Assembly (NCBI GenBank): GCA_006739055.1
Contig: AP019702.1
Coordinates: forward strand, 4,427,388-4,491,387
DNA from: Allostella vacuolata
Lineage (GTDB): Bacteria; Pseudomonadota; Alphaproteobacteria; ATCC43930; Allostellaceae
Length of the DNA stretch: 64,000 nucleotides
Direction of reading: 5' to 3'
Shown here: positions 1 through 64,000 of the stretch, in pieces
How the letters are laid out: each line of letters starts with the position of its first letter
How positions within the stretch are numbered: the first letter of the stretch is position 1
Made by a program: the position numbers and the translations under genes
The notes under the pieces: generated by a model
What the model saw: the letters and a program-made list of their open reading frames with translations, nothing else
The model's database searches: none
Told to the model about the DNA's origin: nothing

Positions 1-335
1 GGCACCGGGGCGGGGGCGACGCGGCCGACCGGCGCCGGCCGGGGGGCGGACGCGGGCAGCACGGCGCCGGCGGTGCGGGCGCCGGTGGCGGCGATCGTCA
101 CCACCCGGCCGCGGCCGCTGGCGCCGTCGATCCAGATCGCCCCCGCCGCCTCGAGGCGCTGCAGCGTCACCTTGACCTGGGGCACGGTCGCGTCCAGCAG
201 CTGGGCGAGCGCCGTGTTGGACGGGCACGGCCGGCCGGCGGCCGCGGCCTCGGCCAGCGCGGCCAGGAGGCGGGCGCGGGCATCGGCCCGGTAGCCGCGG
301 CGCGGCCGGTCGTCGGTCGAGGGCCAGGCGGTCAC
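1..335 (-). CDS. Winged-helix/HTH regulator-like protein, partial (runs off left edge)
   Basis: Reading leftward from a GTG at 335, the frame stays open to the window edge (about 111 residues). The first 90 residues look like a winged-helix DNA-binding domain: a helical segment (RARLLAALAEAAAAGRPCPS), then ALAQLLDATVPQVKVTLQRL, then EAAGAIWIDG and a GRGRVVTI wing. An Ala/Pro-rich tail follows. The GTG start overlaps the stop of the upstream MT-A70-like gene (332-334), the same coupling used throughout this leftward operon. The C-terminus is outside the window, so the full function is unknown. The role as a phage regulator is inferred from domain and position. Confidence 0.6.
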   Translation of the reverse strand, partial: MTAWPSTDDRPRRGYRADARARLLAALAEAAAAGRPCPSNTALAQLLDATVPQVKVTLQRLEAAGAIWIDGASGRGRVVTIAATGARTAGAVLPASAPRPAPVGRVAPAPV

Positions 336-829
336 GACGCCACCCATGTCCCGGCTTGGTCGCCCCAGCTGGTCCAGCCGGGGCGATCGGTGCGCGAGAA
401 CAGCTCGAGCCGGCGGCGACCCGGGGTCAGCGCCTCGACCATCGCGAAGACCGCGTCCGGCTTGCGCGAGTGCTCGCGGGCGAGGCCGTCCAGGCTGGCG
501 TCGGTCAGCGTCTCGACCAGGTTGGCGACGCTGCTGCCACGGATACCGGCGCCGGGCGCCAGGCCGATCAGCCAGGGCTCGCACACGCTGCGCACGACGT
601 AGCCCGGCCCCCAGCGCAGGCGGCCGGTCCGGGTCCGCTTGGCCCAGGCACCGCCCGTCACGGCCGGGAAGCCCCAGCCCCGCAGGATCTCGACATGGGC
701 GCCGGTCGCGACGAGCGGCCAGGTGCACCACAGCAGCACCGCGCCGCCCGGCGCCACCAGCTCGCCGACCGGCAGGGCCGCGATCGCCGGCAGGGACAGC
801 GGCAGGCCGCGGAAGGGCGAGGCGGTCAT
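332..829 (-). CDS. MT-A70-family DNA N6-adenine methyltransferase-like protein lacking the DPPW motif
   Basis: This 165-residue protein resembles phage MT-A70 proteins over their C-terminal two thirds. It has the conserved IAALPVGELVAPGGAVLLW core (about residues 15-33), a WAKRTRTGRLRWGPGYVVRS block, EPWLIG, REHSRKP and an ELFSRTDRPGWTSWGDQ end. Family members normally begin with a DPPW catalytic tetrapeptide about 20-30 residues before the ALPV segment. Here the ATG at 829 starts just before that point, and the upstream in-frame codons do not encode DPPW. The ATG overlaps the stop of the preceding HTH gene (ATGA), so the start is well placed. It is either a naturally short, possibly non-catalytic homologue or a truncated gene. 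Confidence 0.75.
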   Translation of the reverse strand: MTASPFRGLPLSLPAIAALPVGELVAPGGAVLLWCTWPLVATGAHVEILRGWGFPAVTGGAWAKRTRTGRLRWGPGYVVRSVCEPWLIGLAPGAGIRGSSVANLVETLTDASLDGLAREHSRKPDAVFAMVEALTPGRRRLELFSRTDRPGWTSWGDQAGTWVAS

Positions 830-1116
830 GGCGAGGCCTCGCCCGCCCCGGTCGGCCGGCAGCCGCGGGGGCGCAGGGGGACGCCCATGCGGAGGAGGAG
901 GCGGGCGCCGGAATCGCTGATGCCCAGCGCGTCGCCGACCTGGAGCAGGGTGCGGCCGCGGCGGTAGAGGTCGGCCGCCAGCTGGCGGCGAGCCAGGTCG
1001 GGGCGGGGGCCGTTGCTGCGCAGGTCCGGGTAGAGGCGGCGGATTGCGCGTGCCTCCTCGCGGATCTCGGCCAGGCGCCGGCGGGCCTCGTCCCGGGTGA
1101 GAGACGGGGCGGTCAT
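826..1116 (-). CDS. Small helix-turn-helix phage protein
   Basis: The 96-residue product begins MTAPSLTRDEARRRLAEIR. It has a charged helical N-terminal half and then an HTH-like segment, TLLQVGDALGISDSGARLLL (about residues 58-77), followed by RMGVPLRPRG. The ATG at 1116 overlaps the stop of the upstream gene and the stop overlaps the next start, so it is an internal gene of the leftward early operon. A longer frame upstream exists but only shadows the neighbour. The HTH suggests DNA binding; the target is unknown. Confidence 0.6.
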   Translation of the reverse strand: MTAPSLTRDEARRRLAEIREEARAIRRLYPDLRSNGPRPDLARRQLAADLYRRGRTLLQVGDALGISDSGARLLLRMGVPLRPRGCRPTGAGEASP

Positions 1117-1577
1117 CGGCGGCGCCTCGGGGCGGGGGTGGCGAGGTCGGCGATGCCGGCCTGGGTCAGGGCCTGGGACGCCGTGCCGACCTTGCGCAGG
1201 GCGGCGCGGATGCGGGCGCGCTCGCGGGGCGAGATGCGGCGGTCGCGGGTGGCGGCCTCCCACTCCTCGGCGGCATCGCCGAGGGCGACGTTGACCCGCA
1301 GCATGGCCGTCTCGAAGCCGATCGCCGGCGCCGGGGCGCCGGCCGCGGCCCGGGCGAGGACGGCCAGGAACGGCGGCGCGCCGCCGATCGCCGCCACGGC
1401 CTGGTCGAGGGCCTGGGCGCGGTGGAAGGGCAGCCGCTCCGGCCGGTCCGGGTCGGAGCAGGCATAGAGGTGGGCGGCGCTGACCCCGGCGACCGCGGCC
1501 GCGCGCTCGCGCCCCAGCAGGTCGAGGCAGCGCAGCAGCGCCTCCTCCTCGCTCTCCGGCTCGCGCAGCTTGGTCAT
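1113..1577 (-). CDS. Phage protein of unknown function, possibly a CII-like regulator
   Basis: The 154-residue protein is alpha-helix-rich. An N-terminal block (EEEALLRCLDLLGRERAAAV followed by AGVSAAHLYACSDPD) resembles the helical start of phage CII/CP76-type regulators. The middle is Ala-rich and the tail ends in four arginines. It starts at an ATG overlapping the preceding small ORF and ends in an ATGA overlap with the next gene. Its place in an operon repressed by the CI-like protein fits a regulator, but the family assignment is tentative. Confidence 0.6.
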   Translation of the reverse strand: MTKLREPESEEEALLRCLDLLGRERAAAVAGVSAAHLYACSDPDRPERLPFHRAQALDQAVAAIGGAPPFLAVLARAAAGAPAPAIGFETAMLRVNVALGDAAEEWEAATRDRRISPRERARIRAALRKVGTASQALTQAGIADLATPAPRRRR

Positions 1578-1732
1578 GGCCGGGCCTGCCCTAAACCGCC
1601 GGCGGCGATCAGGGGAGACGCGACGCCGGCGATCGACGAGGGTTGGCGCCGGCCGGCCTGGGGAGCGGCCCGGCCGGCGCCGCTGCCGGCGCCGGGGGTG
1701 CGGGAGCGCGGCAGGAGGGGGAGATCAGCCAT
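1574..1732 (-). CDS. Possible small phage ORF (52 aa)
   Basis: A 52-codon frame (MADLPLLPRSRTPGAGSGAG...) fills the gap between two operon genes. Its ATG at 1732 lies inside the end of the upstream gene, and its TGA overlaps the ATG at 1577. The Pro/Gly/Ala-rich sequence shows no recognisable domain. The overlaps at both ends are the only support; it may instead be untranslated spacer. Confidence 0.35.
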   Translation of the reverse strand: MADLPLLPRSRTPGAGSGAGRAAPQAGRRQPSSIAGVASPLIAAGGLGQARP

Positions 1733-1991
1733 CGTGGGACGCCTCGTCGCGCATGACGTCGGCCAGGGTGCGGCGCTGGACCGGGAACGGGCCGAAAGGC
1801 GCGGCCGCGGCCGGCGGGGCCGCGGCCAGCTCGACCAGGCGGCGGCCGAGGGCGGCGGCGACGTCGCGGCCGATCGGCACCAGCACCGAGAGGCTGGTCG
1901 CCTCGACCCGCAGGCAGACGCCGTCTGGATGCGGCTCCAGCGACAGGATGGTGGCGCCGAGCGTGGAGACGCCGAACACGTCGAGCGACAT
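1725..1991 (-). CDS. Hypothetical phage early protein
   Basis: The 88-residue protein (MSLDVFGVSTLGATILSLEP...) appears to be beta-rich at first, then has a helical segment DVAAALGRRLVELAA and a short Pro/Ala linker. I do not recognise a family. The ATG at 1991 overlaps the stop of the first operon gene (TGATG); a GTG three bases upstream is also possible. It is the second gene of the repressor-controlled leftward operon. Confidence 0.55.
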   Translation of the reverse strand: MSLDVFGVSTLGATILSLEPHPDGVCLRVEATSLSVLVPIGRDVAAALGRRLVELAAAPPAAAAPFGPFPVQRRTLADVMRDEASHDG

Positions 1992-2197
1992 CACGCGGCC
2001 TCGCTGGCACGTTCCGGGTCGGCCATCCAGGCGCGGACCCGGTCGACCGTCCGCACCGAGCAGATCCGGCCGCGGCGCACGTCGAAGACGAAGCGCGGGT
2101 CGTTGAGGGCGCGGATGCCAAACTGCGTCGCGCCCATCCCCTCCCGGGTCAGGTACGCTTCGATCTCGGCTAGGAACTGGTCCTGGAGGGTCGTCAT
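1991..2197 (-). CDS. First gene of leftward early operon; small Cro-like/HTH candidate
   Basis: The 68-residue protein (MTTLQDQFLAEIEAYLTREG...) has the compact helical organisation common to small phage DNA-binding proteins. MGATQFGIRALNDPRFVFDV looks like a turn-helix region, followed by RRGRICSVRTVDRVRAWM. It is the first gene after the leftward promoter and operators at 2208-2250, the position where a Cro-type antagonist of the CI repressor would be expected. No Shine-Dalgarno is evident, and the predicted transcript would have only a few leader bases. The Cro-like role is inference. Confidence 0.6.
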   Translation of the reverse strand: MTTLQDQFLAEIEAYLTREGMGATQFGIRALNDPRFVFDVRRGRICSVRTVDRVRAWMADPERASEAA

Positions 2198-2207
2198 GGG
2201 CGGCGAC

Positions 2208-2234
2208 CGTAATAGGATAAATCCTATATGGTCA
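2208..2234 (-). promoter_or_regulatory. Candidate leftward early promoter
   Basis: On the minus strand, TTGACC (2234-2229) is followed after 15 nt by TATTAC (2213-2208). The same TTG-box/15-nt/TATTAC arrangement occurs on the plus strand at 3732-3758 beside the other operator pair, which is the main support. The -35 lies between the two repressor sites and the -10 overlaps one, so repressor binding should occlude the promoter. The spacer is short for a sigma-70 promoter. Confidence 0.5.
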
Positions 2235-2250
2235 AGAGGGTAAATCCTAT
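2212..2250. promoter_or_regulatory. Left operator pair of the CI-like repressor
   Basis: Site 1 at 2212-2227 is ATAGGATAAATCCTAT, a palindrome with perfect 7-bp arms. Site 2 at 2235-2250 is AGAGGGTAAATCCTAT, the same motif with two changes in the left arm. The two sites start 23 bp apart, exactly as in the pair at 3717-3755. They lie between the divergent starts of the leftward operon and the repressor gene, so the repressor probably controls both. Confidence 0.85.
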
Positions 2251-2285
2251 TGGACGGCTCCTATTTCCCCCGCGACGGTGCGCGG

Positions 2286-3020
2286 ATGGTGCCCCCGTCC
2301 CATCCCGACCCCGTCCGCGCCCTCATCCTGCAGCTCGCGCAGGAGCGCGAGACGACGCTGTCGGAAATGTCCCGCGCGATCGGGAAAAATCACGCCTACC
2401 TGCAGCAATTCGTCCACCGCAGCAGCCCACGGAACCTGCCGGAGGAATCACGCCTGGCGCTCGCCGCGCGCTACGGGCTCGACCCGGAGGTGTTTCGCGG
2501 GTCGGACACCAAGTCGGGGCAGGCCCGGCGTTATCCGCCGAAGTCGCTGCCGCCGATCCCGGGCGAGGTGCTGGAGATGGATGCCCGCGGCGGCGCCGGC
2601 CTCGGCGCCGGCGGGATGCTGGTCAACGCCGTCGACCACAACGGCCGCGACGTCGTCGCCCGGGACGTGGCCGTGGCCACCTGGCGGCTGCCGTCCCCGT
2701 ATCTCAGCTACGTCCTGCGGGTGCGGGAAGAGGACGCGAAAATCGTCGAGGTCGTCGGCGACAGCATGGCGCCGACCCTGCTGCCCGGCGACCGGGTGAT
2801 CATCAACACCGCCGACCAGGTGCCGTCGCCGCCCGGGGTGTTCGCCCTGTGGGACGGGCTCGGCCTGGTGATCAAGCGGGTCGACCACAACGACGACGGC
2901 AGCGACCCGCCGCAGCTCACCATCAGCTCGGACAACCCGCTGCACTCGTCCTACCGGCGCACCGCCGACGAGGTGCGCATCATCGGGCGGATCGTCTGCC
3001 TGCTGGCCCGGCGGATGTAG
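2286..3020 (+). CDS. CI-like phage repressor: HTH plus S24 (LexA-type) peptidase domain
   Basis: The 244-residue protein has an N-terminal XRE-type HTH (about residues 10-60, with TLSEMSRAIGKNHAYLQQFV) and a C-terminal S24 domain. The S24 domain carries the nucleophile in VVGDSMAPTLLPGD (Ser160) and the general-base lysine in GLVIKRVD (Lys197). This is the layout of repressors that self-cleave after DNA damage. I prefer the ATG at 2286 because the upstream TTG at 2250 lies in the operator. Matching operator pairs on both sides of the gene support control of two diverging early transcripts. Lysogeny control is the expected role. Confidence 0.88.
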   Translation: MVPPSHPDPVRALILQLAQERETTLSEMSRAIGKNHAYLQQFVHRSSPRNLPEESRLALAARYGLDPEVFRGSDTKSGQARRYPPKSLPPIPGEVLEMDARGGAGLGAGGMLVNAVDHNGRDVVARDVAVATWRLPSPYLSYVLRVREEDAKIVEVVGDSMAPTLLPGDRVIINTADQVPSPPGVFALWDGLGLVIKRVDHNDDGSDPPQLTISSDNPLHSSYRRTADEVRIIGRIVCLLARRM

Positions 3021-3021
3021 C

Positions 3022-3327
3022 TCAGCGCACCACGAAGCCGCCGCCGTCCGTGCACAGCACCGAGGGCACGCGGTAGACGACGCCGGCCCACCGGCACGGC
3101 ACCAGGGGCGGGCCGTCCGACCTCGCCGGGGGCGCATCCTCGACGGCCCGCGCCCGGCTGATCTCCGCGTTCGGGCGGACCAGGCCCGCGCCGGAACCGC
3201 CCACCCGGCAGACCTTGTCGCGGGCGATGCAGGCACCGCCGCACGGCTTGCCCTTGCGGCAGTTCGCCGCCTCGGCCGGAGGCGCGGCCAGCGCCAGCAG
3301 CAACCCGGCCAGCACCAGGCGCACCAT
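3022..3327 (-). CDS. Small secreted Cys-rich phage protein
   Basis: The 101-residue protein starts with a signal peptide (MVRLVLAGLLLALAAPPAEA) and then a cysteine-rich segment, NCRKGKPCGGACIARDKVC, of a type often seen in phage-encoded secreted proteins. A second Cys pair is near the end (PLVPC..., PSVLC). The ATG overlaps the stop of the upstream gene (TGATG). The gene is convergent with the repressor, one base from its stop. Exported location is well supported; function is unknown and could relate to the lysogen's surface. Confidence 0.65.
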   Translation of the reverse strand: MVRLVLAGLLLALAAPPAEAANCRKGKPCGGACIARDKVCRVGGSGAGLVRPNAEISRARAVEDAPPARSDGPPLVPCRWAGVVYRVPSVLCTDGGGFVVR

Positions 3328-3656
3328 CACATCGCCCCTTCGCGGGCGGCACACTCCGCCCGCGTCGCCGGCGCCGGCGGGGAGCCTCCGACCTCGATCG
3401 TCTGGTGCTGCCCGGGGGCGAGGCCCGCCGTCGTGCGGTTGGCACCGCTCGTCACCGGCCGTGCGCCGGCGAAAAACGTGCACTCGACCCACACCGCGCG
3501 GAGCGGCTGCCCGCCGGCGTTGCGGACGGTGACCCACTGGGTCGGGATATCGCCGTAGCGATGATCGAGCGGGCCGAGCGTCAGCCGGATGTCCGCCGCG
3601 GCCGCGGGCATCACCGACGCGCCCGCGAGCAGCACGGCCAGGGCGAATCTGCGCAC
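3327..3656 (-). CDS. Small secreted protein of unknown function
   Basis: I place the start at a GTG (3656) because GGAGG lies five bases upstream (3662-3666) and the resulting N-terminus, MRRFALAVLLAGASVMPAAA, is a clean signal peptide. The mature part begins ADIRLTLGPLDHRYGD and looks like a small beta-sandwich (WVTVRNAGGQPLRAVWVECT). A longer frame back to 3710 would bury the signal sequence. It forms a two-gene unit with the next secreted protein, divergent from the rightward operon and downstream of the second operator pair. Confidence 0.6.
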   Translation of the reverse strand: MRRFALAVLLAGASVMPAAAADIRLTLGPLDHRYGDIPTQWVTVRNAGGQPLRAVWVECTFFAGARPVTSGANRTTAGLAPGQHQTIEVGGSPPAPATRAECAAREGAM

Positions 3657-3716
3657 GGCGACCTCCGGTTGCGTTTCCAGCGGCTCCACGATCGCATGCA
3701 TCCTCCTCACGACTGA

Positions 3717-3755
3717 ATAGGATTTACCCTATTGTCACGATAGGAAAAATCCTAT
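3717..3755. promoter_or_regulatory. Right operator pair of the CI-like repressor
   Basis: Site 3 at 3717-3732 is ATAGGATTTACCCTAT and site 4 at 3740-3755 is ATAGGAAAAATCCTAT. Both match the palindromes at 2212-2250, with the same 23-bp offset. They lie between the secreted-protein pair and the first gene of the rightward operon. Four near-identical sites flanking one repressor gene make the assignment strong without experiment. Confidence 0.85.
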
Positions 3756-3758
3756 TAC
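3732..3758 (+). promoter_or_regulatory. Candidate rightward early promoter
   Basis: TTGTCA (3732-3737) and TATTAC (3753-3758) are separated by 15 nt, and site 4 lies across the spacer and the edge of the -10. Transcription would begin about 20 bases before the gene at 3787, which has its own Shine-Dalgarno. The mirror-image layout of the leftward promoter supports it; the spacer length is not ideal. Confidence 0.5.
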
Positions 3759-3786
3759 CCTCCGCCTCGTCAAAAAGGAGGGCACC

Positions 3787-4101
3787 TTGACCTATCCATC
3801 CGCGGCCACGGCCGCGATCGACCCGGCCGGGCTGGCACCGCGGCCGCACATCCGCCTCGCGCGGCACATCACCGAGATCGCGGCCGGCAATGGCGGCTGC
3901 GTCACCGAGCGGGACCTCGCCCGCCGGGGCTGGAGCCGGCGGAGCATCGACCGCCACCTGCCGGCCGCCCGCGCCCTGCTGCCGGCCGAGATCCTGGCGA
4001 CCGAGCGGCCGGCCGGGCGGGTGGATGTGCCCGCCCGCCGCCGTCCCCTGCCACCCGCGAGCTGGCCCCAGCCGCGCACCGCCCGGAGGGCCGGCCGATG
4101 A
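3787..4101 (+). CDS. First gene of rightward early operon; possible DNA-binding protein
   Basis: The 104-residue protein uses a TTG start at 3787 preceded by AAGGAGGG. Residues 20-60 form a helical region with an HTH-like order (IRLARHITEIAAG, then VTERDLARRGWSRRSIDRHL). A Pro/Arg-rich tail follows. It is the first gene under the operator pair at 3717-3755 and overlaps the next start by four bases. It may be an early regulator; no specific family is recognised. Confidence 0.6.
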   Translation: MTYPSAATAAIDPAGLAPRPHIRLARHITEIAAGNGGCVTERDLARRGWSRRSIDRHLPAARALLPAEILATERPAGRVDVPARRRPLPPASWPQPRTARRAGR

Positions 4102-4316
4102 CCGCGCCGTCCGCGCTCCTGGGCGACATCCGCCCGACCCGGGCCGACCGCTCGATCCCGATCAAGAACCCCGCCCGCCGCCTGTTCCCGGCGTTCCGCC
4201 TGCCGGACACGGCGCCGAGCTTCCTGGCGGCGCTGGCCGGGGCGTTCGTGGGGGCGTTGCTCGGCCGCCGGGTGATGGCCGGCACCGTCGCCGCCGTGCG
4301 CTGGGGGTGGCTATGA
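4098..4316 (+). CDS. Small membrane protein
   Basis: The 72-residue protein has a basic N-terminal half and one likely transmembrane segment, SFLAALAGAFVGALLGRRVM (about residues 42-61). Start and stop both overlap neighbours by four bases. It is an early-operon gene of unknown function; a host-membrane role is only suggested by the segment. Confidence 0.5.
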   Translation: MTAPSALLGDIRPTRADRSIPIKNPARRLFPAFRLPDTAPSFLAALAGAFVGALLGRRVMAGTVAAVRWGWL

Positions 4317-4552
4317 CCGGCCCGATCGCGATCTCGACCGAGGCGATCGAGGTCGAGCTGGTCTATCGCGCCGCCGGCCCCGCGCACGAGCTGCGCGTGG
4401 CCGGCGAGCGCGGCCAGATCGTCGCCGGCATCCCGCGCGATGTCACGCTGAGCCGCAGCGACTGCACCGTCCTGGTGCGCGCCTGGCTCGCCAAGGGCCA
4501 GGCGCTGGAGTGGCAGGAGACGGTCCGCGCGCTGACCGGGGGGCGGCCATGA
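4313..4552 (+). CDS. Hypothetical phage protein (79 aa)
   Basis: The ATG at 4313 overlaps the preceding stop. The product (MTGPIAISTEAIEVELVYRA...) is predicted beta-rich and then helical (CTVLVRAWLAKGQALEW). No known domain is recognised. Four-base overlaps on both sides support translation. Confidence 0.5.
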   Translation: MTGPIAISTEAIEVELVYRAAGPAHELRVAGERGQIVAGIPRDVTLSRSDCTVLVRAWLAKGQALEWQETVRALTGGRP

Positions 4553-4887
4553 CGACCGTCGTCATCGAGCGTGTCCGCTCGCGCGTCTCCCCGGAGCGCG
4601 GCCGCCGCATCGCCGGCGCGATCGAGGAGGTGCTGGCCCACGTCTCGCCCGACGGGGCGTTCCTGGTCGGGGCGATCAACGAGCATGGCCGGACCATCTG
4701 CACCGCCAGCTCGTCCTCGATCCACGACCTGCTCTGCCTGGCCGACACCCTGCTCTCGATGGTCGAGGAGCGGGCCAGGGAACTCCCCCGCGATGCCCGC
4801 CGCCAGCTGCTGGAGCGCACCGGCCTATGCCGCGCGACCATCGGCCTGGGCGGACGTCCACCCAGCGAGGAGATGCACCATGCCTGA
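4549..4887 (+). CDS. Hypothetical phage protein (112 aa)
   Basis: The protein begins MTTVVIERVRSRVSPERGRR, with a helical region AGAIEEVLAHVS and a central SSSSIHDLLCLADTLLSMVE helix. It looks like a small globular domain, with no family recognised. ATG 4549 overlaps the upstream stop; the gene ends eight bases into the next one. Confidence 0.5.
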   Translation: MTTVVIERVRSRVSPERGRRIAGAIEEVLAHVSPDGAFLVGAINEHGRTICTASSSSIHDLLCLADTLLSMVEERARELPRDARRQLLERTGLCRATIGLGGRPPSEEMHHA

Positions 4888-5284
4888 CGCCCTCCCTCGT
4901 TTCGACGGCGCGGCCATCTGGGTCACGCTGTCGCCCGAGCACCAGGCGGCAATCGGCGCGGCGGTCCTGGAAATGGTCGCGGCTGAAAACGTCAACAACA
5001 ACCTCCGCGCGGATCGCGGCGAACTCGGGCCGCGATACCGCACCGTGAGCCCCTATCTGGACAGCGCCATTGCCTGCCATTTGCGCGACGCGATCGACGC
5101 CGCCGTGCCCGACGAGGCATGGGAATCCGATGGCCTCCCGGCCGTCCCCAGCCTGGCAGGGCCACTCTGCCGTGAATGTGGGTGCGGCGAACGCAATGCC
5201 TGCGTGACCGAAGCCGGCCCCTGCCACTGGTTCGAGCCGGACCTGTGCTCTGCGTGCGTGCCGGAGGAGGCGCCCCATGCCTGA
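4880..5284 (+). CDS. Phage protein with C-terminal zinc-ribbon-like Cys cluster
   Basis: The 134-residue protein has an acidic helical body and a C-terminal cysteine cluster starting CRECGCGERNACV, then a further Cys before HWFEPDLCSAC (about residues 98-127). Cys motifs with a WFEPDLCSAC-type end are common in small phage proteins and probably bind zinc. The start overlaps the previous gene by eight bases and the end overlaps the next by eight. Function is unknown. Confidence 0.6.
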   Translation: MPDALPRFDGAAIWVTLSPEHQAAIGAAVLEMVAAENVNNNLRADRGELGPRYRTVSPYLDSAIACHLRDAIDAAVPDEAWESDGLPAVPSLAGPLCRECGCGERNACVTEAGPCHWFEPDLCSACVPEEAPHA

Positions 5285-5504
5285 CCGCCCGTTCGAGCCG
5301 GGCGAGCTGGTGTGCGTCGTCGACCGGCGCGGGGTGCCGATCGGCGCCACCACCGTCGCCCGCGCGCTCCGCAGCCGCATCGTCACCAGCTGCGGCCGCC
5401 GCTGGACACTGGACGGCCGCCACCTGGCGCTGCGCTGGACCCCACCCCACCGCCGGCCCCGCCTCGCGATCCGCCGGCCCTACGCTTCGGAGACACGCCC
5501 GTGA
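5277..5504 (+). CDS. Hypothetical phage protein (75 aa)
   Basis: The short basic protein (MPDRPFEPGELVCVVDRRGV...) is probably beta-rich: PGELVCVVDRRGVPIGATTV resembles a small SH3-like barrel. An Arg/Pro-rich tail follows. It overlaps both neighbours. The fold suggestion is only from pattern. Confidence 0.45.
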   Translation: MPDRPFEPGELVCVVDRRGVPIGATTVARALRSRIVTSCGRRWTLDGRHLALRWTPPHRRPRLAIRRPYASETRP

Positions 5505-5911
5505 AGCTCACCATCGAGAGCACGCCGACCATCGTCGACCTCAACGGCGCCAGCGCCCGCCTGTGGCAGGGGCGGAGCGACACGGGCGTGCCCGTAACCG
5601 CCTACGTCACCGCGCTTGCCGTGCCCGAGGGCCGCCCGCCACAGGACTACGACGAGTTCGAGCGGGACTGCCTGCGCGTCATCGAGCGGCCGTCCTCCCC
5701 GCTGCAGGACGCGATCCTGGCCCACGCCGTCGCCATGGAGCTGACCGGCGAGCAGGTGGCCGACCAGCTCGCCCAGCTGCTGGCCGCAGTCATCGCCACC
5801 TTCGCCGAGGACCCGCCCGCGGCCCTCCGCTGGGCCGACGCCACCGGCGACAAGCTGCCCTGGCTGGTCGAAAGCAAGGTGGGGGAAGCGCAGAAGGATC
5901 GACTGCAATGA
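5501..5911 (+). CDS. Hypothetical phage protein (136 aa), GTG start
   Basis: A GTG at 5501 overlaps the preceding TGA, giving MKLTIESTPTIVDLNGASAR at the N-terminus, a beta-rich first half and a helical second half (QVADQLAQLLAAVIATFAED). Phage proteins that begin with this type of KLTIESTPTI segment are recurrent in alphaproteobacterial phages, but no function is assigned. Confidence 0.5.
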   Translation: MKLTIESTPTIVDLNGASARLWQGRSDTGVPVTAYVTALAVPEGRPPQDYDEFERDCLRVIERPSSPLQDAILAHAVAMELTGEQVADQLAQLLAAVIATFAEDPPAALRWADATGDKLPWLVESKVGEAQKDRLQ

Positions 5912-6267
5912 GCGTGATCGAGGACAACCCGGCGGAGCGGCGGGACGCTGACTGTCTCGCATTCGACCCGTTTGAGGGCGACCGCGACATCAACGTTCGT
6001 ACGATGCGCGACGGCTTCGTTGTCGTGCGGAAGAGCCACCGATGCCACATCTGCGCCGGCCCTATTGATCGCGGCAGTCGCGCTCGATCGCTGACGCAGC
6101 TGTGCGACGGCGAAATCGGGACATGGCGCTTCTGCGCTCTCTGCTGTGACGCCATGGCCCAGTCGCGGATCGACCACGGCACAGCGATAGATGCCCGGTA
6201 CAGGATCGGCGAGGAGGCGCGCGACCGCCTCGACCGCCTGGCCGATGGAGGCACCGATGGCCGGTAG
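5908..6267 (+). CDS. Phage protein with a four-Cys zinc finger-like motif
   Basis: The 119-residue product has CHIC (around residue 47) and a second cluster CALCC (around residue 77), separated by a basic strand-rich segment, as in a treble-clef or zinc ribbon. It precedes and overlaps ssb by 11 bases. A nucleic-acid role is plausible from position and zinc motif, but unproven. Confidence 0.5.
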   Translation: MSVIEDNPAERRDADCLAFDPFEGDRDINVRTMRDGFVVVRKSHRCHICAGPIDRGSRARSLTQLCDGEIGTWRFCALCCDAMAQSRIDHGTAIDARYRIGEEARDRLDRLADGGTDGR

Positions 6268-6736
6268 CCTCAACAAGGTGATGCTGATCGGCAACCTCGG
6301 CCGCGACCCGGAGGTGCGGTCGACCCAGGCGGGCAAGAAGGTGGTGACGCTCAACATCGCCACCAGCGAGACCTGGAAGGATCGCACCTCCGGCGAGCGG
6401 CAGGAGCGGACCGAGTGGCACCGCGTCGTCATCTTCAACGAGCGCCTGGCGGAGACGGCCGAGCAGTACCTGCGCAAGGGCGCCAAGGTCTATGTCGAGG
6501 GCGCGATGCAGACCCGCAAATGGACCGACCAGGCCGGCGTCGAGAAATACTCGACCGAGGTCGTGCTGCAGCAGTTCCGCGGCGAGCTGGCGATGCTCGA
6601 CGGCCGCCGCGACGGCAGCGGCCCGGCGCCCGACCCGGACGGCTACGGCCGCACCAGCACCCGCCCCGCCCAGCACGCCCCGCCGTCCGCCGATGGCGGC
6701 GGCCGCGGCGAATTCGACGACGAAATCCCGTTCTGA
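6257..6736 (+). CDS. ssb: Single-stranded DNA-binding protein
   Basis: The 159-residue protein is a typical bacterial/phage SSB. The OB-fold starts LNKVMLIGNLGRDPEVRS and includes ATSETWKD, EWHRVVIFNERLAE and YLRKGAKVYVEG. A Pro/Gly-rich linker follows, and the acidic tail DDEIPF is the tip that binds replication and repair proteins. I chose the ATG at 6257 (MAGSLNKV) from the family start. It sits in the rightward early operon, consistent with phage replication or recombination. Confidence 0.95.
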   Translation: MAGSLNKVMLIGNLGRDPEVRSTQAGKKVVTLNIATSETWKDRTSGERQERTEWHRVVIFNERLAETAEQYLRKGAKVYVEGAMQTRKWTDQAGVEKYSTEVVLQQFRGELAMLDGRRDGSGPAPDPDGYGRTSTRPAQHAPPSADGGGRGEFDDEIPF

Positions 6737-6746
6737 GGAGGCCGCC

Positions 6747-7859
6747 ATGGGCGACAAATCCGGCATCGAGTGGACCGACGCCACCTGGAACCCGGTCGTC
6801 GGCTGCAGCATCGTCAGCCCCGGCTGCACCCACTGTTACGCCATGGCCCAGGCCGCCCGGATCGAGCGGATGACGCCGGCGACGCACTACGCCGGCACCA
6901 CCCAGCCGAGCAAGGCCGGGCCGGTGTGGACCGGGCGCCTGGCGCTGGCGCCCGAGCACATCCTGACGGCGCCGCTGCGCTGGAAGCGGCCGCGGCGGAT
7001 CTTCGTCAACAGCATGGGGGATCTGTTCCACGAGGCGTTTCAGGACGACTGGATCGACCGCGTGTTCGCGGTAATGGCGCTGGCGCCGCAGCACACCTTC
7101 CAGGTCCTCACGAAGCGGGCCAGCAGGATGCGGGACTATATCGGGGCGTGCGTCGAAACCTTCCACGCCAGTCCCGACGGTATGGAGGAGCGGTTTGCCG
7201 ACCATTGCGGCGAGATCCTCAGCATGCCTACCAACGAAGCCGCCACCATCTTCGAGCGGGTGGATTGGCCCCTCAAGAACGTCTGGCTCGGCGTCTCGGC
7301 CGAGGACCAGGTGCGCGCCGATGAGCGGATTCCGCAGCTGCTGGCCACGCCGGCAGCCATCCGGTTCGTGAGCGCCGAGCCGCTGCTGGGGCCGATCGAC
7401 TTCACTCGGATCCGACGGTTCCCGACGGTCGACCGAGAGTACCTGCACGCACTGGCCGGCCGCTGCTGGACGGACCAGACCGGGCTCGCCAACCCGGACC
7501 CCGACTGGGCATTCCCGGGCTGCCGCTTCTCGGATGGCAGCCGCGGCCTCGACTGGATCATCGTCGGCGGCGAGAGCGGACCGAAGGCCCGGCCGATGCA
7601 CCCGGGCTGGGCCCGATCGATCCGCGACCAGTGCGCGGCTGCCGGGGTGCCGTTCTTCTTCAAGCAATGGGGGAGCTTCCGTCCCGCGATCGAGGGCGAG
7701 CAGGACTGGCTGATCGTCGATTCCAGTGGCGAGTGGGACCTGCCGGACCATGGCTGGCCGGAGGAGACTCAGGTCGCCATGGTCCAGCGCAACAAGCGCC
7801 GCGCCGACCGCCTCCTCGACGGCTGCACCCACGACGGCATGCCCGGGGGGCCGGCATGA
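6747..7859 (+). CDS. Phage Gp37/Gp68 family protein (DUF5131)
   Basis: The 370-residue protein carries the family signature at its start: KSGIEWTDATWNPVVGC, then a Cys cluster ending GCTHCYA. Further conserved blocks are RRIFVNSMGDLFH, FQVLTKR, NVWLGVSAE, RFVSAEPLLGPI, DWIIVGGESG and FFFKQWG. The Cys spacing resembles radical-SAM proteins, and the family is sometimes paired with three-Cys-motif partner proteins, but the biochemical role is not established. GAGG precedes the ATG at 6747. It is one of the clearest phage markers in the element. Confidence 0.9.
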   Translation: MGDKSGIEWTDATWNPVVGCSIVSPGCTHCYAMAQAARIERMTPATHYAGTTQPSKAGPVWTGRLALAPEHILTAPLRWKRPRRIFVNSMGDLFHEAFQDDWIDRVFAVMALAPQHTFQVLTKRASRMRDYIGACVETFHASPDGMEERFADHCGEILSMPTNEAATIFERVDWPLKNVWLGVSAEDQVRADERIPQLLATPAAIRFVSAEPLLGPIDFTRIRRFPTVDREYLHALAGRCWTDQTGLANPDPDWAFPGCRFSDGSRGLDWIIVGGESGPKARPMHPGWARSIRDQCAAAGVPFFFKQWGSFRPAIEGEQDWLIVDSSGEWDLPDHGWPEETQVAMVQRNKRRADRLLDGCTHDGMPGGPA

Positions 7860-8197
7860 TCCGTGTACACGGTTGCCTGGAGTGCGGCCGTACAGGGCCG
7901 CTGGACTCGCGGGCGGAGTTCTGCCGGCCGGCCTGCCGCACCGCCTGGAACAACCGCCGGAGGGTCCGCGGCGCGGAGCTGTATGACCTCTACATGGCCC
8001 ACCGGTTCGACCGGGCCGAGGCCCAGGCGCTGGGCGTGTTCCCCGCCGTCAACCGCCTGGCGTCGCTCTACCGGGAGGAGGATCAGGCGCGGCGCGAGGG
8101 CCGGCGATCGTGGCGGCAGCCGCGGGTGGTGCTGGCCGAGCAACCGCACCTGCGCGCCAGCCGCGGCCCGTCGCTGGCCGGAGGGCCGCGGCGATGA
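7856..8197 (+). CDS. Phage protein with N-terminal Cys4 zinc motif
   Basis: The 113-residue protein opens with two CxxC-like pairs (GCLECGRTG, then FCRPACRTAWNNRR). This resembles small zinc-finger proteins in which a plant-type FCR...C.. motif precedes a basic helix. The rest is helical and basic. The start overlaps the Gp37/Gp68 gene and the end overlaps the ASCH gene. Nucleic-acid binding is a reasonable guess. Confidence 0.55.
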   Translation: MIRVHGCLECGRTGPLDSRAEFCRPACRTAWNNRRRVRGAELYDLYMAHRFDRAEAQALGVFPAVNRLASLYREEDQARREGRRSWRQPRVVLAEQPHLRASRGPSLAGGPRR

Positions 8198-8565
8198 AGG
8201 CGCTCAGCATCATGCAGCCGTGGGCCTGGCTCATCATCCACCAGCACAAGCGGGTGGAGAACCGCACCTGGCACACCAGCCACCGCGGCCCGATCCTGAT
8301 CCACGCCGGGAAGACCATCGACCGCGAAGCCTACGAGTGGATCGCCGACAACTTCCCGGCGATCGCCGTCCCCGGCCCGGCGACGATCGCCCGCGGCGGC
8401 ATCGTCGGCCAGGCGACGATCATCGCCTGCGTCAACCGGCGGCCGGCCGACCCGTGGTTCTTCGGCCCCTGGGGGTTCGTCCTGACCGAGGCCCGGCCGC
8501 TGCCGTTCCGCCCGTACCGCGGCGCGCTCGGGATCTTCGACGTCGCGCTCGAGGGCGCGCCATGA
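8194..8565 (+). CDS. ASCH-domain protein
   Basis: The 123-residue protein begins MKALSIMQPWAWLIIHQHKR, with the ASCH hallmarks: PWAWLI near the start, KRVENRTW, GPILIHAGK and a final FRPYRGALGIFDV strand. ASCH domains bind RNA or nucleotides, and some phage members act on modified bases. No catalytic role can be assigned here. It is translationally coupled to both neighbours. Confidence 0.85.
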   Translation: MKALSIMQPWAWLIIHQHKRVENRTWHTSHRGPILIHAGKTIDREAYEWIADNFPAIAVPGPATIARGGIVGQATIIACVNRRPADPWFFGPWGFVLTEARPLPFRPYRGALGIFDVALEGAP

Positions 8566-8918
8566 CGGCGGCGACCCTCACGCCCGACCAGGTCGCCGCC
8601 CATTTCCAGGTCTCGTGGCCGACCGTCCGCCGCGCGCTGGCCCGGGCCGGCATCGAGCCGATTCGCTTCGGCCGCGCGATCCGGTTTACTGTCGCCGACC
8701 TGCCCCAGATCGAGGAGGCGCTGCGATGCCCCTTAGCCTCATCCCGCCCGGCGAGCGCAAGGGCAACACCTGGTGGCTCGTCCGAGGGCAGGTCAACGGA
8801 CGACGCGTTGAGGTCTCTACGCGCACACGAGACAAGGCGGCTGCTCAACGATTTGCGGTCGCCCTCGAGGCCAGGCTCCTCGCGCAAGGTGATCAGCCTG
8901 CCGCGGAGCCCGAGGTAA
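8562..8918 (+). CDS. Excisionase-like HTH protein, extensively overlapping the integrase
   Basis: The first 55 residues form an AlpA/excisionase-type HTH: TPDQVAAHFQVSWPTVRRAL, then GIEPIRFGRAIRFTVADLPQ. This is the classic 'helix-turn-helix then read the site' domain of Xis proteins next to integrases. The frame continues to a stop at 8918 as a Ser/Arg-rich tail (118 residues in all), so it overlaps the first 193 bases of the integrase in a different frame. The tail may be functional or simply a late stop. A role in directing excision is inferred. Confidence 0.65.
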   Translation: MTAATLTPDQVAAHFQVSWPTVRRALARAGIEPIRFGRAIRFTVADLPQIEEALRCPLASSRPASARATPGGSSEGRSTDDALRSLRAHETRRLLNDLRSPSRPGSSRKVISLPRSPR

Positions 8919-9805
8919 AGACCTGGGGCGAAGCAGCCGAGCGGTGGCTCAAGCGCAGCGTCTCGGCCGATGATCGGCGCTACGTCAATCGCATCGCGGA
9001 ACATCGATTCGCCCGTCGCCAGCTGCGCCGGATCATCCAGGCCGATATCGACCTGGCCGCCCGCGAGCTGTACCCCCGCCACACCGCCGAGACGATCAAC
9101 CGGCAGGCGTACACCCCGATCATCGCCGTCCTCAACTACGCCGCCGCCAACCACTGGTGCGAGCGCCGCGCCTGGAGCCGGCCGCGCATGCGCGAGCCGG
9201 AGACGCGGGCCGCCGCCCCCAACGCCGGCGAGCTGCTACTGGCCAAGGCCGAGGGCGCGCAGCGGCTGCTCATCCTGTGGCTGTGGCAGCACGGGACCCG
9301 GATCACCGACACGTTGCGCGTCGACTGGTCGCGGGTCGACCTCGCCCAGCGCAAGTACGAGATCTGGATCAACAAGACGCGGCGCTGGAAGACGCTGCCG
9401 ATCGACGACCAGGTGTGGATCGAACTGGCGAACACGCCCGAGGGCAGCCACACCGGCCGCCTCTTCCCCTGGCGCGACCGGCACGAGGTCTATGACTGGC
9501 TCGGCCCGCTGTCACGCCAGGCCGGTGTGGTCTTCACGCCCCACATGGCCCGGCACCGGCTGGGCAAGGATCTCAACGACGGCGGCGCCGGCCTGCGCAC
9601 CATCATGGGCGCGCTCGGCCACGAAAACCCGAAATCGTCCCTGCGCTACGTCGCCGAGGATATCGAGATCGTCCGCGAGGCCCAGGCCCGCCGCGCCCAG
9701 CGCACCCGCCCCCAGCCGGCCCCGGTGGGGGAGGAAGTGGGGGAAACGGCCCAAGCCGTTGATATTATTGAGGCGCCGCCAACATTGGTAAGGGTGGGGT
9801 CGTGA
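8726..9805 (+). CDS. Tyrosine recombinase/integrase
   Basis: The 359-residue protein is a phage-type tyrosine integrase. An N-terminal Arm/SAM-like part (PPGERKGNTWWLVRGQVNGR, then EVSTRTRDKAAAQRFA) is followed by the catalytic domain. The candidate catalytic residues are Arg192 (HGTRITDTLRVDW), His273 and Arg276 (HMARHR), His299 (ALGHENP) and Tyr308 (LRYV). The start at 8726 follows the family N-terminus. The C-terminal codons and the TGA stop (9803-9805) are inside the tRNA-Thr-derived attachment core, so integration supplies or preserves the end of the gene. Confidence 0.95.
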   Translation: MPLSLIPPGERKGNTWWLVRGQVNGRRVEVSTRTRDKAAAQRFAVALEARLLAQGDQPAAEPEVKTWGEAAERWLKRSVSADDRRYVNRIAEHRFARRQLRRIIQADIDLAARELYPRHTAETINRQAYTPIIAVLNYAAANHWCERRAWSRPRMREPETRAAAPNAGELLLAKAEGAQRLLILWLWQHGTRITDTLRVDWSRVDLAQRKYEIWINKTRRWKTLPIDDQVWIELANTPEGSHTGRLFPWRDRHEVYDWLGPLSRQAGVVFTPHMARHRLGKDLNDGGAGLRTIMGALGHENPKSSLRYVAEDIEIVREAQARRAQRTRPQPAPVGEEVGETAQAVDIIEAPPTLVRVGS

Positions 9806-9829
9806 TTTCGATTATCACCGGCGGCACCA
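9785..9829 (+). repeat. attR: 3' half of a tRNA-Thr(GGT) gene
   Basis: The segment reads as a tRNA from the anticodon loop to CCA. The loop TTGGTAA (9785-9791) has anticodon GGT. The anticodon-stem 3' strand GGGTG (9792-9796) is followed by a 5-nt variable loop GGGTC. The T-stem GTGAT/ATCAC (9802-9806/9814-9818) is perfect around the loop TTCGATT. Then come acceptor strand CGGCGGC, discriminator A and CCA (9827-9829). Upstream is integrase coding sequence, not a tRNA 5' half. This is what site-specific insertion into a tRNA 3' half leaves at the distal end. The intact tRNA should lie at the other end of the element, left of the window. Confidence 0.85.
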
Positions 9830-9964
9830 TTTTCTTCCCAGAAATGCTGGTGTTCTTGGCTCTCCGCCCGATCGGGCATGAGAGCGACTTCGGCACGAAT
9901 GCACCGGACGGGTCGCAAACCCGGCGATTGCGGCCGGCGACATCAGGTCAGCGACCGCCCCCCT

Positions 9965-10345
9965 TCAGGGCACCAGATCGTCGATCCCGACCTGGAGCGC
10001 GACCGCGATCGCCTTCAGGCTCGACACGGAGCCTTCCTTCTTCCCGGTCTCGATCTGGGTGATGTAGGCGCGCGACAGGCCGGCCTTCTCGCCAAGCTGG
10101 GCAGCCGTCAATCCGCGGTGGTCGCGATAGACCCGCACCGGGCTTTCTCCATCCAGGATGCGCTTCAGCAGTTCGATGGGCAGGCCTTCGGCATCCTCGC
10201 CCGCGGCGATCTTCCGGCTCCGCTCCCGGAGCACGGCGGCATCGGCGGCATCCTCTGCAACCTCGACCAGCCGCTGGTATTCCGCTTCGGGCAGAACGGC
10301 CAGCCGCTCGCCGCCAGCGGTCACGATGATCTGGACGTGGGACAT
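9965..10345 (-). CDS. XRE-family antitoxin of a RelE/ParE-type toxin-antitoxin system (orphan)
   Basis: The 126-residue protein has the two-part layout of a known antitoxin class. The N-terminal segment (VQIIVTAGGERLAVLPEAEY) is followed by a linker helix ending PIELLKRILDGESPVRVYRD, then an XRE HTH (LTAAQLGEKAGLSRAYITQI, ETGKKEGSV). Such antitoxins follow a RelE/ParE-like toxin gene, but here only the toxin's last residues remain directly upstream. GGGAGG lies between the remnant's stop and the ATG at 10345. It now probably acts as a stand-alone regulator or is decaying. It lies outside attR. Confidence 0.8.
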   Translation of the reverse strand: MSHVQIIVTAGGERLAVLPEAEYQRLVEVAEDAADAAVLRERSRKIAAGEDAEGLPIELLKRILDGESPVRVYRDHRGLTAAQLGEKAGLSRAYITQIETGKKEGSVSSLKAIAVALQVGIDDLVP

Positions 10346-10358
10346 GGTGCAGGCCTCC

Positions 10359-10466
10359 CTACCGGTAGACTTCGCCCCGCGGGGCAACGTTGTGGACGAT
10401 CAATGTCGCGCCGTTCGACATTCCATCCGAATCGGCAGCCGCGATAGCGTGTCGGCCCAGCGCCAT
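10359..10466 (-). pseudogene. C-terminal remnant of a RelE/ParE-like toxin gene
   Basis: Just upstream of the antitoxin, in the expected order, a frame ends GATLIVHNVAPRGEVYR and stops at 10359. This closely resembles the C-terminal strand and tail of RelE/ParE-type toxins that pair with this antitoxin class. Upstream the frame stays open but has no toxin-like sequence, and it soon runs antisense to the secreted-protein gene. The toxin therefore seems to have lost most of its N-terminal part. The identification rests on fewer than 20 residues. Confidence 0.45.
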
Positions 10467-10476
10467 GGAGGCCTTC

Positions 10477-10656
10477 ATGAAGCGGCTGCTGATCGCATCG
10501 GCGATCCTTCTCGGCCAGGCGACGGCCGTTTCCGCCGGTTGCGGCTACCCGCCGCTGCCGCCGCTGCCCGGCATCGGGTGCTGGAAGATGGTCCCGGTGT
10601 GCGACTGCAGGCACAACGGGCAGTGCCAGTGGTTCTTCCAGTGCATGCGCCAGTGA
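10477..10656 (+). CDS. Small secreted Cys-rich protein
   Basis: The 59-residue protein begins with a signal peptide (MKRLLIASAILLGQATAVSA) followed by a short mature part with six cysteines: GCGYPPLPPLPGIGCWK, then VCDC, QCQW and QCM. GGAGG is five bases before the ATG at 10477. Small PPLPPLP/CWKM-type secreted proteins recur in proteobacterial genomes without known function. Its stop overlaps the GTG start of the next gene, making a two-gene unit with the exported hydrolase. Confidence 0.65.
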   Translation: MKRLLIASAILLGQATAVSAGCGYPPLPPLPGIGCWKMVPVCDCRHNGQCQWFFQCMRQ

Positions 10657-11609
10657 CGCGCGCACGCCCGATCGCGCTGGCCATCACTCTCGCCTTCACC
10701 GCCGCCTGGCCCGCCCTTGCCGACGCGACATCGGCCTGGATCGAGCAGGCGGTCGCCAGCGGCCCGCTGCATGGGACGCTGGCGCGGCCGGCGGCGGAAT
10801 CATCCGGCATCGGCGTCCTCGTCCTCCCTGGCTCGGGCCCGGTCGATCGCGACGGCAACCTGCCGGGGGCGGCCAGCGACAACCTGAAGCTCCTGGCGCG
10901 CGAACTGGCGGCGCGCGGGATCGCCACGCTGCGGATCGACAAGCGCGGGGTGGGCGCCAGCCGGGCCGGCGCCGTGCCGGAAGAGGAACTGCGCTTCGAC
11001 ACCTACGCCGGCGACGCGGTCGAATGGCTGACGGTCTTGCGCGCCCAGTCCGGCATTGCGCGGGTCGCCCTGATCGGACACAGCGAGGGCGCGCTGGTGG
11101 CGACGATGGCCGCCCTGCGCACCGACGTCACGGCCCTGGTGCTGCTGGCCGGGGCCGGCGAGCCGCCGCCGCCGATCATCGCCCGCCAGCTCGCTGCCGC
11201 CGGCCTGCCCGTGCCCTTGCAGGAGGCGTCGCGCCGCATCGCCGACCACCTGGCGGCGGGGGAACTGGTGCCCGACGTGCCGGCCGAGCTGGCCGCCCTC
11301 TACCGGCCGAGCGTCCAGCCCTACCTGGTGTCCTGGTTCCGGCTCGACCCCGCCCGCGAGCTGGCGAAGGTCGCGGCCCCCGTCCTGATCGTGCAGGGCA
11401 CCACCGACCTGCAGATTGCCGCCGCCGATGCCGAACGACTGGCCGCCGCCCGGCCGGACGCCCAACTGCTGCTGGTGGACGGCATGAACCATGTCCTCAA
11501 GGACGCCCCGGCCGACCGCGGCGCCAACCTCGCGGCCTATGCCGACCCGTCACGGCCGCTGTCGGCAGCGGTCGTGCCGGCCATCACCCGCTTCCTGAAG
11601 GCCCGGTAG
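10653..11609 (+). CDS. Secreted alpha/beta-hydrolase
   Basis: The 318-residue protein starts at a GTG overlapping the upstream TGA and has a signal peptide (RARPIALAITLAFTAAWPAL). The alpha/beta-hydrolase core includes VLVLPGSGPVDRDGN (oxyanion region), RIDKRGVGASR, the nucleophile elbow LIGHSEGALVA, the acid in QGTTDLQI and the histidine in GMNHVLKDAP. This order matches periplasmic esterase/acyl-peptidase-like hydrolases. The substrate is unknown. Confidence 0.85.
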   Translation: MTRARPIALAITLAFTAAWPALADATSAWIEQAVASGPLHGTLARPAAESSGIGVLVLPGSGPVDRDGNLPGAASDNLKLLARELAARGIATLRIDKRGVGASRAGAVPEEELRFDTYAGDAVEWLTVLRAQSGIARVALIGHSEGALVATMAALRTDVTALVLLAGAGEPPPPIIARQLAAAGLPVPLQEASRRIADHLAAGELVPDVPAELAALYRPSVQPYLVSWFRLDPARELAKVAAPVLIVQGTTDLQIAAADAERLAAARPDAQLLLVDGMNHVLKDAPADRGANLAAYADPSRPLSAAVVPAITRFLKAR

Positions 11610-11852
11610 CGGCCCCTTGCCCCGGCGCGCCCTTCTCGTCAGCCTCCGCCGGGTCATCCCCGGGAAGCGGTGGACGACGCATCCCGGGCGGACCCCTTCC
11701 GGCGCCATGCGGAACTGTCGGACTAAAGCGTCCGGCGGTCCGTTCTCGACGGGATGGCACCTTGGCGGATATCAGGTTAGCGCGCCGGTCACGATCGCCG
11801 GCCATCATCGCCGCCGCCACCCGCCCACCGCCGTTCCGAGGGACCGACGCCC

Positions 11853-12860
11853 GTGACCCAGGCACCCGCCAGCGACCTCTCGACCGCCTTCGCCGGCGCC
11901 CGCGTCATCATTACCGGCGGCCTCGGCTTCATCGGCTCCAACCTGGCGCGCCGGCTGGTCGGGCTGGGCGCGGAGGTCACGGCGATCGACAGCCTGATCC
12001 CCGAATATGGCGGCAACCTGTTCAACGTCGACGGGATGGAGGGGCGGATCCGCACCAACATCTCCGACGTGCGCGACATGCACGCGCTGCGCTACCTGGT
12101 CCAGGGCGGGGACTACCTGTTCAACCTGGCGGGCCAGACCAGCCACCTCGATTCCATGAACGACCCGCAGACCGACCTGGCGATCAACGGCACCGCCCAG
12201 CTGTCGCTGCTGGAGACCTGCCGCAAGCATGCGCCCGGCATCCGCATCGTCTTCGCCAGCACGCGCCAGATCTATGGCAAGCCGGACTACCTGCCGGTCG
12301 ACGAGAAGCACCTGCTGCGCCCGGTCGATGTCAACGGCATCAACAAGATGGCCGGCGAGTGGTACCACATCCTCTACAACAACGTGTACGGCCTGAAGGC
12401 GGCGGCCTTGCGCCTGACCAATACCTACGGCCCGCGCATGCGCATCAAGGACGCCCGCCAGACCTTCCTCGGCATCTGGATCAAGATGGTCCTGGAGGGC
12501 ACCCCGATCGAGGTCTGGGGCGGCGAGCAGCTGCGCGACTTCACCTATGTCGACGACTGCGTCGAGGCGATGCTGCTGGCGGCGGTGACCCCGGCCATGG
12601 AGGGCCAGGCGCTCAACATCGGCGGCGACGGCGTGATCAGCCTGAAGGACCTGGCGGAGATGCTGGTCCGGGTCGCCGGCACCGGCACGGCGGCGGTGAA
12701 GCCCTTCCCGGCGGAGCGCAAGCGCATCGACATCGGCGACTATTATGCCGACGACAGCCGGCTGCGGGCGGCGACCGGCTGGACGCCGACCGTGTCGATG
12801 GAGGAAGGTCTGCGGCGCACCGTCGCCTATTACCGCCAGCACCTCGCCCACTATCTCTGA
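11853..12860 (+). CDS. Extended-SDR NAD(P)-dependent epimerase/dehydratase with Asn at the catalytic Tyr position
   Basis: The 335-residue protein starts at a GTG. It has the Rossmann motif TGGLGFIGSN (residues 21-30), DVRDMHALR, NLAGQTSHLDS, the active-site Thr region FASTRQIYG and a C-terminal sugar-binding region (RLTNTYGPRMR, then YVDDCVEAMLLA). At the usual YxxxK site the sequence is NGINK (161-165): the lysine remains but Asn replaces Tyr. It is followed 37 bp later by a DegT aminotransferase, suggesting amino-sugar synthesis for polysaccharide or natural-product glycosylation. The altered site may reflect a distinct subfamily rather than loss of activity. Confidence 0.85.
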   Translation: MTQAPASDLSTAFAGARVIITGGLGFIGSNLARRLVGLGAEVTAIDSLIPEYGGNLFNVDGMEGRIRTNISDVRDMHALRYLVQGGDYLFNLAGQTSHLDSMNDPQTDLAINGTAQLSLLETCRKHAPGIRIVFASTRQIYGKPDYLPVDEKHLLRPVDVNGINKMAGEWYHILYNNVYGLKAAALRLTNTYGPRMRIKDARQTFLGIWIKMVLEGTPIEVWGGEQLRDFTYVDDCVEAMLLAAVTPAMEGQALNIGGDGVISLKDLAEMLVRVAGTGTAAVKPFPAERKRIDIGDYYADDSRLRAATGWTPTVSMEEGLRRTVAYYRQHLAHYL

Positions 12861-12897
12861 GCCCCGTCCCCTCCCTGTTCCCCCCGCGAGATCCCCG

Positions 12898-14019
12898 ATG
12901 GCAAGCCCCATTCCCCAGACCGACCCCAAGGCCGGCTACCTCGACCTCAAGGCCGAAATCGACGAGGCCGTGGCCCGCGTGCTGGCCGGCGGCTGGTACA
13001 TCCTGGGCCAGGAGGTGGGCGCCTTCGAGAAGGAGTTCGCGGCCTGGTGCGGCAACATCCACGGCATCGGCGTCGCCAACGGCACCGACGCGCTGGTGCT
13101 GGCCCTGCGGGGGCTGGGCGCCGGGCCGGGCGATCTGGTGGCGACCGTCTCGCACACCGCGGTCGCGACCGTGGCCGCGATCGAGCTGACGGGCGCCACG
13201 CCGCTGCTGCTCGACATCGAGGCCGAGACCTTCTGCATGGACCCGGCCGCGCTGGAGGCCGCCTTCGCGCGCGAGGGCAGCCGGATCAAGGTGGTGATCC
13301 CGGTCCATCTCTACGGCCATCCGGCCGACCTCGGCCGCATCGTGGCGCTGGCCCGGGCGCAGGGCGCCAAGGTCATCGAGGACTGCTCGCAGGCGCATGG
13401 CGCGGCGATCGGCGGGCAGCGGGTCGGCACCTTCGGCGACGTCGCCGCCTTCAGCCTCTACCCGACCAAGAACCTGGGCGCGCTCGGCGACGGCGGGGTC
13501 ATCACCACCGACGACGAGGGCCTGGCCCGGCGCATCCGCGAGCTGCGCGAATATGGCTGGCGCGACCGCTACATCAGCGCCACCGCCGGCATGAACAGCC
13601 GGCTCGACGAGCTGCAGGCGGCGATCCTGCGCGCCAAGCTGGTCCATCTCGACCGCGACAACGGCCGTCGCCGGGCGGTGGCCGCGCACTACGACGCGGC
13701 GCTGGCCAACTCAGGCCTGCGCCTGCCGGCGGTGCGGCCCGGGGCGACCCACGTCTATCACCAGTATGTCGTGCGCGCGGCCGACCGCGAGGGGCTGCGG
13801 CAGCGCCTGAAGGCCGCCGGCATCGCCACCAACGTGCATTACCCGGCGCCCGTGCACCTGCAGCCGGCCTACCAGGGCCGAGTCCCTCTGGGCCCGACCG
13901 GCATGGCCGCGACCGAGGCCGCCCAGGGCGAGATCCTGAGCCTGCCGATGTTCCCGCAGCTCTCGGCCGGGGACGCCGAGCGGGTCACGACCGAGATCCT
14001 GGCCGCGCTCGGCGGATAG
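12898..14019 (+). CDS. DegT/DnrJ/EryC1 family PLP-dependent sugar aminotransferase
   Basis: The 373-residue protein matches sugar aminotransferases throughout. LAGGWYILGQEVGAFEKEFA opens the fold, GIGVANGTDAL binds the phosphate, and HLYGHPADL and EDCSQAHGA (Asp162) contact PLP. FSLYPTKNLGALGDGG carries the Schiff-base lysine (Lys191). Such enzymes transfer an amino group to a keto-sugar nucleotide. The upstream epimerase/dehydratase supports a two-step nucleotide-sugar pathway. The sugar and final product cannot be told from sequence. Confidence 0.92.
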   Translation: MASPIPQTDPKAGYLDLKAEIDEAVARVLAGGWYILGQEVGAFEKEFAAWCGNIHGIGVANGTDALVLALRGLGAGPGDLVATVSHTAVATVAAIELTGATPLLLDIEAETFCMDPAALEAAFAREGSRIKVVIPVHLYGHPADLGRIVALARAQGAKVIEDCSQAHGAAIGGQRVGTFGDVAAFSLYPTKNLGALGDGGVITTDDEGLARRIRELREYGWRDRYISATAGMNSRLDELQAAILRAKLVHLDRDNGRRRAVAAHYDAALANSGLRLPAVRPGATHVYHQYVVRAADREGLRQRLKAAGIATNVHYPAPVHLQPAYQGRVPLGPTGMAATEAAQGEILSLPMFPQLSAGDAERVTTEILAALGG

Positions 14020-14026
14020 GTCGGCG

Positions 14027-14452
14027 ATGGAACAGCGTCTCAGCCTGGTCACGCTCGGCACCCGCGATCTCGACCGGTCGCGGGCCTTCTACGAGCGGCT
14101 CGGCTGGGTGCGCTCGGTCCGCGCGGCCGAGGGCGTGGCCTTCTTCCAGATGGGCGGCATGGTGCTGGCCCTGTGGACCCGCGCCGAACTGGCCGCCGAC
14201 GCCGGCGTGCCGGCCGAGGGCAGCGGCTTCGCGGGCGTGGCCCTGTCCCACAATGTCCGCACTCCCGCCGAGGTCGAAACGGTCCTGGACCAGGCGGTGG
14301 CGGCCGGGGCCACCCTTCTCCGCCCCGCGGTCGACCGGGAATGGGGCGGCCGCTCCGGCCATTTCGCCGATCCCGACGGCTTCGTGTGGGAAGTCGCCTG
14401 GAACCCCGGCTTCCCGATCGCCGCGGACGGCTCGATCCGGCTGCCGGATTGA
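14027..14452 (+). CDS. VOC (glyoxalase/bleomycin-resistance) family protein
   Basis: The 141-residue protein has paired beta-alpha-beta-beta-beta units. Typical features are SLVTLGTRDLDRSRAFYERL at the start and HFADPDGFVWEVAWNPGFP at the end, where His and Glu usually bind a metal. It follows the aminotransferase by seven bases, which may simply be co-transcription. The reaction is unknown. Confidence 0.85.
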   Translation: MEQRLSLVTLGTRDLDRSRAFYERLGWVRSVRAAEGVAFFQMGGMVLALWTRAELAADAGVPAEGSGFAGVALSHNVRTPAEVETVLDQAVAAGATLLRPAVDREWGGRSGHFADPDGFVWEVAWNPGFPIAADGSIRLPD

Positions 14453-14468
14453 GGACGACGGCCGGGCC

Positions 14469-15464
14469 CTATCGCCCGCGCTTCCTGGCGGGCGGCGGCG
14501 CCTTGGCCTTGCCGAGCGGCATGGTCGCCGACAGGCAGCGGCCGAAATTCGGTCCCGGCTGGCGCACCCAGCGATGGCACACCATGGCCCCCGGCCCCTT
14601 GGGCGCGTAGGACATGCGCTCGACCACCGCGCTCCGCATGCGACCGCCGAAGAAGCCGCGGAAGCTCTCCCGGGTCAGACGGTCCGGCAGCCTGCCGCCG
14701 GCGGCGATGCGGTATTCCGGCCGGTACTCGAAATGGAACGTGTCGAACTGGTTCCAGCGCCCGCCCCAGACGAAGCCGTGCCGCTCGAACGCCTCGATCA
14801 CCGGCATCGGGATTCGGTTCTTGCGGATCGGCTCCCCCCGCGTGTCGACCGGCGCGGTCTGCCAGTAGCCGTCCTCGGTCGGGTTCACGTCGATGGCGAT
14901 GCCGAAGCCATGGAGCGACAGGCGGCTGGTCTTGGCGATGGTCCGGCAGTTGTAGGTGCCGCCCAGGGAGCGGTGCTGGGCGCCGCCGCCCGGCATCCGG
15001 TCGATCTCGTCGGAGACGCGCTGCATGGCCTCGGCGACGCCGTTGGCGGCGGCCGCGCGCACCTCGATGCCGCCCTCCGGCGACCCGCGGTTCCAGCGCA
15101 CCGTCTTCAGGCCGGCCGCCACCGGGCCGGTGCGGCAGTCGCCATACATCTTGAGGAAGATCGGTTCGTAGTCGACGGCGGAGATCGCCTCGGTCGCCGC
15201 CTGGCGCGGATCGGGCGACGGCGCCTGGTTGCGGCCATGGATCGGCCGCCCCTCGCGATCGAGGCCGAGCCGGGCAAGCGGCATCCGGGTGCCGTCCTGC
15301 CAGACCAGCATGCCGTTCTCGACCCGGTCGAGGAAGGCGGGATAGGCCGCGACGAAGGCGTGCACGCCCTGGGGCGCCGGCCGGTTCTGGTGCGGGTCGG
15401 CCGACGCCGGCCATGCGGCAAGCGCGAGCGCCAGCAAGCCGGCGACGGTGGGACGGAGGACCAT
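14469..15464 (-). CDS. Secreted M15-type D,D-carboxypeptidase (extensin-like/VanY-like)
   Basis: The 331-residue protein has a signal peptide (MVLRPTVAGLLALALAAWPA). A zinc-peptidase core is centred on SLHGFGIAIDVNP (His and Asp ligands) and FDTFHFEYRPE (base and His ligand), with an upstream NCRTIAKTSRLS segment. M15 peptidases cut terminal D-alanine or peptidoglycan cross-links. An additional C-terminal domain ends in a basic KAKAPPPARKRGR tail. The chosen ATG (15464) gives the best signal sequence. Confidence 0.82.
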   Translation of the reverse strand: MVLRPTVAGLLALALAAWPASADPHQNRPAPQGVHAFVAAYPAFLDRVENGMLVWQDGTRMPLARLGLDREGRPIHGRNQAPSPDPRQAATEAISAVDYEPIFLKMYGDCRTGPVAAGLKTVRWNRGSPEGGIEVRAAAANGVAEAMQRVSDEIDRMPGGGAQHRSLGGTYNCRTIAKTSRLSLHGFGIAIDVNPTEDGYWQTAPVDTRGEPIRKNRIPMPVIEAFERHGFVWGGRWNQFDTFHFEYRPEYRIAAGGRLPDRLTRESFRGFFGGRMRSAVVERMSYAPKGPGAMVCHRWVRQPGPNFGRCLSATMPLGKAKAPPPARKRGR

Positions 15465-15619
15465 GGCGGCAAGGTACCCGAATCCGCCCACGGCCGCGCC
15501 CCGGCCGAACATTCTCACCGGCTCGCCCCTATCCGCGGTTGGCGACGCGGTTGGCGACGCGAGCGCCGGGATGGCACGGGGGGGCCTGCACCGGGGGCCA
15601 GGATACCAGGATTGGAATC

Positions 15620-15967
15620 TCAGGCAGCGCGCGACAGGTCCTGGGCGGCTTCGTAGCGGATCGAATGCCGGCGGATCGGCAACGGCGCCATCTGGGCGGC
15701 GCCGGGCCTCGTCTCGACGAGGATCCGGGGCGCGGCCGGCGCATCCGTCGGGCGGGCCATCTGCAGGATCGCGATGCCAGCTCCGGCGATGCCGCAGATC
15801 ACGATCCCGTTGCCGCCCGCCAGCAGGCCGAGCGACGGCGACACCTGCGCGGGATCGCCCCCGACGACGACGGCGACCACGCCGACCACGATGATCATGC
15901 CGGCGCCGAAGCCCAGGGTGCCCGACAAGAGGACCAGCGCCACGCCTCGATCCGGTCGCGTATTCAT
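15620..15967 (-). CDS. Small membrane protein with two hydrophobic segments
   Basis: The 115-residue protein has two predicted transmembrane segments: LVLLSGTLGFGAGMIIVVGV (then VAVVVGG), and LAGGNGIVICGIAGAGIAIL. A cytosolic, basic tail ends RRHSIRYEAAQDLSRAA. No family is recognised. The ATG at 15967 removes an improbable N-terminal extension. Confidence 0.5.
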   Translation of the reverse strand: MNTRPDRGVALVLLSGTLGFGAGMIIVVGVVAVVVGGDPAQVSPSLGLLAGGNGIVICGIAGAGIAILQMARPTDAPAAPRILVETRPGAAQMAPLPIRRHSIRYEAAQDLSRAA

Positions 15968-16034
15968 GGAGCCTCCCTCCGGCCAGCCGCAGTTCCCATG
16001 CAACCTCAATCCCGGGGCCGGCCAACGGTTCCCG

Positions 16035-16481
16035 TCAGCCGGCCTCGAGATCGATCAGGGCGATGCCGAGGCCGGGCCGCTTGCGGCGCCGCAGATGGGC
16101 CGGGGCCTCGACGATGGTGACCTCCAGCGTCGGGCGGACCATGCCGTCCATCAGATGGCCGCCCCGGGTCGAGCCGTCCTCCAGGCCGAGCACGGCATGG
16201 ACATGCAGGCTGGGCCGGCCGTCGTCGCCCCGGGCGATGTCGCCGATTGCGCTCAGGACCTCGCACTGCCGGTCGACGGCGATCCGCCGATAGGATTTCC
16301 GCTCGAAGTCGAACCAGCCGACGGTCGCCCGCTCGAACGCCCCGATGGCCGTCACCGTGGCCGCGTCCAGCTGCTCCGCCACGGCGAAGTCCGATATGGC
16401 CTGGAACGCCTCCTCGCCGCTGTCCAGGACCAGCACATAGGTGCGCTCGCCCGCACCGCCGCTCACCTGCTTCGCCTGCAT
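16035..16481 (-). CDS. PCC/PPC-domain (DUF296) DNA-binding-like protein
   Basis: The 148-residue protein matches the PPC fold. It has TYVLVLDSGEEAFQAISDFA at the start, TAIGAFERATVGWFD in the middle, and HVHAVLGLEDGSTRGGHLMD with conserved histidines. In plants this domain is coupled to AT-hooks; bacterial stand-alone forms are trimers of unclear role and may bind a metal or a small ligand. No AT-hook is present. Confidence 0.85.
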   Translation of the reverse strand: MQAKQVSGGAGERTYVLVLDSGEEAFQAISDFAVAEQLDAATVTAIGAFERATVGWFDFERKSYRRIAVDRQCEVLSAIGDIARGDDGRPSLHVHAVLGLEDGSTRGGHLMDGMVRPTLEVTIVEAPAHLRRRKRPGLGIALIDLEAG

Positions 16482-16588
16482 CGCCGTCTCCCATGCGGTA
16501 TGGGCCGGCGCGATGCCGGCCCCTCCATGGGTGAACCATCGAGAAGCAGCCGCGATCCCTGCCGCCGCCGATCCGACCGGGCGGACGG

Positions 16589-17089
16589 TCAGGCGCGGTC
16601 GCCGAGCTCGAAATCGCCCGGCTGGGCCGGGGCCAGCGGGGTGAAGAGGGCGCGATCGGGCTTCAGGTCGATCAGCGGGGTATCGTCCAGGCAGTCCAGG
16701 CCGCGCACCAGCAGGGTCGGCCCCTCGACCGCCAGCAGCCGGACGATCGCGGTGCCGATCGGGTTGGGGCGGACCGGGGTGCGCAGGGCGAAGGTGCCGC
16801 GCGTCGCCCCGTCGTTCCGCGGGCTCTGCCGCACCAGGTCGCGGCGCGACAGGTGCAGCCAGTAGAGCACTTCCAGGCGCTGGTAGGCCTCGATCCCGGC
16901 CAGCGCCGCGACCCAGGGCTCGTGGATCTCGATCCGGCAGGTCGGCCCGTCCTCCCGGCCCTGCCGCGGGCAGGCGAGGCGCTGGGTCCAGGGGGTGCGG
17001 ATGCGACCGATGAAGACGAGACCGGCGTCGGTCGGCGGCGGCGGCTCGACCGCCACCTCGCCCGCGCGCACTTCGCTCTCCCGCACCAT
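16589..17089 (-). CDS. trmO: tRNA t6A37 N6-methyltransferase TrmO
   Basis: The 166-residue protein has the TsaA/TrmO beta-barrel order. [19 protein letters not shown] is the SAM-binding N-terminus, [19 protein letters not shown] is the dimer core, and [14 protein letters not shown] is the RPNPIG signature. [18 protein letters not shown] ends the domain. TrmO methylates N6 of t6A at position 37 of tRNA(Thr) species. The ATG at 17089 trims a non-homologous extension. Confidence 0.9.
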
Positions 17090-17156
17090 CGGCCGCCTCA
17101 CATTCGATATATTCCGGCGATCATAACGCCATGACGGCCGGCCGGACAACCGGCCC

Positions 17157-18077
17157 CTACCGGCGGCCGATCCGGTCGATCTCGAACGGGGTGGTCTGGT
17201 AGAGGTGGTTGATCCAGTTGCCGAACAGCAGGTGCGCATGGCTGCGCCAGCGGTTCTCGGGCTGGCGGGTCGGGTCGTCGTCGGGGAAGTAGTTGCGCGG
17301 GATGGCGATCGGCCGCCCGGCCGACATGTCGCGGAAATACTCGTCGCCGAGCGAACTCGAATCGTACTCGATGTGGTTGAACATGTGCAGCGAGTGGTGC
17401 TTCGGATCGTCCAGCAGGCAGAGACCGGCCTCGTCGGAATCCATCAGCACGCTCATGCCGCTGTCGGGCGGGATGTCCTCGCGCCGCACCTCGGTCCAGC
17501 GCGACACCGGAATCGAGAAATCGTCCGAGAAGCCGCGCAGGTAGGGCGAGGCCGGGGCGAGGTTGCGGTGGCGATAGACGCCGAAGGCCTTCTCCGCCAG
17601 GGCGTGCTTCGGCATGCCGTGGAAGTGGTGGACGGCCGCCTGCGCCCCCCAGCAGATGTTGAAGCAGCTGTGCACGTTGGTCTGCGTCCAGTCGAAGGCG
17701 CGGCGCAACTCGTCCCAGTAGGTGACCTGCTCGAACGGCATGGTCTCGACCGGCGCGCCGGTGACGATGAAGCCATCGAACCGCTCCGAGCGGACATCCT
17801 CCCAGTCGCGATAGAACGAGATCATGTGCTCGATCGGCGTGTTGCGGGCGACGTGGCTGGTCATCTTGACCAGCGTCAGCTCGAGCTGCAGCGGCGTCGA
17901 GCCGAGCAGGCGGGCCACCTGCGTCTCCGTCTTGATCTTGTTGGGCATCAGGTTCAGCAGGCCGATGCGGAGCGGGCGGATGTCCTGACGGATCGCGTCC
18001 GTCTCGCGCATCACCATCACCCCCTCCGCATCGAGCGTGACGCGGGCGGGCAGATCGTCCGGGATTTTTATGGGCAT
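17157..18077 (-). CDS. metA: Homoserine O-acetyltransferase MetA (acetyl-CoA type predicted)
   Basis: The 306-residue protein is full length and matches MetA throughout. Catalytic Cys142 is in [10 protein letters not shown] and the partners His235 and Glu237 are in FNHIEYD. MetA activates homoserine for methionine synthesis. Residue 111, in TGAPVETM, is Glu; family studies associate Glu111 with acetyl-CoA and Gly111 with succinyl-CoA specificity. I therefore predict O-acetylhomoserine as product, although the family is often labelled succinyltransferase. The next upstream gene repairs oxidised methionine. I saw no SAM riboswitch in the 143-bp leader. Confidence 0.93.
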
Positions 18078-18180
18078 CGGCTTGTTCTCGTTCTGGCTGG
18101 GCGGACGTATGGCCTGTTCGGACGCCCCATGGCAACCATGCGCCGCGGCATGGCAAGCATGCGCCGGGGTCGGGCGCCCT

Positions 18181-18231
18181 GGCGGAATCAGACCCGGGGG
18201 AGGATCAGAGCCGGGCGGAATCAGACCCGGG
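18181..18231. repeat. Three tandem imperfect 17-bp repeats upstream of metA
   Basis: Copies at 18181-18197, 18198-18214 and 18215-18231 share the pattern GGCGGAATCAGACCCGG with a few changes, and the middle copy is the most divergent. The array runs across the stop codon of the reductase gene at 18221 and into the metA leader. The period of 17 is not a multiple of three, so each copy is in a different frame. Further downstream, two copies of a CGGCGCATG-S-TTGCCATG-like motif (about 18127-18166, minus strand) follow. Function is unknown. Confidence 0.6.
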
Positions 18232-18748
18232 CGAAGGATTGTCCGAAGTCGCACGCGGCCATGAAGATGGCAGCGAGCTGCTCGACGCCGGCCTGGTCGT
18301 CGGCATCGAAGCGCGCGGGCAGCGGGCTGTCGAGATCGAGCACGCCCAGGATGGTGCCGCCGGCCGCGAGCGGCACGACCAGCTCCGACCGGGACGCCGC
18401 ATCGCAGGCGATGTGGCCGGGAAAGGCATGGACGTCCTCGACCAGGATCGACTGCCGCCGCTCCACGGCGCTGCCGCAGACGCCGCGGCCGACCGGGATG
18501 CGCACGCAGGCCGGCTGTCCCTGGAACGGGCCGACCACCAACCCGGCCCCGCCCCCCGGCAGATCGGCCCGCAGGAAGTAGAATCCGGCCCAGTTGAGGT
18601 CCGGCATCGCGTGGAACATCAGCGCGGCCATGTTGGCGGCGTTCGCGACCGCATCGCGCTCGCCGTCCAGCAGGCCCGACAGCTGCCGCGACAGGTCGCG
18701 ATAGAACGCCGGCTTGGCGACACCTTCGATCCGCTTCGCCTGGAACAT
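18221..18748 (-). CDS. msrC: Free methionine-(R)-sulfoxide reductase (GAF domain)
   Basis: The 175-residue protein is a single GAF domain of the fRMsr type. It has [47 protein letters not shown] and LDLDSP. The three redox cysteines are at 81, 91 and 115, the expected positions, so the reductase chemistry is intact. The enzyme reduces free methionine-R-sulfoxide with thioredoxin. It lies directly upstream of metA on the same strand, suggesting shared control of methionine repair and synthesis. Confidence 0.92.
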
Positions 18749-18874
18749 GCCCTTGTCTCCCCCCCGCTCGCAGCCGGCCATTGTGCCCTGCCGAGGCGCC
18801 GACCGCAAAGGCGGTGGGAACCCGGGGCGGCAGGGCCGGTTGCTGGAAGACGGACATATCGATGGGAGTGCGCC

Positions 18875-19192
18875 ATGCCCCGCGGCGACAAGTCGAAATA
18901 CACCGACAAGCAGGAGCGCAAGGCCGACCACATCGCCGAAGGCTACGAGGAGCGCGGCGTGCCGGAAGACGAGGCCGAGCGGCGGGCCTGGGCCACCGTC
19001 AACAAGGACGATGGCGGCGGCAAGAAGGCCGGGTCCGGCCGCGGCAAGGACACCGGCCACCCGGCCGCGCACAAGGGCGGCCGCAAGGGCGGCGCCGCCT
19101 CCGCCTCGCGCTCGGCGGCCGATCGATCGGCATCGGCGAAGAAGGGCGCGGCCACCCGCAAGCGCAATGCCGAAGCCCGCGCGCACAAGTAG
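18875..19192 (+). CDS. Lys/Arg-rich basic protein ('plasmid stabilization protein'-type)
   Basis: The 105-residue protein begins [20 protein letters not shown], followed by [20 protein letters not shown] and a Gly/Lys/Arg-rich tail ([26 protein letters not shown]). This ChaB-like start with a histone-like tail is often annotated as a plasmid stabilization protein, although the name has little experimental basis. A general stress or DNA-compaction role is more likely given the neighbouring stress genes. Confidence 0.75.
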
Positions 19193-19202
19193 GTCGCATC
19201 CG

Positions 19203-19811
19203 ATGGCCCTCACTGCCCTTGCTCTCAACTGCACCCTGAAGCGGGGCGATTCCGCCTCCTCGACCGACAAGCTCCTGGCCGAAGTGCTGGCCGAGCTGGC
19301 ACAGCATGGCGTGTCCGGCGAGACGGTCCGGGTGGCCGATCTCGACATCAAGCCGGGCGTCACCTCCGACGAGGGCGAGGGCGATGCCTGGCCCGGCCTG
19401 CGCCGCCGCATCCTCGCCGCCGACATCCTGGTGCTGGGCACGCCGATCTGGCTGGGCCAGCCATCGAGCGTCGCCAAGCGCGTGCTGGAGCGCATGGACG
19501 CCTTCCTGGAGGAGACCGACCGGCGCGGCCGGATGCCCTCGTTCGGCAAGGTCGCGGTGGTGGCGGTGGTCGGCAACGAGGACGGGGCCCACCATTGCCA
19601 CGCGGAGATCTTCCAGGCGCTGAACGATGTCGGCTTCACCCTGGCGGCCACGGCCGGCACCTACTGGGTCGGGCAGGCGATGGCCGCGACCGACTACAAG
19701 GACCTGCGCAAGCCCTACGAGCCGACCGTCCAGGCGACGCGGATGATGGCCGCCAACGCAGCCCATCTGGCCGGAGCCCTGTCCGGCAAGCCCTATCCGG
19801 GGCTGGCATGA
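19203..19811 (+). CDS. NADPH-dependent FMN reductase / flavodoxin-like protein
   Basis: The 202-residue protein has the flavodoxin fold signature. ALALNCTLKRGDSASST binds the FMN phosphate, LVLGTPIWLGQPSSVAKRVL contacts the isoalloxazine ring, and AVVAVVGNEDGAHHCHAE follows. Such proteins reduce quinones, azo compounds or FMN. It begins 10 bases after the basic-protein gene and overlaps the next small ORF by four bases. Confidence 0.88.
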   Translation: MALTALALNCTLKRGDSASSTDKLLAEVLAELAQHGVSGETVRVADLDIKPGVTSDEGEGDAWPGLRRRILAADILVLGTPIWLGQPSSVAKRVLERMDAFLEETDRRGRMPSFGKVAVVAVVGNEDGAHHCHAEIFQALNDVGFTLAATAGTYWVGQAMAATDYKDLRKPYEPTVQATRMMAANAAHLAGALSGKPYPGLA

Positions 19812-19993
19812 AGCCGGCCCCGCAGCCCGGCTCGCCGCGGCCGGCCGACGACCGGGCGCCCCCGCCGGCCTCGCGGTCCGAGATCCTGCGCAAGCGGGGC
19901 GGCGCCCTGCCCGAATCCACGACGGCCGAGTCCGCGACGGCCGACCCCACCACCGCCGACACCCCCCACCTGCCGCGCGACCAAGGAGCATGA
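19808..19993 (+). CDS. Small Pro/Thr/Ala-rich protein (61 aa)
   Basis: The start overlaps the flavodoxin stop and the stop overlaps the next start, both by four bases. The product is low complexity (PAPQPGSPRPADDRAPPPAS, then repeated T/A/E/S), with one short basic segment, SEILRKRGG. No domain is visible. Coupling on both sides suggests real translation. Confidence 0.5.
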   Translation: MKPAPQPGSPRPADDRAPPPASRSEILRKRGGALPESTTAESATADPTTADTPHLPRDQGA

Positions 19994-20481
19994 GCATGCC
20001 CGATACCCAGGAGATGGAAGCCAGGTTCTGGAAGGCGCTCGCCGCCGACCGGGTCGTGATGCTGGGGCTGGACGGGGTCGAGGACGGCCACGCCCGCCCC
20101 ATGAGTGCCCAGGTCGAGGGCGACCGCGGCCCGATCTGGTTCTTCACCTCGACCGACAGCGCCATCGTCCGCCTGCTGCCCAAGGGCGACCGGGCGATCG
20201 CGACCTTCGCCTCGAAGGGACACGACCTGTTCGCGACCATCCACGGCACCCTGTCCCGCGACGACGACCGGGCGGTCGTCGACCGGCTGTGGAACCGCTA
20301 CGTCGCCGCCTGGTACGAAGGCGGCAAGGACGACCCGAAGCTGGCGCTCCTGCGCCTGGACGCGGAGACGGCGGAGATCTGGCTCGACGCTTCCAGCCTG
20401 CTGGCCGGCATCAAGATGCTGTTCGGGGCCGATCCCAAGGTCGACTACACGGACAAGGTCGCGCGGGTGACGCTCGGCTGA
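19990..20481 (+). CDS. Pyridoxamine 5'-phosphate oxidase-like general stress protein
   Basis: The 163-residue protein matches the split-barrel PNPOx-like stress family. It has ARPMSAQVEGDRGPIWFFTS near the start, TFASKGHDLFATIHGTLS in the barrel, LWNRYVAAWYEGGKDDPKLA and a VDYTDKVARVTL end. Such proteins bind FMN and are induced by general stress. It ends an operon with the basic protein and the flavodoxin. Confidence 0.88.
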   Translation: MSMPDTQEMEARFWKALAADRVVMLGLDGVEDGHARPMSAQVEGDRGPIWFFTSTDSAIVRLLPKGDRAIATFASKGHDLFATIHGTLSRDDDRAVVDRLWNRYVAAWYEGGKDDPKLALLRLDAETAEIWLDASSLLAGIKMLFGADPKVDYTDKVARVTLG

Positions 20482-20510
20482 TCGGCCTGGACATTCCATT
20501 CCGGGCCGGG

Positions 20511-20539
20511 CCGGCCGCCGATGGAGTGTCGGCGGCCGG
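20511..20539. terminator. Bidirectional hairpin between convergent genes
   Basis: CCGGCCGCCGA (20511-20521) and TCGGCGGCCGG (20529-20539) form a perfect 11-bp stem with a 7-nt loop. The hairpin lies between the stop of the stress-protein gene (20481) and that of the convergent hemerythrin gene (20548). No T-tract follows in either direction, so termination is likely but not canonical. Confidence 0.5.
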
Positions 20540-20547
20540 AAGCCGGC

Positions 20548-21075
20548 TCAGGCGGCGCGGGCCGCCGGTGCCAGCCGGGTGCCGGCGAAGGTCGGGGTCT
20601 CCGGGCTCGGGATGCCGCTCTTGCCATACTCGGCCAGCAGCTCGCGCTTGCGGGCGGCCATCTGCTCGCCCAGCGCGTCCATGTCGACGCCGGCCTTGCG
20701 CGCCTGCGAGAACATGCCTTCGACGCGCTTCTCCTCTTCCTGGACATGGTGCTTGATCATCTCGGACAGCACCTTGACCTTGGCGTCGAAGAACGCGTCG
20801 TCCGGGCTGCCGGCCTCGATCTCGGCCAGCAGCACCTTGGCGCCGTCATGCTCGACATGGGCCTCGTCGACCAGGTCATCCTCGATCCGGCCGCGGCAGG
20901 CCGGGTAGAAGACCTCTTCCTCGATCTTGGTATGGACGGCCAGCTCCAGGCAGATCTGGTCGGCCAGCTGGCGCTTGCGGCTGCCGGCCTTGGCCTTCTC
21001 GAACGCCTCGAACAGGTCTTCGACCTTGCGGTGGTCCCCCTTCAGCAGGGCGACCGCGTCGGGTGCTGCGGGCAT
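20548..21075 (-). CDS. Hemerythrin-domain protein
   Basis: The 175-residue protein is a four-helix bundle with the expected metal ligands: His15 (KGDHRKVEDLF), His48 and Glu52 (AVHTKIEEEVF), His73/His76 (EAHVEHDG), and His109/His110 with Glu113 (IKHHVQEEE). Single-domain hemerythrins bind diiron and sense or scavenge oxygen or nitric oxide. A basic C-terminal extension is present. The stress-gene neighbours fit a redox role. Confidence 0.9.
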   Translation of the reverse strand: MPAAPDAVALLKGDHRKVEDLFEAFEKAKAGSRKRQLADQICLELAVHTKIEEEVFYPACRGRIEDDLVDEAHVEHDGAKVLLAEIEAGSPDDAFFDAKVKVLSEMIKHHVQEEEKRVEGMFSQARKAGVDMDALGEQMAARKRELLAEYGKSGIPSPETPTFAGTRLAPAARAA

Positions 21076-21158
21076 GGACGGGCTCCTTCATGGACTGGTT
21101 TCGCCAGATTGAACCAGCCCCGGGGGATTCCGTTCCGGCCGCCACCGCGGCGCACCCT

Positions 21159-22031
21159 TCACCGCAGGTAGCGTTCCTCCTCCTGTTTCATCCGGGCCAC
21201 GCCCTGGACGGTGAAGACCCGCTCGGTCGGGGCGATCGTGCCCTCCACCCCCAACGCGCCGCCGTCGGCGCGGATGCGGGCGAAAGTGTCGGTCAGCGCC
21301 TGGGTGATCGCCCGCACGCCGTGGTTGCCGTAGATGACGAGCTTGACCTTGCCCAGGTCGCGGATGCGCGCCTCGGTCAGGTCGGGATAGGCGGTCGGGA
21401 CCAGGACCAGCGGGATGGCGCCGTCCCAGGCGCGGACGAAGGCGACGATCTCGTCCGGGGTCTTCTGCTTCGAGTGGATGAGGATCGCGTCCGCCCCGGC
21501 CTTCTCGTAGGCCCGGGCCCGGGCCAGCGCCTCGTCCTGGCCGAGGCCGGCGATCAGCGCCTCGGTGCGGGCGACCACCAGCAGGTCGGGGTCGCGCCGG
21601 GTCGCCGCCGCGGCCGCGATCTTGCCCTCGAACTCCGCCACCCGCACCAGCTCCTGCCGGCCCCCGGCCAGCAGGCTCGTATCCTTGGGGAAGGTCTTGT
21701 CCTCGATGACGATCGCCGCCATCCCCGCCGCCTCGTACTGACGGGTGGCGTGGATGACGTTGGTGGCGTTGCCGAAGCCGGTATCGATGTCGGCCACCAC
21801 CGGGATGCCGATGCCGGCATCCATGGCGCGCGCCATCTCCAGGTGCTGGGTCATGGTGACGATGCTGGCGTCCGGCACGCCCATCGCCGCCGACAGCTCG
21901 AATCCGCTGGCCCAGATGCCGTCGAACCCGGCCTCCTCCGCCAGGCGGGCGCCGAGCGGGTTGTGGGCGCCGATGATCGCGGTGAGCGGCTTCTGCGCCA
22001 GCCTGGCGCGGAAGGTGGCACGCTTGGACAT
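21159..22031 (-). CDS. palA: Phosphonopyruvate hydrolase (PEP mutase/isocitrate lyase superfamily)
   Basis: The 290-residue protein has the superfamily barrel: GAHNPLGARLAEEAGFDGIW, VADIDTGFGN, the gating loop EDKTFPKDTSL (residues 110-120), VARTEALIAG and ILIHSKQKTP. PEP mutases carry Asn in the gating loop (..NS), whereas the characterised phosphonopyruvate hydrolase carries Thr118; here the residue is Thr118 and the length is the same. I predict hydrolysis of phosphonopyruvate to pyruvate and phosphate. No phosphonate transporter is in the window. It lies 17 bp downstream of an acyl-CoA synthetase gene on the same strand. Confidence 0.82.
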   Translation of the reverse strand: MSKRATFRARLAQKPLTAIIGAHNPLGARLAEEAGFDGIWASGFELSAAMGVPDASIVTMTQHLEMARAMDAGIGIPVVADIDTGFGNATNVIHATRQYEAAGMAAIVIEDKTFPKDTSLLAGGRQELVRVAEFEGKIAAAAATRRDPDLLVVARTEALIAGLGQDEALARARAYEKAGADAILIHSKQKTPDEIVAFVRAWDGAIPLVLVPTAYPDLTEARIRDLGKVKLVIYGNHGVRAITQALTDTFARIRADGGALGVEGTIAPTERVFTVQGVARMKQEEERYLR

Positions 22032-22048
22032 GGGGCGGCGGTTCCTCT

Positions 22049-23620
22049 TCAGATCTTGCGGGCGTGGCCCTGCCAGTAGTGGCTGCGGACGAGATGGCGC
22101 TGGATCTTGCCCGTCTCCATGCGCGGCAGCGAGGCGACGAAGTCGATCCGCCGCGGCACCTTGAAGTCGGCGATGCGGCCGCGGCAGAAGGCGCGGATGT
22201 CGTCGGCCAGCGCCGCCGACGGCGGGTGGCCGGGAACCAGCTGGACCGCCGCCACCACCTCCTCGCCCCATTCGTCGCTGGGGGCGCCGACCGTGGCCAC
22301 GTCCTCGATCGCCGGGTGCTGGTGCAGGACCGCGTCGATCTCGGCCGGGTAGATGTTGACCCCGCCCGAGATGATCGTCTCCGCGCTGCGGCCGGAGAGG
22401 AAGAAATAGCCCTCGGCGTCAGTGTAGCCGACATCGCCCATGGTGAACCAGTCGCCGTCCCAGGCGGCGGCCGTCTTGGCCTCGTCCTTGAAGTAGACGA
22501 AGCGCTTCTCGGGTGCCGTATAGACGAAGATGCGGCCGGACTGGCCGGGCGGCAGCGGGTGGCCGGCCGCGTCGTGGACCTCGACCCGGCACCCTTCCGC
22601 CGGGCGGCCGATGCTGCCCGGCCGCTTCAGCCATTCGTGGGAATCGATGAAGGTCCCCCCGCCTTCGGTGCCGGCATAATATTCGTAGAGCACCGGCCCC
22701 AGCCAATCGATCATCGCCTGCTTGACCTGCGGCGGACAGGGGGCCGCCCCATGCAGCACCCAGCGCAGCGACGACAGGTCGTGGCGGCGCTTCACCGCTT
22801 CCGGCAGGGCCAGCAGCCGGTGGAACATGGTCGGCACGACGTGGGTGTGGGTGATGCGGTGGCGCTCGACCAGCGCCAGGGTCTCCTCCGGCGTCCACTT
22901 GTCCATCAGGTGCACGCCGACCCCGTTGTTGAGGGGCAGCTGCAGGTTCAGGCGCAAGGGGGCGGCGTGGTAGAGGGGCCCGGTGTTGAGCGCCAGGTCC
23001 TCGCCCGGCCGGATGGCGGCCGACTTCAGGATCGCCGCCAGCAGCTCCAGCGGGGAATGGACGCGGTGGACGCCCTTGGGCCGGCCGGTGGTGCCGGAGG
23101 TATAGAGCATCGACGAGCCCAGCACCGGGTCGGCGATGTCGCCGGACGCCTCGCCCGCCAGCGCCCGGTCGTAGGATTCGAAGCCGGGGATGCCCTCGCC
23201 CAGCGCCAGCCTGGTCGCGTCGGGCAGGATCGCCGCGAGCGCGCCCGCCACGGCGGCGAAGCGCGGGTCGGCGACCAGCACCTTGGCCTCGCAGTCGCGC
23301 ACCACATAGGCCGCCTCGTCGGCGACCATGTGCCAGTTGAGCGGCGTCACCCGGAAGCCGGCCCGCAGGCCGGCATAGATGACCTCGACGAATTCCGGCC
23401 GGTTCGGGGCCAGCAGCGCGATCGCGTCGCCCGCCTTCAGCCCGCGCCCGCGCAGGAAGCGGACCAGCTGGTTGCAGGCCTGGTTCAGCTCGCCATAGGT
23501 CCGCCGCCCGAGCGGCCCGTCGATCGCCAGACGCCCCGGCGCCGCGGCCGCATGGACGGCGATCTGCATGCCGACGGCGGCGGCTGCGGCCGGTGTCCGG
23601 AGTATCGGATTATCGTTCAT
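22049..23620 (-). CDS. AMP-dependent acyl-CoA synthetase
   Basis: The 523-residue protein is a full adenylate-forming ligase. It has the P-loop-like SSMLYTSGTTGRPKGVHR, YYAGTEGGG (A5), GDWFTMGDVGYTDAEG (A7), LSGRSAETIISGGVNIYPAE (A8) and the catalytic lysine in METGKIQRHL (A10). The substrate is not predictable. A plausible start is the ATG at 23620 (MNDNPILRTPA). It is followed by the phosphonopyruvate hydrolase gene. REP-like repeats lie immediately upstream. Confidence 0.92.
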   Translation of the reverse strand: MNDNPILRTPAAAAAVGMQIAVHAAAAPGRLAIDGPLGRRTYGELNQACNQLVRFLRGRGLKAGDAIALLAPNRPEFVEVIYAGLRAGFRVTPLNWHMVADEAAYVVRDCEAKVLVADPRFAAVAGALAAILPDATRLALGEGIPGFESYDRALAGEASGDIADPVLGSSMLYTSGTTGRPKGVHRVHSPLELLAAILKSAAIRPGEDLALNTGPLYHAAPLRLNLQLPLNNGVGVHLMDKWTPEETLALVERHRITHTHVVPTMFHRLLALPEAVKRRHDLSSLRWVLHGAAPCPPQVKQAMIDWLGPVLYEYYAGTEGGGTFIDSHEWLKRPGSIGRPAEGCRVEVHDAAGHPLPPGQSGRIFVYTAPEKRFVYFKDEAKTAAAWDGDWFTMGDVGYTDAEGYFFLSGRSAETIISGGVNIYPAEIDAVLHQHPAIEDVATVGAPSDEWGEEVVAAVQLVPGHPPSAALADDIRAFCRGRIADFKVPRRIDFVASLPRMETGKIQRHLVRSHYWQGHARKI

Positions 23621-23712
23621 GGACCGCCCTCCCAGCGGCCCGGCCATTGTGCTCGGGCGGGCGGGCGGGAGGCAAGGGAGGTGGTGCGCGAGGATGCCCC
23701 GCAGGACGACTG

Positions 23713-23973
23713 CCAAAGCGTCCCCCGACTTCGCTCGGGATGAGTTCTCGCCGATGGTCCGACCCGCCGGGAATGAAACCGCCGGCGGCTGCCGAATGGA
23801 GCATTGGCCGACGGCCAAAGCGCCCTTCGACTGCGCTCAGGGTGAGGAAATTTCCATTATTCCACAAATACTTCCGCCAAATTGAGACGGCCCTCATCCC
23901 GAGCGTAGTCCCACAAGCCGTTGGGCCAATGGAGATGCCCCTCATCCTGAGCGCAGTCGAAGGACGCTTTGGC
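23713..23973. repeat. Cluster of four REP-like units forming inverted pairs
   Basis: Four units of about 32-36 bp share a core like CCAAAGCG-YCC-TTCGACTGCGCTC. Unit 1 is at 23713-23744, unit 2 at 23815-23847, and units 3 (23892-23926) and 4 (23938-23973) are in inverted orientation. Units 2 and 4 are near-perfect inverted copies (about three differences in 36 bases) around a 90-bp centre. Unit 4 ends directly at the stop of the GIY-YIG gene. A related pair occurs at 42297-42399. The region has no other gene. Confidence 0.8.
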
Positions 23974-24267
23974 CTATCCGTCTCTCCCTCGCGCCAGCGC
24001 CTTGAGCCTGGGCCAATCACTCGCGATCAAGGCTTCCTTCTTGGCCCGGCTCCAGCCCTTGAGCCGACGCTCCGCCGCGACTGCGTCGACGATGCGCTGG
24101 AACGTCTCGTGGTAGACCAGAACAACCGGCCGCCGTCGCGCCGTATATCCGTCGAACGTCCCGACATTGTGCTCTGCCACGCGAACCTCGATCGACCCGC
24201 GGGTGCTCCAGACGTAGTAGCTGCCGTCCGCACAGCGCAGGATGTAGACCGTCGCCGCGTCCTCCAC
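23974..24267 (-). CDS. Small GIY-YIG nuclease-domain protein (UPF0213-like)
   Basis: The 97-residue protein has the compact single-domain layout. VYILRCADGSYYVWST replaces the usual GIY...YIG block, the Arg-containing helix is SIEVRVAEHN, and the C-terminal ERRLKGWSRAKKEALI is typical of the subfamily. The Gly normally found in the YVG part is Trp here (YYVWST), which may impair catalysis. The stop codon abuts a REP-like unit. Confidence 0.85.
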   Translation of the reverse strand: MEDAATVYILRCADGSYYVWSTRGSIEVRVAEHNVGTFDGYTARRRPVVLVYHETFQRIVDAVAAERRLKGWSRAKKEALIASDWPRLKALARGRDG

Positions 24268-24289
24268 GGCGACGGTCCGTACGCAATGC

Positions 24290-25300
24290 TCACTTGGTCT
24301 TCGGCTGGGTCATCTTGATCGACTTGTCGAGGAACTCGTTGGTGTAGACCGTCTTCACGTCGAACGGCTTGTCGAGCTTGAAGTAGGTCGAGGCGAGTTC
24401 GTAGTCGGCCGCCATGCGGGCGTCGTCATGCCAGCCGAGCGCCACGTTGCGCGACGTCTCGTCGCTCATCAGCACCGTGACCAGCTCCCAGTTGGTGGTC
24501 TCGTTGTCGACCTTCAGCGCGCCGTTCGCCTCCACCAGGGCGGCGACGCAGGGCTTGGGGTCGGCGACGCAGTCGGCGAAGGCCCGCTGCGTCACGCCGA
24601 CGAAGTCCGCCACCAGCTTCTTGTTGGCGGCCAGGTACTTGGCGTTGACCAGGATCGAGTTGCCGTAGGGATTCACGCCGACATCGCGCCAGGCCACGAA
24701 GCCCATGTCGTCGCCCAGCTCGCGCTGGAAGATGTGGTGGATGTTGTAGAACGAGGTGGTGGCGTCGATCGCCTTGGACTTCAGGGCCGCCAGCTTGCCG
24801 TTGGCGTCGATGTTGACCCAGGTGACGCTGGCCGGGTCGATGCCGGCCCCCTTGGCCAGCGCCGGGAAGACGACGCGGGCGGCGTCGCCCGGCGGGTTGC
24901 CGATCTTCTTGCCGGCCAGGTCCTTGGCCGACTTGATGCCGGAGCTCTTCAGCCAGTAGAGGCCCTGGGGCGAGTTGGCATAGACGTTCATCACCGCCAC
25001 CGTCTCGGCCCCCTTGCCGCGGGCGATGAGGGCGGCCCCCATGTCGGCCAGCACCAGCGGGCTGGCGCCGGCGGCGCCGCGCTGGATGGCGACGGCCGAG
25101 CCCTTGCCGGGCTGGATGTCGAGGTCGATGCCGACCGCCTCGTACCGCTTCATCTTGCGGGCGAAATAGTAGGGCGCATGGTCGCCGCCCGGCACCCAGT
25201 TGAGGAAGAATTCCACCTTCTCCAGCTTCTGGGCCACGGCCGGGCCGGCAATGCCGGCAAGCGCGATGGCCATAGCCGTCGCGGTCGCGAGGGTCCGCAT
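24290..25300 (-). CDS. NMT1/THI5-type ABC transporter substrate-binding protein
   Basis: The 336-residue protein has a signal peptide (MRTLATATAMAIALAGIAGP, cut near VAQ). The periplasmic binding fold has hallmarks such as VEFFLNWVPGGDHAPYYFAR and GNPPGDAARVVFPALAK. It is divergent from a TetR gene whose promoter carries the palindrome GTAACCGGTTGGTTAC. No permease is adjacent; the matching permease and ATPase appear to be those at 35.3-36.8 kb, whose operon has the same palindrome. The ligand is unknown. Confidence 0.88.
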   Translation of the reverse strand: MRTLATATAMAIALAGIAGPAVAQKLEKVEFFLNWVPGGDHAPYYFARKMKRYEAVGIDLDIQPGKGSAVAIQRGAAGASPLVLADMGAALIARGKGAETVAVMNVYANSPQGLYWLKSSGIKSAKDLAGKKIGNPPGDAARVVFPALAKGAGIDPASVTWVNIDANGKLAALKSKAIDATTSFYNIHHIFQRELGDDMGFVAWRDVGVNPYGNSILVNAKYLAANKKLVADFVGVTQRAFADCVADPKPCVAALVEANGALKVDNETTNWELVTVLMSDETSRNVALGWHDDARMAADYELASTYFKLDKPFDVKTVYTNEFLDKSIKMTQPKTK

Positions 25301-25419
25301 GTTCGATCCTCCCTGTTCACGCATGATCCGGTCCGGCCCGCGCCTCCCGTCCGCCCGGCCCCGCGGACCATCGGCCGCAGGGCCGAAGCTCGCCAAGGGG
25401 GCGCGTTTCCGGTAACGCT

Positions 25420-25435
25420 GTAACCGGTTGGTTAC
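25420..25435. promoter_or_regulatory. TetR-type operator, copy 1
   Basis: GTAACCGGTTGGTTAC is an inverted repeat with 6-bp arms and a 4-bp centre. It lies 16 bp before the regulator's GTG start and 120 bp before the divergent binding-protein gene. The same arms occur at 34457-34472, upstream of the dioxygenase/ABC operon. Confidence 0.75.
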
Positions 25436-25451
25436 CGGACGGTATTCGCGC

Positions 25452-26132
25452 GTGTCGCCCCCTGTCAATCGAAGCGCCCCCGCCGCCGCCGTGCCGCCGC
25501 CTGCGGCCGGCGGCAGGCGCCCCCGCGACCCGGAGGAGACGCGCGCCCGCCTGCTGGAGGCGGCGTCGACCGAATTCTCCCTCAAGGGGCTGGGGGGCGC
25601 CCGGGTCGACGCCATCGCGCTCGGCGCCGGGGCCAACAAGCGGATGATCTACCATTACTTCGGCAGCAAGGCCGGCCTCTACCTGGCCGTGCTGGAGCAG
25701 GCCTACGACCGCATCCGCGGCCATGAGCGGGCGCTGGCGGTGGAGGACTGCCCGCCGGCCGAGGGCATTGCCCGGCTCGTCGCCTACAACTTCGCCTTCT
25801 GCCGCGACAACCCGGACTTCATGCACCTGCTGGCGAACGAGAACCTGCACCGCGCCCGCCACCTGGTGAAATCGGCCAAGGTGCGGCAGGTCAACCTGCC
25901 GGTCATCGACACCATCGGCCGGCTGCTGGCCCGCGGCGAGGCCGAGGGCGTCTTTCGCCCCGGCGTCGATCCGCTCGACCTCTACATCACCATCGCCGCG
26001 CTGGGGTATTTCTACTTCTCGAACATCCACACGCTCTCCGTGGTGTTCGGCCGCGACCTGGCCCAGCCGGCCACGGTCGCCGCGCGCTCCGACCTCCATG
26101 TCGATTTGGTGCTGCGCTACCTGCGCCCCTGA
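25452..26132 (+). CDS. TetR-family transcriptional regulator
   Basis: The 226-residue protein has a Pro/Ala-rich lead (about 20 residues), then a TetR HTH: TRARLLEAASTEFSLKGLGG, VDAIALGAGANKRMIYHYFG and SKAGLYLAVL. It has a long ligand-binding C-terminus. I use the GTG at 25452, because the TTG at 25428 is inside the palindrome. It probably represses itself and the divergent binding-protein gene, and, from the shared palindrome, the operon at 34.5 kb. Confidence 0.88.
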   Translation: MSPPVNRSAPAAAVPPPAAGGRRPRDPEETRARLLEAASTEFSLKGLGGARVDAIALGAGANKRMIYHYFGSKAGLYLAVLEQAYDRIRGHERALAVEDCPPAEGIARLVAYNFAFCRDNPDFMHLLANENLHRARHLVKSAKVRQVNLPVIDTIGRLLARGEAEGVFRPGVDPLDLYITIAALGYFYFSNIHTLSVVFGRDLAQPATVAARSDLHVDLVLRYLRP

Positions 26133-26139
26133 GGGCGCC

Positions 26140-26877
26140 TCAGACTTCCAGCTCCAGCCCGTCCTCGGCCAGCAGGACGCCGTCCGGCGGCGCCCGGCCC
26201 AGCATGTCCGGCGAGAAATGGGTCAGCACGACCCGGCGCGCGCCGATCGCCGGCAGGTGGGCGGCAAGCGTCGCCCAGTCCAGATGGTACTTGACCCGCC
26301 GGTCGTGGAAATAGGCCTCGGCGACGAACAGGTCGGCATCGCGGGCGGCCGGCACGATCGCATCGACCCACTCGGTGTCGCCCGTGTAGGTCACGATCTT
26401 GCCGTCGACGGCGACGCGCAGCGCGTAGGGCGGCGCGCCGCACCAGTGCAGCATCTCGAACGGAGTCACGGCGATCGCCCCGATCCCGGTCGGCCGGCCG
26501 GGCGGCAGTTCCACCACCTCGACCGGAAATGGCCGCTGCACGCTGGAGGAGCCGGGGAACAGCACCTCCATCGCCTCGGCCAGGCGGTTCTCCAGGCCGG
26601 GCGGGCCGGCGATCACCAGCGGCCGCGTCCGCCGGCTCACGAGCTGCGCGTCGAGCAGGAAGAAGGGCAGACCGCCGAAATGGTCGCCATGCAGATGGGT
26701 GACCAGCACCGCGTCGATCGTGTTGGGATCGACCCCGAAGCGCCGGATGGCGATCATCGACGAGGCGCCGCAGTCGATCAGGAACCGCGCCGACGGCGCG
26801 GTCACCAGGAAGCAGGTCTGGAAGCGCCCGCCGGAGCCGAAGGCGTCGCCGCAGCCGAGGAAGCGGAACCGCACCAT
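26140..26877 (-). CDS. Metallo-beta-lactamase fold hydrolase
   Basis: The 245-residue protein has the metal motif THLHGDHFGG (His61, His63, Asp65, His66), FLIDCGAS before it, GDTEWVD and the C-terminal VVLTHFSPDM. This is close to RNase Z-like or cyclic-phosphodiesterase-type MBL proteins. It follows the serine hydrolase gene by nine bases on the same strand, so the two are probably co-transcribed. Its stop is eight bases from the convergent TetR gene. Confidence 0.88.
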   Translation of the reverse strand: MVRFRFLGCGDAFGSGGRFQTCFLVTAPSARFLIDCGASSMIAIRRFGVDPNTIDAVLVTHLHGDHFGGLPFFLLDAQLVSRRTRPLVIAGPPGLENRLAEAMEVLFPGSSSVQRPFPVEVVELPPGRPTGIGAIAVTPFEMLHWCGAPPYALRVAVDGKIVTYTGDTEWVDAIVPAARDADLFVAEAYFHDRRVKYHLDWATLAAHLPAIGARRVVLTHFSPDMLGRAPPDGVLLAEDGLELEV

Positions 26878-26886
26878 GGCGGCGTC

Positions 26887-28479
26887 TCAGTCCACCCGGT
26901 CGAAGCGCAGATTGCGGATCCTGGGGCTCGATACCCGCAGGCCGGCGACCCGGCCCTGGCCGTCGCGCTCGACCTCGGCGACGAAGGTCGAGTTCATCCA
27001 GCGATTGGGCGCCGACACCTCGATGATGCCGGGGGCCACCGCCTCCACCGGCCAGGGGCCGGCAGCGGCCAGGGGCCCGCGGGTGCGCACCGCCAGCCCG
27101 TCCGCCGTCGGCGCCACCACCCAATCGGTGTCGAGTTCGCGGGCATGGTAGCGGCCGGCCAGCCCGTCGGGCAGCGGCGCCGGTACCACCCGCGACAGGC
27201 GCACGATGCGGCCTGCCCCGGTGTCGGCCAGGACCTGGTCGCCATCGGCCCGGACCGCCAGCTCGAAGGCGCCGCGATAGGCGCGCATCCAGCCGTCGGC
27301 AGCCGGCTGGAAGGCGTAGCCGACGCCGTTGGAGCGGCCCGCCAGGCCGCCGTCGGCCGGCGACAGCTCCAGCACCATCAGTCCCTCGGCGTCGAGCCAG
27401 CGGCCGGCAAGCCGGTCGAGCCCGGCCGGCGCCGCCGGCTCCGGCGGCAACCCCTCCTCCGCGAGCGTCGCGGCCGCGGCGGCGCGGGCGAGGCGATAGG
27501 GGTCGATCGCATCGACGTTGGCGATGACGACCACCGCCAGGTCGCGCTCGGGGATGCGCAGGAACTCGGTCCGGTAGCCGGGCCACAGGCCGCCATGGCC
27601 GACCGTGCGGGCGCCGCGCCAGGTGCCGACCTCCAGCCCGCGGGCATAGGGGTGCCAGCCGCCGCCGGTCAGCGGCAGCTCGGTCTGCATCGCCTGCACC
27701 AGGTGCGCCATGCCGGCCAGCGGCCGGTCATAGTGCCGGGCCCAGCGCAGCAGGTCGTCCAGCGTCGACACCATGCCGCCCTCGCCCACCGTCGGGTAGG
27801 CCTGGACGGCGCGGATGACGGTCCCGTCCGGCTGCCGCAGGTAGGGGGTGGCGAGCCGCGGCACCACCGTCATCGGGTCGCGCACCAGGCGGGTCGCGTT
27901 CATGCCGATGGGCGCGAAGAAGCGGCGCTCGAACACCTCTTCCAGCGGCCGCCCCTCGATCTTCTCGACGATCAGGCCGAGCAGCAGGAAGTTGGTGTTG
28001 CTGTAGAGGAAGCGGCTGCCGGGCGGGAAGTTGAGCCCGTCGGCGCGCGCGATCGCCGCGAGCAGGTCGGCCTCGGACGCCGGCCGGTCGAGGCCCATGC
28101 CGCCCCAGCGGGTCAGCTCCAGATAGTCGCGCAGGCCGCTGACATTGTGCATCAGGTGGCGCAGCGTCACCGGCGTGCCGTAGTCGGGCAGCCAGGGCAG
28201 GTGCGCCTGCACCGGGTCGTCGATGCCGAGCCGGCCCTCGAGCGCCAGGGCCAGCGTCGCCCCGGTGGTGAACTGCTTGGTGACCGAGGCGATGCGGAAG
28301 ACGGTGCCGGGGTCGATCGCCACCCCGTGCTCGATGCTGGCCTGACCGTAGCCGCGGCGCAGCAGGATCTCGCCGCCGCGGACGATGCCGATGACGCAGC
28401 CGGGCGAGCCGGCCTTGGTCCAGGGCTGCACGAGGCGATCGATCCGCCCTTCCAGGGCGAGCGCTGCGGATGTCGGCAT
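26887..28479 (-). CDS. Class C beta-lactamase-family serine hydrolase
   Basis: The 530-residue protein has a serine-hydrolase domain with the motifs SVTK (Ser65, Lys68), YSN (in FLYSNTNFLLLG) and HGG (in TVGHGGLWPGYR). A C-terminal beta-rich region of about 190 residues follows, as in D-aminopeptidase-type members. Substrates may be D-amino peptides or esters; there is no clear signal peptide from the ATG at 28479. An earlier ATG at 28524 is possible. Confidence 0.88.
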   Translation of the reverse strand: MPTSAALALEGRIDRLVQPWTKAGSPGCVIGIVRGGEILLRRGYGQASIEHGVAIDPGTVFRIASVTKQFTTGATLALALEGRLGIDDPVQAHLPWLPDYGTPVTLRHLMHNVSGLRDYLELTRWGGMGLDRPASEADLLAAIARADGLNFPPGSRFLYSNTNFLLLGLIVEKIEGRPLEEVFERRFFAPIGMNATRLVRDPMTVVPRLATPYLRQPDGTVIRAVQAYPTVGEGGMVSTLDDLLRWARHYDRPLAGMAHLVQAMQTELPLTGGGWHPYARGLEVGTWRGARTVGHGGLWPGYRTEFLRIPERDLAVVVIANVDAIDPYRLARAAAAATLAEEGLPPEPAAPAGLDRLAGRWLDAEGLMVLELSPADGGLAGRSNGVGYAFQPAADGWMRAYRGAFELAVRADGDQVLADTGAGRIVRLSRVVPAPLPDGLAGRYHARELDTDWVVAPTADGLAVRTRGPLAAAGPWPVEAVAPGIIEVSAPNRWMNSTFVAEVERDGQGRVAGLRVSSPRIRNLRFDRVD

Positions 28480-28554
28480 CGGGGGACTCTCGGGCTTCGG
28501 TGGGGTGGCCAAGGCTAGCCGCATCGCGGCCGAACGGATAGGCCATCCCCTCGA

Positions 28555-29361
28555 TCATCGTCCGGAATGACGCTCCGCCATGTAGCGCGCGGGCGAGGTG
28601 CCGAGCGCCTTGCGGAACATGGTGACGAAGCTTGGCACGCTCTCATAGCCGAGGTCGGCGGCAACCTGCTGGATCGAGGCGCCCCCGGCCAGCCACTGCA
28701 CCGCCCGCACGACGCAGAGCTGCTGGCGCCAGCGACCCAGGCTCATGCCGGTCTCCCGGCCGATCCGCCGTTCCAGCGTCCGCTCGCTCATGCCGGCGCG
28801 CTTCGCCCAGGCGGCCAGGGACGCCCGGTCGGCCGGCCGGGCCATCATCCGCTCGAGGAGGCCGCGCAGGCGCGGGTCGGCCGGCATCGGCAGATGCAGC
28901 CGCTCGACCGGCGCCACGGCAAGCTCGTCCAGCAGCACCGCCAGCAGGCGGCCGTTCGCCCCGCCTTCCTCGTAGAGGAGCGGCAGGCTCGCCGCGCGCG
29001 CCATCAGCTCGCGCAGCAGCGGCGTCACCGCGATCGCGCAGCAGCGTGCGGGCAGGCCGGCGGCCAGGCCCGGATCGACGAACGCGTCGTAGCCTTCCAG
29101 CGCACCGGCCGCCTTGATGGCGTGCGCCGCCCCGCCCGGGATCCAGATGGCGCTGCGCGGCGGCACGACCCAGAGGCCGCCCTCCACCTCGCAGCTGAGC
29201 GCGCCCTGCTGCACCAGCATCAGCTGGGCCTTCGCATGGCGGTGGAAGCCGAGCTCGATTGCCGCACTCTTCGTCGCGATGCCGTAGGCCACGACGGGCC
29301 GCGGCACCGCGTCGGGCTCGATCCAGTCGGTCGGGTCGGACAGGTCGTTCAGCAAGGGCAT
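28555..29361 (-). CDS. AraC-family transcriptional regulator
   Basis: The 268-residue protein has an N-terminal cupin (ELGFHRHAKAQLMLVQQG, then IWIPGGAAHAIKA) and a C-terminal double HTH (ASLAAWAKRAGMSERTLERR; IQQVAADLGYESVPSFVTMF). The RKALGTSPARYMAER end is typical. It is divergent from an O-methyltransferase gene 96 bp away, which it probably regulates. Confidence 0.92.
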   Translation of the reverse strand: MPLLNDLSDPTDWIEPDAVPRPVVAYGIATKSAAIELGFHRHAKAQLMLVQQGALSCEVEGGLWVVPPRSAIWIPGGAAHAIKAAGALEGYDAFVDPGLAAGLPARCCAIAVTPLLRELMARAASLPLLYEEGGANGRLLAVLLDELAVAPVERLHLPMPADPRLRGLLERMMARPADRASLAAWAKRAGMSERTLERRIGRETGMSLGRWRQQLCVVRAVQWLAGGASIQQVAADLGYESVPSFVTMFRKALGTSPARYMAERHSGR

Positions 29362-29457
29362 GGCGGTATTGAATAACACTCTGCCCCGGCTTCGCAATGA
29401 CGCCAGGCCGGGCATCCCCTATCCCTGGTCGCCGTCGATGCCTGGAAAGGAAGAGGG

Positions 29458-30153
29458 ATGAATTCGCTGCTGTCCGCGCCCGTCGCGCAAACGCTGGATC
29501 GGCTGCACCGGGACGCCGCGGCGGCGGACCAGGCCTATATTGCCGCGATCATGGCCAGCATGGCGGCGACCGGCACCACGCTGGAGCAGGAGGCGGCCCG
29601 GCTGATGCTCGAGGAACGCCGCGACTACCGGGCGACCTACAGCGACCTGGCGGACAATTTCCTCGCCGTCTCGCCGACCTTCGGCCGCTTCCTCTACATG
29701 CTCGCCCGCGCCCGCCGGGCGACGCGGATCGTCGAGTTCGGCACGTCGATGGGCGTCTCGACGATCTATCTCGCCGCCGCCCTGCGCGACAATGGCGGCG
29801 GCCGGCTGATCGGCTCCGAGCTGGAGCCGGCCAAGGCGGCGCGGGCCCGCGCCAACCTCCAGGCGGCGGGCCTGGGCGACCTGGTCGATGTCCGCGCGGG
29901 CGACGCGCTGCGGACGCTGGGCGATGTCGGCGGCCCGGTCGACCTGGTGCTGCTCGACGGCGCCTGGTCGCTCTACCTGCCGGTGCTGCGGCTGGTCGAG
30001 CCCCATCTCGCTCCGGGGGCGGCGATCCTCGGCGAGAACGCCTTCGACCAGGCCTATCTGGACCACGTCCGGAACCCGGCGAACGGCTACCTGTCGCAGC
30101 CGCTTCCGGTCGACGAAGGACGCGGCAACGAGTTCACCGTCCGGACCGGATAG
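29458..30153 (+). CDS. SAM-dependent O-methyltransferase
   Basis: The 231-residue protein is a class I methyltransferase of the caffeoyl-CoA/catechol type. It has IVEFGTSMGVSTIYLAAAL (motif I), GRLIGSELEPAKAARARANL, VDLVLLDGAW and a C-terminal AILGENAFD. The substrate is unknown. The divergent AraC gene suggests inducible expression. Confidence 0.88.
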   Translation: MNSLLSAPVAQTLDRLHRDAAAADQAYIAAIMASMAATGTTLEQEAARLMLEERRDYRATYSDLADNFLAVSPTFGRFLYMLARARRATRIVEFGTSMGVSTIYLAAALRDNGGGRLIGSELEPAKAARARANLQAAGLGDLVDVRAGDALRTLGDVGGPVDLVLLDGAWSLYLPVLRLVEPHLAPGAAILGENAFDQAYLDHVRNPANGYLSQPLPVDEGRGNEFTVRTG

Positions 30154-30168
30154 AGGACGCAGGAACGA

Positions 30169-30195
30169 GGCCGGCGCGTCCAGCCCGCGCCGGCC
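30169..30195. terminator. Hairpin between convergent genes
   Basis: GGCCGGCGCG (30169-30178) pairs perfectly with CGCGCCGGCC (30186-30195) around a 7-nt loop. It lies between the stops of the O-methyltransferase and the TonB receptor genes and could end both transcripts. There is no T-run. Confidence 0.55.
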
Positions 30196-30202
30196 CCGCT
30201 TG

Positions 30203-32656
30203 CTAGAAGGTCCCGCGCAGCCCCACGACGACGCTGCGCGGCGCGCCGTAGGTGTTCAGGCTCGTGGCGCCGCCGACCCGCTCGTAATACTTGGCGTCGA
30301 ACAGGTTCTCGAAGTTGAGCGAAGCCTGGAGGTGGTCGTTGATGCGGTAGCCGAGCCGGAGCGAGGCGATGGCGTAGGCATCGGCCTGGCGCCGGATGGC
30401 GCCGGTCTGGTTGTAGAAGCCGCTGACGGCGCGTACCCCCGCCCCGACCTCCAGCCCCGGCACCAGGCTGTCCGGCAGCCGGTAGTGGGTCCACAGCTTG
30501 AAGTCGTGCCGGGGCGTGGTGGTCGAGAAGGGCTGGCCGGACTGGCTGACGTTGCCGGCCAGATGCCTGGTCTCGGTGTAGGCATAGCCCGACGTCACCC
30601 GCCAATGCTCGGTCAGGGCGCCGCCGATCTCCACCTCCGCGCCCTGCGCGCGCACCTTGCCGGCGGCGATCGAGAAGCCGTCATTGTCCGGATCGTCGAC
30701 GGCGTTGTTGCGGTCGGTGATGCGATAGAGGGCGGCCGACGCGTTGAGCCGCCCGTCGAACCACTCGCCCTTGACCCCGACCTCGACCTGGCTGCCGATG
30801 CGCGGCGACAGCACGTCGCCCGCCACGTCGAGGACGCTCTGCGGCTCGAAGATCTCCGCATAGCTCGCATAGAGCGACAGCGAGGGGGTGACGTCGACGA
30901 CGGCCGCGGCATAGGGGGTGAACTGGGCGGATTCCTTGCCGCCGGACCCGGCCTCGCCCGCCAGCCGGTCATAGGGCTTCGACTCGTACCAGCTGAGGCG
31001 CCCGCCCGCGATCAGGGTCAGGAAGTCGACCGGCTTGACCCGCAGCTGGCCATAGGTGCCGTAGGTCTCGGTCGTGGTGCGGCTGCTGGCGATCACGGGT
31101 GCTGCGGCGAAGTCGGGCTCCGCGATCGTCGCGGGATCGAACGAGAAGATGTTGACGGTCGCGACCTGGGCCGTCCGGCGGGTGGCGAACGCGGTCCTGC
31201 TTCGCCGGTAGTCCGCCCCCAGCAGGATGTTGTGGGTCATCCCGCCCAGTTCGAACGGCGTGCTGAAGAACATGTCGGCGCTGGTGGTCTTCTGGTCGAG
31301 GTCCTGGGCGAAGGCGCGCAGCGGCGTGGTCCCGTCGACGGCAGGCGCGCTGATGACGCTGAGGTACTTCACGTCGCGGGAGGCCTCGGCGTGCCGGGCG
31401 ACCGCCTTGAACAGCCCGCCATTGTCGAAGCGGTGTTCGTACTCGGCGAAGACGTCGGAATTCCGGAGGATGCCCTCGTTCCAGTCGGCCACCAGCGAGG
31501 TGGAGCGCGCCACGTCGAGCAGGCGGCCGTCGGCGAAGGCCGGCAGCCCGGCGGAATAGGAGGCGTCGGCGCGCTGCCAGGCGCCGCCCACCGACAGGGT
31601 GCCGCGCTCGCCGATGTCGACCTCGACCGTATTGTAGAACAGCTTCTTGTCGTTGTCGGTGTTGTTCAGCCAGTCGCCGCGCTGCTCGACCGCGGTCACC
31701 AGCCGGGCGCGGACATTGCCGGATTCGGTCAGCGGGCCGGTGATGTCCGCCTCGCCGCGATAGCTGTCCCAGGAGCCGGCGCGCAGCTGGCCGATGATCT
31801 GCGGGATGCCGAGCGCGCGCTTGCGGACCAGGTTGCTGGTCACCCCGGCCGAGCCGGCGCCGGTGAAGAGGCCGGCCGGCCCGCGCAGCACCTCGACCCG
31901 GTCATAGACCGCCAGGTCGAGCTGGGCATTGCCGAAGTTCGCCTCCTGGTTCAGCCCGTCGAGCTGGATGCCGGTGTTGTAGCCGCGCGCCGAAGCGAGG
32001 TAGGCGGCATAGATGCCCGACTGCGAGGCGACGGTGACCCCGGTCGCCGCGCGCAGGGCGTCGCCCAGCTCGGTCATGTTCTGGTCGTCCATCCGCTGCC
32101 GGGTGACGACCGAGACCGAGTGCGGCGTCTGGCGCAGCGATGTCGGCGTCTTGCCGATGGTGACGGCGCTGGCGGTGTAGGCGCCGGTGCCCTCGGTCTG
32201 CTCGGGATGGAAGCCGCCCGCGACGCCCGCCACCCGCACCGCGTCGAGAGCAATGGTGGCGCCCTCCGACGCGCCCGGGGGCAGGCGCTGCAGCATCGCG
32301 GTGTTGTCGCCGGTCAGGCGATAGGTCATGCCCGTCCCCGCCAGCAGGCGGGCCAGCGCCTGTTCGGCGGTCATCGACCCGCTGGCGCCCGGCGAGGCGA
32401 TGGCGCGGATCAACGCGGCATCCACCGAGACCTGCATGCCGGACTGGCGGCCGAACCGGGCGAGCGCGTCGGTCAGCGACTGCGGAGGTATGTCGAAGCT
32501 GTACCGGGCGGCCTGGGCCTGGGCCGGTTGCGCGCCCGGCCCCTGCTGCGCCATGGCCCCGCCCGGCCATGCCGCCGCGAGCGCCGTCGTCATCCACACC
32601 GCGCCGCACCAGGCCGATCGCCTGCTGCCCCCCGGTACGCGCACCACCGCCCCCAT
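30203..32656 (-). CDS. TonB-dependent siderophore-type receptor with STN signalling domain
   Basis: The 817-residue protein has a signal peptide, then an STN domain (YSFDIPPQSLTDALARFGRQ, then SGMQVSVDA; about residues 45-120), a plug (TPHSVSVVTRQRMDD, DRVEVLRGPAGLF) and a beta-barrel ending PRSVVVGLRGTF with the terminal Phe. The STN domain lets such receptors signal through FecR to FecI. The adjacent fecI-like and fecR-like genes are in the same direction and order (sigma, anti-sigma, receptor). Ferric-siderophore import is the usual role. Confidence 0.93.
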   Translation of the reverse strand: MGAVVRVPGGSRRSAWCGAVWMTTALAAAWPGGAMAQQGPGAQPAQAQAARYSFDIPPQSLTDALARFGRQSGMQVSVDAALIRAIASPGASGSMTAEQALARLLAGTGMTYRLTGDNTAMLQRLPPGASEGATIALDAVRVAGVAGGFHPEQTEGTGAYTASAVTIGKTPTSLRQTPHSVSVVTRQRMDDQNMTELGDALRAATGVTVASQSGIYAAYLASARGYNTGIQLDGLNQEANFGNAQLDLAVYDRVEVLRGPAGLFTGAGSAGVTSNLVRKRALGIPQIIGQLRAGSWDSYRGEADITGPLTESGNVRARLVTAVEQRGDWLNNTDNDKKLFYNTVEVDIGERGTLSVGGAWQRADASYSAGLPAFADGRLLDVARSTSLVADWNEGILRNSDVFAEYEHRFDNGGLFKAVARHAEASRDVKYLSVISAPAVDGTTPLRAFAQDLDQKTTSADMFFSTPFELGGMTHNILLGADYRRSRTAFATRRTAQVATVNIFSFDPATIAEPDFAAAPVIASSRTTTETYGTYGQLRVKPVDFLTLIAGGRLSWYESKPYDRLAGEAGSGGKESAQFTPYAAAVVDVTPSLSLYASYAEIFEPQSVLDVAGDVLSPRIGSQVEVGVKGEWFDGRLNASAALYRITDRNNAVDDPDNDGFSIAAGKVRAQGAEVEIGGALTEHWRVTSGYAYTETRHLAGNVSQSGQPFSTTTPRHDFKLWTHYRLPDSLVPGLEVGAGVRAVSGFYNQTGAIRRQADAYAIASLRLGYRINDHLQASLNFENLFDAKYYERVGGATSLNTYGAPRSVVVGLRGTF

Positions 32657-32790
32657 CCTCGCCCTCCCGTCGTCTTCCCAGGCCGGCGCGGGTAGAGACG
32701 CGAATGCGTCGCACTCCCACCGGCTCACACATCGTCAACGACAGGGGAAGCGGGTTTTTCAGGGGCGCCGGCCGATTTCCCGGAGCAGGA

Positions 32791-33798
32791 TCAGCTGCCC
32801 GACACCACCAGCAGCCAGGGGGAGATCTGCCGCACCTGGCCGCCATGCGCCGCGGCCATCGCGCGGAGCGCCGCGGCCGGGTCGGCGACGTTGTAGACGC
32901 CCGAGAGGCGCTGCCGGCCGAGGTCGCCATCGAGGAGCAGGATGACGCCCGCGAAATAGGGGCGCAGCTGGTCGACCATCTCGGCCAGCGGCCGGTCGCG
33001 CGCCACCACCTGGCCGCGCAGCCAGGGTGCGATCTCGTCGGGGGCGATGGCTCCGCGGTCGGTCGGCCCGCCCCAGACGACGCGCACCCATTGCCCGGCC
33101 GTCAGGTCCTGGGGGCGTGCCGGCCCGGAGGAGCGCTCGACCCGGACCCGGCCGCGCTCGACCGCGACCGCCGCGCCGCCCGCATCCAGGCGAACGTCGA
33201 AGGCGGTCCCGAGCACGGTCGTCACCGTGTCGCCGGCGATCACCTGGAACGGCCGGTCGGGCTCGCGCTCGACCTCGAACAGCGCCTCGCCCTGGAGAAG
33301 CCGGATGCGGCGGCGGCGGCCGTCGAGCTCCACCGCGATCGCGCTCGCCGGCCCGAGGTGGACCGAGCTGCCGTCGTCCAGCCACACCGACCGCAGCTCG
33401 GCCGTCCCGGTGCGGTGGTCGGCCTGCAGCCGCAACAGGGCCGCCGGCGCGACCAGGAGGGCCAGGCACGCGGCCGTCACGGCGACCGCGACGGCCGGGC
33501 CCCAGCCGCGACCGGCCCGGCGCGGCCGGGGACGTCGCCCGGCGGCAGGCAAGCGCGCGCCCTCGTCGCGGCGCGCCGCGTGGGCCGCCCAATGCGCCTC
33601 GTGCGCCGGCCGGGTGTGGGCCATCCGCTCGTAGACATGGACGGCGTTGGCCCAGGCCCGGGCATTGGCCGGGCTGGCGGACCGCCACGCCTCGAACCGG
33701 GCGCGCAGGACAGCGTCCTCGGGGTCGTCGTCGAGCGCGACCAGCCAGCGGGCCGCTTCGCTGGCCGGGCCCTGGTCGTCCTGCCGCGGTGCCGTCAT
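32791..33798 (-). CDS. FecR-like anti-sigma/sigma regulator
   Basis: The 335-residue protein has an N-terminal DUF4880-type cytoplasmic helix (EAARWLVALDDDPEDAVLRA), a transmembrane segment (AVAVAVTAACLALLVAPAAL, about residues 104-123) and a periplasmic FecR domain (VWLDDGSSVHLGPASAIAVE, then TVLGTAFDVRLD). It should transmit the state of the STN-containing receptor to the FecI-type sigma factor encoded just upstream. Confidence 0.93.
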   Translation of the reverse strand: MTAPRQDDQGPASEAARWLVALDDDPEDAVLRARFEAWRSASPANARAWANAVHVYERMAHTRPAHEAHWAAHAARRDEGARLPAAGRRPRPRRAGRGWGPAVAVAVTAACLALLVAPAALLRLQADHRTGTAELRSVWLDDGSSVHLGPASAIAVELDGRRRRIRLLQGEALFEVEREPDRPFQVIAGDTVTTVLGTAFDVRLDAGGAAVAVERGRVRVERSSGPARPQDLTAGQWVRVVWGGPTDRGAIAPDEIAPWLRGQVVARDRPLAEMVDQLRPYFAGVILLLDGDLGRQRLSGVYNVADPAAALRAMAAAHGGQVRQISPWLLVVSGS

Positions 33799-33817
33799 GC
33801 CGCTCCCCGGGACCGCG

Positions 33818-34312
33818 TCATTCCGGCGGCCGCACGCGGCGCACGCAGTGGGCGATCCCGTCGGCGATGATCGAGTGCACGAGGGTCACCGAGATGCCCA
33901 GGTGGGCCGCGATCTCCTTCAGCTTGCAGCCGCCGAACCGGCGCATCTCGAGCGCGATGCGGGTCCGCTCCGGCAACTCCGCCATGGCCTCGGCCAGGAG
34001 GCGCAGCTCGTCCCGGGCGACGGCGGCGGCCTCGGGGGACGGCGCGTCGTCGGCTGTGTCCTGGACGGCCGCCTCGGCGCCGGCATCGACCATGCGGGCC
34101 TCGCGGCTGCGGCTGCGGCGCCGGTCGACGGCGAGGTTGCGGACGATGCGGTAGAGATAGCCGACCGGCTCGTCGAGCGGCCGGTCGCCGGCTGCCGCGC
34201 CGAAGCGCAGCCACGCTTCCTGGACCAGGTCCTCGGCATGGCCGCGGTCGCCGACGATGCCGTCGGCATAGCTGACCAGCTCGCCGCGATGCGCCAGGTA
34301 GACGGCCAGCAT
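33818..34312 (-). CDS. FecI-like ECF sigma factor
   Basis: The 164-residue protein has sigma region 2 (GIVGDRGHAEDLVQEAWLRF, then GYLYRIVRNLAVDRRR) and region 4 (LPERTRIALEMRRFGGCKLK, then EIAAHLGISVTLVHSIIADG). This is the typical FecI subgroup paired with FecR. I start at the ATG at 34312; an upstream start at 34378 is also open. It should activate the receptor gene downstream when the receptor is occupied. Confidence 0.92.
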   Translation of the reverse strand: MLAVYLAHRGELVSYADGIVGDRGHAEDLVQEAWLRFGAAAGDRPLDEPVGYLYRIVRNLAVDRRRSRSREARMVDAGAEAAVQDTADDAPSPEAAAVARDELRLLAEAMAELPERTRIALEMRRFGGCKLKEIAAHLGISVTLVHSIIADGIAHCVRRVRPPE

Positions 34313-34428
34313 GCTTCGGTCCTGTCGCACCTTGTCCGCTCTTCGACCTGCCGACGGAGAAATGAGAATGGCTCGCACCCTCGTCTATCAGGTCCGGCCG
34401 GCCGGGTTCAACGGCTCCGCCTGCGGCA

Positions 34429-34458
34429 TTGACAAAGACGGGGCCGGCCCGGTCTAGT
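34429..34458 (+). promoter_or_regulatory. Promoter of the dioxygenase/ABC operon
   Basis: A perfect -35 TTGACA (34429-34434) is followed after 18 nt by a -10-like TCTAGT (34453-34458, four of six matches). The -10 overlaps the left end of the palindrome at 34457-34472, and the expected start site lies within the palindrome, an arrangement suited to repression. Confidence 0.6.
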
Positions 34459-34472
34459 AACCAACTGGTTAC
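34457..34472. promoter_or_regulatory. TetR-type operator, copy 2
   Basis: GTAACCAACTGGTTAC has the same GTAACC/GGTTAC arms as the site at 25420-25435, with a different 4-bp centre. Flanking A and T extend the arms to 7 bp. It is 16 bp before the ATG of the PhyH dioxygenase and overlaps the promoter. It links the distant TetR regulator and binding protein to this operon. Confidence 0.75.
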
Positions 34473-34488
34473 TCCTGGGGAGGAGAGC

Positions 34489-35232
34489 ATGGCCTTGACC
34501 GACGTCGAGCGGCGCTTCTACGCCGCCGCCGGCCACCTGACGGTTCCGATGGTATTCCGGCCCGACGAGATGGACGCCGCCATCGCCGATGCCGAGGCGT
34601 GGGGCGAGAGCTTCCTGGCCGACCTCGCCCCCGACCAGCGGCGCTGGTACGTCGACGGCGGGGTCAAGGCGCGCACGGTGCTGCGCAAGCTGGACAATCC
34701 CCATGCCGGGCGCCCGGCCTTCCTGAAGCTGGCGTCCGACCAGCGCCTGGTCGGCCTGGTCGAGGAGATCATCGGCCCCGGGGTCGCGGTCTATTTCAGC
34801 CAGATCTTCTTCAAGCCGCCGGAGGGCGGCGGGCCCAAGCCGATGCACCAGGACAATTTCTATTTCGGCCCGGCCGACCCGGAGCGGCTGGTGACGGCCT
34901 GGGTCGCGCTCGACACCGCCACCGTCGACAATGGCTGCCTGCATTTCGGCGACGGCAGCCACCGCCGGCCGCTGCTGCCCCACGCGGCCCCGGCCGACGA
35001 GCCCTACAACCTGCAGGTGCCGGCCGACATCGCCGAGGGCATCGAGATGACCCCGGCCCCCGTGCCCAAGGGCGGCGTCTCGTTCCACCATGGCGGGACC
35101 CTGCACCAGTCGGGCGTCAACCGCTCGACCCGGTGGCGCCGCGCCGTCGCCTTCCACTATGTTGGCGCCGGCAACGCGTTCACCCACCCCGCCCTTCCCT
35201 ACGACGAGGCGGCGTTCGTGCGCGTGAGCTGA
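34489..35232 (+). CDS. Phytanoyl-CoA dioxygenase-family Fe(II)/2-oxoglutarate oxygenase
   Basis: The 247-residue protein has the metal triad in MHQDNFYFG (His120, Asp122) and, distally, GGTLHQSGVNRS (probably His206), with arginines for 2-oxoglutarate. GGGGAGGAG precedes the ATG at 34489. As the first gene of the ABC/catabolic operon it probably performs the first oxidative step on the imported compound. The substrate is unknown. Confidence 0.88.
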   Translation: MALTDVERRFYAAAGHLTVPMVFRPDEMDAAIADAEAWGESFLADLAPDQRRWYVDGGVKARTVLRKLDNPHAGRPAFLKLASDQRLVGLVEEIIGPGVAVYFSQIFFKPPEGGGPKPMHQDNFYFGPADPERLVTAWVALDTATVDNGCLHFGDGSHRRPLLPHAAPADEPYNLQVPADIAEGIEMTPAPVPKGGVSFHHGGTLHQSGVNRSTRWRRAVAFHYVGAGNAFTHPALPYDEAAFVRVS

Positions 35233-35272
35233 CGACAACGCCGCCAGGAAGACGGGGCAGGACGGGGGACCA

Positions 35273-36037
35273 ATGAGTTCGGGGGAGAGCGCGTGGCGGA
35301 TCGGCGCCGCGATCGCGGCGCATATCGCGGTGGTTGTGGCCTGGCACCTGTTCGTGGTGTGGGGGGAGGTTCCGCGCTACGTCATGCCCACCCCGTGGGA
35401 CACGCTGCAGGCGCTGATCGACCCCGACTACCGCTGGTGGCCCAACATCGTCGTGACGGCGACGGAGATCTATGGCGGCTATGCGCTGGCGGTGGTGACC
35501 GGGGTCCTGGCCGCGCTCCTGTTCACCTGGTCGCGGATGCTGGAAGCCGTGGTCATGCCGGTCCTCGTCACCTTCAACATGATCCCCAAGGTGGCGCTGG
35601 GCCCGCTCTTCATCGTCTGGTTCAGCTACGGCGTGGTGCCGAACGCGCTGATCGCCTTCTCGATCGCCTTCTTCCCGATCGTGCTGACCACCGCCCGCGG
35701 CCTGCGCGAGGTCGAGCCGGACCTGCTCGACCTGGTCCGTTCGCTGCGCGGGTCGCGCTGGCAGATCTTCGTCAAGATCCAGCTGCCGGGCGCGCTCCCC
35801 TACATCTTCTCGGGCATGAAGGTGGCGGCCATTCTGGCGGTGGCGGGCGCCATCGTCGGCGAGTTCCTCGGCTCCGACAAGGGCCTGGGCTACCTGATGC
35901 TGCAGGTGCAGGTGACGCTGGATACCGCGGCCATGTTCATGGCCGTCATCCTGATCAGCCTGCTGGGGGTGCTGCTCTACGGGCTGGTGGCGGTGCTGGA
36001 GCGGCTCTTCGTCGTCCGCGACGCGCGGGTGTCGTGA
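35273..36037 (+). CDS. ABC transporter permease (SsuC/TauC type)
   Basis: The 254-residue protein has about six membrane segments and the binding-protein-dependent permease loop (SLRGSRWQIFVKIQLPGALP; EAA-type motif), followed by YIFSGMKVAAILAVAGAIVG. It follows the dioxygenase gene by 40 bp. With the ATPase downstream it forms an importer; the matching binding protein is probably the one at 24.3 kb. Confidence 0.9.
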   Translation: MSSGESAWRIGAAIAAHIAVVVAWHLFVVWGEVPRYVMPTPWDTLQALIDPDYRWWPNIVVTATEIYGGYALAVVTGVLAALLFTWSRMLEAVVMPVLVTFNMIPKVALGPLFIVWFSYGVVPNALIAFSIAFFPIVLTTARGLREVEPDLLDLVRSLRGSRWQIFVKIQLPGALPYIFSGMKVAAILAVAGAIVGEFLGSDKGLGYLMLQVQVTLDTAAMFMAVILISLLGVLLYGLVAVLERLFVVRDARVS

Positions 36038-36042
36038 GCGCC

Positions 36043-36807
36043 ATGACCGAGCCCTTCATCCGCCTGAGAGGCGTGCGCAAGGTCTACCGCTCGCGCGGGG
36101 CCGAGTTCCTGGCCGTGTCCGAGGTCACCTTCGACGTCGAGCCGGGCGAGCTGGTGACGATGGTCGGCCCGTCCGGCTGCGGCAAGTCGACCCTGCTGAA
36201 GATCCTGGCGGGCCTCCATCCCCATGACGGCGGCGAAGTGACGATCGGCAACGCCACCCACCCGTTCGACCCCGCGCGCGACATAGGCATGGTCTTCCAG
36301 CAGGCGCTGCTGCTGAAATGGCGGCGCATCATCGAGAACGTGCTGCTGCCGGCCGAGATTCTGGGCCTGCCCATGAAGGCCTCGCGGGAGCGCGCCCGCG
36401 ACCTGCTGGCGATGGTCGGCCTGGCCGGCTTCGAGGACAAGTACCCCTACGAGCTGTCGGGCGGGATGCAGCAGCGCACCGCCATCGCCCGCGCGCTGAT
36501 CCACGACCCCAAGCTGGTCCTGATGGACGAGCCGTTCGGCGCGCTCGACGCCCTGACCCGCGAGAAGATGAACCTCGAGCTTCTGCGCATCTGGCAGGCG
36601 AGCGGCAAGACCATCCTCTTCGTCACCCACGGCATCGCCGAGGCGGTCTTCCTCGGCACCCGCACGGTGGTGCTGACCGCGGGCCCGGCCAGGATGGCCG
36701 ACCACGTCCGCATCGACCTTCCCTATCCCCGCACCCTCGACATGAAGACCAGCCCGGCCTTCGGCGAGTATTCGCGGCGACTCTACCGTCTCCTGGGCAT
36801 GGAGTAG
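36043..36807 (+). CDS. ABC transporter ATP-binding protein (SsuB/TauB type)
   Basis: The 254-residue protein has Walker A (GPSGCGKSTLLK), the Q-loop (MVFQQALLLKW), the signature LSGGMQQR, Walker B (LVLMDEPFGALD) and the H-loop (FVTHGIAEAVFLG). The ATG at 36043 is 5 bp after the permease stop; a GTG at 36034 overlapping it is an alternative. It energises the same importer. Confidence 0.93.
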   Translation: MTEPFIRLRGVRKVYRSRGAEFLAVSEVTFDVEPGELVTMVGPSGCGKSTLLKILAGLHPHDGGEVTIGNATHPFDPARDIGMVFQQALLLKWRRIIENVLLPAEILGLPMKASRERARDLLAMVGLAGFEDKYPYELSGGMQQRTAIARALIHDPKLVLMDEPFGALDALTREKMNLELLRIWQASGKTILFVTHGIAEAVFLGTRTVVLTAGPARMADHVRIDLPYPRTLDMKTSPAFGEYSRRLYRLLGME

Positions 36808-36811
36808 CGAC

Positions 36812-37957
36812 ATGGCGACCAAGCGGCTCGGCATCATCATGAACGGCGTCACTGGACGCATGGGCACCAACCAGCACCTGGTGCGATCGATCCTGGCCAT
36901 CCGCGCCCAGGGCGGCGTCGCGCTCGCCGACGGCACCCGGGTGATGCCCGACCCGATCCTGGTCGGCCGCAGCGCCGCCAAGGTGGAGGCGCTGGCCAAG
37001 GCGCACGGGGTCGAGCGCTGGACCACCGACCTCGACGCCGCCATCGCCAACCGGGACGACACGCTGTTCTTCGACGCGGCCTCGACCAACATGCGCGCGG
37101 GCCTGATCCGCAAGGCGATCGCGGCCGGCAAGGACATCTATTGCGAGAAGCCGACCGCCGACAGCCTGGAGGACGCGCTCGACCTCTACACCCGCGCCGA
37201 GGCGGCGGGCGTGCGCCATGGCGTGGTCCAGGACAAGCTGTGGCTGCCCGGCCTGCGCAAGCTCAAGATGCTGATCGACAGCGGCTTCTTCGGCCGCATC
37301 CTGTCGGTGCGCGGCGAGTTCGGCTACTGGGTGTTCGAGGGCGACTGGCAGCCCGCCCAGCGCCCGTCCTGGAACTACCGCGCGGCCGACGGCGGCGGCA
37401 TCATCCTCGACATGCTGTGCCACTGGCGCTACGTCGTCGACAATCTGTTCGGCGAGGTGAAGAGCGTCTCCTGCCTCGGCGCCACCCACATCCCGCGGCG
37501 CTGGGACGAGACCGGCCAGCCCTATGACTGCGACGTCGACGACGCCGCCTACGCCACCTTCGAGGCGGGCGACGGCGTGGTGGTGCAGATCAACAGCTCC
37601 TGGGCGACCCGGGTCAGGCGCGACGACCTCGTCACCTTCCATGTCGACGGCACGCTCGGCTCGGCCGTCGCCGGCCTCACCCGCTGCCACGCCCAGGCGC
37701 GGATCAACACGCCCAAGCCCGTCTGGAACCCGGACGTGCCCCAGGCGATCAAGTTCTTCGACACCTGGCAGGAAGTGCCGGACAACCAGTTCTACGACAA
37801 CGCCTTCAAGGTGGAGTGGGAGCTGTTCATCCGCCACCTCTACGAGGGCACCCCCTTCCCGTGGAACCTGAAGGCCGGCGCCAAGGGCGTGCAGCTCGCC
37901 ATGCTGGGCCTGCAGAGCTGGCGCGAGCGGCGCTGGCTCGACGTGCCCGCGCTCTGA
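36812..37957 (+). CDS. Gfo/Idh/MocA-family oxidoreductase
   Basis: The 381-residue protein has an N-terminal Rossmann-like part (GIIMNGVTGRMGTNQHLVRS) and the family motif EKP (DIYCEKPTADS). A C-terminal substrate domain includes GGGIILDMLCHWRYVVDNLF. These enzymes oxidise sugars or cyclitols with NAD(P). It is the fourth gene of the operon, directly followed by a DUF993 protein and a sugar-phosphate isomerase, so an imported polyol or sugar derivative is a likely substrate. Confidence 0.9.
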   Translation: MATKRLGIIMNGVTGRMGTNQHLVRSILAIRAQGGVALADGTRVMPDPILVGRSAAKVEALAKAHGVERWTTDLDAAIANRDDTLFFDAASTNMRAGLIRKAIAAGKDIYCEKPTADSLEDALDLYTRAEAAGVRHGVVQDKLWLPGLRKLKMLIDSGFFGRILSVRGEFGYWVFEGDWQPAQRPSWNYRAADGGGIILDMLCHWRYVVDNLFGEVKSVSCLGATHIPRRWDETGQPYDCDVDDAAYATFEAGDGVVVQINSSWATRVRRDDLVTFHVDGTLGSAVAGLTRCHAQARINTPKPVWNPDVPQAIKFFDTWQEVPDNQFYDNAFKVEWELFIRHLYEGTPFPWNLKAGAKGVQLAMLGLQSWRERRWLDVPAL

Positions 37958-37991
37958 TTCCCGGGCTCTGATCCGAAGCAGGAGGTCACCC

Positions 37992-39155
37992 ATGCCGACC
38001 CTCGACCTGCCGACCGCCGACGGCGCCGTCCAGCGCTACACGACCGGCGCCCCGCGCAACTTCCCCGACCGCAGCAACGTGCCCTTCAACCGGATCGCGC
38101 TGGCGGCCGCCCATGTCGTGGCCGACCCCCGGGCCGAGCACGACCCGTGGGTCGACACCGCGATCGACTGGGACCGCACCATCGCCTTCCGCTCGCGCCT
38201 GTGGGACCTCGGCCTCGGCGTCGCCGAGGCGATGGACACCGCCCAGCGCGGCATGGGGCTCGACTGGAAGACCTCGCTCGAGCTGATCCGGCGCTCGGTC
38301 GCGGTCCAGGCCGGGCGGCCGGGCGCGGTCATGTTCTGCGGCGCCGGCACCGACCACCTGCCCGCCGGGCCCTCGGTCACCGTCGACGACGTGATCGCCG
38401 CCTACGAGGAGCAGATCGGCCAGGTCGAGGCGGCCGGCGGGCGCATCATCCTGATGGCGAGCCGGGCCCTGGCGGCGGCCGCCCGCTCGCCCGACGACTA
38501 CCACCGGGTCTACAGCCGGGTGCTGCGCCAGACCCGCGAGCCGGTCATCATCCACTGGCTGGGCGAGATGTTCGACCCGGCGCTGGCCGGCTACTGGGGC
38601 CATGCCGACCACTACCAGGGGATGGAGGTGTGCCTGGCCATCCTCCAGGACTGCGCGGCCAAGGTCGACGGCATCAAGATCTCGCTCCTCGACAAGGACA
38701 AGGAGATCTCCATGCGCCGCCGCCTGCCGGACGGCGTCCGCATGTACACCGGCGACGACTTCAACTACGCCGAGCTGATCGACGGCGACGAGGAGGGCTA
38801 TTCGGATGCGCTGCTCGGCATCTTCGACGCGATCGCGCCGGCCGCCTCGGCGGCGCTGGCGGCGCTGGCCAACGACCGCAAGCAGGATTTCCACGACATC
38901 CTGGCCCCGACCGTGCCGCTGTCGCGCCACATCTTCAAGGCGCCGACCCGCTTCTACAAGACGGGCGTCGTCTTCATGGCCTACCTGAACGGCCTGCAGG
39001 ACCACTTCACCATGGTCGGCGGGCAGCAGAGCGCGCGTTCCATCACCCATCTGGCGGAGCTGTTCCGGCTGGCCGACAAGGCCGGGCTGCTGCGCGACCC
39101 GGACCAGGCGGCCGATCGCATGCGCCGGGTCCTGGCCGTGCACGGGATCCAGTAG
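37992..39155 (+). CDS. DUF993 dihydrodipicolinate-synthase-like protein
   Basis: The 387-residue protein matches DUF993 proteins, which have a class I aldolase barrel. It has VPFNRIALAAAHVVADPRAE, SGxGLD-like RGMGLDWKTSLELIRRS, PVIIHWLGEMFDPAL and KVDGIKISLLDKDKE, where the lysine in KIS would be the Schiff-base residue. It lies between oxidoreductase and isomerase genes, fitting a retro-aldol step in a catabolic route. The substrate is unknown. Confidence 0.85.
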   Translation: MPTLDLPTADGAVQRYTTGAPRNFPDRSNVPFNRIALAAAHVVADPRAEHDPWVDTAIDWDRTIAFRSRLWDLGLGVAEAMDTAQRGMGLDWKTSLELIRRSVAVQAGRPGAVMFCGAGTDHLPAGPSVTVDDVIAAYEEQIGQVEAAGGRIILMASRALAAAARSPDDYHRVYSRVLRQTREPVIIHWLGEMFDPALAGYWGHADHYQGMEVCLAILQDCAAKVDGIKISLLDKDKEISMRRRLPDGVRMYTGDDFNYAELIDGDEEGYSDALLGIFDAIAPAASAALAALANDRKQDFHDILAPTVPLSRHIFKAPTRFYKTGVVFMAYLNGLQDHFTMVGGQQSARSITHLAELFRLADKAGLLRDPDQAADRMRRVLAVHGIQ

Positions 39156-39162
39156 CGAGGAA

Positions 39163-39996
39163 ATGGGGATGGCACTCGAATCCCGGCAGCTGTCGCTCAA
39201 CACCGCGACCGTCCGCGAACGCTGGAACCTGGCCCAGGCGATCGAGGGCTGCGCCCGCCACGGCATCGGCGGCATCTCGCCCTGGCGCGACAAGGTGGCG
39301 GAGCTGGGCCTGGCGGAATCCGCCCGGCACATCCGCGACGCCGGGCTGACGGTCACCGGCCTGTGCCGCGGCGGGCTCTTCCCCGCCCCGGACGCAGCCG
39401 GCCGCCAGGCGGCGATCGACGACAACAGGCGCGCGATCGAGGAAGCGGCAGCACTCCGGGCCGCGTGCCTGGTGCTGGTGGTGGGCGGCCTGCCGGCCGG
39501 CTCCAGGGACATCGCCGGCGCCCGCCGGATGGTCCAGGACGGCATCGCCGCCATCCTGCCCGATGCCCGGGCGGCGGGGGTGCCGATCGCGATCGAGCCG
39601 CTGCACCCGATGTACGCGGCCGACCGCGCCTGCGTGAACACGATCGACCAGGCGCTCGACCTGTGCGACGCGCTGGGCGAGGGAGTCGGGGTCGCCGTCG
39701 ACGTCTACCACACCTGGTGGGACCCGAACCTGGAGCGGGCGATCGACCGGGCGGGTGCCGCCCGCATCCTCGCCTTCCACATCTGCGACTGGCTGGTGCC
39801 GACCACCGACCTGCTGCTCGACCGCGGCATGCCGGGCGACGGGGTCATCGACATCCCGCGCATCCGCGGCATGGTGGAGCGCGCCGGCTTCACCGGCCTG
39901 CACGAGGTGGAGATCTTCTCGGCCGGCAACTGGTGGAAGCGCGACCCGGACGAGGTGCTGGCGATCTGCAAGGAGCGCCATCGCACCGTCTGCTGA
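39163..39996 (+). CDS. Sugar phosphate isomerase/epimerase-family TIM-barrel protein
   Basis: The 277-residue protein has the AP-endonuclease-2-type barrel: GIGGISPWRDKVAELGLAES, VLVVGGLPAGS, IEPLHPMYAADRACVN, VDVYHTWWDP and EVEIFSAGNWWKR. Glu and His residues in these strands are the usual metal ligands. It ends the catabolic operon, 7 bp after the DUF993 gene. An ATG six bases downstream (39169) is an alternative start. Confidence 0.88.
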   Translation: MGMALESRQLSLNTATVRERWNLAQAIEGCARHGIGGISPWRDKVAELGLAESARHIRDAGLTVTGLCRGGLFPAPDAAGRQAAIDDNRRAIEEAAALRAACLVLVVGGLPAGSRDIAGARRMVQDGIAAILPDARAAGVPIAIEPLHPMYAADRACVNTIDQALDLCDALGEGVGVAVDVYHTWWDPNLERAIDRAGAARILAFHICDWLVPTTDLLLDRGMPGDGVIDIPRIRGMVERAGFTGLHEVEIFSAGNWWKRDPDEVLAICKERHRTVC

Positions 39997-40017
39997 CCAA
40001 ACGGGGAGCCTGCCCGC

Positions 40018-40548
40018 ATGGCCAAGCTCGTCTTCGGAATGAACCAGTCCCTGGACGGCTACGTCGACCATGAGGGAATGCGGACGGGCCCCGCCCTCTT
40101 CCGTCACTGGACGGAGCATGTGCAGGGCCTGGCCGGCAGCGTCTACGGCCGCCGCATGTACGAGGTGATGCGCTACTGGGACGACGACCGCCCGGAGTGG
40201 AGCACGGACCAGCACGCCTTCGCGGCGGCGTGGCGACGGCAGCCGAAGTGGGTCGCATCGCGGACGCTGTGCTCGGTCGGCCCCAACGCCACGCTCGTCA
40301 CCGGCGACATAGGGACGGTGGTGCGGGACCTGAAGGCCCGCCTTGCCGGGGAGATCGCCGTCTCCGGGCCGGACCTGGCGCGAAGCCTTACCGACCTCGG
40401 CCTCGTCGACGAGTATCGGCTCTACCTCCACCCCTTCGTGCTGGGCGGCGGCACGCCCTTCTTCGCCGCCCCCCGGCCGCCGCTCCGCCTCGTGGCGAGC
40501 GAGCGGATCGGCGAGGAGACGATCCGGCTGACCTACGTTCCGGCCTGA
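40018..40548 (+). CDS. Dihydrofolate reductase-family (RibD C-terminal-like) protein
   Basis: The 176-residue protein has the fold of RibD C-terminal domains: KLVFGMNQSLDGYVDH, YGRRMYEVMRYWDDD, EIAVSGPDLARSLTDLGLVD and VLGGGTPFF. It probably binds NADPH, with an unknown substrate. It lies on the same strand after the catabolic operon, 21 bp from it, and could be its last gene. Confidence 0.88.
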   Translation: MAKLVFGMNQSLDGYVDHEGMRTGPALFRHWTEHVQGLAGSVYGRRMYEVMRYWDDDRPEWSTDQHAFAAAWRRQPKWVASRTLCSVGPNATLVTGDIGTVVRDLKARLAGEIAVSGPDLARSLTDLGLVDEYRLYLHPFVLGGGTPFFAAPRPPLRLVASERIGEETIRLTYVPA

Positions 40549-40564
40549 TCGCGGGTGCCGGCGG

Positions 40565-41404
40565 TCAGCGGCCGGCGCCCTCCCGATCATCGGCCAGGGA
40601 CACCAGCGTGCCCTCGCGCTCGGCCTTCATCCGCGTCGCCTCGGCCGCGAGCCTGGAATAGGAGCGGATGCTGAACGGGATGAAACCGACATAGACCAGC
40701 GCGATCGCCGCCAGCGTCAGCCACGGCTCGCTGACCGCGGCGGCGGCGACCACGCCCACGCCCAGGAGCAGGAGCGGCACCTGTGCTTGCGGCACCCTGG
40801 TCTTCTTGGCGGCGTAGGTCGGCACGCTGCTGATCATCAGCCCGGCGACGAACAGCAGCCAGATCGCGTTGAGCCACGCGTTGGCGAAGAACGCGTCCGG
40901 GAACTGCTGGGCCAGGATCATCGGCAGCAGCGCCAGCCCCGCCCCGGCCGGCGCCGGCACCCCGTTGAAGTAGTTGTAGGCCCAGGGCGGCATGTCCGGG
41001 TCGTTGAGCTTGGTGTTGAAGCGCGCGAGCCGCAGCGCGCAGCAGGTGATGTAGACCAGCGCCACGATCCAGCCGAACCCGGCGATGCCCTTCATCGCGA
41101 ACTGGTGTACCAGCATGCCCGGCACCAGGCCGAAGGCGATCACGTCGGACAGGGAATCGAGCTGCGCGCCGAAGCCGGACGTGCCGCCGATCAGGCGCGC
41201 GATGCGCCCGTCCAGGGCATCGAACACGGCCGCCAGGATGATCATGCCGACGGCATGGCCCCAGCGGCCCTCCAGCCCGAAGCGCAGCGCCGTGACGCCG
41301 GCCGACAGCGCCAGCACGGTCAGCGCGTTGGGGATGAGCCGGTTGATCGGCAGCGCCCGGAGGCGCCCCGGGTTGCGGCGGCGGAGACGGCTGTGCAGCT
41401 TCAT
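40565..41404 (-). CDS. pssA: CDP-diacylglycerol-serine O-phosphatidyltransferase
   Basis: The 279-residue membrane protein carries the CDP-alcohol phosphotransferase motif [20 protein letters not shown] followed by LDSLSD (D..DG..AR...G...D...D). It makes phosphatidylserine from CDP-diacylglycerol and serine. Its ATG overlaps the psd stop by four bases, so the two enzymes of phosphatidylethanolamine synthesis are made together. A short cytosolic tail ends [11 protein letters not shown]. Confidence 0.93.
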
Positions 41405-42087
41405 CGCAATACCCCTCGCCGCGGCGGCTCCACGGCGGTCAGATCGGCCAGGACGGTTTCGCCGGCGACGGCACGCTGGCCCTCGGCGGCGAGCGGCGCC
41501 ACGCCGTCCGGCAGGTAGACGTCGACCCGGCTGCCGAAGCGGATCATGCCGAAGCGCTCGCCGGTCGGCAGGTATTCGCCCTGCCGGGCCCAGCACTTGA
41601 TGCGCCGCGCGACCAGGCCCGCGATCTGCACCACCGCCATCTCGCGCCCGTCGGCCAGCACCAGCCGCAGGGCCATGCGCTCGTTCTCCAGGCTCGCCTT
41701 GTCGAGCGAGGCGTCGAAGAACTTGCCCTTGCGATAGGCGGTGCGGGCGATGGTGGCGGCGATCGGCATGCGGTTCACATGGACGTCCAGCACGTCCATG
41801 AAGATGCTGATGCGCGGCATCGGCAGCTCGCCCATGCCGAGTTCGGGCGGCGGCACCGCCGGCTCGACCAGCTGGACCATGCCGTCGGCCGGGCTGACCA
41901 CCAGCCCCTCGCGGTCCGGCACGGTGCGGGCCGGGTCACGGAAGAAGTAGGCGCACCAGGCGGTCGCGATCAGGCCGAGCCAGCCGAGCGGCTGCCACAG
42001 CAGCGCCAGCCCCGCGGCGACGATGGCGAAGACCGCGACGAAGGGCCAGCCTTCGCGGTGGATCGGGGCGAGGTAGCGGGGGCGCAT
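41401..42087 (-). CDS. psd: Phosphatidylserine decarboxylase proenzyme
   Basis: The 228-residue protein has two N-terminal membrane segments ([16 protein letters not shown] and [15 protein letters not shown]). The conserved core includes [37 protein letters not shown] and [13 protein letters not shown]. Self-cleavage between Gly185 and Ser186 should create the pyruvoyl cofactor; the FGS form is the variant of the LGST motif. It converts phosphatidylserine to phosphatidylethanolamine. Confidence 0.93.
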
Positions 42088-42296
42088 GGCAGGTTGGCCT
42101 GTCGGTCCTGGAGACGGTCTATTCCTGGAGAGCGGGCACGAGGGAGACCAGCATCGCCAACCCCCGATGTAGCGCGGGATTCCACTCGCATCAACGCCGG
42201 CGAGGGGTCGGGCGTTGCCGCGGCAGGCGGATGACCCACTTGCATGCCTCGGACGTCTGCCAGCCGGGGACAGGGAACCTGCGCGCTGGCCATCCG

Positions 42297-42399
42297 CCAA
42301 AGCGCCCCTCGACTACGCTGGGGGTGAGGAGCTTTCCTTTTTCCACGAGCGTTCGTGCAAAGGGGCCCCTCCCTCATTCCGAGCGAAGTCGAGGAACGC
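42297..42399. repeat. REP-like inverted pair, related to the 23.7-kb cluster
   Basis: The left arm at 42297-42330 (CCAAAGCGCCCCTCGACTAC, continuing CGCTGGGGGTGAGGA) and the right arm at 42372-42399 (CCTCATTCCGAGCGAAGTCG, continuing AGGAACGC) are inverted relatives of units 2 and 4 at 23.8-23.97 kb. The sequence inside the left arm (GAGG-A..TTTCC..TTCCAC) also resembles that inside unit 2, so the whole element is related. It is in the 412-bp gap between psd and the PhnB-like gene, which contains no other feature I can support. Confidence 0.75.
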
Positions 42400-42499
42400 A
42401 AGAACCGTCGGGCCCGGATGTTTTTCTGTCCGGCCGTGTCGGCTCCCTCCCCGGCCCGACGTCCTGGGTGAGAACCGCCCCAACGCGAAAGGACACCTC

Positions 42500-42973
42500 A
42501 TGGCCAAGAACACGATCTGCCTCTGGTTCGACAAGGATGCCGAGGCCGCCGCCCGCTTCTATGCCGAGCTGTTCCCCGACAGCGCGGTGCACGCCGTCCA
42601 CCGCGCGCCCGGCGACTACCCGTCGGGCAGGAAGGGCGACGTGCTGACGGTCGACTTCACGGTCGCCGGCGTCGCCTGCATGGGCCTGAACGGCGGGCCG
42701 GCGTTCCGCCACAGCGAGGCCTTCTCGTTCCAGATCGCCACCGACGACCAGGCGGAGACCGACCGCTACTGGGGCGCCATCGTCGGCAATGGCGGCCAGG
42801 AGAGCGCGTGCGGCTGGTGCAAGGACAAGTGGGGCATCTCGTGGCAGATCACGCCGCGCGTGCTGACCGAGGCGATGGCGGCCGGCGGCGAGGAGGCGCA
42901 GCGGGCGTTCGCGGCGATGATGGAGATGAAGAAGATCGACGTCGCGAAGATCGAGGCGGCGCGGCGCGGCTGA
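42500..42973 (+). CDS. PhnB-like VOC family protein
   Basis: The 157-residue protein has the PhnB layout: NTICLWFDKDAEAAARFYAE, FSFQIATDDQAETDRYW, and CGWCKDKWGISWQITPR near the C-terminus. Proteins of this type were labelled 3-demethylubiquinone methyltransferase-like, but they are metal-binding VOC proteins of unknown reaction. The gene is convergent with the IclR gene, five bases apart. Confidence 0.85.
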   Translation: MAKNTICLWFDKDAEAAARFYAELFPDSAVHAVHRAPGDYPSGRKGDVLTVDFTVAGVACMGLNGGPAFRHSEAFSFQIATDDQAETDRYWGAIVGNGGQESACGWCKDKWGISWQITPRVLTEAMAAGGEEAQRAFAAMMEMKKIDVAKIEAARRG

Positions 42974-42977
42974 CGCG

Positions 42978-43802
42978 CTACGCCGCCAGATAGCGCGCGA
43001 TCGCCTCTCGCATCATGGCCGCGATCCGCGCCTCGTCGCTGCGGAAGCGGTCGAGCAGGCCGGAAATGGCGACCGCCAGCGGGCGGTGGTGACGGTCGAC
43101 CCGGCCCGGCAGCGGCATGGCGATCGACCCCGCCCCGGCGGTGACCAGCCCCTGCGAGAAGAAGTAGCCGGCCCGGCGCAGGCTCTCCAGGTTGCCGCGC
43201 ACCGCCCGGACATCGATCGGCCCGTCCGGCCCCGGCACCTCGACATTGGTCCGGCGGACCAGCGCGGCCACCGCGTCGTCCGCCTCTTCGGCCAGCAGGG
43301 CGGTGCCCGTCGCCGACCACACCAGCAGGCGCCGCGCGCCCTGCGGGATGTGGAAGCGCAGGCTCGCCTGCGACTGGATGACGTGGATGTACTGCGCATA
43401 GATGCCGTTGCGCGCCGCCAGGATGACCGTGCCCTCGGTCCGCCCGGACAGGTCCTGGAGCATGCGCACGAGGCTGCCGTCGCGCACCGGCCCGGCATCG
43501 AGCCAGGTGCCGAGCAGGGCGACGCGCGTCGTCGGCAGGTAGGTGCGGCTGGCGGCGTCGTAGTCGAGATAGCCGAGCCGCGTCAGGCTCTGCAGCAGGA
43601 CCGAGGTCGAGGATTGCGGATAGGCCAGCCGCTCGGCCACCTCCGACACGCGGGCCTCGCGCTGTACCTCGTCGAAGAATTCCAGGATCGCCAGGACTCG
43701 CGCGGCCGACTTCACCGTGGCGCCGTCGCCCTCGGCCACACGGGCGACGGGTCGAACCTCGTCGGATGGGTCACCCCGGGATGGTGGCGGGCGCGTCGGC
43801 AT
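42978..43802 (-). CDS. IclR-family transcriptional regulator
   Basis: The 274-residue protein has an N-terminal winged helix (TVKSAARVLAILEFFDEVQR, VSEVAERLAYPQSSTSVLLQ, SLTRLGYLDYD) and the IclR effector domain (GTVILAARNGIYAQYIHVIQ, RRLLVWSATGTALLAE, SIAMPLPGRVDRHHRPLAVA). It is divergent from a CoA-transferase operon, which it likely controls through the palindrome at 43813-43826. Confidence 0.92.
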   Translation of the reverse strand: MPTRPPPSRGDPSDEVRPVARVAEGDGATVKSAARVLAILEFFDEVQREARVSEVAERLAYPQSSTSVLLQSLTRLGYLDYDAASRTYLPTTRVALLGTWLDAGPVRDGSLVRMLQDLSGRTEGTVILAARNGIYAQYIHVIQSQASLRFHIPQGARRLLVWSATGTALLAEEADDAVAALVRRTNVEVPGPDGPIDVRAVRGNLESLRRAGYFFSQGLVTAGAGSIAMPLPGRVDRHHRPLAVAISGLLDRFRSDEARIAAMMREAIARYLAA

Positions 43803-43812
43803 GGCGATTTCT

Positions 43813-43826
43813 ATCATATATGTGAT
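43813..43826. promoter_or_regulatory. Candidate IclR operator
   Basis: ATCATATATGTGAT is palindromic at 12 of 14 positions and is one of few AT-rich stretches here. It is 11 bp upstream of the IclR ATG. Copies of GATTTC lie at both sides (43806-43811 and 43824-43829) and again near 43843. Assignment to IclR is by position only. Confidence 0.35.
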
Positions 43827-43940
43827 TTCTCGCATCGCATGCATGATTTCGGGTTGTTGGCCACCCTGCCCCGGGCGTGAACTGTCGGGAAATCGAAGCG
43901 GGCGCCGACCGAGCCCCGCCTGCCCGGAGGAAGCCGCCCG

Positions 43941-45200
43941 ATGCCCGACGACGCCGCGGACCCGAAGCGCCGGCCGCGCGACACCAGCCTTGCCGACGGG
44001 CCGCTCGGCGGCATCCGCGTCGTCGACCTGACCAGCGTCATCATGGGGCCGTTCGCCACCCATATCCTGGCCGACCTGGGCGCCGACGTGATCAAGGTGG
44101 AGGCGCCGGAGGGCGATTCGCTGCGCCACTACCGGCCGCTGCGCAGCCCGGGGATGGCCGGCAACATCCTCAACCTGCACCGCAACAAGCGCAGCATCGT
44201 GCTCGACCTGAAGCGGCCGGCCGGGCGGACCGCGCTCGACCGGCTCATCCAGACGGCGGACGTCTTCGTCCACGCGCTCCGCCCCGGGACGATCGGCCGG
44301 CTCGGCTACGGCTACGAGCGGGTGCGGGAGCTGGCGCCCGACATCGTCTATTGCGGCGCCTACGGCTTCGGCGCGGACGGGCCCTACGCGGAGAAGGCCG
44401 CCTATGACGACCTGATCCAGGCCGCCTCCGGCCTGGCCGACCTGCAGGCCCGCGTCTCGGGCGAACCCGGCTACGCGCCCACCGTCGTCTGCGACAAGCT
44501 GGCGGGCCAGGCGATCGCGGCAGCGGTGATGGCGGGCCTGCTGCAGCGCGAGCGCGGCGGCGGCGGCCAGGCGATCGAGGTGCCGATGCTGGAGACGGCG
44601 ATCGAGTTCAACCTGGTCGAGCACATGTTCGGCTTCGCCTTCGAGCCGCCGCTCGACCGGGCCGGGTTCCCGCGCGTCCTGAACGCCCAGCGCCGGCCCT
44701 ACCGCACGGCCGACGGCTGGGCCTGCATCCTGCCCTATTCCGACCGCAACTGGACGGACTTCTACGTCTTCACCGGCCGCACGGAGTTCGCCGACGACGC
44801 GCGCTTCCGCACCCTGCCCGACCGGGTCGCCAACATCGGCGTCCTCTACGGCCTGATCATCGAGGAAGCGCCGAACCACACGACCGCCGAATGGGTCGCC
44901 TTCTGCGACCGGGTCAGCATCCCCTGCATGCCGGTCCTGGCGCTGGACGACCTGCCCGACGACCCGCACGTCAAGGCGGTCGGGCTGTTCCAGGCGGCCG
45001 AGCACCCGACCGAGGGCGCCTACCGGGCGCTGCGGCGACCGGTCAACTACAGCGCCGCGCCCTTCCGCATCCGCCGCCACGCCCCACGGCTCGGCCAGCA
45101 TACGGCCGAGATCCTGGCCGAACTCGGCCTCGACCCGACCGAATCCCAACCCGACGCCGGACAACGGCGCAACGCACCCGAAACCGGAGGAACCCCATGA
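43941..45200 (+). CDS. Type III CoA-transferase (CaiB/BaiF family)
   Basis: The 419-residue protein has the family fold: GPLGGIRVVDLTSVIMGPFA, ADLGADVIKVEAPEGDS, NKRSIVLDLKRPAGR and the active-site aspartate region KAAYDDLIQAASG. It moves CoA between carboxylic acids. Its stop overlaps the start of a branched-chain-type binding protein, so transfer and uptake of an acid are probably coupled. The substrate is unknown. Confidence 0.92.
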   Translation: MPDDAADPKRRPRDTSLADGPLGGIRVVDLTSVIMGPFATHILADLGADVIKVEAPEGDSLRHYRPLRSPGMAGNILNLHRNKRSIVLDLKRPAGRTALDRLIQTADVFVHALRPGTIGRLGYGYERVRELAPDIVYCGAYGFGADGPYAEKAAYDDLIQAASGLADLQARVSGEPGYAPTVVCDKLAGQAIAAAVMAGLLQRERGGGGQAIEVPMLETAIEFNLVEHMFGFAFEPPLDRAGFPRVLNAQRRPYRTADGWACILPYSDRNWTDFYVFTGRTEFADDARFRTLPDRVANIGVLYGLIIEEAPNHTTAEWVAFCDRVSIPCMPVLALDDLPDDPHVKAVGLFQAAEHPTEGAYRALRRPVNYSAAPFRIRRHAPRLGQHTAEILAELGLDPTESQPDAGQRRNAPETGGTP

Positions 45201-46408
45201 AGACCGTTCCGCTCGCCGCAGGGATCGCCGCCTGCCTCTACGCCGGCGCGGCCGCCGCCGACATCTCCGGCGGCGCCGTCCGCCTCGGCGTGCTCAACGA
45301 CCAGTCCGGCATCTATGCCGATTTCGGCGGCCGCGGCTCGGTGGTCGCCGCCCAGATGGCGGTCGATGATTTCGGCGGCAAGGTGCTGGGCAAGCCGATC
45401 GAGATCCTGTCGGCCGACCACCAGAACAAGCCCGACATCGCCTCGGTGATCGCCCGCGACTGGATGGACACCAAGGGCGTCGACGCGATCCTGGAACTGA
45501 CCACCTCGGCGGTGGCACTGGCGGTGCAGGAGGTGGCCAAGGCCAAGGACCGGGCGATGCTGGTGACCTCGGCGTCGAGCGCCGACCTGACCGGCAAGTC
45601 CTGCACCAGGATCACCGTGCACTGGGGCTTCGACAGCTACGGCATCTCCTCGGTCGCGACCAAGGCGACGGTGGCGGCGGGCGGCGACAGCTGGTTCTTC
45701 ATCACCGGCGACAATGCCGGCAGCCACGCCCAGGAGGCCCAGGCGCGGTATTTCCTGAAGGAGGCCGACGCCAAGGTCCTGGGCGGGGTGCGCCACCCGC
45801 TCGGCACCGCCGACTTCGCGTCCTACCTGCTGCAGGCGCAGGCGTCGAAGGCCAAGGCGATCGCGCTCGCCAACGCCGGCGGCGACACCATCAATGCGCT
45901 GAAGCAGGCGGGCGAGTTCGGCATCACCCAGGGCGGCCAGGCCGTCGTGCCGATGCTGATGTACATCAGCGACATCCATTCCCTCGGCCTGGCGACCGCC
46001 CAGGGGCTGAAGTTCGCCACCCCCTTCTACTGGGACCGCACCGACGAGACCCGCGCCTGGAGCCGCCGCTTCATGGAGCGTCATGGCGGCCGGGCGCCGA
46101 CCATGGTCCATGCCGGTGTCTACACGATGGTGACGCACTATCTGAAGGCGGTGGCCGCTGGCAACACGGATGCCGGCGAGGCGACGGTCGCCCGGATGAA
46201 GCAGATCCCGGTCGACGACCCGCTCTACAAGAACGTCCGCATCCGCGAGGACGGCCGCAGCCTCAACGAGATGCATCTGGTGGAGGTGAAGACCCCGGCG
46301 GAATCGAAGGGACCGTGGGACTACTACAAGGTCCTGGCGACCGTCCCCGGGGCCGATGCGTTCCGCCCGCTGAAGCAGGGCGGCTGCCCGTTCGTGAAGG
46401 CGGACTGA
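45197..46408 (+). CDS. ABC transporter substrate-binding protein (branched-chain amino acid-type)
   Basis: The 403-residue protein has a signal peptide (MKTVPLAAGIAACLYAGAAA) and the Peripla_BP_6 fold: VRLGVLNDQSGIYADFGGRG, EILSADHQNKPDIAS and WFFITGDNAGSHAQEAQARY. It starts inside the CoA-transferase stop. No permease or ATPase is adjacent, so transport partners are elsewhere. Likely ligands are carboxylic or aromatic acids. Confidence 0.9.
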   Translation: MKTVPLAAGIAACLYAGAAAADISGGAVRLGVLNDQSGIYADFGGRGSVVAAQMAVDDFGGKVLGKPIEILSADHQNKPDIASVIARDWMDTKGVDAILELTTSAVALAVQEVAKAKDRAMLVTSASSADLTGKSCTRITVHWGFDSYGISSVATKATVAAGGDSWFFITGDNAGSHAQEAQARYFLKEADAKVLGGVRHPLGTADFASYLLQAQASKAKAIALANAGGDTINALKQAGEFGITQGGQAVVPMLMYISDIHSLGLATAQGLKFATPFYWDRTDETRAWSRRFMERHGGRAPTMVHAGVYTMVTHYLKAVAAGNTDAGEATVARMKQIPVDDPLYKNVRIREDGRSLNEMHLVEVKTPAESKGPWDYYKVLATVPGADAFRPLKQGGCPFVKAD

Positions 46409-46455
46409 CCCCGGGCCCAAGCCGGAACCCGAACCAGAACCGCAAGGAGGAACCG

Positions 46456-47355
46456 ATGAAGCCCGAAGACGTGCGGAAGCACCCGCCCCTGGTGCTGACC
46501 GAGGCCCAGCGCGAATCCTATTTCGAGAACGGCTACCTGGTCGTGCCGGACTACGTGCCGGCGGCGTGGCTGGCGCGCCTCAACGCCGCCACCGCCGAGT
46601 TGCTCGACCGCAGCCGGTCCGTGTCGTGCTCGGACGACGTGTTCACGCTGGAGGAGGGCCACTCCGCCCTCGACCCGCGCCTGCACCGGGTGACCAGCCC
46701 GCAGGACCAGCACCCGGCCTTCTGGGAGTTCATGTGCGATCCCGTCATGACCGACCTCGCCGCCGACGTGGTCGGGCCGGACGTGCGCTTCCACCACGCC
46801 AAGCTGAACGTGAAGTCGGGCCAGGGCAGCCGCGGCTTCAAGTGGCACCAGGACATCCAGGCCTGGCCGCACACCGACTACAGCCCGGTCTCGATCGGCA
46901 TCTACCTGGAGGGCTGCGGGCCCGACCAGGGGCCGCTGTCGTTCGCCCGCGGCACCCACAAGGGGCCACTCTACAGCATGTATGACGACAGCGGCGCCTT
47001 CGTCGTGCGCATCCGCGACGAGGACCTGGCCTGGATGACCGAGCGCGACATCGACGCGCCGACCGGCGGGCCCGGCACCACCATCCTGCTCAACTGCCGC
47101 ACCGTGCACGGCTCGACGCCCAACCGCTCCGCCCGGCCGCGGCCGCTGCTGCTGCCGGTCTATTCCTCGGCCGATTCGCTGGCCTACACGCCGAGCCCGA
47201 TCACCAGCCCGCACCAGGGCGACCTGGTGCGCGGCCAGCCGGCGAAGTTCGCCAGCTTCGACACGAGGCCGTGCGAGCTGCCGCCCGACTGGCGCGGCGG
47301 CTACCGCACCGCCTGGACCTACCAGAAGGAGGAGGAGGCGCGGCGGTCGATGTAA
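46456..47355 (+). CDS. Phytanoyl-CoA dioxygenase-family oxygenase
   Basis: The 299-residue protein has the metal-binding WHQDIQAWPHTDYSP (His131, Asp133), the distal TVHGSTPNRS and a TxxxG-type fold. AAGGAGG precedes the ATG at 46456, 47 bp after the binding-protein gene, so it is likely in the same operon. It is a second member of this oxygenase family in the window, again beside a transport binding protein. Confidence 0.88.
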   Translation: MKPEDVRKHPPLVLTEAQRESYFENGYLVVPDYVPAAWLARLNAATAELLDRSRSVSCSDDVFTLEEGHSALDPRLHRVTSPQDQHPAFWEFMCDPVMTDLAADVVGPDVRFHHAKLNVKSGQGSRGFKWHQDIQAWPHTDYSPVSIGIYLEGCGPDQGPLSFARGTHKGPLYSMYDDSGAFVVRIRDEDLAWMTERDIDAPTGGPGTTILLNCRTVHGSTPNRSARPRPLLLPVYSSADSLAYTPSPITSPHQGDLVRGQPAKFASFDTRPCELPPDWRGGYRTAWTYQKEEEARRSM

Positions 47356-47379
47356 GCCCACCCCGCCGGGGCGGCGCGC

Positions 47380-47937
47380 TCAGCCGGTATCGAGCTCGCT
47401 GTCCCAGTAGAGGAAGTCGCGCCAGCTCTCATGCAGGTAGTTGGGCGGGAAGGACCGCCCATGCTCCTGCAGCAGGTGGGTGGTGGGCTGCCGGGCGCGG
47501 ACCAGCGGCCACATCCCGCATTCCCGCGGCAGCCGGCTGCCCTTCAGCAGGTTGCAGCTGCCGCAGGCGGTGACGACGTTGTCCCACGTCGTCCGGCCGC
47601 CGCGGGAGCGCGGGATGACGTGGTCGAAGGTCAGCTCGTGGGTCGGGAACGGCTCGCCGCAATACTGGCAGTGGAAGCGGTCGCGCAGGAACACGTTGAA
47701 CCGGGTGAAGGCCGGGCGGCGCTCGGTCGGCACGAACTCCTTGAGCGCGATCACGCTCGGCAGCCGCATCTCGAAATTGGGCGAGCGGATCGTCCGCTCG
47801 TACTGCGAGACGATGTTGACGCGGTCGAGGAACACCGCCTTCACCGCGTCCTGCCAGGACCACAGCGACAAGGGAAAATAGCTGAGCGGACGGAAATCCG
47901 CGTTCAGCACCAGAGCATGACACGCTTCTATCGACAC
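47380..47937 (-). CDS. HNH endonuclease
   Basis: The 185-residue protein has a Cys-containing HNH: FHCQYCGEPFPTHELTFDHV, IPRSRGGRTTWDNVVTACGS, CNLLKGSRL. The N-terminus (ALVLNADFRPLSYFPLSLWS) is characteristic of a widely conserved alphaproteobacterial chromosomal HNH protein of unknown role. It is convergent with the dioxygenase gene and is not near phage genes. Confidence 0.9.
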   Translation of the reverse strand: MSIEACHALVLNADFRPLSYFPLSLWSWQDAVKAVFLDRVNIVSQYERTIRSPNFEMRLPSVIALKEFVPTERRPAFTRFNVFLRDRFHCQYCGEPFPTHELTFDHVIPRSRGGRTTWDNVVTACGSCNLLKGSRLPRECGMWPLVRARQPTTHLLQEHGRSFPPNYLHESWRDFLYWDSELDTG

Positions 47938-48103
47938 GGGATCGGTTTCCCTCCCTGTCGGGCCGATGGGCGGCCGGCGGCCACCTCCTGGCGCCCCTTA
48001 GCATGCAGATCGTGACAGACTGATAACGGAACCTCGACCGCAGGACAACTCGCGCCGGTACGATGCCGGAATGGCCGGCCTCGATCGGCAGGCCAGCCCG
48101 GGG

Positions 48104-48766
48104 CTACCCGCCGAACCGCTCCACCAGGAAGTCGGTCGCCAGGCGGATGCCGGGCTCGTCGATCGAGTGACCGAGACCGGGTCGGCGCTCGACCTTGACC
48201 GGCAGGCCGGCCGCGGCCAGCCCGGCGGAGGCGACGCGCAGCGCCTCGAACGGCACCACCGGGTCGGCGTCGCCATGGACGAGCAGGATCGGCGGGCGCG
48301 AGCGCAGGTCGCCCGCCAGCCGGTCGCCGGCCAGCAGCGCGCCCGAGAAGCCGACCACGCCGGCCGCCTCGCGCTCGCGCCGCGGCGCCACATGCAGCGA
48401 CATCATGGTCCCCTGCGAGAAGCCGACGAAGGCCAGGCGATCGTCGCCCAGCCCATGCTCCTCCAGCAGCGCGTCGATATAGGCGTCGAGCAGGGGGGCC
48501 GCCGCCTGGATGCCGGCCAGCATCATCGCCGGCGTGCGGTCCTGGAGGCTGAACCACTGGTAGCCGTAGGGCGCCATGTCGCAGGGGAAGGGTGCGTTGG
48601 GGGCGGCGAAGGCGGCGTGCGGCAGGTGCTGGGCGAAATAGGGGGCAAGGCCGATCAGGTCGTTGCCGTCGGCCCCCAGCCCGTGCAGCAGCAGCACGAC
48701 CTCGCGCGCCGCGCCGCCCGAGGCCGGCGCCAGGGTCGGCCCGGAAAGCTGCATCATTCGCCCCAT
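48104..48766 (-). CDS. Carboxylesterase/phospholipase-type alpha/beta-hydrolase
   Basis: The 220-residue protein has the family motifs. VVLLLHGLGADGNDLIGLAP is the oxyanion region, LAFVGFSQGTMMSLHVAP is the Ser elbow, DADPVVPFEA is the acid region and GLGHSID carries the His. Such enzymes hydrolyse short esters or lysophospholipids. It is divergent from gluQRS by 51 bp. Confidence 0.9.
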   Translation of the reverse strand: MGRMMQLSGPTLAPASGGAAREVVLLLHGLGADGNDLIGLAPYFAQHLPHAAFAAPNAPFPCDMAPYGYQWFSLQDRTPAMMLAGIQAAAPLLDAYIDALLEEHGLGDDRLAFVGFSQGTMMSLHVAPRREREAAGVVGFSGALLAGDRLAGDLRSRPPILLVHGDADPVVPFEALRVASAGLAAAGLPVKVERRPGLGHSIDEPGIRLATDFLVERFGG

Positions 48767-48817
48767 CCCCCTCTGCTAGACTGCCGTCCCTCCTAACGGA
48801 AAACCGCCGCCGCCGCC

Positions 48818-49675
48818 ATGTCCGAGGGTGCCGCACCCGAGATCGTCACCCGATTCGCGCCGAGCCCGACCGGCCGGCTGCATCTCGGCCACGCCCATTC
48901 CGCCTGGTTCGGGTGGCGCGCGGCGCGGGCCGCCCGCGGGCGCTTCCTGCTGCGCATCGAGGATATCGATCCCGGCCGCTGCCGGCCGGAGTTCGTCGAC
49001 GGCATCCTGGAGGACCTGCGCTGGCTCGGCCTCGACTGGGACGGGCCGGTGCGCATCCAGTCGCAGCACCTGGACGTGTATCGCCAGGCGCTGGAGCGCC
49101 TGCAGGCCGAGGGGCTGGTCTATCCCTGCTTCTGCACCCGCCGCGACATCCAGGCGGAAATCGCGCGGGCCGGTGCGGCCCCGCACGGGGCCGAGGGGCC
49201 GGTCTATCCCGGCACCTGCCGCCGGCTCGGGCCGGCCGAGCGGGCGGAGCGGATGGCTACCGGCGAGGGCCATGCGCTGCGCCTCGACGTGGCGGCGGCG
49301 GTGGCGCGGACGGGGCCGCTCGCCTGGCATGATCGGCGCCAGGGGCGGCAGGAGGCGCGGCCGGAGCGGCTGGGCGACGTGGTGCTGGCGCGCAAGGATG
49401 CGCCCGTCAGCTACCATCTGGCGGTCACCGTCGACGACGCGCTGCAGGGCGTCACGCTGGTCACCCGCGGGGTCGACCTGTTCGAGGCGACCCACATCCA
49501 CCGGCTCCTGCAGGCGCTGCTCGGCCTGCCGGTGCCGGAGTGGGACCACCACCCGCTGCTGACCGACGCCGCGGGCCGGCGCTACGCCAAACGCGACCGG
49601 GCGCTGACGCTGGCCGCGATGCGCGAGGGCGGCATGACGGCGGCCGCGGTCCTGGCCCTGGCCGCCGGCGGCTGA
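48818..49675 (+). CDS. gluQ: Glutamyl-Q tRNA(Asp) synthetase
   Basis: The 285-residue protein is the catalytic-domain-only paralogue of glutamyl-tRNA synthetase. It has FAPSPTGRLHLGHAHSAWFG (HIGH-type), RIEDIDPGRC, YPCFCTRRDI and YPGTCRR (zinc cysteines), and KRDRALTLAA (KMSKS-type). It lacks an anticodon-binding domain. It attaches glutamate to queuosine at position 34 of tRNA(Asp). Its stop is adjacent to a convergent NUDIX gene. Confidence 0.95.
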   Translation: MSEGAAPEIVTRFAPSPTGRLHLGHAHSAWFGWRAARAARGRFLLRIEDIDPGRCRPEFVDGILEDLRWLGLDWDGPVRIQSQHLDVYRQALERLQAEGLVYPCFCTRRDIQAEIARAGAAPHGAEGPVYPGTCRRLGPAERAERMATGEGHALRLDVAAAVARTGPLAWHDRRQGRQEARPERLGDVVLARKDAPVSYHLAVTVDDALQGVTLVTRGVDLFEATHIHRLLQALLGLPVPEWDHHPLLTDAAGRRYAKRDRALTLAAMREGGMTAAAVLALAAGG

Positions 49676-50515
49676 TCAGCGGCGCAGGCCGCGGCAGATC
49701 GCGAGGTAGTCCGGATCGTCCGGCCCGATCAGGCCGTGGCGGACGAAGAAATCGATCAGGGTCACGTTGACGTTGAACTTCACCTCGTCGGTGTCGCGCA
49801 CCAGCGCCACCACCTCGGCCGCCGGCATCAGCGCGAAGCCAGCGATCTCGCCGTCGTTCGGCCGGGGCTCCAGCCCCTCCGGCATCTCCAGGTCGTAGAG
49901 GTAGAGGAGGTCGTCGCGCAGGCCCCCTTCGCGCTCCATCACGTAGCTGACGATGCCGGCCGGGTGGGCGCGGCGGACGCTGTCGGGCGGCAGCGACGCC
50001 TCCTCCTCGGCCTCCTTCACCAGGGTCGACCAGGGGCCGTGGCCGGCACCGATGCCGCCCGCGACCATGTTGTCGAGCTTGTCCGGGTCGAGCTTCTTGT
50101 CGGCCGCGCGCCGGGCGATCCACAGGTGCAGCCCGTCCGGCCGGCGGACGAACCCGTTCAGGTGGACGCCGGCGGCCCGCACGCCGAAGAACGGCAGGGC
50201 GCCGCGATCGATGCGGAGGAGCGCGCCCGGCGCGTCCCCCGCCATGACGTCGAACCATTCCCCCCGCCAGTAGGGGATCGCGCCGTCGGCGATCAGCCGG
50301 CGGACGACCTCGGCCACCGCCCGGGTCGCCGCCTCCCCCTCCCCGGTCTGCAGACGCACCGCGGCCTCGTCCATGGCGAACACGTCCGGAAAGGCCGAGA
50401 GCAGCGATAGCCGGTCGAGCCGCACCCGCCCGACCTGCCGCTCGCCCAGCAGCAGCGGGCGGAAGGCGGCCGGATCCCAGCGGTTGACCGAACGGATGTG
50501 GCGAAGGAGGGACAT
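49676..50515 (-). CDS. DUF4743 + NUDIX hydrolase
   Basis: The 279-residue protein has an N-terminal DUF4743 domain (HIRSVNRWDPAAFRPLLLGE, then RLSLLSAFPDVFAMDEAAVR). The NUDIX domain's box includes GGIGAGHGPWSTLVKEAEEE followed by ASLP. This combination is shared with eukaryotic thiamine pyrophosphokinase-like NUDIX proteins. The substrate, probably a nucleotide or thiamine derivative, is unknown. It lies 9 bp downstream of metH on the same strand. Confidence 0.9.
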   Translation of the reverse strand: MSLLRHIRSVNRWDPAAFRPLLLGERQVGRVRLDRLSLLSAFPDVFAMDEAAVRLQTGEGEAATRAVAEVVRRLIADGAIPYWRGEWFDVMAGDAPGALLRIDRGALPFFGVRAAGVHLNGFVRRPDGLHLWIARRAADKKLDPDKLDNMVAGGIGAGHGPWSTLVKEAEEEASLPPDSVRRAHPAGIVSYVMEREGGLRDDLLYLYDLEMPEGLEPRPNDGEIAGFALMPAAEVVALVRDTDEVKFNVNVTLIDFFVRHGLIGPDDPDYLAICRGLRR

Positions 50516-50524
50516 GGGACCTTT

Positions 50525-56106
<5,582 letters not shown>

Positions 56107-56201
56107 TTAGCTCCCTTATGACGTGGGATGCGTCGGCAAGTGTGCGAGCACGGGGGCCGGCGCCGGCCGCGAGACATCCGACCAGCGAGCGTTCCTGAAG
56201 C

Positions 56202-56972
56202 ATGACGGCCCTCAGCATCACGGCAACCCTACGGGCGACGAGCCGGGCCTGGCGCCGGATGGGTGCGATCGCCCTGGCCTGCGCCCTGCTGTTCGCCGCC
56301 GGCACGGCCATGCCCGCCCTGGCCCAGGATGCCGGCGACGAGGACCCGCTCGAGGACATCAATCGCGCGGTCTACGAGTTCAACCGGGTGCTGGACGGGC
56401 TGCTGCTGAAGCCGGCGGCCATGATCTATCGCGGCCTCCTGCCCGAGGAGGTGCGCGACGGCGTCCGCAACGTCCTGGACAACCTCCAGGCGCCGGTGAT
56501 CGCCGCCAACGACCTGATGCAGGGCGAGACCAGGCGTGCCCAGGTGACGCTGGAGCGGTTCGCCATCAACACGACGGTCGGCGGCCTCGGCATCTTCGAC
56601 GTGGCCAAGCAGCATGGCCGCTACAAGCATGCCGAGGATTTCGGGCAGACGCTGGCCGTGTGGGGCGTGGGCGGCGGGCCATACCTGTACCTGCCGGTCC
56701 TGGGGCCGTCCAATCCGCGCGACCTGGCGGGGCTGGTGGTCGACTCGTTCGTCATCGACCCCTGGACCCATATCGCCCGGGCGAACGATGCCGACTGGTT
56801 CACCTACACCCGATTCGGCCTCAACATCCTCGACACGCGCGCGCGCACCATCGAGATGCTGGACGACATCGAGCGGAACCAGATCGATCCCTACTCGTTC
56901 ATTCGGACGACCTCGCGGCAACGCCGCGACAACGAGATCCTGAACGGACGCCCGGCCGCGGCCGGGCGATAG
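56202..56972 (+). CDS. mlaA: MlaA/VacJ lipid-asymmetry protein
   Basis: The 256-residue protein has an exported N-terminus (MGAIALACALLFAAGTAMPA) and the VacJ core: DPLEDINRAVYEFNRVLD, GVRNVLDNLQAPVIAANDLM, EDFGQTLAVWGVGGGPYLYL and PLLGP-like VLGPSNPRDLAG. MlaA removes misplaced phospholipid from the outer leaflet of the outer membrane. No standard lipobox Cys is present in the signal. mlaC follows 65 bp downstream; the inner-membrane MlaFED are not in the window. Confidence 0.92.
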   Translation: MTALSITATLRATSRAWRRMGAIALACALLFAAGTAMPALAQDAGDEDPLEDINRAVYEFNRVLDGLLLKPAAMIYRGLLPEEVRDGVRNVLDNLQAPVIAANDLMQGETRRAQVTLERFAINTTVGGLGIFDVAKQHGRYKHAEDFGQTLAVWGVGGGPYLYLPVLGPSNPRDLAGLVVDSFVIDPWTHIARANDADWFTYTRFGLNILDTRARTIEMLDDIERNQIDPYSFIRTTSRQRRDNEILNGRPAAAGR

Positions 56973-57037
56973 TTCCCGGACCGTCGATGATCCGCACACC
57001 CGAACACCCCCCGCGCCCGACGAAAGGAGCGCCCGCC

Positions 57038-57625
57038 ATGCGCCCCCGCGCCATTTCCCGAGTACTGCTGATCCTGGCCACGGTGCTGATGCTGCCGATG
57101 ATGCAGCCCGCCACCGCCCAGACGCCCAAGGCCCTGGTCGAGACGCTGGGCGACAAGGCCATCCGCCAGCTGACCGGCAACGTCGCCCGGCCCGAGCGCG
57201 AGGCCCGCTTCCGCAGCCTGTTGAACGACGGCTTCGACGTCCACGCGATCGGCCGCTTCACGCTCGGCCGCTACTGGCACCAGGCCAACCCGACGCAGCA
57301 GGCGGAATACCTGAAGCTGTTCGAGAAGTTCATCGTCCAGGCCTATGCCGCCCGCTTCGCCGAGTATTCGGGCGAGCAGTTCCGGGTGGTGGGCGAGCGC
57401 GCCGACGGCAACGTGGTCGTGGTCCAGAGCGAGGTCTTCAAGCCGGGCAACCCGCCCGCCAAGGTCGACTGGCGCGTCCAGGGCCACAAGATCGTCGACG
57501 TGATCGTCGAGGGCATCAGCATGGCCATCACCCAGCGCTCGGAGTTCGCGGCCGTCATCCAGCGCGGCGGCGGCAATATCGATGCGCTGCTGACCGCGCT
57601 GCGCCAGAAGACCGGCGGCGCCTGA
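57038..57625 (+). CDS. mlaC: MlaC/Ttg2D phospholipid-binding periplasmic protein
   Basis: The 195-residue protein has a signal peptide (VLLILATVLMLPMMQPATAQ) and the MlaC fold: ALVETLGDKAIRQLTGNVAR, FDVHAIGRFTLGRYWHQANP, EYLKLFEKFIVQAYAARFAE and DVIVEGISMAITQRSEFAAV. It carries phospholipids between MlaA and the inner-membrane complex. Spacing suggests co-transcription with mlaA. Confidence 0.93.
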   Translation: MRPRAISRVLLILATVLMLPMMQPATAQTPKALVETLGDKAIRQLTGNVARPEREARFRSLLNDGFDVHAIGRFTLGRYWHQANPTQQAEYLKLFEKFIVQAYAARFAEYSGEQFRVVGERADGNVVVVQSEVFKPGNPPAKVDWRVQGHKIVDVIVEGISMAITQRSEFAAVIQRGGGNIDALLTALRQKTGGA

Positions 57626-57635
57626 CGCCCCCTCC

Positions 57636-57665
57636 GGGACGGGCGGCACCCGCGCGGCCCGTCCC
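57636..57665 (+). terminator. Terminator-like hairpin after mlaC
   Basis: GGGACGGGC (57636-57644) and GCCCGTCCC (57657-57665) form a perfect 9-bp stem with a 12-nt loop, beginning 11 bp after the mlaC stop. A short AT stretch (ATAAAAT) follows. It separates the mla pair from the TRAP operon. Confidence 0.6.
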
Positions 57666-57807
57666 GCCATAAAATCCCCGGTTGCGTCGGCGGGCGGTTG
57701 CCCGCCGCGCCCTGCTGTGTCACGGTCCCCACCCTAACGCGCTAGGAATAGTGCAGACCTCGTCCGCACCGCCGTTGCGGTGCCAACCGGGATCAGGGAG
57801 AGACCGT

Positions 57808-58800
57808 ATGAAGATCGGGGCATGGCTGGCTGCGGCCGCCACTCTTGCGCTCGCCGCGACCACCGCCGGCGCGCAGGAAATCAAGATTTCCCACCAATGG
57901 CGCCAGAATACCGACGGGCGCGACCAGGCGACCCGGTTGTTCGTGCGCGAGGTGAACGCGCGCGACCCCAGCATCAAGTTCCGCATCTATCCGAATCGCT
58001 CGCTGGTCAGCAACCCGACCAGCCAGATCGACGGGCTGCAGGACGGCACCCTGGAAATGGCCGTCTATCCGCTGGTCTACGCGACCGGCAAGGTGCCGGA
58101 GTTCTCCATCACCATCATGCCGGGCACGGTCGGCAACCTCGAGCAGGCGATGAAGGTGAAGAACACCCCCTTCTACGACAAGCTCCAGGAAGTCTGCGCC
58201 CAGAACGGCATCCGGATCATCACCTGGTGGTGGACGCCGGGCGGCTTCGCGACCAAGGACCGCGAGATCAAGGGGCCGGATACCGTGAAGGGCCTGCGCA
58301 TGCGCGCGGCCGACCCCTACTTCGAGCTGATGCTGAAGGATCTCGGCGCCTCGGTGCAGTCGATGCCGTCGACCGAGATCTATCCCGCCCTGCAGTCGGG
58401 CGTGCTCGACGGGCTCCTGACCTCGTCGGAGAGCTTCGTCAGCATGAAGATCTTCGAGCAGACCAAGCACGCCACGGCCGGCGGCGACCACACCCTGTTC
58501 ATGCTGCTGCAGCCGCTGGTCATGTCGAAGCAGCACTGGGACAAGCTGACCCCGGCGCAGAAGAAGGCGTTCGACGAGGCCGCGACGAAGAGCGAGGTGT
58601 TCTTCAACGGCCTGCAGAAGGAAGCCTCCGAGAAGATGGTCGAGACGTTCAAGAAGAACGGCAACGCCGTCCGCTCGATGACCAAGAGCGAGTATGACGC
58701 GTGGGTGGACGTCGCCCGCACCAAGGCCTGGCCGGCCTTTGCCCAGAACACCAAGCAGGGCAAGGAGCTGCTCGACCTGCTCCAGGCCGCCCTGAAGTAG
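57808..58800 (+). CDS. dctP: TRAP transporter substrate-binding protein DctP
   Basis: The 330-residue protein has a signal peptide (GAWLAAAATLALAATTAGAQ) and the DctP fold: IKISHQWRQNTDGRDQATRL, the LQDGTLEMAVYPLVYATGKV region, the ligand Arg in GLRMRAADPYFELMLKDLGA, and PSTEIYPALQSGVLDG. It binds a carboxylate in the periplasm for the DctQM carrier encoded next. The ligand is unknown. Confidence 0.92.
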   Translation: MKIGAWLAAAATLALAATTAGAQEIKISHQWRQNTDGRDQATRLFVREVNARDPSIKFRIYPNRSLVSNPTSQIDGLQDGTLEMAVYPLVYATGKVPEFSITIMPGTVGNLEQAMKVKNTPFYDKLQEVCAQNGIRIITWWWTPGGFATKDREIKGPDTVKGLRMRAADPYFELMLKDLGASVQSMPSTEIYPALQSGVLDGLLTSSESFVSMKIFEQTKHATAGGDHTLFMLLQPLVMSKQHWDKLTPAQKKAFDEAATKSEVFFNGLQKEASEKMVETFKKNGNAVRSMTKSEYDAWVDVARTKAWPAFAQNTKQGKELLDLLQAALK

Positions 58801-58807
58801 TACCGCT

Positions 58808-58846
58808 GGGGCCGGCGGCGGGGGCTTCGCCGCTGCCGCCGGCCCC
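58808..58846 (+). terminator. Intercistronic hairpin between dctP and dctQ
   Basis: GGGGCCGGCGGC (58808-58819) and GCCGCCGGCCCC (58835-58846) form a perfect 12-bp stem directly after the dctP stop. It probably attenuates transcription or protects the dctP 3' end, so that binding protein exceeds permease. No T-run follows, so full termination is unlikely. Confidence 0.6.
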
Positions 58847-58878
58847 GCTGCCACCCCGACCCGATCTCCCCGGACTCC

Positions 58879-59370
58879 ATGCAGAACTTCATTCGCTTCA
58901 GCGACCGGCTGGCGCTGATATGCGCGGTCGCCGCCGCCGTCCTGGTGGCGCTGGCGGTCATCATCGTAACCTGGATGATCGCGTGGCGAGGGGCGGGGAA
59001 CTCCGCCTTCTGGGAGATCGAGGCCTCGGTCTTCCTGTCGATCGGCGCCATCTTCCTGGCCTCCCCTTACACGCTGCGCACCAAGGGACACGTCTCGGTC
59101 GACCTGCTGGAGGCGATCCTGCCGGATCGCGCCACCCGGCCGCTGCGCATCTTCGCCCTGCTGATGGTGGCCGCCGTATCCGCCTACCTGGTGTGGGAGG
59201 GCGGCAAGCTGGCCCTGACCGCGCTGCACGAGGGCGAGCGCACGCCCAGCCTGTGGGCGCCGCTCAAGTGGCCGATCTACGCCACCATGCCGATCGGCAT
59301 GGCGCTCACCTTCCTCCAGGCGATCGCCGAGATCGCCCGCATCCGCCTCTCGCCTCCGGTCGCCCGATGA
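58879..59370 (+). CDS. dctQ: TRAP transporter small permease DctQ
   Basis: The 163-residue protein has four membrane segments, e.g. LALICAVAAAVLVALAVIIV and LRIFALLMVAAVSAYLVWEG, with the conserved FLASPYTLRTKGHVSVDLLE loop. It overlaps dctM by four bases. DctQ and DctM together form the membrane carrier that uses the sodium gradient. Confidence 0.9.
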   Translation: MQNFIRFSDRLALICAVAAAVLVALAVIIVTWMIAWRGAGNSAFWEIEASVFLSIGAIFLASPYTLRTKGHVSVDLLEAILPDRATRPLRIFALLMVAAVSAYLVWEGGKLALTALHEGERTPSLWAPLKWPIYATMPIGMALTFLQAIAEIARIRLSPPVAR

Positions 59371-60686
59371 GCGAACTCGAAATCGGCTGGCTCCTGTTCG
59401 GGGTCACCACGCTGGTCCTGTTCTCGGGCGTGCCCATCGCCTTCGGGCTGCTGGCCGTGTCGATCGGCTTCCTGTGGATCTTCGAGGGGCCGGCCAGCCT
59501 GGCCGCGGTCGGCCGCACCTTCTTCGAGGAGATGGCGAGCTTCGTCCTGCTCACCATCCCCATGTTCATCCTGCTGGGGGCGGCGATCGGGGTGTCGCGC
59601 GCCGGGGCCGACATCTACGAATCCCTGCACCGCTGGCTGTCGCGGGTGCCGGGCGGGCTGGTGATCGCCAACATCCTGGCCTGCGGCATGTTCTCGGCCG
59701 TGTGCGGCTCCAGCCCGGCGACGGCCGCCGCGATCGGCAAGGTCGGCATCCCGGAGATGCTGCGCCGCGGCTACCCGCCGACGCTGGCGACCGGGTCGAT
59801 CTGTGCCGGCGGCACGCTCGGCATCCTGATCCCGCCGTCGGTCACGCTCATCCTCTACGGCATCGCCACCGAGACCTCGATCGGCCGCCTCTTCCTGGCG
59901 GGCGTGGTGCCGGGATTCCTGCTGGTCCTGCTGTTCGCCGCCTACGCCTGGATCTTCAGCCTGATGTCGGCGCGGGGCAGCGCGCTGCGCGGCACCGAGC
60001 GCTTCTCCCTGCGGGAGAAGATGGACGGGCTCGGCCGGGTCATGCCCTTCCTCGTCATCATGGTGCTGATCGCGGTCGCCATGTATGGCGGCTGGGCGAC
60101 CCCGTCGGAGATCGCCGCGCTGTCGGCCTTCCTCGCCCTGCTGCTGGTGTTCGTCATCTACCGCGCCACTTCGCCACGCGAGGTGTGGGCGATCTTCAGC
60201 GATACTGTCCGGGAATCGACGATGATCATCATGATCATCGGGGCGGCGGGCCTGTTCGGCTACATGATGTCGCTGCTCTACGTCACCCAGACGATGGCCG
60301 ACGCCCTCGTCGCCTGGAACCTGGACCGGTGGACGCTCCTCCTCTTCTTCAACGTGCTGCTGCTGATCCTCGGCTGCTTCCTGCCGCCGGTCGCCATCAT
60401 CCTGATGACCATGCCGATCCTGCAGCCGGTGCTGGAGGGCAACGACTTCAACCTGATCTGGTTCGGCATCCTGCTGACCATCAACATGGAGGTCGGCCTG
60501 ATCACCCCGCCGGTCGGGCTCAACCTCTATGTCATCCGCGGGGTGGCGCCGCAGGTGCCGCTGCCGCAGGTGCTGTGGGGGTCGATGCCGTTCGTCGTCA
60601 TCATGCTGCTGTTCATGGTCCTGCTGTGCATCTTCCCGGGCATCGCCCTGTGGCTGCCCGAGACGCTGATGGGGCCCGGCTCCTGA
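59367..60686 (+). CDS. dctM: TRAP transporter large permease DctM
   Basis: The 439-residue protein has about 12 membrane segments and the DctM motifs: IPMFILLGAAIGVSRAGADI, FSAVCGSSPATAAAIGKVGI, PEMLRRGYPPTLATGSICAG, TLGILIPPSVTLILYGIATE and EVGLITPPVGLNLYVI. It forms the translocation pathway of the importer. Confidence 0.93.
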   Translation: MSELEIGWLLFGVTTLVLFSGVPIAFGLLAVSIGFLWIFEGPASLAAVGRTFFEEMASFVLLTIPMFILLGAAIGVSRAGADIYESLHRWLSRVPGGLVIANILACGMFSAVCGSSPATAAAIGKVGIPEMLRRGYPPTLATGSICAGGTLGILIPPSVTLILYGIATETSIGRLFLAGVVPGFLLVLLFAAYAWIFSLMSARGSALRGTERFSLREKMDGLGRVMPFLVIMVLIAVAMYGGWATPSEIAALSAFLALLLVFVIYRATSPREVWAIFSDTVRESTMIIMIIGAAGLFGYMMSLLYVTQTMADALVAWNLDRWTLLLFFNVLLLILGCFLPPVAIILMTMPILQPVLEGNDFNLIWFGILLTINMEVGLITPPVGLNLYVIRGVAPQVPLPQVLWGSMPFVVIMLLFMVLLCIFPGIALWLPETLMGPGS

Positions 60687-60702
60687 TCCCCGGCGGCCGC
60701 GC

Positions 60703-61575
60703 GTGAGCGGCCGCGACCTGCTGCTCGTCCTTCTCATCGTCACGCTGTGGGGGATGAACTTCCCGGTGGCGAAGCTCGGCTTCACCGAGCTTCCCCCGAT
60801 CCTGATGACCGCCCTCCGCTTCGCGCTGGTGGCGGTCCTGCTGGTACCCTTCGTGCCGCGGCCGCGCGGCCGCTACCGCCAGCTCCTGGTCCTGGCGACG
60901 GTGCTGGGCGGGGTGCATTTCAGCCTGATGTTCGTCGGGCTGTCGCGGCTCGATTCGGCCACGGTCGCCATCGCCAGCCAGCTGACGGTGCCGTTCGCGG
61001 CGCTCCTGGCCGCGGTCGTCTTCAAGGACTATCTTGGCTGGCGGCGGACGCTCGGCATGGCGGTCGCCTTCGCCGGGGTCGCCGTGATGGCGGGCGAGCC
61101 GCGCATCCTGGACGACCCCTGGCCGCTGCTGTGGGTCGTCACCGGCGCCTTCGCCTGGGCGGTCGCCAACATCCAGGTGAAGCGGATCGGCGAGATCGAC
61201 GGGCTGGTGCTGAACGGCTGGATGGCCGCCTTCGCCGCCCCGCAGCTCTTCCTCGTCTCCTGGCTGGTCGAGGGCGACAGCTGGGGCCGCGTCCAGGAGG
61301 CCGGGGTGGTCGGCTTCGGCGCGGTCGCCTACATGTCGGTGATGGTGACGATCGTCGGCTACGGCCTGTGGTACCGCATCCTGCGCACCTACCCGGTCAA
61401 CCTGGTGATGCCCTATACGCTGCTGGTCCCGGTGATCGGCGTCGTGGCCGGAATCGGCCTGCTGGGCGAGCCGCTGTCCTGGCCGATCGCGGTCGGCGGC
61501 GGCGCTACCCTGGTCGGCGTCGCCATCATCGTCTGGCGCCGGCCGCGTCTGACCGACCGGCAGCCGCAGCCGTGA
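60703..61575 (+). CDS. EamA/DMT-superfamily exporter
   Basis: The 290-residue protein starts at a GTG, 17 bp after dctM, and has ten likely membrane segments in two EamA repeats (LLVLLIVTLWGMNFPVAKLG; LLWVVTGAFAWAVANIQVKR). DMT members often export amino acids or metabolites. Overlap of its stop with the amidase start suggests a common transcript. Confidence 0.88.
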   Translation: MSGRDLLLVLLIVTLWGMNFPVAKLGFTELPPILMTALRFALVAVLLVPFVPRPRGRYRQLLVLATVLGGVHFSLMFVGLSRLDSATVAIASQLTVPFAALLAAVVFKDYLGWRRTLGMAVAFAGVAVMAGEPRILDDPWPLLWVVTGAFAWAVANIQVKRIGEIDGLVLNGWMAAFAAPQLFLVSWLVEGDSWGRVQEAGVVGFGAVAYMSVMVTIVGYGLWYRILRTYPVNLVMPYTLLVPVIGVVAGIGLLGEPLSWPIAVGGGATLVGVAIIVWRRPRLTDRQPQP

Positions 61576-62258
61576 CCGGGATCGTTCCCAGCCCGTCGCC
61601 CAACCATGGGCCGCGCCCGGGCGACGGAAGGGTCGACATCCTGGTCGTCCACTATACCGGGATGCGGGACGCGGCCGCAGCACTCGACCGGCTGCGCGAC
61701 CCGGCGTCCGAGGTGAGCGCGCACTACCTGATCGAACGCTCCGGGCTGATCCATCGGATGGTCGCCGAGGACCGCCGGGCCTGGCATGCGGGCCGCGGCT
61801 GGTGGCAGGGCGAGCGCGACGTGAACGGCCGCTCGATCGGCATCGAGCTGGAGAATCCCGGTCACGAGTGGGGCTACCTGCCCTTCCCCGACCAGCAGAT
61901 GGAGGCCCTGGCCGGGCTCGCCCGCGCCATCCTGGCCCGGCACCCGATCCCGCCCGACCGGGTGGTCGGCCATTCCGACATCGCCCCCCGCCGCAAGGCC
62001 GACCCGGGCGAGCTGTTCGACTGGCGCCGGCTGGCCCGCGCCGGGATCGGCTTCTGGCCGGACGGGCTCGAGGCGCCGGTGCCCGATGCGGCCCCCTTCC
62101 CGGCCGGCGAGGGACTGGCCCGCCTGGGCGCGTTCGGCTACGAGCTGGACGACCCGGCCGCCACCGTGACCGCCTTCCAGCGCCGCTTCCGCCCGGCGCG
62201 GCCCGATGGCCATCTCGACGTCGAGACCCTGTGGCGCATCGCGCGGCTGCGCGGCTGA
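61572..62258 (+). CDS. N-acetylmuramoyl-L-alanine amidase (AmpD-like, with PG-binding domain)
   Basis: The 228-residue protein starts at a GTG overlapping the exporter stop. The amidase_2 domain has zinc ligands in VVHYTGM and GHSDIAPRRKADPG, and the catalytic region IGIELENPGHEW. A C-terminal peptidoglycan-binding helix bundle follows (FGYELDDPAATVTAFQRRFR). No signal peptide is seen, which fits cytosolic anhydromuropeptide recycling. It is the last gene before rnpB. Confidence 0.92.
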   Translation: MTGIVPSPSPNHGPRPGDGRVDILVVHYTGMRDAAAALDRLRDPASEVSAHYLIERSGLIHRMVAEDRRAWHAGRGWWQGERDVNGRSIGIELENPGHEWGYLPFPDQQMEALAGLARAILARHPIPPDRVVGHSDIAPRRKADPGELFDWRRLARAGIGFWPDGLEAPVPDAAPFPAGEGLARLGAFGYELDDPAATVTAFQRRFRPARPDGHLDVETLWRIARLRG

Positions 62259-62359
62259 ACCATCGCGCGCCTGCGCGGCCGAGCCATCGCGCGGCTGCGC
62301 GTTGGAAGTTTCATGAAGGATCATTGACGCCGCCGCGCCGGCGGGCCAGTTTGCCGCCC

Positions 62360-62799
<440 letters not shown>

Positions 62800-62963
62800 A
62801 CCTTCCCGCCCCTGCGGTCGAAGCGGCGGAAGAAGAGAACAAATAGAGAACAATGAACCATTTCCATCCAGAACCGCGAAGTCCTGAAGAATCCTTCTAC
62901 CCATAAGTCTCCCTTCTCTAAAACAGAACAATCCCAAGGGATTAGACCGGCCGTTCCGTTGAC

Positions 62964-62998
62964 TCCCAAATGGGCCCATGATATCCCATGAAATCCCA
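62964..62998 (-). promoter_or_regulatory. Four MraZ-binding boxes
   Basis: On the minus strand, TGGGA, TGGGA, TGGGC and TGGGA occur with exactly 10-bp spacing (plus-strand TCCCA at 62964 and GCCCA at 62974, then TCCCA at 62984 and 62994). MraZ is known to bind TGGGN repeats separated by 5 nt upstream of its own gene. The boxes lie about 93 bp before the mraZ ATG, so autoregulation of the division/wall cluster is expected. Confidence 0.8.
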
Positions 62999-63004
62999 GT
63001 CAGG

Positions 63005-63034
63005 ACCAATCGGGGGTCGGTACCAATCGGGGGT
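63005..63034. repeat. Two direct repeats upstream of mraZ
   Basis: ACCAATCGGGGGT occurs at 63005-63017 and 63022-63034, 17 bp apart. They lie between the MraZ boxes and the gene and may be part of the promoter region. They do not match the MraZ motif, and their function is unknown. Confidence 0.5.
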
Positions 63035-63090
63035 TCGGTCTGGGCGGATCGCGGCGGGAGGGGGTTCCCGCACGATCCCGGGGGGAGGCG

Positions 63091-63564
63091 ATGAGCGTGT
63101 TCGTCTCGACATTCGTGAACCGGATCGACCGCAAGGGACGGGTTTCCGTGCCGGCGACGTTTCGCGCCGCCCTCCGGACGCAGGAATTCGAGGGGATCGT
63201 GGCCTTCCCGACCTTGGGCCAGCCAGCCTACGAAGGCTGCGGGATGGATTTCATGGAGCGTCTTTCGGCCAGCGTCGATGAGTTCGACATGTTCTCGCCC
63301 AAGCGCGACGAACTGGCCGCGATCGTGTTCGCCGAGGCCCATCAGCTGGCGTTCGACGGCGAAGGCCGGATCAGCCTTCCCTCCATGATGATCGAGCATT
63401 GCGGGATCGATGCCGAGGTGGCCTTCGTCGGCCGCGGCCGGTCCTTCCAGATCTGGGAACCAGTGGCCTTCCGGCAGCACGCCGCGGAGGTCCGCCGACG
63501 CGCCCTGAGTGAGGGCGCGACGCTCCCCGTCCGTCCGGTTGCGCCGGGGGGAAAAGCGCCGTGA
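63091..63564 (+). CDS. mraZ: Transcriptional regulator MraZ
   Basis: The 157-residue protein has two AbrB-like repeats ([40 protein letters not shown], then [11 protein letters not shown]). GGGGGAGG precedes the ATG. It controls the mra/fts cluster, of which rsmH is next. Its stop overlaps the rsmH GTG. Confidence 0.95.
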
Positions 63565-64000
63565 TCGGACGGGGAGCGACCCATTCCTACCCGGGCGACA
63601 GCCCGGGTGATTCCATGGCCGGCGGCCATGTGCCGGTGATGCTGCGCGAGGTGCTGGACGCGCTGGCGCCGCGCGCCGGGGCCATCTACGTCGACGGCAC
63701 GTTCGGTGCCGGCGGCTATGCGGGCGCGATCCTCGATCGTGCCGACTGCCGCGTCTGGGGCATCGACCGCGATCCCGCCGCGATCGCCCGCGGCCGCGCG
63801 ATGGCCGGCCGCTACGGCGACCGCCTGTCCCTGGTGGAGGGCTGCTTCGGCGACATGGACCGTCTGCTGGGCGAGCACGGCGTCGCCCGGGTCGACGGGG
63901 TGACGCTCGACCTTGGCGTGTCCTCGCCGCAGATCGACAGCCCCGAGCGCGGCTTCTCCTTCCGCCATGACGGGCCGCTCGACATGCGGATGGGCCAGGA
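63561..64000 (+). CDS. rsmH: 16S rRNA m4C1402 methyltransferase RsmH, partial
   Basis: The frame from the GTG at 63561 (overlapping the mraZ stop) runs off the right edge. After a variable lead, [32 protein letters not shown] (SAM site), [12 protein letters not shown] and [19 protein letters not shown] are all RsmH signatures. An ATG at 63615 (MAGGHVP) is an equally possible start. It methylates N4 of C1402 in 16S rRNA. Confidence 0.95.

Follow-up and report, generated by a model that had tools for sequence, protein, structure and literature searches.

An integrase gene that reads into the tRNA-Thr(GGT)-derived attR core of its prophage and ends there

At the right end of an integrated phage, the gene of a tyrosine recombinase (integrase) reads into the attR copy of a tRNA-Thr(GGT) gene and ends there at an in-frame TGA. 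The complete reading, to which we assign a probability of about 0.88, is that the locus is the attR of a prophage in tRNA-Thr(GGT), that the 3' end of int serves as P arm, that the TGA of the core terminates int, and that the resulting tail of the protein is passive. It draws on an exact repeat, a complete tRNA, a reading frame and its stop, paired repeats and an empty site, all of which can be read directly from the DNA. Lambda-type integration is known; the new element is the unusually deep overlap of gene and site. Within about 110 bp, protein code coincides with paired repeats that probably bind Int, with a probable bend site and with a tRNA 3' part. The window, i.e. the whole 64-kb stretch of DNA that was analysed (G000:C1:4427388-4491387), belongs to a single-contig genome of 5.83 Mb.

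In the proposed mechanism, the lambda-type tyrosine integrase at the right end would recombine attP with tRNA-Thr(GGT), probably across the anticodon loop. At attL, the phage-borne tRNA 3' part would complete the host tRNA. The attR would then hold the host's displaced tRNA 3' part, into which the integrase reads. The last int codons would carry the paired Int arm-binding repeats and the IHF-like bend site, followed by the core, whose in-frame TGA would end the gene.

Table 1. Features at and near the right end of the prophage (positions in the window)
Feature	Position	Strand	Basis or remark
Right end of the 43.6-kb prophage	1..9784	.	Domain matches; phage genes outside the window
S24 repressor	2250-3020		Prophage right end
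SSB	6218-6736		Prophage right end
DUF5131	6744-7856		Prophage right end
ASCH	8149-8565		Prophage right end
Small HTH protein, probable excisionase	8562..8918	+	PF12728 HTH_17 just above cut-off; TIGR01764 'excise' below cut-off
Tyrosine recombinase (integrase) P0001, 359 aa, reads into attR	8726..9805	+	PF00589, E 1.3e-15; phrog_1 integrase, E 1.4e-27
Tandem GTGGGGGA-N4-GTGGGGGA, candidate P-arm Int-binding (arm-type) sites	9725..9744	+	Integrase codons 334-340
IHF-consensus match TATCAACGGCTTG, between P-arm repeats and core	9752..9764	-	Consensus scan
attR core, 47-bp exact copy of the tRNA-Thr(GGT) 3' part	9785..9831	+	Exact repeat, empty-site alignment
Anticodon loop TTGGTAA, probable 7-bp strand-exchange region	9785..9791	+	Left edge of identity at 9785; general rule (PMC8371274)
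Integrase stop TGA, 5' strand of the T-stem (9802-9806)	9803..9805	+	Reading frame

The attachment core and the occupied tRNA gene

The original prediction, made from the letters of the window, read positions 9785-9829 as the 3' half of a tRNA-Thr(GGT), running from the anticodon loop to CCA with perfect T-stem pairing. Base-by-base reading agrees with this. The anticodon loop is followed by the 3' strand of the anticodon stem, the variable loop and the T-stem GTGAT, which pairs perfectly with ATCAC (9814-9818) across the T-loop TTCGATT (9807-9813). The acceptor CGGCGGC, an A and the encoded CCA (9827-9829) complete the sequence. No tRNA was detected by ARAGORN in the window itself, so the attR copy is the 3' part only.

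A matching intact tRNA-Thr(GGT) at the other end of the element, on which the prediction had been made to depend beforehand, was found to the left of the window. There, at G000:4393526-4393572, lies an exact 47-bp repeat of 9785-9831, with 43,646 bp separating the two copies. The left copy is part of a complete tRNA-Thr(GGT) (ARAGORN), except for its final two bases, as the identity runs 2 bp beyond CCA. On the 5' side, the identity breaks off at position 9784 (A in the window, C in the tRNA). A search of the genome with the tRNA-Thr(GGT) returned four places, namely the gene, attR, a tRNA-Arg(CCT) and a tRNA-Gly(GCC); a second tRNA-Thr(GGT) was not seen in this search.

Between the repeats, PHROGs matches mark genes for terminase, portal, head protease, major head protein, tape measure and endolysin, all of these outside the window, as well as DNA methyltransferase and primase-like genes. 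Given these phage genes, the S24 repressor and the SSB, the element is by its gene content a tailed-phage-like prophage.

The empty site is provided by another genome of the same genus (G002). The joined left flank, core and right flank were aligned with its tRNA-Thr(GGT) locus at 87.8% over 205 bp, of which only a short stretch of 65 bp extends to the right of the core. The next conserved flank is 1.9 kb away in the present genome and 8.4 kb away in G002. Since the match of the joined flanks continues across the core and on into the right flank, it identifies 9785-9831 as attR, as had been predicted, and the locus as an occupied attB. The element has the marks of a tRNA-targeting prophage: the identity block is the 3' part of a tRNA, the intact tRNA stands at one end, and the empty site is found elsewhere. 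It is extremely improbable that 9785-9829 is an old tRNA fragment, unconnected with the integration of the element. The analysis yielded no support for such a fragment, and the exact 47-bp repeat at both ends, the phage genes in between and the empty site in G002 all speak against it.

In two further genomes of the genus (G001 and G003) the tRNA is identical and the alignment to the joined flanks ends at the core end; the G003 contig stops 73 bp past the tRNA. As judged from these alignments, the sequence beyond the tRNA is variable within the genus. The stretch from tRNA-Thr to the next conserved gene differs between G002 (L039, 5516-13893), G001 (L040, 6152-10306) and the present genome, which makes it a variable insertion spot, and a transposase-like ORF was seen by eye in the G002 stretch. 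The G001 sequence after tRNA-Thr(GGT) appears, also by eye, closer to the inside of the present attL than to the present right flank, and is perhaps the scar of a related element. An XRE-type HTH gene (window 9965-10387, minus strand) adjoins attR. A similar stretch in G001 (64.6% over 421 bp) has the opposite orientation and lies about 1 kb past tRNA-Thr.

The integrase and the P arm within its gene

The catalytic residues of tyrosine recombinases are R-K-H-R-(H/W)-Y. Across the integrase alignments R192, K217, H273, R276 and Y308 are invariant, and together with the PF00589 match above cut-off they place the protein in the tyrosine recombinases (phage integrase family). The arm-binding N-terminal domain of lambda-type integrases is built from three strands and a helix. 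The model of the N-terminal domain contains strands 4-6, 18-23 and 26-31 and a helix 37-53 (block mean pLDDT 82-95 over residues 1-50), and the best Foldseek matches of the integrase include the Tn1549 and lambda integrases. At the other end, residues 335-359 have a pLDDT below 50, i.e. the tail is predicted to be disordered, and a convincing counterpart of it is absent from 13 relatives. The start of the gene is overlapped by the HTH gene over 193 nt in a different frame.

The overlap between gene and attachment site extends beyond the core, with the candidate P-arm repeats and the IHF-like site both located in integrase codons. The tandem GTGGGGGA-N{1,5}-GTGGGGGA occurs at two places in the whole genome, one per att arm, and a control pattern has no match in the genome. 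The partner tandem in attL is located at G000:4393664-4393682, 93 nt beyond the tRNA end. Paired GTGGGGGA repeats, confined in this genome to the att arms, flank the core on both sides as putative arm-type sites. The IHF consensus WATCAANNNNTTR is matched once in the window, where 0.06 matches are expected, and the looser pattern WATCARNNNNTTR once in the 43.7-kb element. Integrases of the lambda type depend on a host factor that bends DNA, for example IHF, and the consensus match is a candidate site for one. The resulting order of putative P-arm repeats, bend site, core and P'-arm repeats is that of the lambda-type intasome. The 3' end of int would accordingly double as P arm of attP.

The G-rich tandems could instead be excisionase sites, a terminator element or a protein repeat, which we consider rather unlikely. 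A terminator-like stem at 9745-9760 (one found, 0.2 expected by chance) adjoins them; however, the candidate arm sites are present in each att arm and absent from the rest of the genome, and they are alike within the elements of relatives. Since their translation frame differs between elements, they are no protein repeats. Putative arm-site pairs that flank the core have also been described in mycobacteriophages (PMC10865867).

The stem has perfectly paired 6-bp arms (AACGGC-CCAA-GCCGTT); it falls within int and overlaps the IHF-like site. A promoter-like match is present on the minus strand at 9764-9791. Two further motifs were seen by eye: TTGATATTATTG between arm repeats and core (window 9759-9770), and, on the opposite side, TTGATATCATTG directly following the core (L002:1555-1566).

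Relatives were collected by a scan with an alignment of three integrases (A3), which gave 31 viral loci. An alignment built from distant relatives was unsuitable for scanning because of its diversity, and the closer A3 took its place. With the integrase alone, no relatives were found in the genome and viral contig collections, and the phage collection held only distant ones, below 60% identity (6 and 11 records). In 13 of the 31 viral relatives, int is closely followed by the CCA-ended 3' part of a tRNA on the same strand, and in nine of these 13 this part has the TTGGTAA (Thr GGT) loop (L304 and L319 were read by eye). The case most like the present one is L303/L285, where the last int codons hold a GTGGGGGA-like pair, followed by the tRNA 3' part and then by a AGTGGGGGAA pair. 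L255, which comes from an alphaproteobacterial MAG, has a AGTGGGGGAA pair 90 bp beyond a tRNA-Thr(GGT), a spacing close to that of the present attL. The repeat is translated as VGEEVGE in the present element versus SGGRNGGK in L285, the frames being different.

The arms were compared in 12 elements, namely the present one and 11 of the 13 viral loci with a tRNA piece (the near-duplicates L304 and L326 were left out). Four loci with arm-like repeats by eye and no detected CCA-ended tRNA piece (L296, L306, L313 and L314) were not part of this comparison. On average the P arm scored 11.2 with the P' arm of its own element, 8.1 with the P' arms of other elements and 7.9 with the reverse complement of its own P' arm. 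None of 20,000 permutations gave a within-element match as high. In 6 of the 12 elements no other P' arm matches as well as the element's own, and in L323 the own arm is tied. For the present element, the P' arms of L303 (score 15) and L298 (13) fit the P arm better than its own P' arm does (11). In L299, L302 and L309 a sequence other than the G-rich pair gives the highest within-element score. The arms of relatives are alike within an element and the encoded peptide differs, which suggests a simple approach, from sequence only, to the detection of arm-type sites in the present integrase group and to attachment-site prediction. Among 16 relatives, four have a match to the IHF consensus, where simple shuffling leads one to expect 0.21. 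Its placement resembles the present one only in L309 and L319; it lies on the other side of the core in L300 and farther upstream in int in L303.

A broad scan with AGTGGGGGAAN{0,4}AGTGGGGGAA returned 12 viral and 54 genome stretches (67 places), and the reversed control pattern returned 4 viral stretches versus the 12. In only 15 of the 66 loci is the motif close to an integrase (up to 600 bp away) or to a tRNA or tRNA piece ending in CCA (up to about 350 bp away), so the motif alone is no marker of attachment sites; most of the places are unexplained or due to chance. The looser GTGGGGGAN{2,5}GTGGGGGA matched in 11 of 372 class-sample genomes, the present one included. Seven single matches in other genera were read, among them L186 at an integrase start and L187 beside a tRNA-Ser.

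The scans also turned up AGTGGGGGAA-CA-AGTGGGGGAA near the 5' end of a stop-to-stop integrase ORF in L229, L232, L237, L254, L256 and L269 (Pseudomonas, Pseudomonadales) and in L271 (Microbulbifer). Such a AGTGGGGGAA pair stands 55-57 bp from tRNA-Ser in L230 and L260 (Microbulbifer) and in L242 (Nioella). Three congeneric genomes, G303, G079 and G379, contain 12, 5 and 5 matches to the tandem pattern, and the listed places all read GTGGGGGAGGGTGGGGGA.

The stop codon inside the core

The integrase frame ends in LVRVGS-TGA, and these last six codons and the stop are part of the attachment core. The predicted position of the stop in the T-stem, with core-coded last residues, is thereby found in the reading frame, and the gene is whole at attR, in line with the claim that its coding end is intact in the integrated state. 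The further claim, that the gene end is kept in both states, is supported, with a qualification. As both core copies are identical, the gene end seen in attR should recur unchanged in attP. Tyrosine recombinases that target tRNA genes usually exchange strands at the anticodon loop (PMC8371274). If the exchange occurs there, the terminal codons and the stop found at attR are host DNA, and the preservation of the gene end then depends on the host tRNA. Among 29 tRNA-Thr(GGT) genes (18 distinct sequences, from 30 loci in the present and related genomes), 16 have an in-frame stop at the same codon and 13 do not. Without the core stop, the frame would extend by 213 codons in the present attR and by 34 in attP. 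Judged by these tRNA sequences, preservation is a property of the present host group and not of the design in general.

With the first base of each as reference point, the distance from stop codon to anticodon loop is -18 nt in the present element and +16 to +81 nt in 19 others. The 20 elements comprise the present one, 13 viral and six cellular ones; the near-duplicate pairs L302/L304 and L320/L326 are counted twice, and L124, L149 and L160, with a tRNA piece 141-172 nt beyond the stop, are not among the 20. A stop this deep is the exception, and a stop before the core is usual in the integrase group. In L320 and L326 the stop codon overlaps an arm-like repeat (by eye), and in L309 it overlaps the IHF-consensus match. 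These overlaps suggest that the gene end shifts along the P arm and that in the present element it has moved on into the core.

The stop in the core may alternatively be functional, with selection keeping the tail or the stop position. Examples would be an identical gene end in attR and attP, or a host-supplied stop that couples integrase expression to integration. We regard this as unlikely. The 19 other measured elements stop before the core, and 13 of the 29 tRNAs would give no stop, even though both core copies yield the same six residues and stop, a stop at this codon is shared by 16 of the 29 tRNA-Thr(GGT) genes (the present one included), and a host without it would leave the frame running on, as given above. 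The tail, moreover, is the part predicted to be disordered and without a convincing counterpart in the 13 relatives. Most likely, the extra C-terminal residues form a passive, disordered tail whose sequence is set by DNA function; the predicted disorder fits such a passive extension.

Less likely still is that the host tRNA gene supplies the integrase end at each integration, the T-stem of a new host deciding between an end after LVRVGS and a run-on. If true, the length of the integrase would report, and perhaps limit, which host the phage entered, the run-on being 213 codons in the present attR.

The idea that a stop in the core is common was examined and rejected. Among 115 distinct integrase ORFs (7 further loci had no integrase ORF), 10 have a CCA-ended tRNA piece close by on the same strand, and one of these 10, the present one, stops in the core. 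None of the 13 viral loci with a tRNA piece (of 31) does so. In the literature searched, which mostly did not cover subscription papers, no direct statement of an integrase stop inside a tRNA-derived attP core was found.

Comparison with known systems

The present case is an extreme of a known arrangement and not a new mechanism. Like phage lambda, the present element has a tyrosine recombinase and the 3' end of int beside attP; its putative arm-type Int sites around the core and its IHF-like site between arm and core would correspond to the lambda layout (described in part in PMC8371274). The present element differs from lambda in that the core is the 3' part of a tRNA and that the arm repeats, like the core, are inside the int reading frame; the identity of its integrase to lambda Int is about 13% in the Foldseek match.

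In archaeal suicidal integrases, integration splits the integrase gene, whereas the present gene is whole when integrated. The att site inside the integrase gene is a common trait of both, and tRNA targets are common in the archaeal systems (PMC8371274).

The P2-like Stenotrophomonas phage Smp131 also has a perfect repeat (46-nt) at the prophage ends and an attP directly downstream of int, with a pair of 11-bp direct repeats between them (PMC3931495). Unlike here, its attP is described as intergenic, and the account given there reports no such repeats on the far side of attP. Direct repeats around the core are known from the attP regions of oenophages as well (PMC8074189), and classes of integrase/tRNA orientation have been described (PMC2951348). 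The streptococcal IME_Spy2096_SNF2 similarly has its recombination site within the integrase gene, but it uses a serine integrase and targets a protein gene, snf2 (PMC5357655). Finally, in the integration-dependent immunity of mycobacteriophages the att core lies inside a phage coding sequence, and in some of them bacterial sequence supplies the end of the reading frame (PMC8092301). There, the gene is that of the repressor, which is truncated by integration, whereas the end of the present integrase is unchanged.
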